DNA from: Candidatus Terasakiella magnetica
Lineage (GTDB): Bacteria > Pseudomonadota > Alphaproteobacteria > Rhodospirillales > Terasakiellaceae
NCBI RefSeq assembly: GCF_900093605.1
Contig: NZ_FLYE01000034.1
Location: forward strand, 124,001-188,000
Length of the DNA stretch: 64,000 nucleotides
Direction of reading: 5' to 3'
The notes below the pieces were generated by a model, which was given only the letters and a program-made list of their open reading frames with translations, ran no database searches and had not been told where the DNA came from. A program made the position numbers and the translations under genes. Below, one piece after another: positions 1 through 64,000 of this stretch (position 1 is its first letter; each line of letters starts with the position of its first letter).

Positions 1-1369
1 CTGATGGGATCCAGAACTCATCAATCGGGTCTGTCATCAAGAGAACTTCAACGCCCTTGGCTTTAAAGCCTTCCAATTGTGGAGAACGTTTAAGCGCATC
101 AAGGTCATCCCCAGAGATATAGAAAATCTCGTCCTGACCTTCTTTCATACGCTCCACATAATCAGCTAGTGAAACCCAATCATCCCCATTGGTTGATTTA
201 AAGCGTGCCAGTGCGAGGCAATCTTTTTGATGGGCGAAATCTTCGTAGATGCCTTCTTTCATGACAGCACCGAAGTTCTCCCAAAATGCAGCATAACCTT
301 CTGCATCTTTTTCAGCTTTTTTCTTCAGCTCACCCAAGACTTTTTTCGTCAGGCCCGCTTTGATCTTTGCCAAGACCGGATTGTGCTGCAACATTTCGCG
401 CGAAACGTTAAGCGGCAGATCACCACTATCCACAACACCGCGCACAAAACGCAGATATTGCGGGATCACTTCATCACAATCATCTGTAATGAACACACGG
501 TTTACATAAAGCTTGAGATGGTTTTTACGCTCTGGCGTGAATAAATCCATCGGGCGTGTTCCCGGGATAAACAGAAGATTGGTATATTCAATCACCCCTT
601 CAACCCGGTTGTGCAAAGTCAGCCATGGGTCATCAAACGCGTGAGCCACATGGTGGTAGAATTCTTTATATTGTTCTTCTGTGATATCGCTTTTGCTGCG
701 TGTCCAGATGGCAGAGGCCGAATTCAGTGTTTCTTCTTCCTCACCCTTCAACACAACCGCAATATCGATATGGTCTGAATAGGTCTTGATGATGTTGCGA
801 ATGCGCATGTCATCAAGGAATTCTTCTTGGTCTTCGCGCATCTTCATGGTGATGGTTGTCCCATGACCATCGCGCTCGCCATCGGTGATGGTGTATTCAC
901 CTTGGCCCGTGCTGGTCCAGACCCAAGCCTTATCTTCACCGGCTTTGCGTGTACTCACGATGACCTCATCAGCCACCATGAAAGAAGAGTAAAAGCCCAC
1001 ACCAAACTGACCGATCAGATTTACATCTGAATTACCGGATTCTTCAGCAGCTTTTAAGAAAGCTTCTGTACCGGATTTGGCGATCGTGCCCAGATTGTTA
1101 ATCAGGTCATCATGGTTCATGCCGATGCCGTTATCAGCCAAGGTTAGTGTCTTGGCCTCTTTATCCGCACTGAGCGTGATTTTAAATTCCGAATCACCAT
1201 CAATGAGGGAAGAATCGGTTTGAGACTCATAACGTAACTTGTCACACGCATCTGAGGCGTTGGAGATCAATTCACGCAGGAAGATCTCTTTGTTACTGTA
1301 AAGAGAGTGCGTAACGATGTGGAGAAGTTTGCTGACTTCTGCCTGAAACGAAAGTTTTTCTTCAGTCAT
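1..1369 (-). CDS. htpG: Molecular chaperone HtpG (Hsp90), 3' end outside window
   Basis: Cytosolic ATP-dependent Hsp90 chaperone. About 456 N-terminal residues are visible; the rest lies beyond position 1. The GHKL ATPase signatures are present: NASDACDKLRYE near residues 37-48, DNGIGM at 79-84 and GQFGVGFYSS at 120-129. The middle domain follows, with the family string DPIDEFWI right at the window edge. ATG at 1369 gives the usual MTEEKLSFQAEV start. It is divergent from hpf across about 220 bases. Heat-shock control is expected for this family; a weak RpoH-like promoter is listed separately. Identification is very secure and only the C-terminal dimerisation domain is unseen. Confidence 0.97.
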   Translation of the reverse strand, partial: MTEEKLSFQAEVSKLLHIVTHSLYSNKEIFLRELISNASDACDKLRYESQTDSSLIDGDSEFKITLSADKEAKTLTLADNGIGMNHDDLINNLGTIAKSGTEAFLKAAEESGNSDVNLIGQFGVGFYSSFMVADEVIVSTRKAGEDKAWVWTSTGQGEYTITDGERDGHGTTITMKMREDQEEFLDDMRIRNIIKTYSDHIDIAVVLKGEEEETLNSASAIWTRSKSDITEEQYKEFYHHVAHAFDDPWLTLHNRVEGVIEYTNLLFIPGTRPMDLFTPERKNHLKLYVNRVFITDDCDEVIPQYLRFVRGVVDSGDLPLNVSREMLQHNPVLAKIKAGLTKKVLGELKKKAEKDAEGYAAFWENFGAVMKEGIYEDFAHQKDCLALARFKSTNGDDWVSLADYVERMKEGQDEIFYISGDDLDALKRSPQLEGFKAKGVEVLLMTDPIDEFWIPS

Positions 1370-1410
1370 GGCCCTAATTCATAAGTCCCTAGTTTAAAAA
1401 TGGATGTACA

Positions 1411-1441
1411 GGATATGTTTTAAATTCGTCTCATATGCAAG
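1411..1441 (-). promoter_or_regulatory. Possible RpoH-type heat-shock promoter for htpG
   Basis: Read on the minus strand there is CTTGCA followed about 15 bases later by an AAACATATCC block, about 40-70 bases before the htpG start. This fits the CTTGAA/CCCCAT layout of sigma-32 promoters only loosely. Support comes mainly from the identity of the gene. Confidence 0.3.
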
Positions 1442-1591
1442 CCCTTCTTGTAAAGAATCTGCAAAACATCAATCTCTTATGTTGCACTTACGTGAAGAAG
1501 AAGGTATGAGGAATAAATTTTCACTGATCTTCGCACCATTTGGGGGCGTCTTAGATCGCCATCTTTAAAAAGAATATAGGGCTCAAGTTTA

Positions 1592-1951
1592 ATGCAGTCT
1601 CCATTGCAAATCGTTTTTCGCGACGTTGATCACTCTGACGCTGTAGAATCGCGCATCCGCGAAAAAGTTGAAATGTTGGAAAAACACTCTGACAAAATCG
1701 TTGCTTGCCGCGTCACTGTTAGCGCACCGCACAAAAGCAAAACCAAAGGCAACTTCTACGATATCCGTCTTGATATCACATTGCCGGGCGAAGAAATTGT
1801 TGTGAACAAAACTCACAATGACGACCACGCGCACGAAGACGTTTACGTGACCATCCGTGACGCTTTTGATGCTGCTCGTCGCCAAATTAAAGAATGGGTT
1901 CAACGCAACCGCGGTGAAGTCAAAGCCCACGGCGAAGCTGCTGTTGGCTAA
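1592..1951 (+). CDS. hpf: Ribosome hibernation-promoting factor / RaiA-type protein
   Basis: 119 residues, the short form of the HPF/RaiA (sigma-54 modulation, S30AE) family, which binds the 30S decoding region and makes ribosomes dormant in stationary phase or stress. The fold is recognisable from an N-terminal QIVFRDVDHSDAVESRI, a central basic strand region, a DITLPGEEIVV strand and a C-terminal amphipathic DVYVTIRDAFDAARRQI helix. The long-HPF dimerisation domain is absent. The ATG at 1592 is the only sensible start. It is monocistronic with its own terminator just downstream. Codon choice (CGT, GGC, AAA) looks like that of a highly expressed gene. Confidence 0.9.
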   Translation: MQSPLQIVFRDVDHSDAVESRIREKVEMLEKHSDKIVACRVTVSAPHKSKTKGNFYDIRLDITLPGEEIVVNKTHNDDHAHEDVYVTIRDAFDAARRQIKEWVQRNRGEVKAHGEAAVG

Positions 1952-1975
1952 GACTGACCCAGTCTGAAAAGAGTT

Positions 1976-2007
1976 AAACCCGTCTTCAACTGGAGGCGGG
2001 TTTTTTT
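1976..2007 (+). terminator. Rho-independent terminator of hpf
   Basis: A 12-bp stem (AAACCCGTCTTC / GGAGGCGGGTTT, with two G-U pairs) around the loop AACT runs into a tract of seven T. Confidence 0.9.
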
Positions 2008-2009
2008 CA

Positions 2010-2334
2010 TGATTGCAAAGGTTAACAAATGATTAACTACTTTTGCAGGAGTCTGTGACTCGTCAAAGTTGATTATTTAATTATGCTGTTCAACGGTGTG
2101 CCTAAGAACCTTTCTTATATTCACTTTACATAAACCAAGTGAAATAGTAGGAATAGCTGCGAAATCAAAACAGCCTGTGATCTGACATCTTTTGAATAGA
2201 ATAATAAAATCTATTTAACGTATTTTATTTGTAATTGACAAATAATTAACACACATTATTGTGCATATAAATTTCGAGCAGGAGATTCGTTTTTCTCGCT
2301 CGTCCAACTGCTAGCAAACGCGAAGAGAGTAATT
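2010..2334. other. AT-rich regulatory region upstream of fpr
   Basis: About 325 bases without a gene. It contains two inverted repeats: TTCACTT-N10-AAGTGAA (2120-2143) and AATAAAAT-N11-ATTTTATT (2203-2229). The second ends 5 bases before a good -35 box. No coding potential was seen. Confidence 0.5.
2235..2262 (+). promoter_or_regulatory. Predicted sigma-70 promoter of fpr
   Basis: A perfect TTGACA -35 box (2235-2240), a 16-base spacer and TATTGT as -10 (2257-2262), about 70 bases before the fpr start. Confidence 0.55.
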
Positions 2335-3108
2335 ATGGCATTTTTCCAAGAAGACGTTTTAGAAGTAAAACATTGGAACGATACGCTGTTCAGCTTCAAA
2401 ACAACACGTTCTGAAGCCTTGAGATTCGAAAACGGTCATTTTGTCATGATCGGTCTGGAAGTGGAAGGCAAGCCGCTCATGCGTGCTTATTCAATCGCCA
2501 GTGCCAATTATGAAGAGCATCTGGAATTTCTCAGCATTAAAGTGCCCGATGGTCCACTGACATCACGTTTGCAGCATTTAAAAGTTGATGACAAATTACT
2601 GGTGAGCAAAAAGCCTGTGGGCACGCTTGTGATTGACGATCTCACCCCTGCTAAAAACCTTTTCCTCTTTGCCACAGGCACAGGCCTTGCCCCGTTCTTG
2701 AGCATCATTCGTGATTTCCAAACCTATGAGCGTTTTGAAAAAGTCATTCTGTGCCACGGTGTGCGCTATACGAGCGAGCTGGCCTATCAGGATTATATCC
2801 TCAATGAACTGCCAAACCACGAATATCTGGGTGAGATGATCTCTGAGCAATTGATCTATTATCCAACGGTTACGCGTGAGCCTTATAAAAACCAAGGCCG
2901 TATTACCGACTCAATTGTGGATGGTAGCCTCTGTAAGAACCTTGGCATCCCACAGCTTAACCCTGAAACAGACCGCGCCATGATTTGCGGCTCTCAGGTG
3001 ATGAATGAAGATACCTGCAAAATCCTTGATGATCTGGGTTTTAGAGCCTCAGAACATACAGGCGATGCAGCCGATTACGTTCTTGAGCGCGCCTTTGTAG
3101 AGCGCTAA
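2335..3108 (+). CDS. fpr: Ferredoxin--NADP+ reductase
   Basis: 257-residue bacterial-type FAD-containing ferredoxin(flavodoxin)-NADP+ reductase, a cytosolic enzyme that moves electrons between NADPH and ferredoxin or flavodoxin and often serves oxidative-stress repair and Fe-S synthesis. It has the FAD motif RAYSIAS at residues 50-56 and the NADP-binding LFATGTGLAPFLS at 111-123. It ends in AFVER, the aromatic-containing tail typical of the subclass found in Azotobacter and Rhodobacter. Length is normal for the family. The ATG at 2335 follows an AGAGAG ribosome site. Monocistronic, with its own upstream regulatory region and two hairpins downstream. Confidence 0.93.
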   Translation: MAFFQEDVLEVKHWNDTLFSFKTTRSEALRFENGHFVMIGLEVEGKPLMRAYSIASANYEEHLEFLSIKVPDGPLTSRLQHLKVDDKLLVSKKPVGTLVIDDLTPAKNLFLFATGTGLAPFLSIIRDFQTYERFEKVILCHGVRYTSELAYQDYILNELPNHEYLGEMISEQLIYYPTVTREPYKNQGRITDSIVDGSLCKNLGIPQLNPETDRAMICGSQVMNEDTCKILDDLGFRASEHTGDAADYVLERAFVER

Positions 3109-3132
3109 TTCCCATAAAGATAAAGAACGAAC

Positions 3133-3214
3133 AAGTAGCCCAGAACCTTCCCCCCCCCTTACCCTAACTGGGCTGCTTGAAAAACACCCTGTCATTTTTT
3201 GGCAGGGTGTTTTT
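3133..3214 (+). terminator. Double hairpin / terminator after fpr
   Basis: First hairpin AAGTAGCCCAG (3133-3143) with CTGGGCTGCTT (3168-3178), its loop holding a C9 tract. It is followed at once by a classical terminator, ACACCCTG / CAGGGTGT with a T5 tail (3180-3214). Confidence 0.8.
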
Positions 3215-3277
3215 ATTTGCATTTTGCCGTCAATCTATATAAGAAGATACTAACCTTACACCAACAGGAAGCCATTA

Positions 3278-3682
3278 ATGCCCGTGAAGTTAAGAAAAGC
3301 CATGCAAGTTGCCAGAGCTGATATTTCAGCCCTGCTGCTCATTGCTTTTTTATTCCAGCTTCTCACCCCTGTTGTTGTTCTAGCAGGTGATGAAAGCCAG
3401 CTTACAGAATTTGAAGAACAGATGCGCGCCAGCATCTGTCGTGTTGATGTTTCTGCCACAGACACCCCATCGAGCCTGCCAAGCCATACGGATGGTTTTG
3501 TGTGTGAGCTCTGCGTGCTGTGTAACATTGATGCTCATAAATCCATCGACCTCCTTCCCGAAGTCGTCTCACAAGATATTCTAGCCGGGCTCCCCCAGCC
3601 CTATATGGGTGTGGATGCAAACCGTTTAGCCATGGCTGAACGTGCACGTCCTTCTGCACCGCGCGCGCCTCCATATTCTTAA
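3278..3682 (+). CDS. Small exported cysteine protein (DUF2946-like), function unknown
   Basis: 134 residues. A basic N-terminus and a hydrophobic segment at about 16-36 ending in VVVLAGDES suggest a cleaved signal peptide or membrane anchor. The mature part carries C54 and a Cys cluster C76-x2-C79-x2-C82 (VCELCVLCN), then a Pro/Arg-rich tail RARPSAPRAPPYS. That architecture (N-terminal anchor, central Cys cluster, PP-ending tail) resembles small DUF2946-type proteins, often found with metal or TonB genes; this is a resemblance, not proof. AGGAAG precedes the ATG. A redox or metal-binding envelope role is an inference from the cysteines only. Confidence 0.6.
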   Translation: MPVKLRKAMQVARADISALLLIAFLFQLLTPVVVLAGDESQLTEFEEQMRASICRVDVSATDTPSSLPSHTDGFVCELCVLCNIDAHKSIDLLPEVVSQDILAGLPQPYMGVDANRLAMAERARPSAPRAPPYS

Positions 3683-3690
3683 AGTTCCCC

Positions 3691-3804
3691 TCTACGTAGG
3701 TGAGTGGGCCTTAAGATTTATTGCCACCTCTTTTTAAGGCGTTTCTCACCTATGTGAGCCGCAAGAAAAGAGGGAGGTGCCCCAACGCTTCCCTCTTTTC
3801 TTGC
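3691..3804 (+). other. Structured leader before the SUV3-like helicase
   Basis: Three stems are visible. Outer: TCTACGTAGGTGAG (3691-3704) with CTCACCTATGTGA (3745-3757), imperfect. Inner: GCCTTAA (3708-3714) with TTAAGGC (3734-3740). Then a separate perfect 15-bp hairpin, 3761-3775 against 3790-3804, with a 14-base loop. No T-tract follows, so it is not a standard terminator. Confidence 0.55.
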
Positions 3805-3839
3805 CTATCTTTGCAAACTGGTCCAAAGTGCGCCCCGTT

Positions 3840-6335
3840 ATGCAGGTTAATACTTCACATCGCGCACGCATTTCTGCAGTGCTCGGCCCCACAAATACCG
3901 GAAAGACCTATCTCGCGCTTGAACGCATGATGGCCCATAGCTCAGGCATCATTGGCTTTCCCCTGCGCCTGCTTGCACGTGAAAATTATGACCGGGTCGT
4001 CAGCATTAAAGGCCCGGAACAAGTCGCCCTCATCACAGGTGAGGAAAAAATTGTCCCCCCGCACGCGCGCTATTTCCTGTGTACGGTCGAATCCATGCCG
4101 CTTGAGCGTGAAGTCGAATTTATCGGTATTGATGAAATCCAGCTTTGTTCTGACCCCGATCGTGGTCATATCTTTACTGAGCGTCTGCTAAATGCACGCG
4201 GGCGATCAGAAACCATGTTTATGGGCTCCCTCTCCATCGCCCCATTGATCCGCCATCTGGTGGATGAGGTGGAATTTGAAGAACGTCCGCGCTTTTCAAA
4301 CCTCACTTACACGGGGTCAAAGAAAATTACCCGCCTGCCCAATCGTTCTGCCATCGTGGCCTTTTCCGCTGCTGAAGTTTATGCCATTGCTGAGCTCATT
4401 CGGCGTCAAAAAGGCGGGGCTGCGGTTGTTCTGGGTGCCCTAAGTCCGCGCACACGCAATGCACAAGTGGAACTTTATCAAGCTGGTGAGGTTGATTATA
4501 TCGTAGCAACCGATGCCATTGGCATGGGGCTCAATATGGATGTGGACCATGTGGCTTTTGCTGCCCTTTCAAAATTTGATGGTCATCAGATGCGCAGTCT
4601 GCGCGCCGCAGAAATGGCCCAAATTGCCGGGCGCGCAGGGCGTTATATGCGCGATGGCACCTTTGGGGTCACCGCGGATTGCCCCCCCATTGACTCTGAA
4701 ATGGTTGATCGCCTAGAAGCCCATGAATTTGAAAATCTTGAACAAATTTACTGGCGCAATTCACGCATCCGCTTTACCACGGTTGAAACTCTACAAATGG
4801 ATTTGCGCCGCAGCCCACAGACCCAAGGTCTCATTCGCCCGCGCATTTGTGAAGATGAAGTCACGCTGGAATTTCTCGCCAAAAACCCCGATGTGATCGG
4901 CCATGCCAGCCATCCCAAAGCGGTTAAGCTTTTATGGGAGGTCTGCCAGGTTCCTGATTTTGCCAAGACGATGTCCGATAGCCATCCGCGCTTATTGGGC
5001 CAGATTTTTATTCATCTGTGCACCCATAAAAACACCCTGCCAACCGATTGGGTGGCGGGTCATGTCCAACGTCTAGAGCGCATTGATGGTGATATTGATA
5101 CCTTAACCCAACGGCTTTCCAATATCCGCACATGGACTTATATTTCGCAGCGTTCCAAATGGCTTAATGATCCAACCCATTGGCAAAATGTGACGCGCGA
5201 AATTGAAGATAAGCTTTCTGATGCGCTTCACGAACAGCTCACCAAACGTTTTGTTGATCGACGCACATCGACCTTGATGAAAAAGCTTAAAGATAAAGAA
5301 GACCTGCTTGCTGCTGTGACAAAATCCGGTGATGTGTTGGTGGAAGGTCATTTTGTGGGGCGCTTAGAAGGCTTTCACTTTGCTGCAGATGAAACCGATA
5401 ATGCCCATGCCAAACGCGCGGTGAATTCAGCAGCTCTTAAAGCCCTTCGCCAAGAAATGGAGCGCCGCATAAGCGTCTTTGAAGAAGAAAAAGATACAGC
5501 CTTTCGCATTCGTGATGATGGTTTTATTTTGTGGCGCGATCACCCCTGTGCGCGCCTGTTTAAAGGTCATGATCTACTCAGCCCACGTCTTGAAACACTC
5601 AGTTTTGCTTTGCTTGATGAGCCATTGCGCCAGCGCGTTAAAGCCCGCCTGCATGAGTGGCTGGCACGTTATATTCTCCAAACCCTTAAGCCCCTGTTTG
5701 AACTTGATCAAACAAAGCTTGAAGGCCCCTCTCGCGGACTTGCCTTTCAACTGCGCGAAAACCTTGGCGCGCTTGCTCGCACAAAAGTTGATGAGCTTGT
5801 GCGCAATATTGAGCCCAAAGAGCGAAAAATTTTGCGCACAAAAGGCGTGGTGATTGGTCGCCATGCGATTTATTGCCCCAAGCTTCTCAAAGCCGCGGCT
5901 GTGCGCCTGCGCGCAGACCTGTGGGTGATTTATTATAAGCCCGAAATCATCCCCGCCATGCCCGCAGACGGGCTCATGTCTTTTGAAGCTGAAACAGAAA
6001 CAGCGGATGATTTTTATACCATTCTTGGCTATCGCAATTTTAAGGGGCGTTGCGTGCGCATTGACATGGTGGAACGTTTAGCCGAACTGGCGTGGGAGCG
6101 CACAAAAAAACACAGCTGCCCCGTTGATGGAGATTTCACCAGCCTTGCAGGATGTTCCATTGAAACCATGGGGATTATCTTAAAACAGCTTGGCTATCAT
6201 CTTGAAAAAACTGCTGATGACCTTAAAGTCAGCCGCAAGAAGCACCATATTAAAAAGAAGAAAGCGGTGAAAAAGAAACGCCCGATTAAAATCGATGCGG
6301 ATTCACCCTTTGCGAAACTGAAAAATTGGAAATGA
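3840..6335 (+). CDS. SUV3-like superfamily 2 RNA helicase
   Basis: 831 residues from the ATG at 3840. Related to mitochondrial SUV3 and alphaproteobacterial 'helicase-like' DExH proteins, presumed to unwind RNA for degradation. Visible motifs: GPTNTGKT Walker A (about 16-23), DEIQ motif II (about 98-101), ATDAIGMGLNM motif V and QIAGRAGRY motif VI. A long C-terminal region follows, ending in a very basic tail with KKHHIKKKKAVKKK. The frame stays open upstream to a GTG at 3777, but that would put a perfect hairpin inside the gene and add residues unlike the family start; AVLGPTNTGKT normally lies near the N-terminus. No strong ribosome site precedes 3840, so the start is moderately certain. 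The stop overlaps the next ATG. Confidence 0.85.
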   Translation: MQVNTSHRARISAVLGPTNTGKTYLALERMMAHSSGIIGFPLRLLARENYDRVVSIKGPEQVALITGEEKIVPPHARYFLCTVESMPLEREVEFIGIDEIQLCSDPDRGHIFTERLLNARGRSETMFMGSLSIAPLIRHLVDEVEFEERPRFSNLTYTGSKKITRLPNRSAIVAFSAAEVYAIAELIRRQKGGAAVVLGALSPRTRNAQVELYQAGEVDYIVATDAIGMGLNMDVDHVAFAALSKFDGHQMRSLRAAEMAQIAGRAGRYMRDGTFGVTADCPPIDSEMVDRLEAHEFENLEQIYWRNSRIRFTTVETLQMDLRRSPQTQGLIRPRICEDEVTLEFLAKNPDVIGHASHPKAVKLLWEVCQVPDFAKTMSDSHPRLLGQIFIHLCTHKNTLPTDWVAGHVQRLERIDGDIDTLTQRLSNIRTWTYISQRSKWLNDPTHWQNVTREIEDKLSDALHEQLTKRFVDRRTSTLMKKLKDKEDLLAAVTKSGDVLVEGHFVGRLEGFHFAADETDNAHAKRAVNSAALKALRQEMERRISVFEEEKDTAFRIRDDGFILWRDHPCARLFKGHDLLSPRLETLSFALLDEPLRQRVKARLHEWLARYILQTLKPLFELDQTKLEGPSRGLAFQLRENLGALARTKVDELVRNIEPKERKILRTKGVVIGRHAIYCPKLLKAAAVRLRADLWVIYYKPEIIPAMPADGLMSFEAETETADDFYTILGYRNFKGRCVRIDMVERLAELAWERTKKHSCPVDGDFTSLAGCSIETMGIILKQLGYHLEKTADDLKVSRKKHHIKKKKAVKKKRPIKIDADSPFAKLKNWK

Positions 6336-6724
6336 CAAAAGAAGCACCTGCCACTTTACGTGTCGATAAATGGCTTTGGCACACCCGTTTTTTTAAAAGC
6401 CGCACCCTTGCTGGTAAATTCGTCTCCTCTGGTAAATTGCGGCTCAACGGGAACTTGATTTCCAAAGCCCATGTCATGCTCAAACCTGAAGATGTGCTCA
6501 CTTTTCCCCTAGGCCCCAATATCAGGCTCATCCGCGTCATTGCAATGGGTACAAGACGTGGCCCCGCCCCTGAGGCCCGTACCCTTTATGAAGACCTTGA
6601 CCCGCCCCAGCCCAAACCGAAAAAACCTAAAGAAGCGAAAGTGGCAGAACGTGAGCCCGGCACCGGTCGCCCCACAAAACGCGAGCGCCGCACCATGGAT
6701 AAATGGCTCGCGGATGCGGAGTAA
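6332..6724 (+). CDS. S4-domain RNA-binding protein (HslR/Hsp15-like)
   Basis: 130 residues. An N-terminal S4 domain (about residues 8-70, RVDKWLWHTRFFKSRTLA ... SGKLRLNG) is followed by a basic Pro/Lys-rich tail. E. coli Hsp15 (HslR) binds stalled 50S subunits carrying nascent chains; this protein probably has a similar ribosome or RNA role. ATG at 6332 overlaps the helicase stop (ATGA), so the two are translationally coupled; the pairing with the SUV3-like helicase hints at a shared RNA-quality role. No other start is plausible; an in-frame TTG lies two codons earlier. Confidence 0.85.
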   Translation: MTKEAPATLRVDKWLWHTRFFKSRTLAGKFVSSGKLRLNGNLISKAHVMLKPEDVLTFPLGPNIRLIRVIAMGTRRGPAPEARTLYEDLDPPQPKPKKPKEAKVAEREPGTGRPTKRERRTMDKWLADAE

Positions 6725-6751
6725 AGAACGCTTATTGCGATAGGCAACACC

Positions 6752-6801
6752 CGTCATTCTGGAAATCTTGAGCTGGATGCTGGCCTGCGCCAGCATGACA
6801 G
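6752..6801. repeat. Dispersed GTCAT/ATGAC palindromic repeat, copy 1
   Basis: Starts with GTCAT (6753) and ends with ATGAC (6795-6799). It contains the hairpin ATGCTGG-cctgcg-CCAGCAT. It sits between the convergent S4 gene and cobN and may serve as a terminator. Confidence 0.7.
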
Positions 6802-6809
6802 GGGGAGGG

Positions 6810-9800
6810 TTAAAGGCCCTCTAACATTTCTTCGATCATAAAGCGTGCTGAGTTTGAGCGCGGGTTCCACATGTTGCGGTCTTGGGCTTCTTGAAAACGC
6901 TCCAGCATTTCTTTTAAGGCCGCCGGATTATTGTCTTTGAGGAACTGATAGTTTTCCTCATCCATGACATAAGCCTCAAAAACCGCATCAAAATGGTGGT
7001 TCTTCACGCAATTGGCTGTGGCTGAAAAAGCAAACATATAATCTAGCGTCGCCGCCATCTCAAAGGCGCCTTTATAGCCGTGGCGTTTCACCCCTTCGAT
7101 CCATTTCGGGTTCACCACACGCGCACGCACCACACGGGCGATTTCTTCTTCTAGTGTGCGAATGCGCGGGCTTTCTGGACGGGAATGGTCATTGTGATAA
7201 ACCGTTGGTGCCTCACCGCCCTTAAGGCTTCGAATGGCTGCGCTCATGCCGCCTTCAAACTGGTAATAGTCATCACTATCAAGCAGGTCATGCTCACGGT
7301 TATCTTGGTTTTGCACCACCGCTTCAACCATGGAAAGGCGCTCTTCAAACAGGCCATGGGCAGTTTGCCCACCTGCACCTGAGCCATAGGCATAGCCGCC
7401 CCACGCCACATAGGCTTTGGCTAAATCGTCCGCTGTTTCCCAACCTTTTTCATCAATAAGCGCTTGTAAGCCCGCCCCGTAAGCCCCGGGTTTGGAACCA
7501 AAAACGCGAAAACCTGCACGCATATCGGCTTCTTCTTCGCTTGCCCCATTTGACATCATCTGATGTTTTTCTTGGCGAACGCGTGCTGCCAACGGATTGA
7601 TATCATCACCCTCATCCAAAGCCGCCACAGCGCGCGCGGCACTATCAAACAGATCAATGAGTGAGGGAAAGGCATCACGGAAAAAACCGGAAACCCGTAA
7701 AGTCACATCTACACGCGGGCGGCCCAAGACCGATTGGGGCATAATGTCAAATCCGGTAATGCGGCGCGACACACTATCCCATGTGGGCTGCACCCCCATT
7801 AAGGCAAGCCCTTGGGCGATATCATCCCCGCCTGTGCGCATATTAGATGTGCCCCATGCGGTTAAAGCCATGGTGCGCGGCCAATCGCCATGATCCTGCA
7901 TATAACGCTCAATCATCAAGCTTGCCGACTTCCAGCCCAAGGTCCAAGCCGCAGGGGTCGGTACCGTGCGGGTATCGACTGAATAGAAGTTTTTCCCCGT
8001 GGGCAAAATCTCTGGGCGTCCGCGCGTTGGTGCGCCACTGGCACCGGGCTCAACAAAGCGTCCATCCAAGCCTGTCAGGATAGCCTTTATTTCTTCATCC
8101 CCACAAGAAAGTACGGCGGGGCGTACAGTTCCATTGACATAAGATAATACAGCCTTCGTGCGCTCCATGTAATCAGGAACATCAATATCATTACTGATGA
8201 ATTTTGCCGCCAGTATTTCTAAACGCTCTACCGTATCACCATTTGTGCGCCATGCCTCTTCACCACCTTGTAACAACTCCGGCTTTAAACCCTCCCAAAG
8301 GCCTGCCATATCACAATCAAGCGGATCAAAATTTAAATCAAAATCTTCAGCCATTGCACGGATGATGGAAGCATCAGCACCCTCGCCCTTATTGCGCGGC
8401 ACACGTACAAGCGCGACCAACAGGTCATTAAGCTGACGATCTTCTGGGCTTTCACCAAAGATATGTAGGCCATCACGAATTTGTAATTCTTTGAGCTCAC
8501 ATAAATGATTATCAAGCTTGGCAAGGGCTTCTTCTTCCCCATCATCGCGCCCAATGCCGCAATCTTCATCCAGCCCCGTGGTGCGCGATAAGGCGAGGAT
8601 TTCTTTTTTCAGCACTTTTAAGCGGCGCGGATCAACACCTGCGGCTTCATAATATTCATCAACCAGTTGCTCAAGGTCTTTAAGCGGGCCATAACTTTCA
8701 GCGCGCGTTAAGGGCGGGGTGAGGTGATCAATGATCACAGCTTGGGATCGGCGTTTGGCTTGTGTGCCTTCACCAGGGTCATTAATGATAAAGGGATAAA
8801 GATGCACAAGCGGGCCGAAGATGGCTTCTGGATAGCAGTTTTCAGATAAAGCAATCGCTTTGCCCGGCAACCATTCCAAATTCCCATGCTTGCCCATATG
8901 AATGACAGCATCAGCAATAAAGGATTTGCGCACCCATGCATAAAAGGCGAGATAATTATGGGGCGGCACCAGATCAGGGCTGTGATAACTTTCCACCGGA
9001 TCAATGTTATAGCCACGCGCAGGCTGCAAACAGACCGCCACATTACCACATTGATAAGCAGGCAGAACAAACGAACCCTCTTTATAAAACGGGTCCTTGG
9101 CAGGGCTGCCCCAACGCTCATTCACCGCGTCTTGAACAGCTTGAGGCAAGCTTAAGAAGAAACGCTGATAATCTTCAAGAGAGAGGCTTTCAATGACATC
9201 GCGCTCATCAAGCTTGGTGAAATCATTGGTCACGCCTGCTTGTAAACGCTCAATGAGCTCATTACCGCTTAAAGGGATATTTTCCACATGATAGCCCGCA
9301 CCCGCCATGGCCTTTAACACATTGACGCAAGCGGCTGGCGTATCAAGCCCGACCCCATTGCCCATGCGCCCATCCTTATTAGGATAGTTGGCAAGGATCA
9401 AAGCGATTTTGCGCGACTTTGCCGCTTTATTGCGCAGCTTTGCCCAGTTTGCCGCCAGCTCAGCGCTAAATTCCAAACGGTCTGCAACCGGTTGATAACT
9501 CACAATATCACATTGGGTAAGCGCGTCTTTTTCAGCCAAGCCTTTAAAGGAAACCGCGCGTGATAAAATACGCCCATCTACTTCTGGCAAAGCCACATTC
9601 ATGGCGATATCGCGCGCGGATAACCCGTTTGTCCCCTCGCTCCATGCCTCAAGGTTTGATCCGGCAAAAACCACTTGCAAGACAGGGCAATCTGCCACAT
9701 CAAACGGTGTTTTTGTGCGCGCTGCATTGGGTTTGGATAGGGCAAAGCCCGTGCCGTTTAAAATAATGGAAGCGTTACTTTCCTCAAGCATCTGCTCAAT

Positions 9801-10547
9801 AATACTTGCAGCGACTTCATCTTTCAGGCTTGCTCCATAAAGTGGTAAAGGGTTGAGCCCTTGTTTTTTCAAGGCCTCAATCAACCCGTCAATCACCGCT
9901 GTATTTCCCGCCTGCATCAAGGCGCGATAAAAGGTAATGGCGGCAACGGGCTGGCCTTCAACCCAATCGTTTTCTTTTAACTGCGCAAGGCTTTGCGCGC
10001 CATAAATACCAGCGCGCAACAAGGGGGCAGGTTCCGCCCATTGGCTGTCGCGGCCCAACAGGTGATGGGCAAAATTTAAAAACTCGGTTGCATTTTCCAC
10101 ACCGCCATGGACACAATATTGCCACAGGCGGTGGGCAGCCTCGCCCTGAATGCTGCACAGGTTTGCCAGCTCCGCATCGGGTTGGTCATCACCGGGAAGA
10201 AAAGCAACCGGGATATTTTTTTCGCTACAGACGCGCGTGATTTCATCAACACCATATTCCAGATAGCTTCTCCCCCCAAGCAGGCGCAAGACCACCAGTT
10301 TTGCATGGGAAATGATATCCTCCACATACAGGTCCACAGACATATTGTGACCCATATGGAGCAAGGAAGCTAAGCGTAAGGTGGGAATGGAAGCATCATC
10401 TTCATGAAGTTTTTTATGGGCAAGGGCAAGACAGGCCAGTTCCGTATCCGCAGCGGACATCACAACAATGTCAGCTGGGGTTTGCCCCAAATCAATTGCT
10501 TCAGACCCATCAGAAACAGCACCGGGTGTCGCAGCCAGAAGATGCAT
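6810..10547 (-). CDS. cobN: Aerobic cobaltochelatase subunit CobN
   Basis: 1245 residues, full length for the large subunit of the CobNST cobaltochelatase, which inserts Co2+ into hydrogenobyrinic acid a,c-diamide in the oxygen-dependent cobalamin pathway. The CobN/magnesium-chelatase H signatures are present, for example MGKHGNLEWLPGKA in the centre and the conserved NPKWIEGVKRHGYKGAFEMA block near the C-terminus. ATG at 10547 has a GGAAAG ribosome site. No other cob gene or cobalt transporter is adjacent, and I could not find a cobalamin riboswitch in the 62-base gap to the divergent GNAT gene; a long palindrome is there instead. Confidence in identity is high. Confidence 0.95.
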   Translation of the reverse strand: MHLLAATPGAVSDGSEAIDLGQTPADIVVMSAADTELACLALAHKKLHEDDASIPTLRLASLLHMGHNMSVDLYVEDIISHAKLVVLRLLGGRSYLEYGVDEITRVCSEKNIPVAFLPGDDQPDAELANLCSIQGEAAHRLWQYCVHGGVENATEFLNFAHHLLGRDSQWAEPAPLLRAGIYGAQSLAQLKENDWVEGQPVAAITFYRALMQAGNTAVIDGLIEALKKQGLNPLPLYGASLKDEVAASIIEQMLEESNASIILNGTGFALSKPNAARTKTPFDVADCPVLQVVFAGSNLEAWSEGTNGLSARDIAMNVALPEVDGRILSRAVSFKGLAEKDALTQCDIVSYQPVADRLEFSAELAANWAKLRNKAAKSRKIALILANYPNKDGRMGNGVGLDTPAACVNVLKAMAGAGYHVENIPLSGNELIERLQAGVTNDFTKLDERDVIESLSLEDYQRFFLSLPQAVQDAVNERWGSPAKDPFYKEGSFVLPAYQCGNVAVCLQPARGYNIDPVESYHSPDLVPPHNYLAFYAWVRKSFIADAVIHMGKHGNLEWLPGKAIALSENCYPEAIFGPLVHLYPFIINDPGEGTQAKRRSQAVIIDHLTPPLTRAESYGPLKDLEQLVDEYYEAAGVDPRRLKVLKKEILALSRTTGLDEDCGIGRDDGEEEALAKLDNHLCELKELQIRDGLHIFGESPEDRQLNDLLVALVRVPRNKGEGADASIIRAMAEDFDLNFDPLDCDMAGLWEGLKPELLQGGEEAWRTNGDTVERLEILAAKFISNDIDVPDYMERTKAVLSYVNGTVRPAVLSCGDEEIKAILTGLDGRFVEPGASGAPTRGRPEILPTGKNFYSVDTRTVPTPAAWTLGWKSASLMIERYMQDHGDWPRTMALTAWGTSNMRTGGDDIAQGLALMGVQPTWDSVSRRITGFDIMPQSVLGRPRVDVTLRVSGFFRDAFPSLIDLFDSAARAVAALDEGDDINPLAARVRQEKHQMMSNGASEEEADMRAGFRVFGSKPGAYGAGLQALIDEKGWETADDLAKAYVAWGGYAYGSGAGGQTAHGLFEERLSMVEAVVQNQDNREHDLLDSDDYYQFEGGMSAAIRSLKGGEAPTVYHNDHSRPESPRIRTLEEEIARVVRARVVNPKWIEGVKRHGYKGAFEMAATLDYMFAFSATANCVKNHHFDAVFEAYVMDEENYQFLKDNNPAALKEMLERFQEAQDRNMWNPRSNSARFMIEEMLEGL

Positions 10548-10560
10548 TTTTTCTTTCCAT

Positions 10561-10602
10561 TTTCCTTTATTTCCTGCTTTATAGAACAGGCTATAAAGGA
10601 AA
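10561..10602. promoter_or_regulatory. Palindrome between cobN and the GNAT gene
   Basis: TTTCCTTTAT (10561-10570) and ATAAAGGAAA (10593-10602) form a perfect 10-bp inverted repeat. Nested CCTG/CAGG arms lie inside. It fills most of the divergent intergenic space and could be an operator for both genes. Confidence 0.5.
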
Positions 10603-10609
10603 ACAAATT

Positions 10610-11134
10610 ATGATCCGTAAAGCGGTTGAAAAAGATCTTAAAGACATTCTTGAAATTCACCGCCTCGCTTTTAATGAGGAAGACGAAGCCGAACTGGTAG
10701 ACCAACTCCTCATCGACCCAACAGCCCAGCCGTGCCTGTCACTGGTTGGGGAACAAGACGGGCAAATCGTGGCCCATATCCTCTTTACCAAGGCATCAGT
10801 CGATAGCACATCAGCCTATCTGCTTGCCCCCTTAGCTGTGCATCCAGATGTGCAATATAAAGGATGGGGTAAGCGCCTTATCAACGCAGGGCTGAAAAGC
10901 TTAAAAAAAATGGGCGTTGATCTGGTCTTTGTGCTGGGTGATCCAAATTATTATCCACGCTCTGGCTTTCAATGTAATGCAGGCGCCCTTGGTTTTCCCA
11001 CTCCACAGCCCATCCCTGCACAATATAATGAGGCATGGATGGTGCAAGAACTACGCGATGGGGTGATCGGGCAGGCTAAAGGCACGGTGAATGTGGCAGA
11101 TGCCATCGCCCCCATAGAGTTCTGGAGTGAATAA
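10610..11134 (+). CDS. GNAT family N-acetyltransferase
   Basis: 174 residues, one GNAT fold similar to the YhbS group. The acetyl-CoA pyrophosphate-binding motif A is seen as VHPDVQYKGWGKRLI (Q-x-x-G-x-G). The later VLGDPNYYPRSGF matches the family's 'GDP-YY-RFGF' pattern. Substrate is not predictable. The ATG at 10610 follows AAGGAAAACAAATT; the open frame further upstream runs through the cobN promoter palindrome and is not coding. Divergent from cobN and convergent with the DMT exporter, so it is probably transcribed alone. Confidence 0.85.
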   Translation: MIRKAVEKDLKDILEIHRLAFNEEDEAELVDQLLIDPTAQPCLSLVGEQDGQIVAHILFTKASVDSTSAYLLAPLAVHPDVQYKGWGKRLINAGLKSLKKMGVDLVFVLGDPNYYPRSGFQCNAGALGFPTPQPIPAQYNEAWMVQELRDGVIGQAKGTVNVADAIAPIEFWSE

Positions 11135-11139
11135 TCAGA

Positions 11140-12048
11140 CTAGCTTCGGGCTTTCGCCAGCCTGAGAAGGCGGGAGTTTCCGGCTTTACTTAAAACCAGC
11201 ACATTGCCCCATAAAACCAATGGCACGCCGATAATGGCTTCAACAGGCCAGTGATAATTTTCAAACACTGTGGATAGGCTCAAGGCAACCAGCGGGAACA
11301 GCACCACACTATAAACAGCCTTATCCGCCCCGATGTTACCCAGCAAGGTGAGATAACAGCCAAAGGCGATAACCGAGCCAAAGACAGCCAGATAAACAAG
11401 CGAGCTGACATATTCAAGACTTGGATCAAAGCCAAACTCATGGCCTTGCACAAGGGCGGCGATACTTATAAAAATCGTGCCATAGGCCATCCCCCACGCA
11501 TTGGCTTGCATGACGGGGACACCGTTTTTCTGATTGCGCGCTGAAACCATATTGCCACATGAGGCTGAGACCGTGCCGATAAAGGCGAGCACCATGCCGA
11601 AGAATCCTTCATCTGAAAGGTCAAAGGTTTTCACTTCAGGCCAGAAAACCAGACAAATCCCGATCATGCCCAATGACGCCCCAATAAGCACGCGCCGGGT
11701 AATCTCGGTTTTAAAAAACAGGCGGCTCAGGCTGATGTTAATCACCACCATGGCGCAAAACACCACCGAGACCAACCCCGTGGTGATATGGCCCGTGGCC
11801 CAATACATGAAGAAGTAATTGCCGGAAAATAAAAACGCCCCGAGCGAGGCCATCCACATATGGGTGCGCAGATCAAATTTAAGATTTTTTCGCCGGATCA
11901 GACAAAAAGCCAGCAATACCAAGCTTGCCAAGGCAAAGCGATAGGCGATGGAGATTTCCATCGCCACACTGCCCAGCTGATATTTAATCGCCAGCCAAGT
12001 CGAGCCCCAAATCAGAACCGTCAGAATATATAAAGCACTATTCGACAT
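11140..12048 (-). CDS. EamA/DMT family transporter
   Basis: 302 residues with about ten hydrophobic segments and two EamA repeats, typical of drug/metabolite transporters in the inner membrane. The N-terminus LTVLIWGSTWLAIKYQLG has the WGSTW pattern common in this superfamily. Substrate unknown; members export amino acids, purines or metabolites. AAGGATATC precedes the ATG at 12048. Its stop lies 5 bases from the stop of the convergent GNAT gene. Confidence 0.85.
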   Translation of the reverse strand: MSNSALYILTVLIWGSTWLAIKYQLGSVAMEISIAYRFALASLVLLAFCLIRRKNLKFDLRTHMWMASLGAFLFSGNYFFMYWATGHITTGLVSVVFCAMVVINISLSRLFFKTEITRRVLIGASLGMIGICLVFWPEVKTFDLSDEGFFGMVLAFIGTVSASCGNMVSARNQKNGVPVMQANAWGMAYGTIFISIAALVQGHEFGFDPSLEYVSSLVYLAVFGSVIAFGCYLTLLGNIGADKAVYSVVLFPLVALSLSTVFENYHWPVEAIIGVPLVLWGNVLVLSKAGNSRLLRLAKARS

Positions 12049-12107
12049 GATATCCTTTCAGGGGCTTTGTCACTCTGGTTGCTGGATCAAAACAGCAAGG
12101 AAAACTT

Positions 12108-12184
12108 TACGTCATTGCGGCCTTGGTTAGGGAGCGATCACGAGAGATTTCTATATAAAAATCATTGATCACCACAATGACGTA
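12108..12184. repeat. Inverted repeat with CGTCATTG/CAATGACG arms, copy 2 of the dispersed family
   Basis: TACGTCATTG (12108-12117) and CAATGACGTA (12175-12184) are perfect 10-bp arms around a 57-base interior that holds GATCACGAGAGATTT and ATCATTGATCACC. It lies between the DMT gene and the DUF1127 gene. Confidence 0.65.
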
Positions 12185-12199
12185 ATCGTAAACATGAAT

Positions 12200-12433
12200 T
12201 TATTTAACCCAAAATGGTTTTTTAATTTCACGTTCAATATCCGTGCGCGACAGACCGATATCTTCAAGAATGCGGTCATCCAGTCGGGCAAGGTCACTAC
12301 GTTTGCGTTGACGTTGCATCCATAGCTTAAGTGTTTGCAAGACCTGTTTTGGCATCATAACCAAACGTGTCTCTACTTTATGAGCTGTTCCTACTGAACA
12401 ATAATCATTAATTTTAAGAGTCTCTACCGACAT
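12200..12433 (-). CDS. DUF1127 small protein
   Basis: 77 residues from the ATG at 12433, which has GAGG 7 bases upstream. The C-terminal half is a DUF1127 (YjiS-like) Arg-rich domain: WMQRQRKRSDLARLDDRILEDIGLSRTDIE. In alphaproteobacteria such proteins act as small RNA-linked regulators of phosphate, carbon or stress responses, so an RNA-binding or regulatory role is possible here. The frame is open upstream to 12613 but would overlap the divergent LysR gene. The 149-base gap to that LysR gene is the natural place for LysR control. Confidence 0.8.
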   Translation of the reverse strand: MSVETLKINDYCSVGTAHKVETRLVMMPKQVLQTLKLWMQRQRKRSDLARLDDRILEDIGLSRTDIEREIKKPFWVK

Positions 12434-12582
12434 AACTAACCTCATCACGTTTAAGTTCATACCAATAGAGGCGCGCCCCTTATGTTGAATGTTATACGTT
12501 TCTTTTCGCTTGTGAACAAACGAGCTTTTTTGATACTCTGCATTAGTTTTTCTAATCTGAATAACTGGATTGTATCGAGACA

Positions 12583-13476
12583 ATGGCAAGACGGCTTCCC
12601 CCCTTAAATGCACTGCGCGCTTTTGAAGCCGCCGCGCGTCACCTCAGTTTCACCCGTGCTGCTGATGAGCTTTTTGTCACCCAAGCCGCAGTCAGTCATC
12701 AGGTCAAAGCCTTGGAAGAACATCTCGGCCTCAAGTTATTTAAACGTTTAAACCGTGCGTTGATGCTCACCGATGAAGGTCAGCACTATTTCCCTGATGT
12801 GCGCGATGCCCTAGATCAACTGGATATCGCAACCAATAGCTTATTAAAGGCAGACAGCAGCGGCGTGCTGACCGTTTCGGTCATGCCCTCTTTTGCTTCC
12901 TTATGGCTTGTGCCGCGCTTGCAACAATTTACCCAGCAACATCCTGATATTGACGTGCGTATTGCCGCCTATGATAGCTTGGCTGATTTTGACCGCGATG
13001 ATGTGGATTGCGCTATTCGCTATGGGAAAGGCAAATGGGATAATCTTTATGTGGAACATATTATGGATGATGAAATGTTTCCGGTTTGCGCCCCGCACTA
13101 TCTGGAACGCAATCCTTCTGTCATCACGCCAAATGGCCTTCAACATCATACCTTACTGCATGATTATGCCGTTCTTTCAGAGGCAGAGACATGGGCATAT
13201 TGGTTAAAACATGCCAACATCACGGGTGTTGACCATACGCGGGGACCGAAATTCTCCCATACCCATATGGCAATGCAGGCCTGCCTTTCTGGGGAAGGTA
13301 TCGCCCTTGGTCATTCCTCCATGATTTCATCAGAACTTCAAACTGGGCGATTACTACGCCTGTTTAACATCAGCGTTTCCTCAGATATGAGTGCCTATTT
13401 CGTTTGTTCACAAAATGGGATCGAAAGGTTCAAGATTAAAGTTTTTCGCGATTGGTTATTATCTGAAAGCGCTTAA
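12583..13476 (+). CDS. LysR-family regulator (GcvA-like)
   Basis: 297 residues. The N-terminal winged helix-turn-helix LPPLNALRAFEAAARHLSFTRAAD ... TQAAVSHQVKALE (about 5-62) is characteristic of the GcvA subgroup. A PBP2-type effector domain covers about 90-295. Typical for the group is the ALRAFEAAARHLS string. It is divergent from the DUF1127 gene and lies 75 bases before ipdC on the same strand. Either could be its target; autoregulation is usual. The effector is unknown (glycine or other amino-acid signals in relatives). Confidence 0.88.
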   Translation: MARRLPPLNALRAFEAAARHLSFTRAADELFVTQAAVSHQVKALEEHLGLKLFKRLNRALMLTDEGQHYFPDVRDALDQLDIATNSLLKADSSGVLTVSVMPSFASLWLVPRLQQFTQQHPDIDVRIAAYDSLADFDRDDVDCAIRYGKGKWDNLYVEHIMDDEMFPVCAPHYLERNPSVITPNGLQHHTLLHDYAVLSEAETWAYWLKHANITGVDHTRGPKFSHTHMAMQACLSGEGIALGHSSMISSELQTGRLLRLFNISVSSDMSAYFVCSQNGIERFKIKVFRDWLLSESA

Positions 13477-13506
13477 GTTCGACCAGATATTTCGCCTCAC
13501 TTCTGC

Positions 13507-13512
13507 TATAAT
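13507..13512 (+). promoter_or_regulatory. -10 element of the ipdC promoter
   Basis: A perfect TATAAT 40 bases before the ipdC ATG, without a good -35, which suggests an activator-dependent promoter. It is flanked by GCCTCACT (13494-13501) and AGTGAGGC (13539-13546), an 8-bp inverted repeat. Confidence 0.45.
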
Positions 13513-13551
13513 TGTTTCAAATGAAATTAATTAAATGCAGTGAGGCCTCCC

Positions 13552-15174
13552 ATGTTATTGGCAGAAGCACTTTTTCACGCCCTTAAAGATCGCGGTGCGC
13601 GTGAAGTCTTTGGTATCCCCGGTGATTTCGCCCTTCCCTATTTTAAAATCCTTGAAGATAGCCAAATCCTCCCTTTACATACCCTAAGCCATGAACCCGG
13701 TGTGGGTTTTGCGGCTGATGCGGCGGGGCGGTTTAACTCCCGCCTTGGCATCGCGGCTGTCACATATGGGGCAGGTGCGCTTAATATGGTTAATCCTGTG
13801 GCCCAAGCCTATGTGGAGAAATCCCCCCTTGTGGTCATCTCTGGCGCACCGGGTAAGCTCGAATCCATGCGTGGTCTTGGCCTGCATCATCAGGTCAAAC
13901 GCATCGATTCCCAATATAAGATTTTTGAAGAAATCACCTGCGCGCAAATCATCCTTGATGATGCCAAAACCGCCCCCAAACTCATTGCAGACGCATTAGA
14001 TCGCTGTATTGAACAATCCCGCCCGATCTATATTGAGTTCCCGCGCGATATGGTGGCTGTTGAGGTTGACCCCGTTCCCGCCTTTCATCCCAGTTGTGAG
14101 GATATGGAGGCCGCACGGGCATGTGCAAAAGAAGTGCTTGCCCATCTGAACTGCGCTGAAAAACCCTGCATCATGGCAGGTGTGGAAGTGCGCCGCTTTG
14201 GGTTGGAGGAAAAACTGGCCGAACTCACCCACACACTTGGCATTCCCGTTGTGACCTCCTTTATGGCACGCGGTATTTTAGTCGATACCGAAGCCCCTTT
14301 AATCGGCACTTACCTTGGGCTTGCCGGCACAGAAGAGGTGCGCAAAACCGTTGAGCGCTCAGACGGGCTGCTCATGCTCGGTGTGATCCTGTCTGATACC
14401 AATTTTGGGGTATCAAAACGGGAAATTGATATGCGCAGCGTGGTACATGCTTTTGATCGTGATGTTCATTTTGCCCATCACAGTTACCCCAATGTCCCGC
14501 TTGAATTTCTGATTGAGGCCATGATTGAAATTGCCAGCCCGCTAGGTGATGCAAAAAAACTACCCGCTCCGACCTATCCTTATGGGCTTAAAAGTGATGA
14601 CAGCGCCATTGCCCCCACCGATGTGGCCTGCGCGGTCAATGATATGTTTGTCAAACACGGGCGCATGCCCATTGCCTCTGATATGGGCGATTGCCTGTTT
14701 ACCGCCATGGATATTGAAAATACCGCCCTTATTGCGCCGGGCTATTATGCCTCCATGGGGCCGGGCGTACCAGCCGGGCTTGCCATTCAGGCCACATCTG
14801 GGCAGCGCCCCTTAATTATGGTGGGTGATGGTGCCTTTCAAATGACCGGCTGGGAGCTTGGCAATTGTCGCAAATATGGCTGGAACCCTATTGTGTTGTT
14901 GTTTAACAACAAAAGCTGGGAAATGCTGCGCACTTTTCAGCCCGGCCCCAACTATCACGACCTTGATGATTGGGGTTTTGCGGCTATAGCGGGACCTTTG
15001 GGCGGTAAAGGTGTGCGCGTTAAAACCCATGCTGAGCTGATTGATGCCCTTGAAGCCGCCCAACAAGATAGCAGCTGTTTTCACCTGATTGAGATTATGC
15101 TGGAACGTGGCGAGATTTCACAAACCCTTAATCGCTTTGTGAATGCGGTCAAAAGATTAAGTGTGGCAAAATAG
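13552..15174 (+). CDS. ipdC: Indolepyruvate/phenylpyruvate decarboxylase (ThDP-dependent)
   Basis: 540 residues, a full-length thiamine diphosphate enzyme. Its sequence closely follows the Azospirillum brasilense phenylpyruvate/indolepyruvate decarboxylase: GIPGDFALP near the N-terminus, the catalytic-Glu string LSHEPGVGFAADAA, MGDCLFTAMD, and the ThDP/Mg site VGDGAFQMTGWELGNCR ... LLFNN (GDG-x25-NN). It decarboxylates aromatic 2-keto acids, the key step of the indole-3-pyruvate route to auxin in Azospirillum and of the Ehrlich pathway for phenylalanine. The ATG at 13552 sits after GTGAGG; an in-frame GTG at 13540 is less likely. Stop codons are almost back to back with the convergent next gene. 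A GcvA-like regulator lies just upstream. Confidence 0.9.
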   Translation: MLLAEALFHALKDRGAREVFGIPGDFALPYFKILEDSQILPLHTLSHEPGVGFAADAAGRFNSRLGIAAVTYGAGALNMVNPVAQAYVEKSPLVVISGAPGKLESMRGLGLHHQVKRIDSQYKIFEEITCAQIILDDAKTAPKLIADALDRCIEQSRPIYIEFPRDMVAVEVDPVPAFHPSCEDMEAARACAKEVLAHLNCAEKPCIMAGVEVRRFGLEEKLAELTHTLGIPVVTSFMARGILVDTEAPLIGTYLGLAGTEEVRKTVERSDGLLMLGVILSDTNFGVSKREIDMRSVVHAFDRDVHFAHHSYPNVPLEFLIEAMIEIASPLGDAKKLPAPTYPYGLKSDDSAIAPTDVACAVNDMFVKHGRMPIASDMGDCLFTAMDIENTALIAPGYYASMGPGVPAGLAIQATSGQRPLIMVGDGAFQMTGWELGNCRKYGWNPIVLLFNNKSWEMLRTFQPGPNYHDLDDWGFAAIAGPLGGKGVRVKTHAELIDALEAAQQDSSCFHLIEIMLERGEISQTLNRFVNAVKRLSVAK

Positions 15175-15176
15175 CC

Positions 15177-15962
15177 TTAAGAAGCAGGTTCTTGGTATGT
15201 TTGCGCCATCAGGTCTGGATGTAATTTCCCATCTTCCCCGATGGTCTGCTCAGTGCGCAATTGCGCGACTGCTTCATCAAACTTATCCAAGATGCCTTGA
15301 TGTTCTTTGCGCGCCCATAACACCACATTCTTCTTTAAAAGAGGTCTGAAATTATAAGCCATATGAGGAGCAATCTTTTTCAAATGCCATGTGAAATCCT
15401 CCCCACCCCATAAAAGCTCTGCACGGCCTTTGGCAAACATATTGGCTGAAGAAGACACATGCTTTGAGACATACAGTTTGATTTTACCTTCTTTTGCCAA
15501 CTTATCCATTTCAGGCAAAAAACTATAAGGAGAGCGCATGCCGTTAACGACGATCAGCTTCTTGCCATAGATTTCTTTTTCAATTTTGGGGATCTCATTG
15601 GCAGGTAAGGTTGAAAACAGACCCGCCGCCCAAGGTGAGCGCCATTTACTTATTAAACAACATTTGGGAAATTGGCCTAAATCCAGCGTAACCAGCGCAT
15701 CAACTTTGCCGCCGCGCAGTTCTTGATAAACCCGCTTGAGCGGCAAGATTTTGAAGCGGCAATTTAGGGCTGCTTTTTCACAAATGAGCTTTACGGTTTC
15801 ACCTAAGGTGCCGGAAAATGCGCCATCCTTGCCTTTATGTAAAAGTGGCGGATAGGAAAAGGTCCCGATGACAAAACTATCATCAGGCGTTTTCTCATCC
15901 CCATAAGCAAGGCTGCCAAACCCGTTTATCAATAAAAGGGTGGCTATAAACAAACGTATCAT
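15177..15962 (-). CDS. Periplasmic solute-binding protein, family 3-like
   Basis: 261 residues from the ATG at 15962, preceded by AAGAGAG. It has a clear signal peptide (MIRLFIATLLLINGFGSLAYG). The mature part has the type-3 solute-binding pattern: FVIGTFSYPPLLHK, then GTLGETVKLICEKA and the LPLKRVYQELRGGKVDALVTL block. These are typical of amino-acid-like binding or sensor-like periplasmic proteins. No ABC permease or ATPase is adjacent, so it may work as a stand-alone binding protein. The frame is open to 16013 but those residues precede the signal peptide. It is 63 bases after the rubrerythrin fusion on the same strand and might be cotranscribed. Confidence 0.75.
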   Translation of the reverse strand: MIRLFIATLLLINGFGSLAYGDEKTPDDSFVIGTFSYPPLLHKGKDGAFSGTLGETVKLICEKAALNCRFKILPLKRVYQELRGGKVDALVTLDLGQFPKCCLISKWRSPWAAGLFSTLPANEIPKIEKEIYGKKLIVVNGMRSPYSFLPEMDKLAKEGKIKLYVSKHVSSSANMFAKGRAELLWGGEDFTWHLKKIAPHMAYNFRPLLKKNVVLWARKEHQGILDKFDEAVAQLRTEQTIGEDGKLHPDLMAQTYQEPAS

Positions 15963-16025
15963 TTCTCTCTTACCTTTTTTACCTATGATAAAAGAGAAAT
16001 GACCATAAAACAAGTAGGGGTTATC

Positions 16026-16862
16026 TTACCAATTCTCGCCTAACAGCTCAAAATAGGCTTTTGAGTGCGCGCATGCTGGACATTTATCAACGGCTTCTTC
16101 GCCTTCATGGACAAAGCCGCAATTGCGACAACGCCATTTATGGGATTCTTTGCGCACAAAGACCTGCTCATTCTTGATATTTTCAGCCAGCTCCAAGAAA
16201 CGTTTGCCATGTTGTTGTTCAGCAATCGCGATGTTTTCAAAAACGTCCGCAATCTCGCTAAAGCCTTCATCGCGCGCAATGCGGGCAAACTCGGGATACA
16301 TATGCTCATGTTCGTGCTGCTCACCCCCTGCTGCATCACGCAAGTTTTCTTCTGTCGTGCCATTGCCACCGGCAGGAAAAGTCTCGGTGATCTTAACTTC
16401 ACGGCCTTCTAAAAACTTATAGAGGCGACTGGCATGGGCTTTTTCCTGATCAGCTGTTTCTTCAAACACATGAGAGATTTGCACATAGCCTTCTTTCTTG
16501 GCCTTAGAAGCAAAAAACGTATAGCGCATGCGCGCCACACATTCCCCGACGAAAGCCTTAAGGATATTTTTTTCCGTATTGCTGCCTTTAAATTTCACAG
16601 GTTCCTCCAGTTTCTTATTTGAATGATATTTTTTGAAAATTGCATTTTGATGAGCTTCTAACACATCAAATCCGCCAATATGGTGCCCATCAATAATGAT
16701 CTGGGGAACCGTGCTCACACCGGGTAGGCGATCTTGCATTTTTTTAAAAGCAGCGACTGTGCCTGCATCAATTTCTTTATAGGCTACATCGTTTTCCTTC
16801 ATAAGCTCTTTGGCTTTTTTGCAAAACATGCAGTTATCTTTTGTATAAATCTCAACAGTCAC
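16026..16862 (-). CDS. Glutaredoxin-rubrerythrin fusion protein
   Basis: 278 residues in one frame. Residues 1-80 are a glutaredoxin with active site CMFC and the GSH-site strings STVPQIIIDG and HIGGFD. About residues 95-230 form a rubrerythrin four-helix diiron domain with the expected Glu/His ligands (GECVARMRY, ETADQEKAHA, EHMYPEF, AEQQHGKRF). Residues 240-275 are a rubredoxin-type knuckle, CRNCGF ... CPAC. Rubrerythrins reduce peroxide with electrons from a rubredoxin centre; the attached glutaredoxin suggests a thiol electron supply or thiol repair. GTG start with AAGGAG 7 bases upstream. Cytosolic; peroxide defence is inferred from the family. Confidence 0.9.
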   Translation of the reverse strand: MTVEIYTKDNCMFCKKAKELMKENDVAYKEIDAGTVAAFKKMQDRLPGVSTVPQIIIDGHHIGGFDVLEAHQNAIFKKYHSNKKLEEPVKFKGSNTEKNILKAFVGECVARMRYTFFASKAKKEGYVQISHVFEETADQEKAHASRLYKFLEGREVKITETFPAGGNGTTEENLRDAAGGEQHEHEHMYPEFARIARDEGFSEIADVFENIAIAEQQHGKRFLELAENIKNEQVFVRKESHKWRCRNCGFVHEGEEAVDKCPACAHSKAYFELLGENW

Positions 16863-17004
16863 GATCTTCTCCTTATATCAGATTATTTTTATGAAGATTA
16901 AGCAGCACCCATAAAATTTACAAGCAAATGTCATATGAAACTTTCTTTTTGCTGCAAAAAAACATAGATTGGCGAGCGAAACACGAAAGGAGTTGCAAGG
17001 TCTC

Positions 17005-17196
17005 ATGTCTAACCCATTTATTCTCGGCTTAAGAACCAATCCACAACTGTTCTTTAATGAGCTCGATACAAGCGAAGTTCAAGCAGTGGCTGAAGCCTGC
17101 ATTCGGGTTTTAGAAAACCGTCACAAAGAAGGTAATGCAGAAGCAGCAGGCTGTTTGCAAAACCTGTATCGTGAAGTGGCGAATATCGAGCTTTGA
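17005..17196 (+). CDS. Small conserved-looking protein of unknown function
   Basis: 63 residues from the ATG at 17005 (an in-frame TTG at 16969 would add 12). It is acidic and helical, with NPFILGLRTNPQLFFNELDT, then EVQAVAEACIRVLENRHKEG and a C-terminal LYREVAN. I do not recognise the family. AAGG lies 4 bases before the ATG and AAGGAG 12 bases before it. Its stop TGA overlaps the TTG start of the following transporter, so it heads a two-gene unit. No signal peptide or metal motif is visible. Confidence 0.6.
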   Translation: MSNPFILGLRTNPQLFFNELDTSEVQAVAEACIRVLENRHKEGNAEAAGCLQNLYREVANIEL

Positions 17197-18062
17197 CCCG
17201 CTACATCCCCATCCTGTTTGTTTTTTTATGGAGCACAGGCTTCATCGGGGCCAAGCTCGGCCTACCGTTTGCCGAGCCTTATACATTTCTCTTTATCCGC
17301 ATGACCATCACCAGTGCGATCTTGCTGGTGGTCTTGCTCGTTCTTAAAAAATCATGGCCGTCTTCATGGAAGCTCAGCTCCCATGTGGCCTTATCCGGTG
17401 TTTTGATCCATTGCGGATATCTCGGTGGAGTTTTTACCGCCATTAAACTGGGCATGCCCTCAGGTTTGGCGGCGCTCATTGCCGGGCTTCAACCTTTGCT
17501 GACCGCCTTTGCCGCCCAACCTGTTTTAGGTGAAAAAGTTAAACCCGTCCAATGGCTGGGCCTAAGTCTTGGTCTAGCGGGGATTGTGCTGGTGCTTAGT
17601 GAGAAACTTGATCTGGCAAGCAACAATCTTTTTGACGGTTTTGGCCCTTGGGCCGTGGTTGCCGCCTTTTTTGCTGTGCTGAGCATTACAGCAAGTTCAC
17701 TTTATCAGAAAAAATACTGCACCGACATGCCGCTTATGAGTGGCACTTTCATTCAATATTGTGCCGCAGCCTTGCTCTATAGCATTGCGGCTGTCAGTTT
17801 TGAAACTATGGCGGTGCAATGGACAGGACAGTTTATCTTTGCCCTGTTCTGGCTGATCTTTATGCCGTCTTTTGGTGCCATTTCACTGTTAATGTGGATG
17901 ATCAAACAGGGCGAGGCTTCAAAAGTTGCCAGCCTGTTTTACATGGTGCCACCCGTCACCGCCCTTGAAGCTTTCTTCTTATTTGATGAAACACTTGGGC
18001 TCGCCGCACTTATCGGTATGGCAGTAGCCAGCCTTGGGGTCTGGATGGCGGTTAAGAAATAA
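17193..18062 (+). CDS. EamA/DMT family transporter
   Basis: 289 residues, about ten transmembrane helices, two EamA repeats. The N-terminus IPILFVFLWSTGFIGAKLGLP is the standard start for one DMT subgroup, which supports the TTG start at 17193 that overlaps the upstream stop. The second repeat includes FLFDETLGLAALIGMAVASLGVWM. Inner membrane; substrate unknown. Coupled to the small protein before it. Confidence 0.82.
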   Translation: MTRYIPILFVFLWSTGFIGAKLGLPFAEPYTFLFIRMTITSAILLVVLLVLKKSWPSSWKLSSHVALSGVLIHCGYLGGVFTAIKLGMPSGLAALIAGLQPLLTAFAAQPVLGEKVKPVQWLGLSLGLAGIVLVLSEKLDLASNNLFDGFGPWAVVAAFFAVLSITASSLYQKKYCTDMPLMSGTFIQYCAAALLYSIAAVSFETMAVQWTGQFIFALFWLIFMPSFGAISLLMWMIKQGEASKVASLFYMVPPVTALEAFFLFDETLGLAALIGMAVASLGVWMAVKK

Positions 18063-18065
18063 CAA

Positions 18066-18099
18066 AACACCCCTTAAGATTTATCTTAAAAGGGGTGTT
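18066..18099. terminator. Hairpin between convergent genes
   Basis: ACACCCC-TTAAGAT pairs with ATCTTAA-aa-GGGGTGT around a 2-base turn, with one AA bulge. Read on the minus strand, T-rich sequence follows. It probably terminates both the DMT gene and the M16 peptidase gene. Confidence 0.65.
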
Positions 18100-18107
18100 G
18101 CTCATTC

Positions 18108-19349
18108 TTAAATCTTAAATTCAGGAAGCTCTTCAATCGGGCCAATGGCTGCTAAAGTCGGTGTGCTTGAAAAGACCCGTTGAGAGACCTCCATCACCGC
18201 TTGTGCATCAATGGCATCGATTTTCTCGACCACTTCTTCAACCGTGATGGGACGTTTGAAAACAATCATCTGGCGTGCCAATTGCTCACAACGTGTTGAC
18301 GTGCTTTCCAGTGACATCAAAATACTGGATTTAAGCTGAGCACGTGAGCGCAAGACTTCTTCTTCGCTAACAGTCTCACAGACTTTTCTGATCTCATCCA
18401 CCAACACAGGCAAGAGCTCTTTTGTTTCTTCCGCGCCCGTTCCCGCATAAATACCCAGCATGCCGCCATCATCATAGGCAGAGACAAAGCTATAGATGGA
18501 ATACACCAAAGCGCGCTTTTCACGAATTTCCTGAAACAGGCGCGATGACATGCCCCCACCAAACAAAGTGGACATTACTGATAAAGAATAGAACTGCGGA
18601 TCGTCATAACGAATCCCATCAAACCCGGCTACCACATGGACCTGCTCCAGACTTGGGCGGTTCTCAATAAAGGTCCCGCCGACATAACGGGTTGGGTCTG
18701 CTGAAAGGGCTGTGTCTTTTGGAAGGGATTGGAATTTTTCACCAACCAATGCGACCAATTCATCATGATCAATATTACCAGCCGCACTAAAAACCATTTT
18801 AGAGGCTGAATAATTATCCTGCATATAAGATAAAACCTTATCGCGCGACATGGTGCGAATGATCTCAGCTTCGCCTAAAACAGGGCGACCCATGGCTTGG
18901 TCAGGATAGGCAATCTTTTGAAAGTGATCGAAGATAATATCATCCGGCGTATCATTGGCCTGATGGATTTCTTGCAAAATCACATTGCGTTCGCGCTCCA
19001 GCTCTTCTTCATCCAGAAGGGAGTTCTGCAAAATATCCGCAATAACATCTACTGCAAGGGCGGTATCTTCTTTTAACACCTTGGCATAATAGGCTGTGTT
19101 TTCGCGTGACGTATAGGCATTGATATGGCCGCCAACATTCTCGATCTCTTCAGCCAATTGCAAGGCGGTGCGTTTTTTTGTGCCTTTAAACGCCATATGT
19201 TCCAGCAGGTGGGAAATTCCGTTTACCTGCGGGTCCTCATGACGTGCACCAACCTCAACCCATGCGCCTAGTGAAACCGATTGCACAGAAGCCATATGGT
19301 CAGAAACGATGCGAAGACCGTTATCCAACGTTGTTACGCGAACTGTCAT
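18108..19349 (-). CDS. M16 family zinc peptidase (processing-peptidase-like)
   Basis: 413 residues, close in length to the single-copy alphaproteobacterial M16B peptidase related to the mitochondrial processing peptidase beta subunit. The inverted zinc motif is HLLEH at residues 47-51, within GISHLLEHMAFKGT, and a downstream Glu block is present (LERERNVILQEI). The C-terminal half is the second M16 domain. It degrades peptides, in or close to the cell envelope; physiological substrate unknown. Its ATG directly follows the stop of thrC with no gap, a common arrangement in this class, so both are in one operon. Confidence 0.9.
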   Translation of the reverse strand: MTVRVTTLDNGLRIVSDHMASVQSVSLGAWVEVGARHEDPQVNGISHLLEHMAFKGTKKRTALQLAEEIENVGGHINAYTSRENTAYYAKVLKEDTALAVDVIADILQNSLLDEEELERERNVILQEIHQANDTPDDIIFDHFQKIAYPDQAMGRPVLGEAEIIRTMSRDKVLSYMQDNYSASKMVFSAAGNIDHDELVALVGEKFQSLPKDTALSADPTRYVGGTFIENRPSLEQVHVVAGFDGIRYDDPQFYSLSVMSTLFGGGMSSRLFQEIREKRALVYSIYSFVSAYDDGGMLGIYAGTGAEETKELLPVLVDEIRKVCETVSEEEVLRSRAQLKSSILMSLESTSTRCEQLARQMIVFKRPITVEEVVEKIDAIDAQAVMEVSQRVFSSTPTLAAIGPIEELPEFKI

Positions 19350-20738
19350 TTACGCTAATGTCTCTTCAATATAAGCCTTGATGCCATCAAGATCATTTTC
19401 CAGCACATCAAAACGCTCATCACGATCAAACAGATCAGATAGACGTTCTGGCAGATCAGGATGAACACCACTTGCCTCTTTAACAGCGGCTGGGAATTTT
19501 GCAGGATGGGCAGTGGCAAGGGCCACGGTCACCGCATCGGTTTTCTCGCCATCACGGGCCACAGCGCAGCCAATGACAGAATGCGGATCAAGCAATTCAC
19601 CTGTTTGATGATAAAAATCAGAAATCGCTTTTTTAGTCTCTTCATCATCCAGACATTGTGCGGTGAAATCCTTGCACATGGCTTGCCAGCGATCTTTGCC
19701 AAAATCGACTTCGCCGTTATTGCGAAAATCTGTCAGCGCCTGATCAAGAGCAGCGCCATCACCCGCGTAATGCTGGGCGAGCAAACGCTCAAAGTTAGAG
19801 GAAATTTGAATATCCATGGAAGGGGACAGGCTGGGCTCAACCGTTTCCATCTTCATCACGCCTGTGTTGAAATAGCGTGTCAAAATGTCATTGCGGTTAG
19901 ACCCGATGATAAAACCATCAATGGGCAGGCCCATTTGTTGGGCGCAATATCCGGCAAATACATTACCAAAGTTACCTGTTGGCACGGCAAAGCGTGTTTT
20001 ACGATCCGGTGCCCCCACTTGCACAGCCGCCCAGAAATAATAGGCCACTTGCGCCATGATGCGCGCCCAGTTGATGGAGTTCACCGCAGACAGGTTGAGC
20101 TTATCGCGAAAATCCATGTCGTTAAACATGGCTTTCACCGCATCCTGACAATCATCAAACGTGCCTTCAACCGCAATATTATGCACATTTTCAGACATGA
20201 TCGTTGTCATCTGGCGGCGCTGTACATCAGAAACGCGGCCCTTTGGATGCATAATGAAAATATCAATACATTCACGATCACGGCATGCCTCAATCGCAGC
20301 AGAGCCTGTGTCCCCGGATGTAGCGCCAACGATGGTGACTTTCTCACCACGTTTTTTAAGCACATAATCAAACAAACGACCAAGCAATTGCAGGGCGTAA
20401 TCTTTAAAGGCCAATGTGGGACCATGAAACAGTTCCATCACCCACTGATCAGCATCAAGCTGCTTAAGTGGCGCAACTGAAGGATGACCGAATTCTTTAT
20501 AAGCGTCTTGAACAAGCTCGTTAAAATCGTCCTTGGGGATTGATCCCTCAACGAACGGATACATCACACGCACAGCCATATCGGCATATGATAGCCCACG
20601 CATATCGCGGATATCATCTTCGCTAAACTGGGGCCAGCTTTCTGGCAGGTAAAGACCGCCATCGCGGGCCAGACCCGTTAGAAGAACATCATCAAATGAA
20701 AGTGCGGGGGCTTTGCCGCGTGTGGAAACGTATTGCAC
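19350..20738 (-). CDS. thrC: Threonine synthase
   Basis: 462 residues. PLP-dependent conversion of O-phosphohomoserine to threonine. N-terminal GLARDGGLYLPESWP and the PLP-lysine region GPTLAFKDYALQ are diagnostic, as is GATSGDTGSAAIEAC, which binds the phosphate. Length matches the longer proteobacterial and fungal-like class. Translation starts with GTG (20738), preceded by GAGG at a good distance; this ribosome site lies in one arm of a strong inverted repeat in the leader. Cotranscribed with the M16 peptidase. Confidence 0.95.
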   Translation of the reverse strand: MQYVSTRGKAPALSFDDVLLTGLARDGGLYLPESWPQFSEDDIRDMRGLSYADMAVRVMYPFVEGSIPKDDFNELVQDAYKEFGHPSVAPLKQLDADQWVMELFHGPTLAFKDYALQLLGRLFDYVLKKRGEKVTIVGATSGDTGSAAIEACRDRECIDIFIMHPKGRVSDVQRRQMTTIMSENVHNIAVEGTFDDCQDAVKAMFNDMDFRDKLNLSAVNSINWARIMAQVAYYFWAAVQVGAPDRKTRFAVPTGNFGNVFAGYCAQQMGLPIDGFIIGSNRNDILTRYFNTGVMKMETVEPSLSPSMDIQISSNFERLLAQHYAGDGAALDQALTDFRNNGEVDFGKDRWQAMCKDFTAQCLDDEETKKAISDFYHQTGELLDPHSVIGCAVARDGEKTDAVTVALATAHPAKFPAAVKEASGVHPDLPERLSDLFDRDERFDVLENDLDGIKAYIEETLA

Positions 20739-20803
20739 CTTGGACCTCTTTTAGAGACAAAAACTTTCGCGCTGTTTAGCACGGTTTTAAAGAGAGTCCA
20801 AGG
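20738..20803 (-). promoter_or_regulatory. Leader hairpin covering the thrC ribosome site
   Basis: CCTTGGAC (at 20803-20796 on the minus strand) is the exact complement of GTCCAAGG next to the GTG start. Pairing continues through CTCTTTA / TAAAAGAG, giving about 15 bp with one bulge and a loop near 30 bases. The paired strand contains the GAGG ribosome site. Confidence 0.5.
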
Positions 20804-20833
20804 CGAAACACACATTGCGTCACTCTGATAAAA

Positions 20834-20874
20834 ACCAGCATCCCTATCTGGATTCTAGCCCCTAGCAAAATGAC
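20834..20874. repeat. Dispersed repeat family, degenerate copy 3
   Basis: Read on the minus strand it begins TGTCATTTTGCTAGGGGC and contains AATCCAGATAGGGATGCTGG, matching the CCAGATGG and ATGCTGG blocks of the copies near 48.2 kb. It lies just 3' of the SDR gene. Confidence 0.55.
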
Positions 20875-20881
20875 ATTTTTA

Positions 20882-21640
20882 TTATTTTGGAGCCATACGA
20901 AGTGCGCCATCCATACGGATCACTTCACCAGAGAGATAGGCATTTTCAACAATATGGTTAACCAGATTTGCAAATTCTTCCGGCTTACCCATGCGACCAC
21001 AAGGCACTGATTTATTCAACGCCTCTTGCACCTCTTCAGGCATGCCCAACAACATTGGCGTTGCCATAATACCCGGCGCAACCGTCATCACACGCACACC
21101 TTTTGGGGCCATTTCACGCGCGATGGGTAAAGTCAACGAGGCCACACCCCCTTTTGAAGCCGCATAAGCCGCCTGACCGATTTGACCATCGGCAAATGCA
21201 ATTGATGCCGTGTTGATCACAACGCCGCGCTCTTCATCATTTACAGGGTCTTGTGCAATCATATCGGCACAAGCCAGACGAGACATATTAAACGTGCCGA
21301 TCAAATTGACATTGATCACCTTGGAAAACAGATCAAGATCATGCGCGCCATTGCGACCAACGATTTTGGAAGCCGGTGCAATCCCCGCACAAGAAACCAC
21401 AATACGGGCGACCCCATGGGCTTCACGCGCGGTTGCAAAAGCAGCCTCAGCACTGGCAGCATCAGCCACGTTACATTCAACCGCAATGCCGCCAATTTCA
21501 TCGGCTACTTTTTGCGCAGCTTCCACATTCATATCAAAAATCGCAACTTTTGCACCTTGTGCAGCAAGCTTGCGCGCGGTTGCTTCACCCAAACCAGAAG
21601 CTGCACCCGTTACAATCGCACCTAAACCTTTAACGTCCAT
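20882..21640 (-). CDS. Short-chain dehydrogenase, 3-hydroxyacyl-CoA dehydrogenase type 2-like
   Basis: 252 residues from the ATG at 21640, with AGGAG 6 bases upstream. Classical SDR: the NAD-binding TGAASGLG near the N-terminus, a D after the second strand favouring NAD(H), an NTASIAF Ser segment and YAASKGG active site. The sequence pattern (ECNVADAASAEAAF, VNLIGTFNMSRL, GVRVMTVAPGIMATPML) resembles HSD10-type 3-hydroxyacyl-CoA / 3-hydroxy-2-methylbutyryl-CoA dehydrogenases of fatty-acid and isoleucine breakdown. A perfect 16-bp palindrome close to the promoter fits a catabolic repressor. Exact substrate cannot be fixed from sequence. Confidence 0.83.
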   Translation of the reverse strand: MDVKGLGAIVTGAASGLGEATARKLAAQGAKVAIFDMNVEAAQKVADEIGGIAVECNVADAASAEAAFATAREAHGVARIVVSCAGIAPASKIVGRNGAHDLDLFSKVINVNLIGTFNMSRLACADMIAQDPVNDEERGVVINTASIAFADGQIGQAAYAASKGGVASLTLPIAREMAPKGVRVMTVAPGIMATPMLLGMPEEVQEALNKSVPCGRMGKPEEFANLVNHIVENAYLSGEVIRMDGALRMAPK

Positions 21641-21664
21641 CATCGTCTCCTTAATCACTTTACC

Positions 21665-21680
21665 TTTACGTTAACGTAAA
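21665..21680. promoter_or_regulatory. Perfect 16-bp palindromic operator of the SDR gene
   Basis: TTTACGTTAACGTAAA is its own reverse complement. It lies about 10 bases downstream of the predicted -10 box and 25 bases before the ATG. The ACGTnnACGT core resembles LiuR (MerR-family) branched-chain and fatty-acid catabolism sites. Confidence 0.65.
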
Positions 21681-21689
21681 CTTGGAGAT

Positions 21690-21718
21690 GTTATATCAGA
21701 GGCAAAAGAGGGCTGCAA
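21690..21718 (-). promoter_or_regulatory. Predicted promoter of the SDR gene
   Basis: On the minus strand TTGCAG, a 17-base spacer and TATAAC. The palindrome directly downstream would overlap the transcription start region. Confidence 0.55.
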
Positions 21719-21760
21719 ATGAAAAACGTAGCTGCCTGCCCCGAGCGATTTACCACACAA

Positions 21761-21791
21761 CTGGATACTAGCCTCGCCAGTATGACAGGGG
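21761..21791. repeat. Dispersed repeat family, partial copy 4
   Basis: Contains ATACTaGcctcGCcAGTAT followed by GACAGGGGG, the end pattern of copy 1. It is located between the SDR promoter and the groEL terminator. Confidence 0.5.
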
Positions 21792-21796
21792 GACAC

Positions 21797-21830
21797 AAAA
21801 AAAGGGCCGCACCTAAAAGTGCGACCCTCT
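21797..21830 (-). terminator. Terminator of groESL
   Basis: On the minus strand GGGTCGCAC / GTGCGGCCC (one G-U pair) followed by seven T. Confidence 0.9.
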
Positions 21831-21863
21831 TTAATAGCTTTATAGCTTACTGGTTGGTTTGGC

Positions 21864-23528
<1,665 letters not shown>

Positions 23529-23574
23529 TTATTTTAAGCAGTCAATTAATAAGTAGAATGATGGATGGAGAGAA

Positions 23575-23865
23575 TTACTTCTCGATCACACCCATGATGT
23601 CTGTTTCTTTCATGATCAACAGGTCTTCACCGTCAACCTTGATTTCTGTACCAGACCATTTACCAAAGAGGATTTGATCGCCCGCTTTAACGTCAAGCGC
23701 AACGAACTCACCGTTGTCAGCGCGTACGCCAGAACCAACAGCAACAACTTCACCTTCAGATGGTTTTTCTTGTGCAGCTTCTGGAAGGATGATCCCGCCA
23801 GCAGTTTTCGTTTCTTGCTCCAGACGTTTTACGAGAACGCGGTCGTGCAAAGGACGAAATTTCAT
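23575..23865 (-). CDS. groES: Co-chaperonin GroES
   Basis: 96 residues from the ATG at 23865, giving [18 protein letters not shown], the normal GroES start; the frame is open 27 bases further but without support. The mobile loop appears as [14 protein letters not shown]. It forms the heptameric lid of GroEL. First gene of the groESL operon, transcribed from a TTGACA promoter with a CIRCE operator in the leader, so HrcA repression is expected. Confidence 0.97.
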
Positions 23866-23916
23866 AGTATTTAACTCCGTGATATTCACCAAAGTGGATG
23901 ACCCAAACGAGTCAGA

Positions 23917-23943
23917 TTAGCACTCGTTAGGTTCGAGTGCTAA
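23917..23943. promoter_or_regulatory. CIRCE operator (HrcA site)
   Basis: Exact consensus TTAGCACTC-N9-GAGTGCTAA, located between the groES promoter and start codon. Confidence 0.97.
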
Positions 23944-23945
23944 CA

Positions 23946-23974
23946 GAGTTAATTTCACAGGCTCAAACTGTCAA
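23946..23974 (-). promoter_or_regulatory. groESL promoter
   Basis: On the minus strand a perfect TTGACA, a 17-base spacer and TAACTC, with CIRCE starting two bases after the -10 box. This layout is typical of alphaproteobacterial groE promoters. Confidence 0.75.
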
Positions 23975-24030
23975 GCGGTGAATCACGTTTTTTTCAGGAA
24001 AACTGCATGGTGCAGCGCAGCAATCGCCTG

Positions 24031-25662
24031 TTATTTTGCTTTGCCACGCCGGTTTAGCAACTCATGCGCACCATTAAGCTTTTCCACATCAAAAATAATG
24101 AAGTTATTGTTGCGAAAATTCTGCACATACTCCACTGCCACATGATCAGGCGCTGCCTGTTTCCACAGGGTAATCACCTTGCTTTTAGGGTGAGCAGCCA
24201 GCCATTCATTTAGGTTATGCCCGCGTGTTGTTGATAGTTCGGCAATGGGTTTTTCAAGACGCCCCAGAAACTGAAACGTACCATGATATTTCGCCATGAA
24301 GGCCACGTCATAGCCCTCATCCTGCATGTCTTTAATCTTAAGCGACATGTCTTTAAGGTCAAAAGCTGCCCCCAAATAGGGCGCCATCACCAGATGAATG
24401 GCAACCACCAAAGCGGTCATCATGGATGTTAAGCTTAAAATCGCCCCGCATTGGGTTTTCAGCTTTTGGGTCACAACATAAAGCCCACAAAGGATCGGCA
24501 GAGCCATCCAGTAAGTCGGCAGTTCAAGCGCCCAAGTGGGGAATTTCTTGATCCCCAGATAAGGTGCAACCAAAACAGCCAAGCCAAGGATAATAACAAA
24601 GCCTGCCGGAACGATACGCCCCACGCGGCTGACTTTGGTATCCTCTTTCACCAAAAGACGTGCCAGCATAAAGGCAAAGGCAGGGAAGATCGGCAAAAGG
24701 TAATGCAACTGCTTGCCACTGATAAGCGAGAAAGCAAAAAAGATCGGCACAAACCACAAGATACAAAAACGCACTTGGGCTTGCCCAAGCAGGTTTTTAC
24801 CGCCCTGCCAGGCCGCTTTCCAAAGAATGGGCCAAATAACCCAAGGTAACAATAAGGGACCAATAACAGCGAGGTACCACCACCAAGGCCGCGCATGGGC
24901 AAAGGACTTCACCACCCGTCCCGCCGTTTGGCCCCAGAAAATAGCATCACGATATTCTTCCCCACCCAGAATCCCCGCAGGAACAGCCCATGCCAGTGCG
25001 ATCACCGCGCCACCAAGGACTGAGAGAAGAATATTGCGATACCATTTTTTGCGATTTTCAATGCGCCGCTCCACATCCCACAAGGGCAAGAGCAAGGCAA
25101 TGGGCAGGATTTGCAGCAAAATCACCGGACCTTTTGCCAAAACCCCAACGCCGATTGCCAATGTTAAAAACCACCAGCCTTTTTGATCACCATCGCGCCA
25201 TACCATTAAAAGGCCAAGTAAGCCCCAAAGGGTGCAAGCGGCAACCAACATATCAAACATGGTTACGGTGGTGAAAATCGTCCAAAAAACCGCGCCGAGC
25301 AAAATGATCGGAGAAAGGTCCGCAATGAGTTTTTCTTCAGGCCAGAGTTTTTGCGCCATAGCACGTGTGAGAAACAGACAAGCCAAAGCAAAGAGCGGGG
25401 CGACCATTGGCGGCCACCAGTCATTCACCCCAAAGACGGCCCAACCCAAATTCATAATCCAGAATAAAAGCGGCGGCTTATGGCTATAGGTCTCGCCATT
25501 CAGGTGAGGCACAATAAAATCACCACGCAACCACATCTCCCACGCCACAGCCAAATAGCGTGTTTCATCCACAGGCAAGGCCGGGCGTGTTAAAACAGCT
25601 GTTGCAACCAGCACAAGCCAGAGCAATGTAAAGGTGATAGGAGACCAGTGTTTTTGCAGCAT
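24031..25662 (-). CDS. Glycosyltransferase family 39 (ArnT-like) membrane protein
   Basis: 543 residues with about 11-12 transmembrane helices. The first periplasmic loop carries PVDETRYLAVAWEMW and HLNGETYSHKPPLLFW, the acidic DE motif and the YSHKPPL string of ArnT/PMT-type enzymes that move a sugar from a polyprenyl-phosphate donor to lipid A or another acceptor on the outer face of the inner membrane. It follows a TVP38 gene and a GT2 gene on the same strand. This suggests that the GT2 makes the polyprenyl-phosphate sugar and this enzyme transfers it. Sugar and acceptor are unknown; the aminoarabinose genes are not here. Confidence 0.85.
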   Translation of the reverse strand: MLQKHWSPITFTLLWLVLVATAVLTRPALPVDETRYLAVAWEMWLRGDFIVPHLNGETYSHKPPLLFWIMNLGWAVFGVNDWWPPMVAPLFALACLFLTRAMAQKLWPEEKLIADLSPIILLGAVFWTIFTTVTMFDMLVAACTLWGLLGLLMVWRDGDQKGWWFLTLAIGVGVLAKGPVILLQILPIALLLPLWDVERRIENRKKWYRNILLSVLGGAVIALAWAVPAGILGGEEYRDAIFWGQTAGRVVKSFAHARPWWWYLAVIGPLLLPWVIWPILWKAAWQGGKNLLGQAQVRFCILWFVPIFFAFSLISGKQLHYLLPIFPAFAFMLARLLVKEDTKVSRVGRIVPAGFVIILGLAVLVAPYLGIKKFPTWALELPTYWMALPILCGLYVVTQKLKTQCGAILSLTSMMTALVVAIHLVMAPYLGAAFDLKDMSLKIKDMQDEGYDVAFMAKYHGTFQFLGRLEKPIAELSTTRGHNLNEWLAAHPKSKVITLWKQAAPDHVAVEYVQNFRNNNFIIFDVEKLNGAHELLNRRGKAK

Positions 25663-25670
25663 CTATTTCT

Positions 25671-25739
25671 CGTCATGCCTGCCCAAGCAGGCCACTATGT
25701 GATCTTAAAAGACCCCGCTTTTTTTCGTGCGGGATGACG
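25671..25739. repeat. Dispersed repeat family, copy 5, overlapping a gene end
   Basis: CGTCAT (25671) and ATGACG (25734-25739) enclose two hairpins: GCCTGC-ccaa-GCAGGC (25677-25692) and CCCGC / GCGGG (25714-25733). The stop codon and last residues of the TVP38 gene are inside it. Confidence 0.7.
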
Positions 25740-26445
25740 ATTGTGAGGATTCAACAATCTCTTCGGCTTTTTCTGCATCACCTGTCAGCGCCGTTTCAAT
25801 ATCGCGGCCCAAGGTTTTACCATGGCGATAGCGACGATAGAGATACACCCCCAAAACGCCTGAGACAATGAAAAGAATCACACTAAGTGCAATGGACCAT
25901 TGTGGGTTTAGCTCAACCCCGCTGCCCGCCAGTGCAAAAACAAGTGATTGCGGGATATAGCCCACCATGGAGCCAATGATAAACGCAAGCGGGTTAACAC
26001 CTGAGACACCAGCTGCGGCATTGGTGGCAACGTTACTGCCAGCCGGTAAAAGCCGGATCAGCAAGGTCATGGTAAAGGGATTTTCAGCCAAGAAATCATC
26101 AATGCGTTTGATCTTGCGCGGGAATTTGCGCTTTACAAAAGCACGACCTAAAAAACGCGCAAAGAAAAAGGTCATCACGCAACCGGTCACAGTTGCCAGC
26201 ACTGCAATGGTCGTGCCCTTGACAATGCCAAAGGCATAGCCCCCCATGAACGATAGGATTTGACGGGGAAAGCCAAAAGCCGCCAACAAACCACCAAGGG
26301 AGATAAAGATAATCCAGCCCTTTAAGCCCTGACCGCGTACATAGCTATCAATCCAGCTTTCATCCATCCCTTGGGACAAAAGATAAGCCCCGGCTGCCAA
26401 GGCACACAGGAAAAGAAGCCCCTTTATGAAGAGCTTATAATTCAT
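25705..26445 (-). CDS. TVP38/TMEM64 (VTT domain) membrane protein
   Basis: 246 residues, several transmembrane helices, VTT/DedA-like core with the family signature FPRQILSFMGGYAFG and a later RLLPAGSNVATNAAAG ... GSMVGYIPQS stretch. Relatives act as lipid scramblase or polyprenyl-phosphate translocase-like proteins, which would suit a position between a GT2 and a GT39. Start overlaps the GT2 stop by 4 bases. The hydrophilic C-terminal tail (ESSQSSSRTKKSGVF) is partly encoded by an intergenic repeat, so the native end was probably altered. Confidence 0.83.
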   Translation of the reverse strand: MNYKLFIKGLLFLCALAAGAYLLSQGMDESWIDSYVRGQGLKGWIIFISLGGLLAAFGFPRQILSFMGGYAFGIVKGTTIAVLATVTGCVMTFFFARFLGRAFVKRKFPRKIKRIDDFLAENPFTMTLLIRLLPAGSNVATNAAAGVSGVNPLAFIIGSMVGYIPQSLVFALAGSGVELNPQWSIALSVILFIVSGVLGVYLYRRYRHGKTLGRDIETALTGDAEKAEEIVESSQSSSRTKKSGVF

Positions 26446-27179
26446 GCTTTATCCTGGGGGACAATCACAGGCACTTTACCGCGCGACTGCAACCACATGA
26501 CCCCCATGATATCCACAATCCCCACCCAAAGGCGGTTCCACATGCCATATTTTGAAACACCACGTTCGCGCGCACGATGGTTTACCTTGACCGATTGCAC
26601 ACGACCGCCGCGACGGATCATCAAGGCCGGTAAGAAACGGTGCATATGGTTAAAATACGGCAAATCAAGAAAAGCTGCGCGGGTGAATACTTTCAAGCCA
26701 CAGCCCGTATCAGGCGTATCATCGCCTAATAAACCAGCGCGGATTTTATTGGCATTGCGCGATTGCCACAGTTTAAAGGCGCTATCATGACGTTTGGCGC
26801 GCCAACCTGCCATCAAGAGCATGTCTTGGGCATCATCTTTAACAAGCTCGTCATAAAGCGCGGGGATATCAGCCGGATCATTTTGTCCATCACCATCCAA
26901 TGTGGCAATAACGCGCCCTGATGCATGTTTCACCCCGGTGCGCACCGCTGTGCTTTGCCCACAAGACTCTTTATGGGTCACAATGGTGAGGTTATCCAGT
27001 TTTGCCTGCATGTCGCGTAGTTTTTGTGGGGTGGCATCATCGCTGCCATCATCCACATAGACGATTTCAAAATCGACTTTTCCCTGCAAGGCCGCACAGA
27101 TTTCTTCAATCAACGGCTGGATGTTTTCCGCTTCATTTTTGACCGGAACAACAACAGAAATTTCTTTAGGAGACGTCAT
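26442..27179 (-). CDS. Glycosyltransferase family 2 (polyprenyl-phosphate sugar synthase-like)
   Basis: 245 residues from the ATG at 27179 (frame open to 27221). GT-A fold: VVVPVKNEAENI at the N-terminus, DDGSDDAT, and the nucleotide-sugar/metal motif LDGDGQNDP. The C-terminal HRARERGVSKYGMWNRLWVG is typical of dolichol-phosphate mannosyltransferase-like enzymes without the extra membrane domain. It should load a sugar on undecaprenyl phosphate at the cytosolic face. First gene of the GT2-TVP38-GT39 operon. Sugar unknown. Confidence 0.88.
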   Translation of the reverse strand: MTSPKEISVVVPVKNEAENIQPLIEEICAALQGKVDFEIVYVDDGSDDATPQKLRDMQAKLDNLTIVTHKESCGQSTAVRTGVKHASGRVIATLDGDGQNDPADIPALYDELVKDDAQDMLLMAGWRAKRHDSAFKLWQSRNANKIRAGLLGDDTPDTGCGLKVFTRAAFLDLPYFNHMHRFLPALMIRRGGRVQSVKVNHRARERGVSKYGMWNRLWVGIVDIMGVMWLQSRGKVPVIVPQDKA

Positions 27180-27251
27180 GAAAAAAGGCCTTGCGACAAA
27201 TGCAATAGAATCGCCGCGCATTATGGCCTTTTCACTGGTTTTGTCTAGTCC

Positions 27252-29438
27252 TTACTCAGCTGCCAATTGCTCTGCAGTCTTGTCTTTCACAAAAGTTTTG
27301 AAATCTGCCGCCTGCATGGGCCTGCCAAAGAGATAGCCCTGAATTTCATCACAGCCCAATTTAGAGAGGAATTCATGCTGGAATTCTTCTTCCACCCCTT
27401 CTGCGGTAATCTCCATACCAAAACTATGGCCCATGGTGACAACCGCACGCGCAATCACGCCTTCGCTGGTTTCATCAATGATTTCATCCACGAACGCCTT
27501 ATCGATTTTAATGCGTTTAACCGGAAAACGTTTAAGGTAATTCAAGCTGGAATAGCCTGTGCCAAAATCGTCAATGGAAAGGGACACCCCTAAATCACGC
27601 AAATTTTCCAACACGGAAATGGTATGTTCCACATCATCCATCACCGCACTTTCGGTAATTTCAAGTTCCAGCAAATGGGGTGCTAATCCGGTTTCCAGCA
27701 GGACTTGGCGCACATTGGTCACCATGCAGTTTTCTTTGAGCTGCACGGCAGATACATTTACCGCGACCTTTAAATCGCCCAATCCCTCAGCCTGCCAGCG
27801 CCGAACCTGACGGCATGCCTCGCGCAAGACCCAATCACCAATTAAAACAATAAGCGGGCTGCGTTCTGCCACCGGGATAAACAGTCCCGGGGGCATAAAG
27901 CCACGCTCAGGATGGTTCCAGCGCACCAAAGCTTCCATACCTGCCACCCGGTTGTTTTTCACATCCAGTTTGGGCTGATAGTAAACTTCCAGCTCACCAT
28001 TGGGGATGGCAATTTTTAAATCACGCTCAATAATCTGGCGCTCTAGGGCCTGTTTGTTCATTTCTTCAGCATAGAAATGATAGCTAGAACCTTGATCTTC
28101 TTTTGCACGGCGACACGCCAAGGCCACATGATGAAGCACATCTTCCACAGACTCGTCTTCTTCACTTAAAAGCGTAATGCCGATAGAACAGGTGATATCA
28201 ATCTGTTCGCCTTGGTAATCCATGGGTTCGCTCACACGCTCAGTCATGCGTTGGGCAAAAACAGAGGCATCATCACTACCCTCAATATCAAACTGGATCA
28301 GGGCAAATTCATCTGCACTCAGGCGCGCCAATGTATCAGAATCGCGCACTAAAGCACCTAAACGGTCCGCCAGACTTTGCAACACCGCATCACCAGCTTG
28401 TTGGCCATAACTCTGGTTCACCGCATTAAACCCGTCAATATCCACAAGATGGACCGCTGCTTTTAATTCCGCGCGCTTCATCTGATGTAAAACCTGATTG
28501 CAGCGATCAATAAACAGATCACGATTGGCAAGACCCGTCAGCGTATCGGTATAAGCGATTTTCTTTAGATGTTCTGATGACACAGGGCTGTTTGAGGCAT
28601 CCAGCGCTTTTTCTGCACGTTCACGCTCAACTGCTTCACGGCGCAAATCGCGCACTACCAGATTAAGCTCTTTGGTGCGCTCAGAGACTTCATTTTCCAA
28701 CTGGCTGTTGTTTTGTTGCAGATTATCTTGTTGCAGGCGGATTTCACTAAAGGCTGAAGACAGGCGGCTGAGCAAATCATTATAGGCCACCGCCACATCG
28801 CCCAGTTCATCATTGCGTTTTTGTTCGATTTGATGGTTTTCGGGATGAGTTAAATCAACGCAGGCATTGTTCATCCCTTCGCGCAAATTGCGAATGGGGC
28901 TGAGCATTAAACGTTCCAGAATTGCCATGGTCACAACCGTGACGAAAAACGAGATCAATAAAACAAGCCCGACAATGCGCCAGATAAAGGCGTTTATCTG
29001 ACCGGGGATTTCTGATTTATCCAGTGTAGCGGTGATATGATAGGGATAGCCCAGCTCTTTGGGGGTCCACTCAGCCTGAAAGGTTTCAAGCTTTGGTGCA
29101 AGGATAGAGTTTTGCGACAAGTTAGAGACCTCTTTTCCCTTTTCATCGCGCACATGGGCAGAGATTAAAACAGAGCCGCCCCCAATCATCGGGGCCATCT
29201 TATTAAGGGAGATCGGATTATCCCCGCTGATTTCGAGCCAGGCGCGCACAACGGCAAAGCCTTCGCGCTCTACTTCAAGCAAACGGTCGCGCTCAAAGTT
29301 ATTAACCGAAAAAATCAAGATTGCGCCTTCAACAATCAAGATGGCAATAAAAACAGCACCCGTGACTTGGCGACATAAGCGGCAATGCGCTAGGGAATCC
29401 AAAATCCGTCTTGGTGAAAAAAGGCTTAATACCGCCAT
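27252..29438 (-). CDS. Membrane GGDEF-EAL protein (c-di-GMP turnover)
   Basis: 728 residues. Domain order: first membrane helix (about 25-48), a periplasmic sensor of about 100 residues, second helix (about 150-175), HAMP, a coiled coil, GGDEF (about 295-450), EAL (about 460-715). The GGDEF active loop reads LSADEF, so both glycines are replaced and cyclase activity is doubtful. The EAL domain has EALVRWNHPERG and DDFGTGYSSLNYLKRFPV with the metal-binding residues, so phosphodiesterase activity is likely. The signal sensed is unknown. Alone in its transcription unit, 72 bases upstream of the sugar operon on the same strand. Confidence 0.9.
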   Translation of the reverse strand: MAVLSLFSPRRILDSLAHCRLCRQVTGAVFIAILIVEGAILIFSVNNFERDRLLEVEREGFAVVRAWLEISGDNPISLNKMAPMIGGGSVLISAHVRDEKGKEVSNLSQNSILAPKLETFQAEWTPKELGYPYHITATLDKSEIPGQINAFIWRIVGLVLLISFFVTVVTMAILERLMLSPIRNLREGMNNACVDLTHPENHQIEQKRNDELGDVAVAYNDLLSRLSSAFSEIRLQQDNLQQNNSQLENEVSERTKELNLVVRDLRREAVERERAEKALDASNSPVSSEHLKKIAYTDTLTGLANRDLFIDRCNQVLHQMKRAELKAAVHLVDIDGFNAVNQSYGQQAGDAVLQSLADRLGALVRDSDTLARLSADEFALIQFDIEGSDDASVFAQRMTERVSEPMDYQGEQIDITCSIGITLLSEEDESVEDVLHHVALACRRAKEDQGSSYHFYAEEMNKQALERQIIERDLKIAIPNGELEVYYQPKLDVKNNRVAGMEALVRWNHPERGFMPPGLFIPVAERSPLIVLIGDWVLREACRQVRRWQAEGLGDLKVAVNVSAVQLKENCMVTNVRQVLLETGLAPHLLELEITESAVMDDVEHTISVLENLRDLGVSLSIDDFGTGYSSLNYLKRFPVKRIKIDKAFVDEIIDETSEGVIARAVVTMGHSFGMEITAEGVEEEFQHEFLSKLGCDEIQGYLFGRPMQAADFKTFVKDKTAEQLAAE

Positions 29439-29621
29439 GACCTATCCAACTATCCCGTTTTTATTTAAATCTCTTCATTAGAACATTATAGATATGGAAA
29501 GGAAATTGCACGTAACAACCCATCACAGCTAGGTGAATATCTTATTTTATTTCACTTTACTAATTCACTTAAACCTGTGATTATATAATTCTTTACTAAA
29601 TTCAAGTTGTACACGAGCCTA

Positions 29622-30599
29622 ATGAGAACACTTCTAACTTTTTTTTCAGTCGTACTCTTTTCAGGCTTCTTTTTCCTTTCAAATATAGCACAAGCCGCCC
29701 CGCTGTCCGTTGGGGTGTTGCTCTGGCGCGGTCAAACCGATTTTGATCGTGGCTTTATGGATGAATTGAAAAAACAACAACCAGACAGTGCTTTCCATAT
29801 TATCAATAGCGAGCAAAACCTGCGCAATACGGTCTCTGCTCTGCACAAGGATTGGAAAGATCAGCTCGCAAAAATGGATTACATTCTGTGTTTTGGCTCG
29901 CGCAATGGCTTAAAGGTTCGTGAAGAGCTTAAGAAAACAGATTTTTCGGGCACTTTGATTACCTTTGGCAATGCTTCAGGCTTGCTTAATGCACATCTTA
30001 ATCGCATCAACACACAAGAAAAACTCCTGCTGGGCCGACCAAGCATTTTAGACAGTTCAGTTCTGGAACTGTTTTTGCCTATGATGGGGGCAAAGAAAAT
30101 CGGGGTTCCTTTTAATCTTTATGAGCCTCAAAGCAGTGAGATCATCCCCGTCATGCAAGAAATTGCTGCCATCTATGATGCCAGCATTATTCCCATTCGC
30201 TTAAAACCAAAAAAAGAAGATATCAAAAGCCAGCTCAACATCATTTTAGAGCGTGAAAGAGAAATCGATTTACTGTTTTTTCCACTCGATAGCTTTATGA
30301 TTTCGCAGGCTGAGACCTTGGGGAGGATTGCCCTAAAACATAAAATCCCTTCCATCGGTGCTTTTAAGAAATATGTGGAAAATGGGGCAACCCTTGGCCT
30401 TAGCCCCAACTATGGCAATATTGGACGTCGCCTTGCCAAACAGGTCATAAAAATTGAACAAGGCAAATCCGTCTTTCACATGCCTGTGGTTTATAGTGAA
30501 GATAACCGCATCCTTGCCCACCGCAAAAACCTCTGGGAAATTGCGCCCAAACTCCTTAGCAAACTGCCCAAAGGCACGCGCTTTATTGATACGCCCTAA
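29622..30599 (+). CDS. ABC-type substrate-binding protein (ABC_sub_bind family), orphan
   Basis: 325 residues from the ATG at 29622 (frame open to a TTG at 29607). Signal peptide MRTLLTFFSVVLFSGFFFL ... AQA. The mature part has the two-lobe periplasmic-binding fold, with YILCFGSRNGLKVREEL in the first lobe and NYGNIGRRLAKQVIKIEQG near the end, the pattern of the ABC_sub_bind (PF04392) family. No permease or ATPase gene flanks it; it is convergent with the large flavoprotein, overlapping by 4 bases at the stops. It could act as a sensor-type binding protein. Ligand unknown. Confidence 0.72.
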   Translation: MRTLLTFFSVVLFSGFFFLSNIAQAAPLSVGVLLWRGQTDFDRGFMDELKKQQPDSAFHIINSEQNLRNTVSALHKDWKDQLAKMDYILCFGSRNGLKVREELKKTDFSGTLITFGNASGLLNAHLNRINTQEKLLLGRPSILDSSVLELFLPMMGAKKIGVPFNLYEPQSSEIIPVMQEIAAIYDASIIPIRLKPKKEDIKSQLNIILEREREIDLLFFPLDSFMISQAETLGRIALKHKIPSIGAFKKYVENGATLGLSPNYGNIGRRLAKQVIKIEQGKSVFHMPVVYSEDNRILAHRKNLWEIAPKLLSKLPKGTRFIDTP

Positions 30600-33500
30600 C
30601 CTCGTGCAATCCACAGCTTGGTGAGTTTTTCCTGTAAGCTATTTTGGTTTAAACGTGTGCGCAACACATCAAAAGCCACATGATCTAAATTTTGGTCTTG
30701 ATTAAAGCAAGAAAACACGACCTTTTCCTTGCCCGTTTCAGGATCAATCTGTTTTTGCAGACATTGGGCGCAAATCTCTTTGAGCATACATTGCATGGGC
30801 GAATTAATAGAACCAATTGCCATATGATGCTCGTTAAAACAGCCCTTCAACACCTCATGGCGGCTTTGGGCCACTGCGCGCATCATCATGTCTGAACCAA
30901 TGGCAATGATACGATCCACCTCACCCAGTGAAATGGGGCCCAACCCCAGCTTTCCCTCATGATAAGCTTTCATGGCCTGCACCACATTACCCACAAAGGT
31001 AAAATCCTGATCACGCCCCACTTTAAAACCCGGGGCCTGATCACAGCACCAGATAATACAATCAGCAGCCTTTTCAATATTTTCCACATGATAGCGATCT
31101 TGCGCGGTTTTATAAGCTGCAAAATAAAGTACGCGGCACCCCTTGGCCCGCATGGCCTGCCCGATGGAAAACAACACCGCATTTCCAAGCCCCCCTCCGG
31201 CTAATAACACGGCTTCTCCTTCAGGGATTTCGGTTGGCATGCCTGTTGGCCCCATCAAGGTGACAGGCTCATTTGGTTTAAGCGTGGCACAAAGATTACT
31301 TGAGCCGCCCATCTCTAAAACAATAAGAGAGATATGACCTTTTTCCACATCCACCTCTGCCCCCGTTAAGGCCAACCCCTCCATAGATAACAAGGTGCCA
31401 TCTGCTCTTTTGCGCGCATGGGCCTCAAAATTTTGCAGGCGAAAAAATTGTCCGGGCTGAAATTTTCGCGCTGCCATGGGCGCTTTAATCACCACTTCCA
31501 CAATGGTTGGGGTAAGGCGGATAACTTCAACCACACGGGCGCGAAGTTCTTCATTTAATCGGGCAATCAGCGCAGGTGTTTCCGCCTTGCTTTTCTTTAA
31601 GCCCGCCATTGTTTTCGTAATAACCGGATACCCCCGTTTCGCACTGGCCATGGCACTCACCACATTACCGGCAAAACTGGGGTGAAGATCACCAAAATAA
31701 CTTATTGCCCGCCCATCATTTTCTATATGGGCCAACATATAAGCCTGATCAGGCTTTGGTGTTTGTTCAGGCTGTACGGGCTCGCCCTTTTCATTCAACG
31801 CGCGGTAATATTTCCCTTCAAGCTTTAAGCCTGCATCAAAGCATTCTCGGGCAAGGACCGTATTGGGTTTGGTTCCCGCTGCAACAAGGATGGTGCGCGC
31901 CGCCATGGTGATTTCTTGCCCGCTGGGTGTTAAAGCCCCATTTTCACCTCGAACCTGATGTTTAAGACGCAAGGCTTTAGCGTGACCATAATCATCCACC
32001 TCCACCGCCGTTGGAGAAACGAGATCATGAAAGTGAATACCTTCTCTTAAGGCATGGCTGACCTCATCGGCATTCAGGCGATAACTCGGGGCATCTTGCA
32101 TGCGTCTGCGATAAGCAACTTGCGCCCCGCCCCAGCCTTGCAACAGGCCTAAAACATCAGGATGGGCCTTTTGTTTTTCTACGCGCAAGGCCTTGGCATG
32201 GGTGATGAACTCTTCAGCAATTTCACGGTCCTGATCACTCCAGAATTGTTCCACTACCTCTTGGCCTAATTCCTCACACAAAACCTCATAGCGCGATAAG
32301 AATTTTTCCACCTGCACCGGATAATAAGCCAGACTTTCCGTGCAGGCATCAATGGCGGTGAGCCCGCCACCAACCACCACCACAGGCAAACGGAGCGTTA
32401 AATTCGAAATGGAAGTCTCACGCGCTGCCCCCCCTAATTGCAGCCCCATCAAAAAGTCTGAAGCTTGGCGCACTCCCATGGCGAGATTATTGGGGATATC
32501 TAAAACCGTGGGCGCACCAGCACCTGCACATAAGGCAATATGGTCAAACCCCATGTTAAAAGCATCGGCTGGAGTGAGTGTGCCGCCAAAACGCACCCCG
32601 CCAAACATGGCAAAAGCTTTTCGCCGCTCTAACAACAAGCGGATGATTTTGAGGTAATTTTTATCCCAGCGCACCGTAATGCCATATTCCGCCACCCCGC
32701 CAAACCCTGCCATGGTGCGGTTGGATAAATCTTCGCGCAAATTTTCCACATCATAAATCGGCTTAAACCCATGGCGCTTGCCTGCTTCATCCACCCCTGA
32801 AATATGCTCCGGCAACGGCTCAATCTTTAACCCGTCGATTGCGATCACATCATGACCGTCATTCATCAAATGATGGGATAAGGTATAGCCAGCAGGACCT
32901 AATCCCACGACCAACACCTTGCGCCCACTTGGCTCTTTGGGAATGGGGCGTTCCATATGAAACGGGTTCCAGCGGGTCAGCAGACTATAAATTTCAAAGC
33001 CCCACGGCAAGGCAAGGACATCTTTTAAAAAACGGGTTTCCGCCTTGGGAATTTCAACCGGGTCCTGTTTTTGATAGATACAGGCCGTCATACAATCATT
33101 GCAAATACGATGGCCTGTGCCTGCCAACATGGGGTTATCCACACAGGCAATAGCAACCGCTGCAATAAAATGCCCACCCAGTTTTGCCACATGCATTTCA
33201 GAGATCATCTCTTCAAGCGGACAGCCATTTAAGGCGACACCCAGCGGGTTTTGATCAATCACTTGTGTCTTTTTAACAAACAGCCCTTTAGAACAGCTAT
33301 CACGGTTGCGCTCATGACAATGCACACAATAAGACGCTTCAGCCATAGCCTCTGTGCGCGAACATCCTTCATCACTGAGCTTAAACCCATCGCGGGGGCT
33401 AATGGGGCCTGAGGTGATCAGGTTGTCATAATCGGTTTTCCCCGCCACCCAAAAGAGCTTACTTTGTGGGAAAGCCTTGGTGTGATAGGCCCATGCTGCA

Positions 33501-33985
33501 TATTTTGTGGCGGCCTCTAACTTATCTTGATGGGCTTCTTCATTCTCAAGCCAACCTATAACCAGCTTGGCAAATGCCACATCATCAAACGGGCCGCCGA
33601 GCTCTTTTTCCAAGGCCTTGCCATCAAAGCGGATAGCGTCTTCTTTTGAATAGGCTTTGATGGCTTTTCGTTGAATGAATTTACGCCGACATTCAATATA
33701 GGCATCAAAGTCAAGATGGTCGGACGTTTCCTGCCCCACGCTCTCTTCAATCTGAAAGAGATGGGCGATAAAGCTATCTAGATGCGGGGCCAGTGATAAG
33801 ATCAAGCCGGATGTTTCTGCTTTGGATAATTGATCAGGGGCAAGTCGTGCAGCCTTTAAACGCTGAGCAAGTGCGGGTTGATAATGATTGACCCAATCCC
33901 TGAATAAGGCATCGATTTTTAACAAGCCGTCTCGATGATAAAGATCATTAAAATCCAGATCGTAAGAAAGCGATAGATCAACCAT
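30596..33985 (-). CDS. Giant GltD-like plus PyrK-like flavoprotein (Nfn-like single chain)
   Basis: 1129 residues. Residues 1 to about 210 are a helical domain I do not recognise. About 220-320 hold many cysteines (CVHCHERNRDSCSKG, a further GCP, CVDNP, CNDCMTAC), suitable for two [4Fe-4S] clusters as in GltD/NfnB. Around 350 is VVGLGPAGYTLSHHL and around 535 VVVVGGGLTAIDACTES, the FAD and NAD(P) Rossmann motifs of the GltD family. From about 815 comes a ferredoxin-reductase domain with GQFFRLQN, then LLAGGGLGNAVLFSIG, ending with a C-x5-C-x2-C ... C [2Fe-2S] motif (CMLKEICAQC ... CFN) exactly as in PyrK/NfnA. This order equals NfnB+NfnA fused. NADH/NADPH/ferredoxin electron transfer is a reasonable guess; bifurcation is unproven. 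Confidence 0.8.
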   Translation of the reverse strand: MVDLSLSYDLDFNDLYHRDGLLKIDALFRDWVNHYQPALAQRLKAARLAPDQLSKAETSGLILSLAPHLDSFIAHLFQIEESVGQETSDHLDFDAYIECRRKFIQRKAIKAYSKEDAIRFDGKALEKELGGPFDDVAFAKLVIGWLENEEAHQDKLEAATKYAAWAYHTKAFPQSKLFWVAGKTDYDNLITSGPISPRDGFKLSDEGCSRTEAMAEASYCVHCHERNRDSCSKGLFVKKTQVIDQNPLGVALNGCPLEEMISEMHVAKLGGHFIAAVAIACVDNPMLAGTGHRICNDCMTACIYQKQDPVEIPKAETRFLKDVLALPWGFEIYSLLTRWNPFHMERPIPKEPSGRKVLVVGLGPAGYTLSHHLMNDGHDVIAIDGLKIEPLPEHISGVDEAGKRHGFKPIYDVENLREDLSNRTMAGFGGVAEYGITVRWDKNYLKIIRLLLERRKAFAMFGGVRFGGTLTPADAFNMGFDHIALCAGAGAPTVLDIPNNLAMGVRQASDFLMGLQLGGAARETSISNLTLRLPVVVVGGGLTAIDACTESLAYYPVQVEKFLSRYEVLCEELGQEVVEQFWSDQDREIAEEFITHAKALRVEKQKAHPDVLGLLQGWGGAQVAYRRRMQDAPSYRLNADEVSHALREGIHFHDLVSPTAVEVDDYGHAKALRLKHQVRGENGALTPSGQEITMAARTILVAAGTKPNTVLARECFDAGLKLEGKYYRALNEKGEPVQPEQTPKPDQAYMLAHIENDGRAISYFGDLHPSFAGNVVSAMASAKRGYPVITKTMAGLKKSKAETPALIARLNEELRARVVEVIRLTPTIVEVVIKAPMAARKFQPGQFFRLQNFEAHARKRADGTLLSMEGLALTGAEVDVEKGHISLIVLEMGGSSNLCATLKPNEPVTLMGPTGMPTEIPEGEAVLLAGGGLGNAVLFSIGQAMRAKGCRVLYFAAYKTAQDRYHVENIEKAADCIIWCCDQAPGFKVGRDQDFTFVGNVVQAMKAYHEGKLGLGPISLGEVDRIIAIGSDMMMRAVAQSRHEVLKGCFNEHHMAIGSINSPMQCMLKEICAQCLQKQIDPETGKEKVVFSCFNQDQNLDHVAFDVLRTRLNQNSLQEKLTKLWIARG

Positions 33986-34088
33986 GATAGCCTCCCTTTT
34001 TATTATCTAACCATATCTTTTGCCGTAAAGCAAAACAGATGGTAAAAGAGGGATAAGCGATCCGTTTGATAAATGAGGAAAAAGAAAC

Positions 34089-34511
34089 GTGTCTGAAGAA
34101 TATGCTGGCGACATCAGCCCAAAAGAAGCTTGGAAAATTCTCCAAAACTCACCTGAGGCCATCTTGATTGATGTACGCACCGAGGCTGAATGGGCCTGGG
34201 TCGGTCAGGTTGATCTTTCCTCCCTCAAAAAAGAGCATCTGCTGGTGGAATGGAACCGTTTCCCCGGTGGGGTTTCTAACGAGAATTTCGTTGAAGATGT
34301 TGCAAAGCTGGTTGCCAATAAAGAGGCCGAACTGCTCATGCTCTGTCGCTCTGGTGTACGTTCTAAATATGCAGCCATTGCCTTAACGGCGGCTGGTTTT
34401 AAAACCGCCTATAATATCGCAGGCGGTTTTGAAGGTGACCCCAATGAAGAGCGTCACCGTGGTCAGGTGAATGGTTGGAAAGTTGCAAACCTTCCATGGG
34501 TGCAGGGCTAA
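34089..34511 (+). CDS. Rhodanese-like domain protein
   Basis: 140 residues, a single rhodanese domain. It has ILIDVRTEAEWAWVG and the active-site loop LCRSGVRSKYAA with a catalytic Cys, then the AYNIAGGFEGDPNEERHRG ending typical of one alphaproteobacterial subgroup. Likely a cytosolic sulfurtransferase. GTG start with GAGGAAAAAGAAAC before it. It is divergent from the giant flavoprotein and just ahead of an FkbM methyltransferase (1-base gap), so the two form a unit. Confidence 0.87.
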   Translation: MSEEYAGDISPKEAWKILQNSPEAILIDVRTEAEWAWVGQVDLSSLKKEHLLVEWNRFPGGVSNENFVEDVAKLVANKEAELLMLCRSGVRSKYAAIALTAAGFKTAYNIAGGFEGDPNEERHRGQVNGWKVANLPWVQG

Positions 34512-34512
34512 C

Positions 34513-35340
34513 ATGACTAAGGTTCCATTTGATTTTGTCATCAATCATCAGAATAAAGACCATCATCTGAAATTTCTGTTTGATACGGATCAGATGAGTC
34601 AGAACCATATTCTGAATTGCCTGAACAAAAACAATGTCTATGAGCCGGAACTGCTCTTTTTATTTTTGCGCGTTTTAAGAAGCGGCGATACTTTTTTAGA
34701 CATCGGTGCCCATGTGGGGTTTTTCTCGGTTTTAGCCGGGCATCTGGTCGGGGCTGAAGGCAAAGGCATTTCTGTTGAGCCCATGGCTGAAAATCACCAA
34801 GCCTTTGAGCATAACATCTCTCTTAATGGGTTTGACCATGTGGAGCTGGTGAAGGGCATCATCTCTGATGAAAATGGCGAAAGCCAGATTTTCTTTAATG
34901 CCGATAATGATGGTGGGCATTCTTTATGGGACCCGGGAACCCATGAGTTTAATCAGAAATCGCGAGAAAACCCGACCCAGCGCCCGGTGCACTCACGCAC
35001 ACTCATGTCCTTGCTGCAAAGCAACCGCATTCGAAAAGTCAAACTTGCCAAGATTGATACGGAAGGCGCTGAGGTTAAAATCCTCTCTGCCAGCCAGAAT
35101 GTGTTGAAGATCGGACAGATTGATTTCATCGCCTGCGAGCTGAACCCAAGTGCGCTTGAAGCCATGGGATATCATCAAAAAGACCTCTATGACTGTGTGC
35201 GCGCCTGTGGCTATGAGGTCTATATCCCTAAAGAAGATGGCAGCCTGCCTCAGCTCTTGCCTGAAGGTAAATATATCCAGACCCAATATGCCATGAATGT
35301 AGTGTTCACCAAGCCCGAACTCATTGCCCAATATTGGTGA
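34513..35340 (+). CDS. FkbM family methyltransferase
   Basis: 275 residues from the ATG at 34513. The SAM-binding motif is FLDIGAHVGFFSVLAG, with VEPMAEN following as the acidic loop of motif II. FkbM members O-methylate sugars or polyketides; in polysaccharide-producing bacteria they often methylate glycans. No glycan cluster is adjacent. The frame is open upstream within the rhodanese gene and not used. Convergent with ccmB, stops touching. Confidence 0.83.
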   Translation: MTKVPFDFVINHQNKDHHLKFLFDTDQMSQNHILNCLNKNNVYEPELLFLFLRVLRSGDTFLDIGAHVGFFSVLAGHLVGAEGKGISVEPMAENHQAFEHNISLNGFDHVELVKGIISDENGESQIFFNADNDGGHSLWDPGTHEFNQKSRENPTQRPVHSRTLMSLLQSNRIRKVKLAKIDTEGAEVKILSASQNVLKIGQIDFIACELNPSALEAMGYHQKDLYDCVRACGYEVYIPKEDGSLPQLLPEGKYIQTQYAMNVVFTKPELIAQYW

Positions 35341-36006
35341 TTATTCTACCGATTGTCTGACGGCCGCAGCCGCAGCAAACGGGCAAAGCGCGAGACAAGC
35401 AAACAAGATACCGGACAGTATCAGGATTTGGGACTTCACTGCAAAACCGCCAATGGCCGCTTCAATCAGGCCCACACCGAAAATCAGCACCGGGACAAAA
35501 AGTGGTAAAACCAAAAGCGAAATCAACACCCCACCACGACGCGAGCCTAAAACAAGTGCAGCCCCAATAGCCCCGATTAGGCTGAGTACAGGTGTGCCAA
35601 GCAACAAGGCCAGCATCAACATGGAAAAGCCATTGCTATCCATATTCATCAGCACAGCCAGCAAAGGCGAGGCAATCATCAAGGGTAAGCCCGTGGTCAA
35701 CCAATGTGCAGTAATTTTTGCCAGCACAATCACTTCTAAAGGCAGGGGCGAGAGCGTCAAAAGCTCAAGCGAGCCATCTTCATAATCGGTTTGAAACAGG
35801 CGCTCCAACGACAGCATTGAGGCCAAAAGGGCCGCTACAAAAATCACCCCGCTTGCCACGCGGGCAAGAATATTGCCTTCTGGGCCAATGCCAAAGGGAA
35901 AGAGCACAACGGTGAGTACGAAGAACATCACCACCATGACACTGTCACTGCCTTGGCGCAGGGCAAGACGCAGGTCGCGTCGAACGATTGAAATGAAACG
36001 TCCCAT
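35341..36006 (-). CDS. ccmB: Heme exporter permease CcmB
   Basis: 221 residues from the ATG at 36006, which starts MGRFISIVRRDLRLALRQGSD, the family N-terminus. Six transmembrane helices. Includes LLASMLSLERLFQTDYEDGSLELL and the PLPLEVIVLAKITAHWL block of CcmB. Forms the CcmAB(CD) ABC complex that releases holo-CcmE during cytochrome c maturation in the inner membrane. Four bases after ccmA. ccmC is not adjacent; the next gene is convergent. Confidence 0.93.
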   Translation of the reverse strand: MGRFISIVRRDLRLALRQGSDSVMVVMFFVLTVVLFPFGIGPEGNILARVASGVIFVAALLASMLSLERLFQTDYEDGSLELLTLSPLPLEVIVLAKITAHWLTTGLPLMIASPLLAVLMNMDSNGFSMLMLALLLGTPVLSLIGAIGAALVLGSRRGGVLISLLVLPLFVPVLIFGVGLIEAAIGGFAVKSQILILSGILFACLALCPFAAAAAVRQSVE

Positions 36007-36010
36007 ACTC

Positions 36011-36682
36011 TTATATCCCCTCTGCCAAAAGCGAGGCACTTTCATGCCCGCGCGCGGCTGTAAAATCACCGACGTTTAAAACCTGCTGGTCTTTGATATT
36101 CATATCAGAATGTGTGGAAAGCACGACCATACCGCCTTTTTCACGGTGCGCTTCAATTACATCTTCGAGCTTTTTAATGGATTCTTTATCAAGCGCGGTG
36201 GTTGGTTCATCCAATAACCACAGCGGTGATTTTGAGGCGATAATACGCGCAAGGTTAGCGCGGCGTTTTTGCCCGGCTGATAAAAAACGCCCCGGCACAT
36301 CAATTAAGTGACCGATTGAGAAAATATCCAGCGCTTCTTTAAAATTGGCTTGGGCTTTTGAGGCATCACTGCGCAAACCTGCCCAGAATTTAAGATTTTC
36401 TTCCACACTCAAAACAGGTTTGATGGCATCATGGTGTCCTACATAATGCAAACGCTCGCGGTGTTCATCCATATCTTGTGAAACGGGTTCTCCTTCCCAG
36501 CTCATCACGCCACTTGCGGGGCTTAACAAGCCTGCCATCATGCGCAAGAGAGACGATTTACCCGCCCCATTATGACCAATAAGGGTGAGGCAACCGCCAC
36601 TTTCAAGGGTGAAATCCAGTTTTGCAAAGACAAGGCGTTCCCCACGGATACAGACCAGATCCTGTCCTGTAAAAGATGCCAT
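36011..36682 (-). CDS. ccmA: Heme exporter ATP-binding protein CcmA
   Basis: 223 residues. Walker A GHNGAGKSSLLRMMAG, signature LSAGQKRRANLAR (CcmA-type 'LSAGQ..R'), Walker [13 protein letters not shown] and a switch His in VVLSTHSDM. Powers CcmB in cytochrome c maturation. First gene of the ccmAB pair. A hairpin followed by TTTGTTTT lies about 40 bases upstream, read on the same strand. Confidence 0.94.
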   Translation of the reverse strand: MASFTGQDLVCIRGERLVFAKLDFTLESGGCLTLIGHNGAGKSSLLRMMAGLLSPASGVMSWEGEPVSQDMDEHRERLHYVGHHDAIKPVLSVEENLKFWAGLRSDASKAQANFKEALDIFSIGHLIDVPGRFLSAGQKRRANLARIIASKSPLWLLDEPTTALDKESIKKLEDVIEAHREKGGMVVLSTHSDMNIKDQQVLNVGDFTAARGHESASLLAEGI

Positions 36683-36721
36683 GTACTTTCCCCCTATTAT
36701 GAGCCCTGCTATTGTTAAAAC

Positions 36722-36757
36722 AAATCATCCCCGGAGGGCAAGTCCGAGGATGATTTA
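36722..36757 (-). terminator. Hairpin upstream of ccmA, probable minus-strand terminator
   Basis: AAATCATCC-c-CGGA pairs with TCCG-a-GGATGATTT, with one internal mismatch. On the minus strand it is followed by GTTTT, so it could end a transcript coming from the region 36760-37020. Confidence 0.55.
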
Positions 36758-36956
36758 GAATTCTAGCATGATTAATTTAATTTGGTCAGAAGCGACATTT
36801 TGAAGAGCGAATGTTGAACTAGTAACCGCTTTAGAGGGCGATCTCGATACTTGGGCTTATCGAGAGGGGGAATGCTCTTCAACCCACCGTTCTTTCCATG
36901 TTTAGTAATATGAGATCAAATTTAGGCAGCATTATGAGCGGATTCTGCCTTTATTT
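36758..36956. ncRNA. Candidate structured non-coding RNA
   Basis: Within a 406-base gap without a gene. TTGAAGAGC (36800-36808) and GCTCTTCAA (36873-36881) form a perfect 9-bp closing stem. Inside it CTCGATA-N8-TATCGAG makes a perfect 7-bp hairpin. AGGCAG / CTGCCT (36924-36950) is a further hairpin followed by TTATTT. Strand is uncertain: the minus strand ends in the hairpin at 36722-36757, the plus strand in the AGGCAG hairpin. It does not look like 4.5S RNA, tmRNA or RNase P RNA. Confidence 0.4.
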
Positions 36957-37031
36957 GCCTTATTTGATTTTATGAAAACCTTATGGATATTACGCTTGGT
37001 CTGGCTGAAATACCGCCGTTTTTGTTCAGGC

Positions 37032-37066
37032 AAAAAAATAAGGTCGCCCCAAAAGGACAACCTTAT
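37032..37066 (-). terminator. Terminator of thiC
   Basis: On the minus strand ATAAGGTTGTCC / GGGCGACCTTAT (with G-U pairs) followed by seven T. Confidence 0.85.
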
Positions 37067-37088
37067 CATTTTTTAAAATTTAAGAGCT

Positions 37089-38882
<1,794 letters not shown>

Positions 38883-38886
38883 TTAG

Positions 38887-38918
38887 GGATCTCCTAAAAA
38901 TAATACATAAGGAGATCC
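38887..38918 (-). promoter_or_regulatory. Ribosome-site-masking hairpin of thiC
   Basis: GGATCTCCT pairs perfectly with AGGAGATCC over 9 bp, the second arm containing the AGGAG that serves thiC. It lies between the TPP aptamer and the start codon and is the likely expression platform. Confidence 0.75.
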
Positions 38919-38942
38919 GGGAGAAAGGCAGTTAGGGGAAAT

Positions 38943-39040
38943 TGCGTCCATCCCTACGCCGGAACGACCCGGATCAGGTTCTAAGGGTTGTTTGCAAACA
39001 CGCAAACTCTCAGCCAAGCAGCACCCCTTGGAATGGACTA
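38943..39040 (-). ncRNA. TPP riboswitch (THI box)
   Basis: On the minus strand the conserved blocks appear in order: GGGGTGC, GGCTGAGAG, ACCCTTAGAACCTGATC and GGCGTAGGGA, flanked by pairing TAGTCCATTCC / GGATGGAC. This matches the thiamine pyrophosphate aptamer. Confidence 0.97.
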
Positions 39041-39110
39041 TAAGTGGGATAGTTGAGCAAAAAGGTCAAGAAACAAATCTAGAGCTGATCCAGATTATTT
39101 TAAAAGAGAC

Positions 39111-39137
39111 GTCATGCTGGCCTTCACCAGCATAACA
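39111..39137. repeat. Dispersed repeat family, copy 6
   Basis: GTCATGCTGG-ccttca-CCAGCATAAC: the ATGCTGG/CCAGCAT hairpin between thiC and the zinc-ribbon gene, 3' of the latter. Confidence 0.65.
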
Positions 39138-39143
39138 GCCTGC

Positions 39144-40157
39144 TTATTTCATTTCAGCTTCCATAAAGGTCACCTGAAGGCGACGCGCAGAAGATACCGG
39201 GTTTTTAATCAATGCTTCAAACGGTGTTGTCCCACCAGAAGCCACTTCTTTATCCTTGGTATCAACAACCACAAACTGGACTTCCTGATCTGTCGCATCA
39301 TAAAGAGAGACACGCAACTGCGGAATCATCTGTGTGGTTTCTGAAATATTGCCCACATCACCTGCAATCACAAGGATATCGTCATTGCCTTCTTTGCGGC
39401 GCGATGAATGCACATCACGAATTTGCATCATCTCAGACAATTTCGGTTTCATGCCCATCATTTCCTGAGCCATGCCGAAATATTCGTCATAAATTTTATA
39501 ATAGTCCCCGGCTTGTGGCACATATTGCATCACATACGGGCGACCAAAATGCACACCGGAGCCCAAAATGCCGATCAAAACAATCAACCAGAAAAGGAAT
39601 TTAAAGAAACCCCCTTTCTTCTTTTTCTCTTTTAAGCGCACAGGCGCGGTGAAAACATCCGGAATATCATCAGAATCACCGACGTCATCTAAAACATCAT
39701 CCGAGCTGTACATGGATTCGGCCATGGATTCCATGGGCTCAATATCATCGGTATCGCCAAAGATATCGTTAAGCTCTTCATCGCTTGGCATATCCTCTGT
39801 ATCGAAACTATCGCTTGCTGATACAGGCTCAGGTGTGGCTTCCAGCTCAGGCTCGGGTTCCGGCTCAAAGGCAGGTTCCGGTTCTGGCTCGGGCTCAGGC
39901 TCTGGTGCGAAAACGGGTTCCGGCTCAGGCTCTGGTTCCGGCTCTGGATCAGGGATTACAATAGGTTTGGGCGCTGGCGGTGGGGGTGGCGGCGCTGCGG
40001 TTTCTTCATGTTCATTAAGATCAAGAACCGTATCATCATAGGGAAGCTGCTCCCACGAATGGCCACATTTGGCGCAACGCAACGTACGTCCGTCTTCCCC
40101 TAATGCGTTCAGGGGAACGGAATAATGTGCCGAACAGCTTGGACAACTAACAATCAT
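39144..40157 (-). CDS. MJ0042 zinc-ribbon membrane protein with Pro-Glu repeat (DUF3426-like)
   Basis: 337 residues. N-terminal zinc ribbon CPSC ... [14 protein letters not shown] (about 5-38), then a low-complexity region with long PEPEPEP runs (about 65-115), an acidic linker, a basic patch [10 protein letters not shown], a single membrane helix (about 195-215) and a C-terminal extracytoplasmic domain ending with [13 protein letters not shown], similar to DUF3426. Divergent from ftsE; this zinc-ribbon/ftsEX pairing recurs in alphaproteobacteria, so a cell-envelope or division link is possible. Exact role unknown. The ribbon faces the cytosol if the helix is a simple signal anchor. Confidence 0.8.
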
Positions 40158-40344
40158 GAGGCCACCAACTACTACCTAAGTCCTTATCTTTATAGGCGTT
40201 TCTTATAAGGTAAGCAAGACTACCCATCACCTAAAATACTCGTTAGTATCCACTTTAATACAATATATGTGAATAAGGTCTTAACGAAACAGCCAAGAAT
40301 GCGTAAAAAGACTATCGAAAATAAATAATTATGGGACCACTCAC

Positions 40345-41061
40345 TTGGTTATCATCAAACTGGAAAATATCGGTTTACGTTACGGGGTTGGACCGGAAGT
40401 ATTGCGTGATGTGTCTTTATCACTCGAAGAAGGCGCGTTTCACTTCCTCACCGGGCCCAGTGGCGCTGGTAAATCCTCCCTCTTAAAACTCATGTATCTT
40501 GCCCATCGCCCTACGCGCGGGCTGATTTCCCTGTTTGGCAATGACATTGCAACGATTGATCGCCACAAGCTCCCTGCCCTGCGCCGTGAAGTCGGCGTTG
40601 TGTTCCAAGAATTTCGCCTGCTCGATCATCTTTCCACCTTTGATAATGTCGCCCTGCCTATGCGTGTGGCTAATATCCATGAAAAAGATATCAAAAAACA
40701 TGTAACCGAATTGCTGGCTTGGGTCGGTCTGAAAAACCATATGGATGCACGCCCCAGCACCCTTTCAGGTGGTCAACAACAACGTGTTGCCTTGGCGCGC
40801 GCCGTCATCAAACGCCCCCGCCTGTTACTGGCCGATGAGCCCACAGGCAATGTGGATGATAAACTGGCCGTGCGCCTGCTTCATTTAATGGAAGAACTTA
40901 ATAAGCTTGGCACCACCATCGTCATGGCAACCCACAACGAAGGGTTAGTGCGCCAGTTTGGTCATCCGCGTATCTGTATTGATGGCGGACGTGTGGAACA
41001 AATGGGACCCCTGCGCCCTGCACGCAAAGCCGCCGTGCGCATGGAAGGCAAAGTGACATGA
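40345..41061 (+). CDS. ftsE: Cell division ATP-binding protein FtsE
   Basis: 238 residues. ABC ATPase: Walker A GPSGAGKSS, Q-loop FQEFRLLDHLSTFDNVALP (FtsE-specific), signature LSGGQQQRVALARA, Walker B LLLADEPTGNVD, and a switch His in MATHNE. Works with FtsX to control septal murein hydrolases. TTG start at 40345 is the only start in frame near IIKLENIGLRYG; the ribosome site is weak. Stop overlaps the ftsX ATG (ATGA). Confidence 0.93.
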   Translation: MVIIKLENIGLRYGVGPEVLRDVSLSLEEGAFHFLTGPSGAGKSSLLKLMYLAHRPTRGLISLFGNDIATIDRHKLPALRREVGVVFQEFRLLDHLSTFDNVALPMRVANIHEKDIKKHVTELLAWVGLKNHMDARPSTLSGGQQQRVALARAVIKRPRLLLADEPTGNVDDKLAVRLLHLMEELNKLGTTIVMATHNEGLVRQFGHPRICIDGGRVEQMGPLRPARKAAVRMEGKVT

Positions 41062-41951
41062 GCTTTCTGTCTTTAAACCATCATAAAGACCTGCCCCTAG
41101 ATAAAGACCCGGGCACGCGTTTTTTGCCATGGTTAATCGCCTTTATGGTCTATCTCGCTGCTCTTTCCGTGGTTGCGACCTCTATTATGCAATCGGTCTC
41201 AAATAGATGGGAGCGCGGGGTGAGCGATACATTGACCGTGCAAATCCCGCCTGCACGCAGTGTAAAAGAAGACCAGTCGCAAATTGAAAATGCGTTAAAG
41301 GTTTTGCGCAGCCATCCCGCTGTTGTTTTAGCCGAACCCATTGCCAAGTCCCATGTGCTGAAATTGCTAGAACCTTGGTTGGGCGGTACCGATTCGCTCG
41401 CTGATATGCCATTACCTCATCTCATTGATGTATCTTTGCGCAGTTCTGTATCCATGGATGCCCAAGGTCTTGTGGATGCTTTAAATAAAGTCGCACCCGG
41501 GGCGACATTGGATGACCACCGCGTCTGGCTGGATCGTCTTATTCGCATGAGCCAGACCTTAACCTGGGGGGCTTATATCGTTTTGGGGCTGATCTGTTTT
41601 GCCACCATCGGTACGATCTTTTTTGTGACCCGCACGGGCCTTGCCATTCACCATGAAGTCATTGAAGTGCTCCATCTCATTGGTGCCCAAGACAGTTATA
41701 TTGCGCGCCAATTTGCTGAACATTCCATGGGGCTTGCCCTTCGCGGCGGGCTGTTAGGTTTGGCAGCAGCCGGACCAACCTTTGGGGCTTTTGCCTATTT
41801 ATATCGCCAAGTTGAAAGTGCGCTCTTGCCACAGATTGATATTACCATCATTCAATGGATTGTGGTGTTGAGCCTGCCTGTTTTAGCTGCTTTCCTTGGC
41901 TATATGACCGCACGTTCTGCCGTGCTGCGCACCTTGCAGAAAATGGTGTAA
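41058..41951 (+). CDS. ftsX: Cell division permease FtsX
   Basis: 297 residues. One membrane helix near the N-terminus (FLPWLIAFMVYLAALSVVA), a periplasmic loop (about 50-160) and three C-terminal helices, the FtsX topology. The conserved coupling region IHHEVIEVLHLIGAQDSYIARQF before the third helix fits the family. Inner membrane partner of FtsE. Coupled upstream to ftsE and downstream to ydcF with a 2-base gap. Confidence 0.92.
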   Translation: MSFLSLNHHKDLPLDKDPGTRFLPWLIAFMVYLAALSVVATSIMQSVSNRWERGVSDTLTVQIPPARSVKEDQSQIENALKVLRSHPAVVLAEPIAKSHVLKLLEPWLGGTDSLADMPLPHLIDVSLRSSVSMDAQGLVDALNKVAPGATLDDHRVWLDRLIRMSQTLTWGAYIVLGLICFATIGTIFFVTRTGLAIHHEVIEVLHLIGAQDSYIARQFAEHSMGLALRGGLLGLAAAGPTFGAFAYLYRQVESALLPQIDITIIQWIVVLSLPVLAAFLGYMTARSAVLRTLQKMV

Positions 41952-41953
41952 GG

Positions 41954-42586
41954 ATGGGGGGCTTTTCACAAAGAAAGCAACGTCGCCTCTTTGGCCCCTT
42001 TGTTCTCTCCCTCATATTGATCTGCGCGATTTGGGGGATTGGTTTTATCGCCTTTACCAATTATGTCCCGCGCCATATTCAAGATGGCGAAAGCCTGACC
42101 GATGGTATCGTCGTGCTAACAGGGGGCACCCATCGCCTTAATACAGGCCTTGCCTTACTGACTGATCAAAAGGCAGAAAAGCTTCTGATATCCGGTGTCT
42201 ATCGCGGAGTGGACCTTGAACAATTGCTCTCTCTTTCAAAAAGTGCACCGCGCGAGCTGGAATGTTGCATTGATATCGGTCATGAAGCCTTTGACACCCG
42301 CGGCAATGCCAAAGAAACCATGCAATGGATCAAGAAAACAGGTTTTAAGTCTTTACGATTGGTCACAGCGAACTATCATATGCCGCGCAGCCTGCTGGAA
42401 TTTTCCTTTTCCTTACCTGAAACCCATATCATCGCCCATCCGGTTTTCCCCGAACATGTGAAAATCGATCAATGGTGGCGTTGGCCGGGAACGGCCGAAT
42501 TGCTGATCGGTGAATATAATAAGTATATTTTGGTCTGGTTACGCCAAGAATTGGCCCGACTGACAGATATTGAGTTTTTAAAATGA
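41954..42586 (+). CDS. YdcF/ElyC family protein (DUF218)
   Basis: 210 residues from the ATG at 41954, with AGG just before it. One N-terminal membrane anchor (FGPFVLSLILICAIWGIGF), then a DUF218 domain: DGIVVLTGGTHRL, KAEKLLISGVYRG, DTRGNAKETMQWI and LVTANYHMPRSLLEF, the usual motif set of SanA/ElyC/YdcF proteins. ElyC affects peptidoglycan lipid-carrier use in E. coli, consistent with the division neighbours. Biochemical activity unsettled. Overlaps plsC by 4 bases. Confidence 0.87.
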   Translation: MGGFSQRKQRRLFGPFVLSLILICAIWGIGFIAFTNYVPRHIQDGESLTDGIVVLTGGTHRLNTGLALLTDQKAEKLLISGVYRGVDLEQLLSLSKSAPRELECCIDIGHEAFDTRGNAKETMQWIKKTGFKSLRLVTANYHMPRSLLEFSFSLPETHIIAHPVFPEHVKIDQWWRWPGTAELLIGEYNKYILVWLRQELARLTDIEFLK

Positions 42587-43308
42587 CATTTATTCGTTCT
42601 CTTCTTTTTAATATTTACCTTTTTGGTGGCACGGCGCTGATTGCCTTGGTCTTATTAATCCTCATGCCTTTTTCCTCACAGGAAATGCGCAAAGGCTCTC
42701 AATTCTGGACGCGTTATGTCATGTGGGGTATGCGCAATATCACGGGCATTACCTATGAAGTGCGCGGTATTGAGCATTTGCCACAAAGCGGCGCAATTGT
42801 GGCTTGTAAGCACCAATCGGCATGGGATACTGCCATTTTTGTGCTGTTACGTATTTCCACGGCCTATATTTTAAAGCAAGAACTGCTTAAAATCCCGTTT
42901 TATGGATGGTACGTCAAACGCAGTGGTCACATTGCTGTTGATCGTAACGCAGGGGCAAGTGCATTGAAAAACATGGTGAGCGATGTGAGAAACGCACTGG
43001 AGAAAGAACGCAATGTGGTGATCTTTCCCGAAGGCACACGTTCAAGCCCCGGTGAACCCGGTACATACCATCCCGGTATTGCAGCGATTTATACCCAGAC
43101 CAAACTGCCCGTTATTCCTGTGGCCTTAAACTCAGGCCTTCATTGGGGACGACGCAGCTTTTTGAAAAAACCGGGTAAAATCATCATGGAAATTATGCCG
43201 CCGATTGAAGCGGGCATGAAACGTCGTGACTTTATGGCGAAACTGGAAGAAACGATTGAAACAAAAACCAGAGAGCTTGAAGCCGAAGGTCAAAAAGCAG
43301 GAGAATAA
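42583..43308 (+). CDS. plsC: 1-acyl-sn-glycerol-3-phosphate acyltransferase
   Basis: 241 residues. Makes phosphatidate from lysophosphatidate at the inner membrane. N-terminal membrane helix, then the HX4D catalytic motif in CKHQSAWDT, and the substrate site FPEGTRSSPGEPG. Length typical. In a tight unit with ydcF (overlap) and proC (3-base gap). Confidence 0.93.
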   Translation: MTFIRSLLFNIYLFGGTALIALVLLILMPFSSQEMRKGSQFWTRYVMWGMRNITGITYEVRGIEHLPQSGAIVACKHQSAWDTAIFVLLRISTAYILKQELLKIPFYGWYVKRSGHIAVDRNAGASALKNMVSDVRNALEKERNVVIFPEGTRSSPGEPGTYHPGIAAIYTQTKLPVIPVALNSGLHWGRRSFLKKPGKIIMEIMPPIEAGMKRRDFMAKLEETIETKTRELEAEGQKAGE

Positions 43309-43311
43309 ATC

Positions 43312-44118
43312 ATGGGTTTGGTCTTAATCGGATGCGGTAAAATGGGTGGGGCAATGTTGGAAGGCTGGCTGGATCAAGGCGTGCCAAAAGACACCATCCG
43401 TATTGTTGAACATTCTGCGGAACATGCCCAAGCCCTGCGCGATACCCATGATGTGCGCGTTATTGATGACATCAAGGATATTGAAGACGGTTTTCCAGCT
43501 GACATCGTTGTGCTGGCTGTCAAACCCCAAGGTATGGATGACGCCGCACAGTCCTGTCAGCGTTTTGGCAATAACACAACCTTCCTATCCATTGCTGCTG
43601 GTAAAACCGTTTCTTATTTTGAAGGCCATCTGGGTGAAAATGCTGCCATCATCCGCGTGATGCCCAACACACCCGCAGCCGTGCGCCGTGGCATCAGTGT
43701 GGCTTATGCTAATGATAAGGTGTCTGATGAAGCAAAAACCATCTGTACAGACCTGCTCGGTGCCATTGGGGAAGTGGCGTGGGTTGAAGATGAAGCTTTG
43801 ATGGACCCGGTCACCGCTGTTTCGGGTTCTGGTCCGGCTTATGTTTTTTATATGACAGAATGTCTTGCTCAAGCGGGCATAAAAGCTGGCCTTTCTGAAG
43901 AACTAGCGACCCAGCTTGCGCGCGCCACCATTGCTGGTGCCGGTGAGCTTATGCGCCAAAGCGGCACGGATGCCAGCCAATTGCGCATCAATGTGACCTC
44001 GCCGGGTGGCACAACCCAAGCTGCCCTTGAAGTGCTGATGAGCGAGGACGGAATCGCGCCTGCCATGGACAAGGCGGTAGATGCTGCAACGCAACGTTCA
44101 AAGGAACTTGCAGGGTAA
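43312..44118 (+). CDS. proC: Pyrroline-5-carboxylate reductase
   Basis: 268 residues. Last step of proline synthesis, NAD(P)H-dependent. N-terminal Rossmann motif LIGCGKMGGAMLEGW, IRVMPNTPAAVRRG and the signature SGSGPAYVFYMTECLAQAGIKAGL plus VTSPGGTTQAALE. Cytosolic decamer in relatives. Last gene of the ftsEX-ydcF-plsC-proC unit. A T-rich stretch follows but no clear hairpin terminator. Confidence 0.96.
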   Translation: MGLVLIGCGKMGGAMLEGWLDQGVPKDTIRIVEHSAEHAQALRDTHDVRVIDDIKDIEDGFPADIVVLAVKPQGMDDAAQSCQRFGNNTTFLSIAAGKTVSYFEGHLGENAAIIRVMPNTPAAVRRGISVAYANDKVSDEAKTICTDLLGAIGEVAWVEDEALMDPVTAVSGSGPAYVFYMTECLAQAGIKAGLSEELATQLARATIAGAGELMRQSGTDASQLRINVTSPGGTTQAALEVLMSEDGIAPAMDKAVDAATQRSKELAG

Positions 44119-44227
44119 CCTCCTACCTTTTTTCACTTTTTTTATCAGTTTTTATTTTTTCTAATATAATTAAAAAACAATTAGTTAGAGATTATCCTTA
44201 CGCCTTTCGTATAGTTTTGTGCAGCCA

Positions 44228-44248
44228 TTTTTGTGCGCCGCACAAAAA
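44228..44248. promoter_or_regulatory. 21-bp perfect palindrome upstream of the phasin promoter
   Basis: TTTTTGTGCG-C-CGCACAAAAA. Possible operator (TGC/GCA core as in PhaR sites). It lies 5 bases before the -35 box. Confidence 0.5.
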
Positions 44249-44253
44249 AATGA

Positions 44254-44282
44254 TTGACTCTAAAATTGGTTTCCAGCATATT
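44254..44282 (+). promoter_or_regulatory. Predicted phasin promoter
   Basis: TTGACT, a 17-base spacer and CATATT, about 58 bases before the phasin ATG. Confidence 0.5.
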
Positions 44283-44294
44283 GGCTTCAGAAAT

Positions 44295-44310
44295 TTTGCA
44301 GTGCAGCAAA
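44295..44310. promoter_or_regulatory. Candidate PhaR operator
   Basis: TTTGCAGTGCAGCAAA: an inverted repeat TTTGC-N6-GCAAA with TGC repeats, a few bases after the expected transcription start. PhaR represses phasin genes and binds TGC-rich inverted repeats. Confidence 0.5.
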
Positions 44311-44339
44311 CTTATTTTACTTTTATTGGAGTTAATCAC

Positions 44340-44861
44340 ATGGCCGCAGCTAAAAAACCAGCTTCTCAAGCTAACCCATTCGCTTTCGACGCAACTAAAA
44401 TGTTTGGCGATTTCGACCCGACTAAATTGATGGGCGAATTCGACCCTAAGAAATTCATGGGCGACTTCCAGAAAGCTTTCTCTGAATACAAAATCCCAGG
44501 TGTTGACGGCAACGTTATCATCGAAAGCCAAAAGAAAAACGTTGAAGCTTTGGCTCAAGCAAACAAAGTTGCTCTTGAAGGCATGCAAGCAGTATTCAAA
44601 CGCCAAGCTGAGATCCTCGGTCAGGCTATGGAAGAAATGCAATCAACTTTCAAAGACCTTTCATCAACTGGTGAGCCACAAGATAAAGTTGCTCAACAAA
44701 CTGATCTGGTTAAAGACGCTGTAGAAAAAGCTCTTTCTAACATGCGTGAGTTGGCTGAGATGGCTGGAAAATCAAACACTGAAGCTTTCGACACAATCCA
44801 CACTCGTTTCACAGAGTCTCTGGACGAAGTTAAAGACCAAGTTCTTAAGCTTAAAAAATAA
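44340..44861 (+). CDS. Phasin (polyhydroxyalkanoate granule-associated protein)
   Basis: 173 residues, helical and rich in Ala, Lys, Glu and Gln. It starts AAAKKPASQANPFAFDATKM and carries a triple near-repeat FDPTKLMGEFDPKKFMGDF, followed by the phasin_2-type helix VIIESQKKNVEALAQANKVALEG. It should coat polyhydroxyalkanoate granules. The ATG at 44340 follows GGAG; the longer frame upstream is not used. Strong own promoter, palindromic operators and a terminator. Codon choice is that of an abundant protein. Confidence 0.88.
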   Translation: MAAAKKPASQANPFAFDATKMFGDFDPTKLMGEFDPKKFMGDFQKAFSEYKIPGVDGNVIIESQKKNVEALAQANKVALEGMQAVFKRQAEILGQAMEEMQSTFKDLSSTGEPQDKVAQQTDLVKDAVEKALSNMRELAEMAGKSNTEAFDTIHTRFTESLDEVKDQVLKLKK

Positions 44862-44889
44862 AACCTTCCCCCCTGTAAGGTTTGAGATG

Positions 44890-44922
44890 AAGGCCGTTTT
44901 GAGCAATCAAAGCGGCCTTTTT
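44890..44922 (+). terminator. Terminator of the phasin gene
   Basis: AAGGCCGTTTTGA pairs with TCAAAGCGGCCTT around GCAA, followed by T5. Confidence 0.9.
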
Positions 44923-44946
44923 CATTTTGCAGGTGCGAAGCTTATC

Positions 44947-44975
44947 TTGACAAAAGTGCAAAAAACGTCGATAAG
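44947..44975 (+). promoter_or_regulatory. Predicted promoter of the RhlE-like helicase gene
   Basis: Perfect TTGACA, a 17-base spacer and GATAAG; it implies a leader of about 195 bases. Confidence 0.55.
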
Positions 44976-44981
44976 CCGCCT

Positions 44982-45176
44982 AGAAAGTCCTCATTTTAAG
45001 TGAGCTCACTTTCATATTGTTCCGTACGTGCTTTGTTAATGCACGTGCCCTTTAGTCTGATAGACAGACATATGGATGCGTTTCTTTGCCCCGATTTGGG
45101 CATCATGTGCGGAAGTTTTACAGGTTATCAGTTGCATTTCGATGACCTAAACGCAGATGATATAGGAACACATAAC
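44982..45176 (+). promoter_or_regulatory. Long hairpin-rich leader of the RhlE-like gene
   Basis: Contains a perfect 14-bp palindrome AAGTGAGCTCACTT (44998-45011), a hairpin ACGTGC/GCACGT (45026-45046) and GTCTG/CAGAC (45055-45069). The reading frame is open through it, but the family start lies at 45177. Confidence 0.45.
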
Positions 45177-46565
45177 GTGACCACATTTGATATGTTGGGT
45201 CTGGCGCAGCCATTTCTTGACGCCGTTGAAAAGCAAGGCTTTGAAGCCCCGACCAAAATCCAAGACATTGCCATCCCCCATTTGATGAACGGGTTTGACC
45301 TCATGGGCGTGGCCCAAACAGGTGGCGGTAAAACAGCCGCATTTGTCCTGCCCATTCTTAATCGCCTTTTAGAAGAAAATGAGAAAACCGTATCTGGTAA
45401 ACCGCGTTGCGTCATTTTGGCCCCAACACGCGAGCTTGCCCAACAGATCGGTGTTGCCGTTCGTTCCTTCACCAAAGGCCAAAAGATTTTCCATACAGTG
45501 ATTTTCGGTGGCTCACCATATAAACAACAGCTCCAGCAACTCCAGCGCGGTGTTCATATTGTTGTGGCTACACCAGGTCGCCTCATGGACCATATGGAAC
45601 GTGGCTCCATTAAGTTCGACTCCGTTCATACCTTCGTTTTGGATGAAGCTGATCGCATGTTGGATATGGGCTTTATCCATGATGTGAAAAAAGTCGCCGC
45701 TGAAATGCCAGACGAAAAACAGACCGTTATGTTTTCCGCTACCATGTCCAAACAGGTCCGTGCCTTAGCCGGTGGTTTGTTAAACAAACCCAAGCAAGTT
45801 GAAGTCGCGCGTGAAAACACGGTTGCCGAAACCATTGACCACCGCGTTTTGCACACAAAGCAAAAAGACAAACAGCGCCTTCTATCTCATCTGCTCGATG
45901 ATCCGACTTTGAAAAAAGTCCTGATCTTTACCCGCACCAAAGCCATGGCAGATCGTTTGTGTGACAATCTCAAAGAACGCGGTCACAAAACAGATACCAT
46001 CCATGGCGATCGCCAACAATCAGCCCGTCAACGTGTTTTGCGCGCGTTTCGCAATGGCAATATCGAATTGTTGGTTGCCACAGACGTTGCCGCACGCGGT
46101 ATTGACGTGGCCGACATTTCCCACGTGATCAACTATGACATGCCCCTTGAAGGCGATGCCTATGTGCACCGTATTGGTCGCACAGGCCGTGCGGGTCAAA
46201 GCGGGATGGCCCTTTCATTTTGTACAGATGGTGAAAGCGATCTTCTGCAACAGATTGAGCGCACCATCAAACAACGCGTTGATGTAGATAAAGACCATCC
46301 TTTCCACCAAGACCCACTACCATTTAAAGCAGGTGGTGAGCAAAAACGTCGTCGCTTTGGCGGCGGTGGTGGTGGCGGCAACCGCAAATTTGGCGGTGGC
46401 GGCCCCAACAAGAGAAAACCTGAAGGTGGCTTTAAAAAGAAAACCGAGGGCGGCTTTAAGAACAAGTCTGACGGCGGTTTTAAAAAGCGCACTGATGGTG
46501 GCTTTAAAAAGCACAGCCCGAAAAAGACACACCGCAAAGGCGGTGGTCCACGTCGCGCGGCTTAA
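45177..46565 (+). CDS. rhlE: DEAD-box RNA helicase, RhlE-like
   Basis: 462 residues from a GTG at 45177 with AGGA 9 bases before; this gives TTFDMLGLAQPFLDAVEKQGF, the usual start. Q-motif GFEAPTKIQDIAIP, Walker A AQTGGGKT, PTRELAQQ, DEAD in VLDEADRML, SAT and HRIGRTGRAGQ are all present. The C-terminal tail is basic and glycine-rich with four GGFK(K/N) repeats, suited to RNA binding. Likely acts in ribosome assembly or RNA decay, perhaps at low temperature. Long leader upstream; convergent with comM. Confidence 0.9.
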   Translation: MTTFDMLGLAQPFLDAVEKQGFEAPTKIQDIAIPHLMNGFDLMGVAQTGGGKTAAFVLPILNRLLEENEKTVSGKPRCVILAPTRELAQQIGVAVRSFTKGQKIFHTVIFGGSPYKQQLQQLQRGVHIVVATPGRLMDHMERGSIKFDSVHTFVLDEADRMLDMGFIHDVKKVAAEMPDEKQTVMFSATMSKQVRALAGGLLNKPKQVEVARENTVAETIDHRVLHTKQKDKQRLLSHLLDDPTLKKVLIFTRTKAMADRLCDNLKERGHKTDTIHGDRQQSARQRVLRAFRNGNIELLVATDVAARGIDVADISHVINYDMPLEGDAYVHRIGRTGRAGQSGMALSFCTDGESDLLQQIERTIKQRVDVDKDHPFHQDPLPFKAGGEQKRRRFGGGGGGGNRKFGGGGPNKRKPEGGFKKKTEGGFKNKSDGGFKKRTDGGFKKHSPKKTHRKGGGPRRAA

Positions 46566-46584
46566 ATAAAAGCGCCTTGACGAA

Positions 46585-48120
46585 CTAAACAGCAAAAGCC
46601 TGTTCTGTTTTCCTAGACATATTGGGACGATAGGACAGGCTTTCTGCGATATGGTCCGCCTTCACATTCTCACACCCTTCCAAATCTGCCAAAGTGCGGG
46701 CCACACGCAAGACACGGTGATAGCCGCGCGCAGAAAGTTTCAATTTATTGGTCGCTTCCAACAGCAGGTTTTGCCCGGCTTGATCCGGCTGACTGATTTT
46801 TAAAAGAAATTCCCCATCGGCCTCTGCATTAGTGCGCAGGCCTTTTTCCTGATAACGTTCTTTTTGCACCATACGTGCGCGCAACACCCGTGCGCGCACC
46901 TCTTGTGTTCCCTCACTTGAAGGCGGCAGGTGCAAATCCATGGGGCTTACAGGCGGCACATCTAAATGCAGATCAATCCGGTCCAAAAGCGGACCTGAGA
47001 TTTTATCACGATAGGTTTCTGCGCATTTGGGCGCACGCGAACAGGCAAGGGCCGCATCATCTAAATGCCCACAACGACACGGGTTCATAGCGGCAATAAG
47101 TTGCACGCGCGCGGGATAGCTCACATGGGCATTGGCACGCGCAATCTCAGCACGCCCAGTCTCTAGAGGTTGGCGCAAGGCTTCCAAGGCCGTGCGGTTA
47201 TATTCAGGCAACTCATCTAAAAACAACACCCCAAGATGGGCCAAGGAAACCTCCCCGGGGCGCACGCGATGACCACCGCCAATCAAGGCAGGCATAGAGG
47301 CACTATGATGAGGATCGCGAAACGGGCGCTCCACCATCAAGCCGCCTTCAGGCAAGGTGCCTGCAATGGAATGGATCATGGAAACTTCCAAAGCCTCATG
47401 GGCATCAAGGGGTGGTAAAATACCGGGAAGGCGACGCGCCAACATGGATTTCCCCGCACCCGGGGGACCACAAAGCAAGAGATTATGGCTTCCAGCCGCC
47501 GCCACCTCTAATGCACGTTTGGCACTTTCTTGTCCGCGGATATCGCGCAAATCCGGCATCTCACCTGTGTTTTGTTGCACCACTTTAATGGGTTGTGGAC
47601 GGTTTAAAAGCTGACGACCTTTAAAATGATTGACCAGTTCCAGTAAATCATGCGGAGCCAACACATCCAGATCCCCCGCCCAGACCGCTTCGCCGCCTTG
47701 GGGTTTGGGGCATAAAATATTGCGCTCACTCACTTGAGCATGAATGGCGGCAGGTAACACGCCTGTTACCGGAGAAATCCGCCCATCCAAGGCAAGCTCC
47801 CCCAACACAATAAAAGGCAAAAGCTCTTCCTCAGAAATCACCCCCATGGCGGCTAACAAACCAAGGGCAATAGGCAAATCAAAATGTGAGCCTTCTTTTG
47901 CCAGATCAGCAGGTGAAAGATTAACCGTGATCCTTTTAGGTGGTAAAGAGAGCCCCAACGCCGTAAGCGCTGCACGCACCCTTTCACGCGCCTCAGAAAC
48001 CGCCTTATCCGCCAAGCCGACAATATTAAGGGCGGGAAGTCCTGTGGTGATTGAAACTTGGACTTCGACTTCAATAACGTCTATGCCACTAAAAGTAACT
48101 GTTGTAATGCGTGCCGTCAT
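46585..48120 (-). CDS. comM: YifB/ComM-type Mg-chelatase-like AAA+ ATPase
   Basis: 511 residues. N-terminal Lon-type domain (VTFSGIDVIEVEVQVSITTGLPALNIVGL), then Walker A GPPGAGKSMLARRLPGILPP and Walker B LFLDELPEYNR, a zinc-like AMNPCRCGH and a C-terminal YHRVLRVARTLADL. ComM is a branch-migration helicase that extends recombination during natural transformation. Whether this bacterium is competent cannot be told here. Two repeat copies lie upstream. Confidence 0.93.
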   Translation of the reverse strand: MTARITTVTFSGIDVIEVEVQVSITTGLPALNIVGLADKAVSEARERVRAALTALGLSLPPKRITVNLSPADLAKEGSHFDLPIALGLLAAMGVISEEELLPFIVLGELALDGRISPVTGVLPAAIHAQVSERNILCPKPQGGEAVWAGDLDVLAPHDLLELVNHFKGRQLLNRPQPIKVVQQNTGEMPDLRDIRGQESAKRALEVAAAGSHNLLLCGPPGAGKSMLARRLPGILPPLDAHEALEVSMIHSIAGTLPEGGLMVERPFRDPHHSASMPALIGGGHRVRPGEVSLAHLGVLFLDELPEYNRTALEALRQPLETGRAEIARANAHVSYPARVQLIAAMNPCRCGHLDDAALACSRAPKCAETYRDKISGPLLDRIDLHLDVPPVSPMDLHLPPSSEGTQEVRARVLRARMVQKERYQEKGLRTNAEADGEFLLKISQPDQAGQNLLLEATNKLKLSARGYHRVLRVARTLADLEGCENVKADHIAESLSYRPNMSRKTEQAFAV

Positions 48121-48140
48121 AAGAAAACCCTTTCATTTAA

Positions 48141-48202
48141 TCCCTGTCATGCTGGGCTTGATCCTGCATTAAGGTGGATTCTGGCCTTCGCCAGAATGAC
48201 GA
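48141..48202. repeat. Dispersed repeat family, copy 7
   Basis: Bounded by GTCAT (48146-48150) and ATGAC (48196-48200), with the hairpin TTCTGG-ccttcg-CCAGAA. Confidence 0.75.
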
Positions 48203-48245
48203 ATGCATGTTTGAAAGTTGCTATGAAAAGGTCAGGGGCATTTTA

Positions 48246-48290
48246 TCCCTGTCATGCTGGGCTTGATCCAGCATCCAGATGGATTAATGG
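48246..48290. repeat. Dispersed repeat family, copy 8
   Basis: Begins CCCTGTCATGCTGGGCTTGA exactly like copy 7; contains ATGCTGG (48254-48260) and CCAGCAT (48268-48274), then CCAGATGGATT. Confidence 0.75.
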
Positions 48291-48410
48291 CGCAGACGGT
48301 CTCTGGGTTAAACTTACCCCCTAATATTGTCATGGTGACAATCTTTTAATTGTTACCTTTCCGAACAATCCCTATCTTGGAATAATTCAAAGTAATTAAG
48401 GATTCCCCTC

Positions 48411-49613
48411 ATGGGTAAACGGGCTTGGACGATTATCATCTGCGGTGCACTGATTTTAGCCATCGGTATGGGCATGCGTCAAAACCATGGTTTGTTTATT
48501 GAACCCATGCGCATGGAACTGGGCTGGCAGTTGGGTGTGTTTGCCCTTGCCCTTGCCATCCAGAACCTCATGTGGGGGGTGGCCCAGCCTTTTGCCGGGG
48601 CCTTAGCCGATAAATATGGCTCGCGCCCTGTTTTGCTGGTCGGGGTGTTTGTCTATGTACTTGGCCTTGTCGGTATGGCCTTTCCCCAAGGCCCCATGAT
48701 GCTTCATATGAGTGCGGGCGTGTTGGTTGGTATTGGGGTCGCCGCCATGGGTTTGCCTGTGGTACTGGGTGCAGTTGCGCGCATGGTGTCAGAAGAAAAA
48801 CGCAGCACGGCCCTTGGTATTGCCTCTATGGGGGGCTCTTTTGGGCAGTTTCTTTTTGCCCCCGTCTCTCAAGGTTTAATCAATGAATATGGCTGGTCCA
48901 TTGCCTTGGCGACCTTGGCTGCCATTGCCGCCCTTGGGGTGTTTCTTGCCTTACAAGTCAACTCCAAACCCGGTGAGGAAGAGCATCACCCTTCTCAAAT
49001 CAATCAAACCATGGGCCAAGCCTTGCATGAAGCCTTTGGCACCAACAGTTATATCCTGCTTAATCTGGGTTTCTTTGTCTGTGGGTTTCATATTGCCTTT
49101 ATCGTCACCCACCTGCCCATGTTTTTATCGACCTGTAATATCGCACCTGAAGTAGGCGCCACAGCCCTTGCGGTGATTGGGCTTTCCAATATGGCGGGGA
49201 CTTATATTGCAGGGGTCTTGGGCGGTAAATATTCCAAGAAATATCTGCTAAGCATCATCTATCTTTCCCGCGCAGCAGCCATTCTTATCTATACCTTAAT
49301 GCCCATCACGGTCTTTTCTACCCTTGCCTTTGCCGTTGCCATGGGGGCCTTGTGGCTCTCAACCGTGCCGCTGACCAGTGGCTTGGTCGGGGTGATGTTT
49401 GGCACGCGCTATATGGGGACACTTTTTGCCATTACGCTTTTCACCCACCAGATCGGCGCGTTTTTCGGGGCGTGGCTGGGCGGATATTTTTACGATCTGA
49501 CAGGCAGCTTTGATGGCGCGTGGTATGTTTCCATCGCCCTTGGTGTTTTCTCAGCTGTGGTCCATCTCCCCATTAAGGAAATGGCGGTGAAAAGGGAAAC
49601 TAAAACCGCTTAA
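48411..49613 (+). CDS. Major facilitator superfamily transporter
   Basis: 400 residues, 12 predicted helices. Starts with a membrane segment and has MRQNHGLFIEPMRMELGW and the loop-2 motif GALADKYGSRPVLLVG (motif A). The general look (early GxxxxHGLF and a large central loop) is that of the monocarboxylate/oxalate-type or YbfB-like carriers. Substrate unknown. Alone, convergent with the quinone oxidoreductase with stops 3 bases apart. Confidence 0.86.
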   Translation: MGKRAWTIIICGALILAIGMGMRQNHGLFIEPMRMELGWQLGVFALALAIQNLMWGVAQPFAGALADKYGSRPVLLVGVFVYVLGLVGMAFPQGPMMLHMSAGVLVGIGVAAMGLPVVLGAVARMVSEEKRSTALGIASMGGSFGQFLFAPVSQGLINEYGWSIALATLAAIAALGVFLALQVNSKPGEEEHHPSQINQTMGQALHEAFGTNSYILLNLGFFVCGFHIAFIVTHLPMFLSTCNIAPEVGATALAVIGLSNMAGTYIAGVLGGKYSKKYLLSIIYLSRAAAILIYTLMPITVFSTLAFAVAMGALWLSTVPLTSGLVGVMFGTRYMGTLFAITLFTHQIGAFFGAWLGGYFYDLTGSFDGAWYVSIALGVFSAVVHLPIKEMAVKRETKTA

Positions 49614-49615
49614 CC

Positions 49616-50590
49616 CTAAAGGGTCACCACCACCTTACCTGTGGATTTACGGCTGATCAGTGCGTGATAGGCTTCTTTAATATCATCCAGTGCAAAAGTC
49701 ATGGAGACATGAGGTTTTAAAGAGCCTTCTTCAATCCAGCCCATAAGTTCAGCAAAAGAAGCACGCAAGCTATCGGGATCAAGCGTGCGATAAGCCCCCC
49801 AGTGATAACCAATACAGGTGATATTTTTCACCATCATGATATTGGCGGGAATTTGAGGAATATCACCACTGGCAAATCCCACAACCAAGATACGCCCATC
49901 TTGGCGGGTGGAGCGCAAAGTCTCGGTAAAGAGATCACCCCCGACAGGATCATAAGCCACGTGGGAGCCTAAGCCCCCCGTCAGTTCCTTGATCTTTTCA
50001 CGCACATTACCGTCACGATAATCAATCAGATGGTCCGCGCCATGGTCTTTACAAATGGCAAGCTTTTCTGCCCCGCCTGCACTGGCAATAACGGTTGCGC
50101 CAATGCGTTTACCAATTTCAACTGCCGTGAGCCCCACCCCACCAGCTGCGCCATGGACCACCAAGGTTTCCCCCGCCTTCAAGTTTGCCTTCATGCGCAA
50201 ACCATGGTGCGACGTGCCATAGGCCACAGGGATGGCAGCAGCGGTTTTAAAATCCAGATTATCCGCAATGGGATACACATCATGGGCTTTTGCAAGGGCA
50301 TATTCAGCAAAACCACCCCAATCAAGCACCGCCATGACCCGATCACCCACCTTACATGTGGTGACAGTAGCGCCCACGGCCTCAACCACACCTGCGCATT
50401 CCAGACCCGGTGAGAAAGGAAGCGGGGGCTTGACCTGATATTTACCTTTCACAATCAAACTATCGGCAAAGTTCAACGCACTGGCATGAACGCGGATTAA
50501 AACCTGATCCTCATTGGGGCTGGGGATATCGATGTCGAGGATTTCGAGATTTTCATAGCCCTCAAGGGAGGTGCAAACTGCCGCTTTCAT
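49616..50590 (-). CDS. Zinc-free NADPH:quinone oxidoreductase family protein
   Basis: 324 residues, medium-chain dehydrogenase/reductase without the zinc ligands of alcohol dehydrogenases. NADPH-binding Rossmann core VHGAAGGVGLTAVEIGKRIGAT, GADHLIDYRD and the C-terminal FALDDIKEAYHALISRKSTGKVVV are typical of QOR/zeta-crystallin-like enzymes. Likely reduces quinones or enoyl substrates. Start ATG at 50590. Confidence 0.88.
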   Translation of the reverse strand: MKAAVCTSLEGYENLEILDIDIPSPNEDQVLIRVHASALNFADSLIVKGKYQVKPPLPFSPGLECAGVVEAVGATVTTCKVGDRVMAVLDWGGFAEYALAKAHDVYPIADNLDFKTAAAIPVAYGTSHHGLRMKANLKAGETLVVHGAAGGVGLTAVEIGKRIGATVIASAGGAEKLAICKDHGADHLIDYRDGNVREKIKELTGGLGSHVAYDPVGGDLFTETLRSTRQDGRILVVGFASGDIPQIPANIMMVKNITCIGYHWGAYRTLDPDSLRASFAELMGWIEEGSLKPHVSMTFALDDIKEAYHALISRKSTGKVVVTL

Positions 50591-50666
50591 ATAAGAACTC
50601 CATTTGCTATATAGCCAGTGATCGTGTCACCAAAACAGATGTAGAGTCTTTGTGGCATAGAAAGAG

Positions 50667-50691
50667 ATTCCCAATCAAGTTGGGAATGACG
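50667..50691. repeat. Dispersed repeat, partial copy 9
   Basis: ATTCCCAA-tcaag-TTGGGAAT followed by GACG, the ATGACG end of the family. It precedes the SPOUT methyltransferase gene. Confidence 0.5.
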
Positions 50692-50721
50692 AAAATCATA
50701 TGGATATGTGGAGCAAAGATC

Positions 50722-51297
50722 ATGCGTGGGTATTTCGGCATTGGCATTCACGGGGTGAATAAACCTTTTAATATCGGTAATCTATATCGAACTGCCCATG
50801 CCTTTGGCGCAAGCTTCGTCTTTACGGTAGATGCGAAATATTCAAAAACCAAAGGCCATAAGACCGATACATCCAAGGCGGTGGAACATACCCCGTTTTA
50901 TTCTTTCCCCAATTTAGAGGACATGATGTTGCCACAGGGCTGTCAGCTTGTCGGGGTGGAATTAACCGAGGATGCGGTGGAACTGCCCAGTTTTCGCCAT
51001 CCCACCAATGCGGCCTATATCTTGGGGCCAGAACGTTCAAACTTGCCCGATAGCACCATTGAGCGCTGTGACCATATCATTAAAATCCCCATGAAGTTCT
51101 GCGTGAATGTGGGGGTTGCCGGGGCTTTGGTCATGTATGATCGCCTTCAAAGTATGGGCCGTTTTGCCCCCCGGCCCGTGCGCGCAGGCGGACCAACACA
51201 AGAGCTTGCCCCCACAGGGCACGGCAGCCCGCGCTTTCGCCTTGGTTCCCCCTTTGAACAGGCACCACCTAGCGTTGCTGAAAAGTGGGATGAGTAA
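50722..51297 (+). CDS. TrmH/SpoU-type SPOUT RNA methyltransferase
   Basis: 191 residues from the ATG at 50722 with GGAG upstream. SPOUT motifs: motif 1 NIGNLYRTAHAFGA, motif 2 YILGPERSNLPD and motif 3 IPMKFCVNVGVAGALVMYDR. Methylates a ribose 2'-OH in tRNA or rRNA; target unknown. It has an extra 40-residue proline/arginine-rich tail (RFAPRPVRAGGPTQELA ...) not needed for the fold. The frame is open to 50650 through a repeat and not used. Confidence 0.88.
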   Translation: MRGYFGIGIHGVNKPFNIGNLYRTAHAFGASFVFTVDAKYSKTKGHKTDTSKAVEHTPFYSFPNLEDMMLPQGCQLVGVELTEDAVELPSFRHPTNAAYILGPERSNLPDSTIERCDHIIKIPMKFCVNVGVAGALVMYDRLQSMGRFAPRPVRAGGPTQELAPTGHGSPRFRLGSPFEQAPPSVAEKWDE

Positions 51298-51536
51298 TCC
51301 GGTACTTTAGGGCGAATCCAAGAATTAAATGCGCATTACAGTACCGATTTTGTTCGCAAACTAAGCAATAATACCTGAAAAATTGCCTCTATCGGTCATA
51401 CCAATGGGGTTAAATCGCCTTTATTTTGGGGAATTTAGCCCTAAATGGCCTTGGCACATTGACTTCGACCTAAGACAGGGTTAGACCGGATATGTTTTTC
51501 AGTATCCCTCTTTTTCATGGTAAAAGGAACCGCTCC
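51298..51536. other. Upstream region of the sdh operon
   Basis: 239 bases without a gene. Contains ATTTAG-cc-CTAAAT (51433-51446), a possible operator, and a TTGACT at about 51459 that could be a -35. No riboswitch was recognised. Confidence 0.35.
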
Positions 51537-51917
51537 ATGACTACGGGAAATCGGCCGTTATCGCCGCACCTACAAGTTTACAAACTGCCTATGGCAGGTA
51601 AAATGTCAATTACGCACCGCATGACCGGGATCATCATGTCCCTTGGTCTGGTGTTTTTCACTTATTGGATTGTCGCAGCCGCGTACGGTCCGGAAAGCTT
51701 CGCTACAGCACAGGAATTGATGACGTCATGGTTTGGCATGATCATTATTTTCGGCTGGACAGCTTGTCTGTTTTATCACCTCGTGAATGGTATTCGCCAC
51801 ATGCGTTGGGATACGGGTAAAGGCCTTGAGAAAGAAGATCTCATTGCGTCTGGTCGTGTCACAATCGGTCTGGCTGTCATTCTGACGGTGGCCTTCTGGA
51901 TTTTTGCAGTGCTGTGA
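51537..51917 (+). CDS. sdhC: Succinate dehydrogenase cytochrome b556 subunit SdhC
   Basis: 126 residues from the ATG at 51537 with AGGA 8 bases before. Starts with RPLSPHLQVYKLP, the SdhC motif SITHRMTGI and three membrane helices; LFYHLVNGIRHMRWD carries the heme-ligand-type His. Anchors complex II and binds ubiquinone. First gene of sdhCDAB. Confidence 0.95.
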   Translation: MTTGNRPLSPHLQVYKLPMAGKMSITHRMTGIIMSLGLVFFTYWIVAAAYGPESFATAQELMTSWFGMIIIFGWTACLFYHLVNGIRHMRWDTGKGLEKEDLIASGRVTIGLAVILTVAFWIFAVL

Positions 51918-51927
51918 GGATGAACTA

Positions 51928-52308
51928 ATGAAGATGCAAAGTTATTTGGGTCAGGCACGTAATACTGGCTCTACAAAGAACGGCGTCCATCACTGGTGGC
52001 ATCAGCGTTTAACCGCTATCGCCCTAGTGCCGCTCGCTCTTTGGTTCGTTTTCTCTATCATTGGTCTCGCTGACGCCGATCATGCCGCCTATAAGGACTG
52101 GCTCGGTGATCACGGCAATATGGTCTTTTTGTGCTTGTTCATCTTTGTGATGTTCTACCACGCTGTTCTCGGCCTTCAGGTCGTGATCGAAGACTATGTG
52201 TCTTGTGAGGCAAAGAAGATTTTTCTTCTTGTCTTTGTGAAACTGATCGCAGCGCTGATGGGCTTCTCGGCCATCACTGCAGTTCTGCGCGTCGCCTTTG
52301 GAGGCTAA
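51928..52308 (+). CDS. sdhD: Succinate dehydrogenase membrane anchor SdhD
   Basis: 126 residues from the ATG at 51928 behind GAGG. Three helices; HHWWHQRLTAIALVPLALW and FYHAVLGLQVVIEDYV match the SdhD pattern (quinone and heme site). Ten bases after sdhC, six before sdhA. Confidence 0.93.
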   Translation: MKMQSYLGQARNTGSTKNGVHHWWHQRLTAIALVPLALWFVFSIIGLADADHAAYKDWLGDHGNMVFLCLFIFVMFYHAVLGLQVVIEDYVSCEAKKIFLLVFVKLIAALMGFSAITAVLRVAFGG

Positions 52309-52314
52309 TGAACC

Positions 52315-54105
52315 ATGGCTAATCAGCCTTACGAAATTATCGAACACGAATATGACGTGGTCGTATTGGGTGCCGGTGGTGCAGGTTTGCGCGCGACGCT
52401 CGGTATGGCGGCGACAGGCCTGAAAACGGCTTGTGTTACTAAAGTTTTCCCAACACGTTCTCACACGGTTGCAGCACAGGGCGGCGTTGGCGCAGCTCTT
52501 GGCAACATGGCTGAGGACAAGTGGCAATGGCACATGTACGATACGGTGAAAGGTTCCGACTGGCTCGGCGACCAAGACGCCATCGAATATATGTGTCGCA
52601 ACGCCATCCCTGCTGTACAGGAACTGGAACATTTCGGTGTGCCGTTCTCTCGTACAGAAGAAGGTAAAATCTACCAGCGTCCGTTTGGTGGTCACATGTC
52701 TAACTACGGTGAAGCACCTGTTCAACGTGCTTGTGCCGCAGCTGACCGTACCGGCCATGCGATCCTTCACACATTGTATTCACAGTGTTTGAAACATGAT
52801 GCGACATTCTTTGTTGAGTACATCGGTATTGATCTGCTGATGGAAGACGGTGTGTGTCGTGGTCTGGTAGCCTGGGATTTGGATACAGGTAAAATCCACC
52901 GCTTCCGCGCCCACAAAGTTGTTATGGCAACAGGTGGTTACGGTCGTGCTTGGTTCTCTTGTACATCTGCCCATACTTGTACGGGTGATGGTAACGGTAT
53001 GGCTGCACGTGCAGGCATTCCTTTGCAGGATCATGAATTCGTTCAGTTCCACCCAACCGGTATCTACGGCTCTGGCTGTTTGATCACTGAGGGTGCACGT
53101 GGTGAAGGTGGTTACCTCACCAACTCTGAAGGTGAACGCTTCATGCCGAACTACGCACCGACGGCGAAAGACCTTGCTTCGCGTGATGTTGTATCACGTT
53201 CGATGGCGATGGAAATTCGTGAAGGTCGCGGTGTTGGTGAAGAAAACGACCATATCTATCTGCACCTTGAGCATCTTCCTGAAGAAGAACTTCTCAAGCG
53301 TCTGCCGGGTATCACTGAAACAGCGAAAATCTTTGCTGGTGTGGATGCAGCCAAAGAACCTATTCCGGTTCTGCCAACGGTTCACTACAACATGGGTGGT
53401 ATTCCAACCAACTATCATGGCGAAGTTGTTAACCCAACTAAAGATGACCCTGATGCGGTTTGCGAAGGCCTGATGGCTATTGGTGAATGTGCTTCAGCAT
53501 CTGTTCACGGTGCAAACCGTCTGGGTACAAACTCTTTGTTGGATATCGTTGTCTTTGGTCGCGCAGCTGCCATTCGTTGTTCTGAAACAATGAAAGCAGG
53601 CGAGCCACATAAAGCGATTGACGAGAGCCTTACAGACAAGATCATGGAACGCTTTGATCGTTTGCGCAATGCAAATGGCGAGCATAAAACAGCTGACGTT
53701 CGCCTTGAAATGCAAAAAACAATGCAAACGCACGCAGCCGTATTCCGTGAAGGGCCAAGCCTTAAAGAAGGTATGGACAAAATCTTCGAAATTTCGAAGA
53801 AATTGGACAGCCTTAAAGTTACAGACCGTTCTATGGTTTGGAACTCTGATCTGGTTGAGACCCTTGAGCTTGAAAACCTGATGGCTTGTGCGAAAGCAAC
53901 AATTGTTTCAGCCGAAGCACGTAAAGAGTCACGCGGTGCACATGCACATGAAGACTTCCCAAATCGTGATGACGAAGAATGGATGAAACATACTTTGGCA
54001 TACGTTAAAGCTGATGGTTCTGTTGAGCTTGATTATCGTCCGGTCCACACATGGACATTGACGGATGAGATTGAGTACATCGTGCCTAAAGAACGTGTTT
54101 ACTAA
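52315..54105 (+). CDS. sdhA: Succinate dehydrogenase flavoprotein subunit SdhA
   Basis: 596 residues, full length. FAD-binding [18 protein letters not shown], the covalent-FAD His in [17 protein letters not shown], the catalytic [25 protein letters not shown] block and [13 protein letters not shown]. Oxidises succinate at the cytosolic side of the inner membrane. Codon use is strongly biased (highly expressed). Confidence 0.98.
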
Positions 54106-54119
54106 GAGGAGCTTAGAAA

Positions 54120-54899
54120 ATGGCTGAATTTTCTCTACCCGCCAATTCGGTGGTTAAAGAAGGCAAGACCTTCAAAGCTCCTGATGGGGCTTCGAACGTT
54201 AAGAAGTTCAAAATCTACCGTTACGATCCTGATTCAGGTGAAAACCCGTCTCTGGATACATTCGAGATTGATCTCGATGATTGTGGCCCGATGATTTTGG
54301 ATGCGCTGATCAAAATCAAAAATGAAGTTGATACAACGCTGACATTCCGTCGTTCTTGTCGTGAAGGTATTTGTGGTTCTTGTGCGATGAATATCGACGG
54401 GACAAACACATTGGCTTGTTTGAAGCCCATTGCAGAAGTTGATGGTGATTGTGCGATTTATCCACTGCCGCATATGCCTGTGATCAAGGATCTGGTCCCA
54501 GACCTGAACCTGCCTTATGCGCAACTTCGTTCTGTTGAACCTTGGATGCAAGCTGATACACCAGCACCTGCAAATGAAGAGCGTTTACAGTCTATTGAAG
54601 AGCGTGAAAAGCTGGATGGTCTTTGGGAATGTATCTTGTGCTTCTCTTGCCAGACATCTTGCCCATCTTACTGGTGGAACGGCGACCGTTACCTCGGCCC
54701 AGCTGTTTTACTACAAGCATATCGCTGGATTGCAGATTCACGTGACGAAGCAACAGGTAAACGCCTTGATGATCTTAACGATCCATTCAAAGTGTACCGT
54801 TGCCACACGATCATGAACTGTACAAACACTTGCCCGAAAGGCCTAAACCCGGGTAAAGCGATTGCAGAGATCAAGAAATTGCAGTTTGAACGTCAATAG
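54120..54899 (+). CDS. sdhB: Succinate dehydrogenase iron-sulfur subunit SdhB
   Basis: 259 residues. [2Fe-2S] motif CREGICGSC ... C, then [12 protein letters not shown] for [4Fe-4S] and [21 protein letters not shown] for [3Fe-4S]. Passes electrons from SdhA to quinone. Last gene of the operon; terminator 20 bases on. Confidence 0.97.
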
Positions 54900-54920
54900 A
54901 CTTTCAAATTTCTGATCAGA

Positions 54921-54953
54921 AAAAGCCGGAAGCGAAAGCCTCCGGCTTTTTTT
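54921..54953 (+). terminator. Terminator of sdhCDAB
   Basis: AAAGCCGGA / TCCGGCTTT with an inner GC/GC pair around GAAA, followed by a T tract. Confidence 0.92.
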
Positions 54954-55170
54954 ATGCAATTTTAAAGCGCCTCATAACCATATGATAAATATGGGTAAAT
55001 CATATATATTAGCCAAATGAATTAGAAACCACCACGTGATACTACTTTTGGAATATATAAAACAATACTTCCGTATATGTTATTTTGTTGAGTTTGCTTA
55101 AAACTTATGCAATTTATAGGGAAAATAATAAAAAAATCATATAAATTTTTACGTGGTTTACGAGGGTATT

Positions 55171-56571
55171 ATGTCATTCTTTGGTAAGAAGAAGACCGAA
55201 GTTACGCAGAACTCCAGTGTGGAGAGTGCCGTAACAACTGAGGTTGAGCATTGCGAGTTGTCTCTGGCCTTAGAACAAGTTAATGCGATTATGGAACGCG
55301 ACTATAGCCAAGTTCCCGAAGGTCGTGATGAATTAACTGTTAAGTTAAAGAAAATGGCACAAGAACAGCAAACGCGTGCCGAAACGCAGCTTTCGCGTTC
55401 TGTTGGACTTTCTGTTGCTAATAACTCAACAGTGATTTCCGTTGCCCGTTCTGCCCGCAGCTTGAAACAACTGAACGAGATTTCACAAAGCCTGGCCTCT
55501 GCCATGGAAGAAATGTCAGCATCCATTCGCGAGATTTCCAGCAGCACCCATCACAGTTCTGAAGAAGCCACTCATCTGCAGGAAATTGTCCAGCAAAGCA
55601 TGCTGGGTTCCCAAGAGGCCATCAATGCCATTAACGCCATTTCTGAATCGGTCAGCCATGGTGTGGATAAATTAAAAGATTTGGCTGATGCCTCAACCCA
55701 AATTGGTGAAGTGGTCGGCTTGATCAATAATATCGCCTCACAAACCAACTTATTAGCCCTAAATGCCACCATCGAGGCTGCACGCGCAGGCGAAGCGGGT
55801 AAAGGTTTTGCCGTGGTTGCCAGTGAGGTGAAAAACCTTGCCAACCAGACAGAGCGCGCCACAAGCGATATTAATGATCGTATTGAACGTTTGCGCCACG
55901 AGATGGAAGAGATCACCACATCCATGTCCGAAGGGGCAAGCGCTGTGGAAAATGGTCAACAGATCATCACCTCAACGCTTAAAAGCATGGAAGAGATCGA
56001 CCGTGGTGTAGACCGTGTGACCTCTGATATGCAAGGCATTGCCACTGTTTTAGAACAACAGCAAAGCGTGACGGGAGAAACGGCACAAAATGCGGGTGTC
56101 ATTTCTGATATGGCCAATGAAAACGTTAAATCAAACACTCAAGTGCTTGATGAAATGGACCAGACAGAAAAACTGCTGACCGAGCAAATGGATGCCTTAA
56201 TGCGCAACCAGTTTGCCGCACGTGATCTCATTCGCGCCAAGGCCGATCATATGGTTTGGCGCAAAAAACTGGCTGATATGCTGGTGGGTCGTGCAAACCT
56301 TGACCCCAATGAATTGGCTGATCATAAACATTGCCGCTTGGGTAAATGGTACTTTGGCGCACATGATGCTCAGGTTAAAGCCCATCCGGCCTTTAGTGCG
56401 ATTGATCCGCCCCATGAAAAAGTCCATGCATTGGGTATTGCAGCAGCACGCGCTTATGCAGAACATAATCTGGATGAAGCCATTGAGCTGGTCCATCAGG
56501 TAGAAGAGCCTTCAAAAGAGGTACAAGCCTATCTGGATGAACTCATCGAGTTTGTCGCTGGCCTCCAATAA
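55171..56571 (+). CDS. Cytosolic methyl-accepting chemoreceptor with CZB domain
   Basis: 466 residues from the ATG at 55171 with GAGGG upstream. No membrane helix or PAS domain. Residues about 20-90 are an N-terminal linker, about 100-360 the coiled-coil MCP signalling region with the hairpin tip [23 protein letters not shown]. Residues about 365-466 are a CZB zinc-binding domain with the conserved His (DHMVW), the Cys in [12 protein letters not shown] and a further PPHEKVH. CZB receptors sense zinc-linked signals such as hypochlorite or control diguanylate cyclases. Ends with a terminator; upstream 271 bases are AT-rich with no gene seen. Confidence 0.92.
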
Positions 56572-56593
56572 AGCTTAAGTAACAGACTTTTTT

Positions 56594-56624
56594 AAAGAGC
56601 ATGTCGAAAGATATGCTCTTTTTT
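56594..56624 (+). terminator. Terminator of the CZB receptor gene
   Basis: AAAGAGCAT / ATGCTCTTT with a small loop, then T tract. Confidence 0.85.
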
Positions 56625-56698
56625 CATGCCTGTTAATCGCGTGTTTACTTCTTTGGGATAGGTTAGGACTAGGCAAATGAATAGGAAAGTCTAAAACC

Positions 56699-57085
56699 AT
56701 GTTTTTAAAACCAAAAAAAGCCATTGTACGGCGCAATCGCAACATCCATGCTGATATTAAAGGCACAGGCGAGCTTGATTTGCGCGGCAATGTTGAAGGC
56801 GATATTGAAGTAGATAACCTTGTAATCGGCAAAAAAGGCTGCGTTAAAGGCACTGTAGTTGCCGAAACCGTGCGCATCATGGGGTTTGTTAAAGGTAACA
56901 TTCAGGCCCGCGAAGTGATTATTGAAAAGAGCGCCCATATTGAAGGCGAACTTTCATATGAGCAGCTTACTGTAGCCCCACATGCTGATTTAGTGGCGAA
57001 ACTCACACCGCGCCCTTTGTTGAAACTCTGGAAAGATCGCAAACCTGTTGAGGAAGTTCTTGAAGGATTGCGCGCTGTCGCCTAA
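56699..57085 (+). CDS. Bactofilin-type polymer-forming protein
   Basis: 128 residues. A bactofilin (DUF583) core of right-handed beta-helix repeats (IKGTGELDLRGNVEGDIEVDNL, VKGTVVAETVRIMGFVKG, IQAREVIIEKSAHIEGELSYE) with short basic ends. Polymerises without nucleotide and anchors cell-wall or motility proteins. Single gene between the chemoreceptor and the 270-bp element. Confidence 0.88.
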   Translation: MFLKPKKAIVRRNRNIHADIKGTGELDLRGNVEGDIEVDNLVIGKKGCVKGTVVAETVRIMGFVKGNIQAREVIIEKSAHIEGELSYEQLTVAPHADLVAKLTPRPLLKLWKDRKPVEEVLEGLRAVA

Positions 57086-57118
57086 CGCTTTTTCTTAAAG
57101 ATTTAGACTTTTAAAACT

Positions 57119-57387
57119 AGGGCATAAACTCATAAAATAGAATTGTTTGGCGGAGATTACTTTAAGGATGGGTTAGGCATGAAATCCACAGAAGTGCGAG
57201 CACTTTAAGGATTTTATAACGCGGCCCATCCTTAAAGTAATCCCGTCCCTTTAGGGATTTATCAAAAATATAGGCAAATACAGCGTCAAAGCCTTTTGAA
57301 AGTACAAGTACTTCCTGCAAACCTTTTCCTTGTCTTGCCTATATTTTTGATAAACCAAAGCAAGTCTATTTTATGAGTTTATGCCCT
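57119..57387. mobile_element. MITE-like 269-bp element with cloverleaf inverted repeats, flanked by TA
   Basis: Terminal inverted repeats are perfect over 23 bp (57119-57141 and 57365-57387). Inside are two more perfect arms: 18 bp (57155-57172 with 57225-57242) and 20 bp (57258-57277 with 57335-57354). Without their outermost A/T the ends are GGGCATAAACTC / GAGTTTATGCCC, each flanked by TA. No reading frame of note is inside. Ends and TA flanks fit a non-autonomous IS630/mariner- or IS427-type element. Confidence 0.7.
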
Positions 57388-57410
57388 AATCTTGATGCGT
57401 CTTGAAAACT

Positions 57411-58202
57411 CTATGTGGTTTTCGGGCGCATTTTTTGTTGGAACAGAGAAAATGCCAGCAAGTAAACCGTTGCGGCCCCAAAGGAGGCCAATGTTCCCCA
57501 CAGCAGGCCAAGGCTTTCCAGATAAAGCGCATAGACAATCCCAAAACTGACCATCGCACCTAATCCATTGGGAAAATGCTTGATAATGCTCAGCACTGGC
57601 GCGGGACCATAGGTGAAATGAATGATCACCACCATGGGAAAGACGGTGGAGGGGAAGCTCGCCATCACACCCGCCATTTGTGGACCCATGATATTGGCAA
57701 GCCCGGTGATGGAGAGCACCACAAAACAGGCCATAGCCGCGCGCACAAAAGTCACCCAAAAACCCAAACGCACAGCGCGATGAATTTTCATTTCAGCAAA
57801 GCGTTTAAAAGAAAAGATGCAAATGGCAATGACAATAATGATGAAAACAACCGCAGAAATAAGATCAAAATCAATATAGCTCAACCCCAGCCCCACTATC
57901 ATAAAGGATAGAAGCGATAAAAGGGCTGCAAGCCAGACCGGGCATTTCGGACGCAGACTGATCACAAGGCCATATGTTGCAAAAACAGACAGGTTGGCAC
58001 AAAGCCCTGCAAGGGTATGTACCATGCTTTGGGCCGCAAAGCTGGCCCCTTCTTCATAGCTGATAAAAACCAACACAATGGCAATGCCAAGGGGATAGCC
58101 CCCAAGCAGGCCTGCCACGCGCGGGCTGACACGCTCGGCAATTACAGAAAGCCCCAGCACAATGGTAATGGTCACGCAGATTTTAATAAGGATCAAGCTC
58201 AT
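57411..58202 (-). CDS. Integral membrane protein of unknown function
   Basis: 263 residues from the ATG at 58202 (frame open to a TTG at 58238). Eight or so hydrophobic segments in two similar halves. Recognisable parts are ERVSPRVAGLLGGYPLGIAIVLVF, IVGLGLSYID and GPQMAGVMASFPSTVFPMVV: GG-P / ASFPST loops in both halves could be pore loops, as in some two-repeat carriers. I cannot name a family. Cut off on its 3' side from the bactofilin gene by the MITE-like element. Confidence 0.65.
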   Translation of the reverse strand: MSLILIKICVTITIVLGLSVIAERVSPRVAGLLGGYPLGIAIVLVFISYEEGASFAAQSMVHTLAGLCANLSVFATYGLVISLRPKCPVWLAALLSLLSFMIVGLGLSYIDFDLISAVVFIIIVIAICIFSFKRFAEMKIHRAVRLGFWVTFVRAAMACFVVLSITGLANIMGPQMAGVMASFPSTVFPMVVIIHFTYGPAPVLSIIKHFPNGLGAMVSFGIVYALYLESLGLLWGTLASFGAATVYLLAFSLFQQKMRPKTT

Positions 58203-58256
58203 GGACGCATCTTTGCCAGTTATCACAGGTTTTGACAATTGCGCATTAGTGGGTAG

Positions 58257-58757
58257 TTACAGCGCCCCTTCATGGTGCAACAGCCATTCTTTGCGCTTTA
58301 ACCCGCCTGCATATCCGGTGAGTGAGCCATCTGATCCAATCACACGATGACATGGATAGATCAACGAGATGGGGTTTAGCGCATTGGCACGCGCCACCGC
58401 ACGCACGGCCTTTGGATTACCCAATTGCCGGGCAAGTTCCAGATAACTACATGTCTTGCCAAGCGGAATGGTTTGAAGGGCGCTCCAGACACGGTTTTGA
58501 AATTCTGTCCCACCCAGATCGCAGGTAATCCTATCAAGGGCGGCAAACTCACCTGAAAGATAGGCAAGGATATGGCCTTTAATGTCACGAGAGGTTTTTT
58601 CCACCAACTCATAGGGGCCAAAGCGTTTTAAAAGCAATCTGTCTTGGCGCTCTCCTTGATCGGGGAAATCTAGATGCAGCAAGGTTTCCTTTTCATCAAA
58701 CACAATAGAAAGCTCACCGCACGGGCTGTTAAAATACTCCCCATAAAAAATTTTCAT
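58257..58757 (-). CDS. ogt: Methylated-DNA--protein-cysteine methyltransferase
   Basis: 166 residues from the ATG at 58757. Suicide repair enzyme for O6-alkylguanine. The active-site PCHRV is present with [21 protein letters not shown] before it. The start overlaps the TGA of the upstream ada-alkA gene by one base, so both alkylation repair genes form a translationally coupled pair. Confidence 0.95.
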
Positions 58758-60157
58758 CACGATGCCCTCCATAAATATAACGCCCCATAAGCCCGCCAAG
58801 GCCGCCAGTTTTGTGCGCGCTCTTTTAAATCTGCCTTGGTGCAAGGTTGCCCCAGCTTTTCAAGACCGCGCAGCAACGCCAGATCATCCACCGGATAAAT
58901 ATCGGGCTCTCCAAAACTACGCATGACAATATAATGCGCTGTCCACGGCCCAATACCGGGCAGCGCACACAGCTCTTTTAACGTTTCTTCAACAGGCTTT
59001 GCCTTATCAAGGCCACACCAGTTTTCAGACAGTTTTTTTAAGGTGGTGATACGTCGCCCCGTCAGGCCCAATCCATCCAAATCAGCATTCATTATCTCAT
59101 CAGCAGTGGGAAATAGCCCCGTGCCAATGCGCTCGACCAGACGATTACATATGGTGCGCGCGCCCTTAACGCTGATTTGCTGACCAATAATGGCGCGCAC
59201 GGCAATTTCAAACCCATCCCACGCACCGGGCAGGCGCAAACCGGGATGCGCTTTCACCAAAGGCATTAAGACAGGGTCGTGGCTTAGATCATGGGCAATC
59301 CCAACCGGATCGGCATCCACATCAAACAGGCGGCGGATTTTACGCGACACGGTCTTTAAATGGGCGGTGGGGATATCTTTAATCACGGCCTTAAGACGGT
59401 TCTTCTTTTCATCACAACTCACCCTAAGGGAGCCTTTATGACCCTCAATACAAATGAGGCGCTCATAAGATGTCATGCTCACCGTTTCAATCTCATCAAG
59501 GGCGCGCTCTTTAAAAAAGCTAAGCAAGCCGTCCCAATCATAAGGTGGGCGGAAATTAAAATGCAGCACGGTTTCTTGGGTGTTGGTTTCTTCACTTTTG
59601 TTTTTACGCTCATGACTTGGCGCAAAACCAAAGGCGGTTTTATAGGCATCGTTAAAACGCCGCAGGCTGTTAAAGCCCGAGCCCAAGGCAATCTCAGTAA
59701 TAGGCGCTTTGGTTTGGACCAGGAGTTTCTTGGCAAACATCAAACGCCGTGTCTGGGCAATTTGTTTGGGGGAGGCCCCAAGATGGCTTTGAAACAGGCG
59801 GCGCAAGTGACGCTCCCCAATGCCAAGGCGCGCACAAAGCTCGCTTAAAGACTGCCCGTCATCTAACGCGCCATCTTCGATTAAGCGCAAGGCGCGGCGC
59901 ACGGTGGCTTCAGTGCCCAACCACGCCGGGCTTGCCGGGGCACTTTCGGGGCGACAGCGCAAACAGGGGCGAAACCCCGCATTGATCGCGGCACTGGCTG
60001 AAGGATAAAAGGTGCAATTTTCCGGCTTTGGCGTACTGGCAGGGCAGATCGGGCGACAGAAAATTCCCGTTGAAGAAACCCCTGTAAAAAACCGTCCATC
60101 AAAACGGGCATCGCGCGTCTTTAAGGCCTGATAGCATATGTCATGTTCTAAATTCAT
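58757..60157 (-). CDS. alkA: Ada-AlkA fusion: alkylation response regulator / 3-methyladenine glycosylase
   Basis: 466 residues from the ATG at 60157. Residues 1-75: Ada zinc domain with the four cysteines in FCRPIC ... [11 protein letters not shown], one of which accepts methyl groups from phosphotriesters. About 85-185: AraC-type HTH ([28 protein letters not shown]). About 195-466: AlkA N-domain and HhH-GPD glycosylase with [14 protein letters not shown] and a catalytic Asp in [16 protein letters not shown]. So sensing, regulation and base excision sit in one chain, with ogt next to it. No ribosome site is visible; TATACT lies 10-15 bases before the start, so the message may be leaderless. 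Confidence 0.92.
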
Positions 60158-60245
60158 GAAGGTAGTATACAGTATGATCAGCATAAAACTCGCCATTTTC
60201 GGACATTGATATGATTTCCTAAAGCAGATGTATGACGCCGTGCCC

Positions 60246-60276
60246 TTGACGTGGTTCTTAAGCTTCCATACAACTG
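60246..60276 (+). promoter_or_regulatory. Possible promoter of yejBEF
   Basis: TTGACG followed after 15-17 bases by CATACAAC, some 30 bases before the yejB ATG. Confidence 0.35.
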
Positions 60277-60306
60277 TTTTTAACTGAAACAAGAACCGTT
60301 TTTTTC

Positions 60307-61413
60307 ATGCTCGCTTATATCATTCGACGCCTGCTTTTGATCGTGCCTACATTGCTGGGCATTATGGTGTTGAACTTTGTCATCATTCAGGCTGCCCCCG
60401 GTGGCCCGGTTGAACAGATGTTGGCAAAAATCCAGGGCGAAGCGGTAGATGCAACCGCGCGGGTCTCTGGCACGGGCAGTTCTGAAATTCAAGGAAGTGG
60501 CACTGCCCCTCAAGGTGCTAGCGCCTCACAAAATTCCAAATATCGCGGTGCCCAAGGGGTACCCCCAGAACTAATTGAAGAGATTGAACAACAGTTTGGC
60601 TTTGATAAGCCTGCGCATGAGCGTTTTTTCCAGATGATGGGCAATTATATCCGCTTTGATTTTGGTAATAGTTTTTATCGCGATGAGAGTGTGGTTGATC
60701 TCGTTCTTGAAAAAATGCCTGTCTCCATTTCCTTAGGGATATGGACGACCTTGCTGGTTTATCTCATCTCCATCCCCCTTGGCATTAAAAAGGCGATTAG
60801 GGATGGCTCCAGATTTGATATCTGGTCCAGTGGTGCGGTGATTTTGGGCAATGCGATCCCAAGCTTTCTCTTTGCAATTCTGCTAATCGTTGTTTTTGCC
60901 GGCGGGCGTTATTTTGACTTGTTCCCCTTGCGCGGGCTGGTCTCAGATAACTGGTCGGAACTTTCAACCTTTGAGCAGATCACCGATTATTTCTGGCATA
61001 TGGCCTTGCCTGTTTTATCCATGGTCATTGGCGGTTTTGCCAGCTTGACCATGTTGACCAAAAATTCGTTTTTAGAAGAAATTAACAAGCAATATGTCAT
61101 CACCGCACGTGCCAAGGGCTTGCACGAAAACCGCGTGCTTTATGGTCATGTGTTTCGCAATGCCATGTTGATTGTCATTGCCGGATTTCCAGCCACCTTT
61201 ATCGGGGTGTTTTTCACAGGCTCCATGCTGACAGAGATTATTTTCTCCCTTGATGGGCTCGGCCTGCTTGGCTTTGAAGCCGCCATTAACCGGGATTATC
61301 CGGTGCTCTTTGGCACGCTCTATTTCTTCACGCTTTTGGGGCTGGTGATGAATTTAATTGGGGATGTGATGTATCATATCATTGATCCCCGTGTTGATTT
61401 TGAGGCGAGGTAA
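60307..61413 (+). CDS. yejB: Peptide ABC transporter permease YejB
   Basis: 368 residues. Starts [24 protein letters not shown], the permease start, and has the Yej-type Gln/Ser-rich insert at about 45-85, then six membrane helices and the EAA-type loop [22 protein letters not shown]. Inner-membrane half of a peptide importer (YejABEF, microcin C and peptides in E. coli). No ribosome site is strong. yejA is not upstream. Confidence 0.92.
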
Positions 61414-61416
61414 CTG

Positions 61417-62439
61417 ATGAGCCCGCTTAATCAACGCCGCTTGGATAATTTTAAAAAGAACAGACGGGGCTATTGGTCTTTATGGCTGTTTCTCATTCTG
61501 TTTACCGGCTCGCTTTTTGCCGAACTGATCGCCAATGATAAGCCGCTGCTGATTTCCTATGAGGATGTTTTTTACACACCGTTTTTAAATGAATATCCCG
61601 AAACCACCTTTGGCGGTTTTTTTGAAACAGAGGCTGAATATCGCGACCCTGAAGTCCAAGCCTTAATCAAGGAGGCTGGCGGCTGGATTATCTGGCCCCT
61701 TGTGCGCTACAGCTATGACAGTATCAATTATGACCTCACCGTGCCCACCCCCGCCCCGCCCAGTGCGGAAAACTGGCTGGGTACAGATGATCAGGGCCGC
61801 GATGTGGTGGCGCGTTTAATTTATGGCTTTCGCATCTCTGTGCTGTTTGGTCTGATCCTAACCGTTGCCAGTTCCATCATCGGGGTGGCAGCAGGGGCTG
61901 TGCAGGGCTATTTTGGGGGGATGATTGATCTCATTTCCCAGCGTTTTATTGAGATTTGGTCCGGCCTGCCCACTTTGTTTATGTTGATTATTCTGGCAAG
62001 TCTCGTGCAGCCGAATTTCTGGTGGTTGCTTGGCTTAATGTTGCTCTTTTCATGGGTTTCGCTTGTCTCTGTTGTGCGTGCAGAGTTTTTGCGCGCGCGT
62101 AATTTTGATTTTGTGCGCGCCGCCAAGGCCCTTGGGGTCGATGATCGCACCATTATTTTGCGCCATGTTTTACCCAATGCCATGGTCGCGACCTTCACCT
62201 TTTTACCCTTTATCCTTAATGGGTCCATCACCACACTGACCGCGCTTGATTTCTTGGGCTTTGGCCTGCCACCGGGCAGTGCATCGTTAGGTGAGTTGCT
62301 TAATCAAGGGAAAAATAACTTACAGGCCCCTTGGTTGGGCCTTACTGCTTTTTTCGTACTGTCCGTCATGCTTTCGCTGTTGATCTTTATTGGCGAGGCT
62401 GTGCGCGATGCGTTTGATCCAAGGAAGACATTGCAATGA
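61417..62439 (+). CDS. yejE: Peptide ABC transporter permease YejE
   Basis: 340 residues. N-terminal OppC-type helix (RRGYWSLWLFLILFTGSLF), a large periplasmic loop with LGTDDQGRDVVARLIYGFRIS and the EAA loop VRAAKALGVDDRTIILRHVLPNAM. Partner permease of YejB, 3 bases after it. Stop overlaps the yejF ATG. Confidence 0.93.
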   Translation: MSPLNQRRLDNFKKNRRGYWSLWLFLILFTGSLFAELIANDKPLLISYEDVFYTPFLNEYPETTFGGFFETEAEYRDPEVQALIKEAGGWIIWPLVRYSYDSINYDLTVPTPAPPSAENWLGTDDQGRDVVARLIYGFRISVLFGLILTVASSIIGVAAGAVQGYFGGMIDLISQRFIEIWSGLPTLFMLIILASLVQPNFWWLLGLMLLFSWVSLVSVVRAEFLRARNFDFVRAAKALGVDDRTIILRHVLPNAMVATFTFLPFILNGSITTLTALDFLGFGLPPGSASLGELLNQGKNNLQAPWLGLTAFFVLSVMLSLLIFIGEAVRDAFDPRKTLQ

Positions 62440-64000
62440 GTTTGTTAGAGGTCAAAGACCTGCATGTTTCTTTTGGTGAGGCTGCGGCTGTGCGCGGCAT
62501 ATCTTTTGCCCTTGAAAAAGGCGAAACACTTGCCCTTGTTGGGGAATCCGGTTCAGGCAAATCGGTCAGTGCTTTATCAATTTTACAGCTTTTGCCCTAT
62601 CCACGCGCACACCACCGCGCAGGTTCCATCACCTTAGAGGGGGATGAGCTGCTGGGCTGTAAGGAGCGCAAGATCAGGTCCATTCGTGGCAATCGCATCG
62701 CTATGATTTTCCAAGAACCGCTGACCTCTTTAAACCCGCTTCATTCAATTGAACAGCAAATTGCCGAAGTGCTGTTTATCCATAAGCTCATGACCAAGCG
62801 TCAAGCACGCGAGCGCGTGATTGAGCTGTTAAAACTGGTCGGTCTTGAAGATGCAACTACAGAAGATCGCTTAAAAGCCCTGCCCCATCAATTTAGTGGC
62901 GGGCAACAACAGCGCATCATGATTGCCATGGCCCTTGCCAATGAGCCCGATATTCTCATTGCTGATGAGCCTACCACCGCCCTTGATGTGACCGTGCAGG
63001 CGCAAATCTTAAAATTGCTCAAAGAGTTGCAAGCCAAGCTTGGTATGGCGATTTTAATGATCACCCATGACCTTGGCATCGTGCGCCATATGGCGGACCG
63101 GGTCTGTGTGATGCATGACGGGCAAATTGTTGAACAAGGCGCCTGTAGTGATATTTTTGAGCGCCCTGAGCATGCTTACACACAAAAACTGCTCGCTGCT
63201 GAGCCCAGTGGCGCACCAACAGGTAAATTTAGTGAAGATGAGATTTTGCGCGTTGAAGATTTCAAAGTTTGGTATCCCATCAAGCGCGGCATCATTAAGC
63301 GCACGGTTGATCATGTAAAAGCCGTAAATGGGATTTCCCTAACGGTGCGCCAAGGGGAAACCTTAGGTGTGGTTGGGGAGTCTGGTTCAGGCAAATCCAC
63401 CTTGGGTCGCGCGATCTTGCGCTTGGAGGATAGCGAGGGTCATCTCAGTTTTGACGGGGCTGATTTACAAATAATGAGCCAGAAAGACTTACGCCCTTTG
63501 CGCCGTGAAATGCAGATGGTGTTTCAAGACCCCTTTGGCTCCATGTCGCCACGCATGTCAGTCCATCAGATTGTGGAAGAAGGCCTCTTGGTCCATAAGC
63601 TTGGCGGTAATTATGAAGAACGTCGCCAGCTTATTGGCGATATTTTAGAAGAAGTCGGCTTGTCGCGCGAGGCTCAAGATCGCTATCCCCATGAATTTTC
63701 TGGTGGGCAACGCCAGCGCATCGCCATTGCGCGCGCAGTCGTGTTAAAACCGCGCCTGATTATTCTGGATGAACCCACCAGTGCCCTTGATATGTCGGTT
63801 CAAGCCCAAATCGTTGAGCTGCTGCGCGCGCTTCAGCAAAAACATAATCTGGCTTATATCTTTATCAGTCATGATTTAAAAGTCGTGCGCGCCATGAGCC
63901 ATAAAGTCATGGTCATGCAAAATGGCGTCGTTGTGGAACAAGGCCTGCGCGATGATATTTTTGATGCGCCCCAAAGCCCTTATACCAAAGCCTTAATGGC
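62436..64000 (+). CDS. yejF: Peptide ABC transporter dual ATPase YejF, 3' end outside window
   Basis: 521 residues visible, cut by the window end. Two ABC domains in tandem: Walker A GESGSGKS at about 36-43 and again at about 315-322, signatures [16 protein letters not shown] and [15 protein letters not shown], Walker [13 protein letters not shown] and [12 protein letters not shown]. The energy source for YejBE. Nearly complete, since about 530 residues is usual. Confidence 0.94.

Follow-up and report, generated by a model that had tools for sequence, protein, structure and literature searches.

A 267-bp mobile DNA element with apparently IS5-type ends and two inverted hairpins whose predicted fold recurs across Pseudomonadota

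The element between the bactofilin-like and membrane-protein genes

The element examined here lies in a 64,000-nucleotide stretch of Candidatus Terasakiella magnetica DNA (assembly GCF_900093605.1, contig NZ_FLYE01000034.1, positions 124,001 to 188,000 of the forward strand), hereafter the window, in which all coordinates are given unless stated otherwise. It separates a bactofilin-like gene from a convergent membrane-protein gene, both labels being those of an earlier note made from the sequence alone and not tested here. The features of the locus are as follows.

56699-57085 (+): bactofilin-like gene, a neighbour and not part of the element, with orthologues at 71-85% identity in five congeners
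57118-57119: TA target duplication, left (target cTAa)
57120-57145 (+): left terminal inverted repeat, A type (GGGCATAAACTCATAAAATAG..)
57152-57245 (+): beta arm, a hairpin read on the + strand, with outer stem 57155-57172/57225-57242 and purine loop A57175.G57221, G57176-C57220, G57177.A57219, C57178.A57218
57246-57257: short central hairpin, TCCC-TTTA-GGGA, between the arms
57258-57354 (-): alpha arm, an inverted relative of the beta arm read on the - strand, with outer stem 57258-57277/57335-57354 and loop G57329-C57285, G57328.A57286, A57327.G57287
57361-57386 (-): right terminal inverted repeat
57387-57388: TA target duplication, right
57411-58238 (-): convergent membrane-protein gene, a neighbour

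The earlier note described a 269-bp cloverleaf MITE-like element flanked by TA, with a 23-bp perfect terminal inverted repeat (TIR), two perfect inner stems of 18 and 20 bp and no transposase frame, and this description is confirmed. The element proper is 57120-57386 (267 bp), the interval 57119-57387 given in the note taking in one base of each TA. Its ends pair over 36 nucleotides at 89% and are perfect over the outer 23 bases including the A of TA (23 of 24 when TIR-bounded elements were extracted). Both inner stems, of 18 and 20 bp, are perfect, and the short central hairpin is an addition to the three-arm structure of the note. When folded as single-stranded DNA, the element reached -80.5 kcal/mol, compared with -25.5 ± 4.1 kcal/mol in 200 shuffles (z -13.3), none of which was as good. 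No frame of 80 amino acids or more lies wholly inside, although one antisense frame runs 8-9 bases into the right end.

Copies, target sites and partner transposons

To establish whether the element is dispersed, copies were sought in its own genome and in relatives. The own genome holds four copies at 91-100% identity with the same ends (A type), of which the window copy is one, and five with the same core but other ends (B type, GGGTCAGGACC) at 76-77% identity over the core. A BLAST search matched 5 of 60 genomes, own included; of the congeners G001 to G005, G005 has 11 A-type copies that match at least 267 of 269 positions, G004 has one and G001-G003 have none. One-arm (161-182 bp), arm-less (about 56-61 bp) and 398-bp forms occur in the own genome or in relatives. 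The 398-bp versions (loci L079 and L098 of genome G071) are about 130 bp longer than the standard element, and the fold of L079 shows an extra hairpin, whereas two arm-less copies consisting of end repeats only (about 60 bp) lie some 1.4 kb apart in G005 (locus L308, 428-489 and 1878-1939). Of 53 TIR-bounded elements extracted, 42 have TA on both sides, and of these 42, 40 have Y before and 42 have R after the TA, corresponding to the YTAR target of IS5.

The same gene pair was found without the element in four congeners. The gap, measured to the end of the tblastn match, is about 69, 50, 54 and 48 bp in G005, G001, G002 and G003, respectively, compared with 325 bp in the window, and the joined flanks of the window element leave about 60 bp. 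In G004, only the first gene was matched.

The note had named an IS630- or IS427-type transposase with matching ends as evidence that would support mobility. In G001, a stretch of about 850 bp (L307) has A-type ends (GGCCGTAAACTCATAAAAT) and two overlapping frames that match DUF4096 (PF13340, 9.2e-29) and DDE_Tnp_1 (PF01609, 4.9e-18). A second locus in G001, L082, has B-type ends and frames with the same domains (PF13340, 2.1e-21; PF01609, 1.1e-12). These are IS5-family transposons, and an IS630 partner, the other candidate of the note, is not needed. No intact partner was seen among the end matches in the own genome, so that present mobility there is unproven, and movement in trans was not assayed. 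The outcomes that the note had set down as arguing against mobility, namely a unique element conserved in place or the absence of other copies and related IS ends, did not occur. Its interpretation of a MITE-like mobile element is therefore supported. Its aside that the element could fold as RNA gains support from the strand-specific mismatch pattern described below, although the RNA-seq coverage that it proposed was not examined; what it could not see is that the inner structure recurs across the phylum behind changing ends.

Distribution and conserved structure of the two-armed core

The core was aligned for 16 nonredundant elements (alignment A2), retained from an order-level set of 42 after near-identical elements were dropped; one locus, L114, had been left out of the set after its alignment was inspected. 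Of the 59 consensus pairs in A2, 49 show a kept two-sided change. A covariance model of this core (R1), which excludes the terminal repeats but for six bases at its right edge, matched 115 of 297 genomes of the order (52 of 111 genera; E <= 0.001), 33 of 385 of a class sample and 50 of 398 of a phylum sample (both at E <= 1e-4), with the own genome included in each. Of the 50, 5 are of the own order, 15 of other orders of the class and 30 of other classes. Most listed matches run over all 205 positions in about 195-213 bases, but at most 6-8 candidates per genome were scored in the large searches, so that copy numbers are lower bounds, and the shortest phylum matches (about 105-120 nt, E near 5e-5) may be chance. 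R1 matches true elements on both strands, since the arms are inverted relatives.

The flanks of 121 elements, nine of them from the own order, were read out. Inverted repeats of 12/16 or better were formed in 109 of 121, compared with 26 of 363 mismatched flank pairs, and TA at both ends followed by 10/12 identical bases was observed in 66 of 121, compared with 5 of 363. The end types differ widely (TAGGGTCTG, TAGGGTCCG, TAGGAGCCT, TAGAGCGGT, TATACCCAA and others). Blastn placed two of these elements: relatives of L196 lie on Azotobacter (2) and Pseudomonas (1) plasmids at 75-76% identity, and relatives of L189 on two Vibrio plasmids at 68-72%. A plasmid search with the window element itself gave no match. 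In the own genome, a third end type (C, GAGCCTG..CATAAG) with the same two arms was found with the arm model at two further places (C46, 11164-11232, and C12, 277571-277639; loci L317 and L318). Its left ends follow TA (TA-A-GAGCC), whereas its right ends do not show TA. Thus, one genome carries one payload behind three sets of ends.

Both arms, beta on + and alpha on -, share one plan: outer stem, loop, G-C pair, tandem non-Watson-Crick pairs, inner stem of about 7-9 bp, second loop and terminal hairpin. The purine loop consists of A.G, G-C, G.A and then A.G or C.A. Of 217 parsed arms, 196 are 68-70 nt as trimmed. Of 96 nonredundant arms, 60 were taken as references and 56 were aligned (alignment A6), the L248, L280, L009 and L236 arms being left out by eye. 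In A6, 82.6% of cells pair, compared with 51.4% in shuffles and at most 43.6% in slid structures, and the covariation score is 0.770, compared with 0.217 in shuffles and at most 0.204 when slid. Given that the G-C pair and the listed loop forms were selection criteria for A6, their constancy there proves nothing; by contrast, the A before the loop (56 of 56) and the facing G (49 of 56) were not used to pick arms. The unselected count was made with Watson-Crick-only folds, in which 235 of 326 arms gave a 2x2 loop. Of 225 unique ones, 87 are GA/GA, 52 are GC/AA and 86 have neither main form, and no mixed form is among the 14 commonest, so the loop changes state on both sides together. Folds with G-U allowed gave the same loop forms. 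An arm model (R2) finds the two window arms on opposite strands, at 57165-57232 on + (43.1 bits, E 4e-10) and 57340-57272 on - (27.4 bits, E 1.7e-5); the next window match, at 59880-59936 on + (15.5 bits, E 0.054), falls within a listed open frame and is probably chance.

If the arms only had to be palindromic DNA, G.T and A.C mismatches should be equally common. The RNA reading was initially doubted because an alignment-based count, restricted to pairs common to the folds of both strands, was nearly symmetric (beta 10:6, alpha 9:11). The count was repeated with folds that forbid G-U, using the end repeats as control. Here, isolated mismatches inside helices of the 121 elements, counted as unique contexts, gave 46 G.T to 45 A.C in the terminal repeats, 50 to 15 in beta (p 1.6e-5) and 16 to 40 in alpha read on + (p 0.0018), i.e. 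40:16 on its own strand. Four loci (L217, L233, L279 and L176) that failed a split were retained in this count, in the loop count and in the flank comparison. Each arm thus prefers G.T on its own motif strand, and a bias of the model for G-U could not do this, as it would favour G.T on + in both arms. In the 42 order-level elements, however, the beta arm is only 9:2 (p 0.065) and the alpha arm does not follow the rule, with 8 G.T and 5 A.C unique contexts read on + (17:5 raw); the nearly even alignment-based count also stands against the rule. A count on A6 (102 G.T, 31 A.C) is not used as proof, because its arms were picked with G-U folding allowed.

No Rfam 15 family matches the elements of the window or of 30 other loci; two matches above gathering score (cobalamin in L091 and tRNA in L049) lie outside the elements, and miRNA-like hits were far below it. 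With regard to genomic context, 53 elements lie between convergent, 69 between tandem and 37 between divergent genes, and 4 are too near a locus end; as these are crude ORF calls without a baseline, only the orientation count among tandem gene pairs is used, which shows no preference (36:33). On a P. aeruginosa plasmid, the match begins about 5 bases after the end of one gene and ends about 30 before the start of the next, both in the same direction.

Interpretation as a transposon with a structured payload

These data are best explained, with moderate confidence, by a non-autonomous IS5-type (IS427-like) transposon with an orientation-independent RNA-type payload. In this view, the ends would be cut and joined at YTAR sites by an IS5-family transposase supplied in trans; the ends, targets, copies and sites without the element were observed, but the movement itself is inferred. 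The inside would be a selected payload of two ~69-nt hairpins, related to each other and placed head to head, that outlives exchanges of the terminal repeats and so occurs with many end types through Pseudomonadota. The anatomy shows that every transcript through the element, in either orientation, holds one sense arm. That each arm behaves like a nucleic acid folded on one particular strand, most simply as RNA in a read-through transcript, is inferred from the tolerance of G.T over A.C. RNA fits best, but G.T is also tolerated better than A.C in single-stranded DNA, so the strand bias does not prove RNA; no transcription data were examined, and stems can be kept perfect by template-switch repair without selection.

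The function of the hairpin is inferred and not shown. The best guess, although one of low confidence, is that it makes the insertion harmless to the transcription unit it lands in by being recognised in the nascent transcript. Inserts such as that on the P. aeruginosa plasmid must not be polar. Recognition by RNA polymerase in the manner of phage HK022 put RNA, which suppresses termination by binding the polymerase, would be one concrete form. HK022 put RNA has non-canonical pairs G43-A64 and C44-A63 next to G42-U65 (PMC9378689). In the HK022 record, this is 5'-GGCG-3'/5'-CAAU-3' (GGCG/CAAT as DNA) in putL, and putR aligns with the same letters, corresponding to the GC/AA form of the arm loop. 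However, put RNA has two different stem-loops and no outer loop, and R2 gave no match up to E 10 at putL (L316, 4238-4313, -), so the likeness is a small shared submotif that may be chance and is a lead rather than a membership; antitermination by the arm was not assayed. A broader reading, also regarded as unlikely, is of a phylum-wide class of structured RNA, mounted as an inverted pair inside IS5-type miniature transposons, that changes its terminal repeats over time and acts in the nascent transcript, by put-like polarity suppression or another RNA-protein contact, so that insertions in either orientation are tolerated.

Three other explanations are each considered unlikely. The element could be an ordinary MITE, an IS5-derived deletion product whose inner stems are a functionless by-product kept perfect by template switching at palindromes (quasipalindrome correction). 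The near-perfect stems within a copy, the one-arm and arm-less forms, and the end repeats, which also change on both sides together as a DNA-level effect, are consistent with this. By contrast, arm length and unpaired loop bases are conserved across the phylum while helices change, the GA/GA and GC/AA loop states change together although not Watson-Crick paired, and G.T/A.C is strand-asymmetric in the arms but not in the ends. Alternatively, the arms could be a transcript-processing element, cut by RNase III or unmasking RNase E sites and so tuning neighbouring mRNAs, with loop bases as nuclease or protein anchors. Such activity is reported for Correia and ERIC elements (PMC10969869), and long perfect stems would be present in any read-through transcript, but RNase III needs no conserved purine loop of this kind, and processing was not tested. 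Least likely is a DNA-level device in which the arms are read as single-stranded hairpins, one strand each, by a host or transposon protein during replication or transfer, as attC sites or REP/TnpAREP hairpins are: although the element is multi-copy mobile DNA without a shown transcript and ssDNA would give the same G.T bias, IS5-family transposition has no known ssDNA step and the end repeats show no strand bias, with no recombinase having been looked for beside the copies.

Among known systems, bacterial MITEs such as Correia, ERIC and Chunjie are likewise short, with TIRs, target duplication, no ORF, trans-mobilisation and stable stems (PMC10969869); here, an inner two-arm fold recurs across a phylum while the ends differ. 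The element is thus a MITE by the features tested, with a conserved inner structure that the MITE idea does not explain. The GTAG-type tetranucleotide and TnpAREP gene of REP/REPIN were not sought, and the end repeats and TA duplication speak for a DDE element instead. MRSC motifs of a 50-genome ncRNA survey (PMC11109978) are also multi-copy structured repeats with covariation, sometimes near a transposase gene. The one it describes, MRSC-65-2, is a single long stem with a UYCCGG repeat and differs; the rest of its 250 mobile/repeat candidates (its table 1) were not compared. The IStron, a group I intron inside an IS (PMC4227781), is a transposon carrying an RNA that makes insertion harmless, whereas the present element has a hairpin pair and no intron. 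Text searches with two end strings returned a paper on startle behaviour for GGGTCAGGACC and, for AGGGTCTGTTG, papers including one on a bacterial toxin-antitoxin system, and no listing showed this element, which, for open-licence text alone (PMC6429828 and PMC2864571 were also consulted), is not proof that it is unpublished. Bacterial MITEs are usually seen as deletion products of local insertion sequences. Here, a non-coding payload keeps its shape across Pseudomonadota while its ends change, so something seems to select the fold. If it acts as RNA, it is a selfish element that solves the orientation problem by carrying its signal twice, inverted, and many intergenic regions would hold an unannotated structured RNA amenable to study in ordinary laboratory species.

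In one genome, G044, many contigs (e.g. C69, C74 and C88) end about 55 bases from a GGGTCAGGACC end, pointing to a high-copy IS or element there. In G005 (locus L288) and G004 (locus L291), remnants of B-type ends (TTAGGGTCAGGACC) sit in the gap after the bactofilin stop, downstream of the same gene where the window has its A-type element, so the site seems to have been hit more than once.
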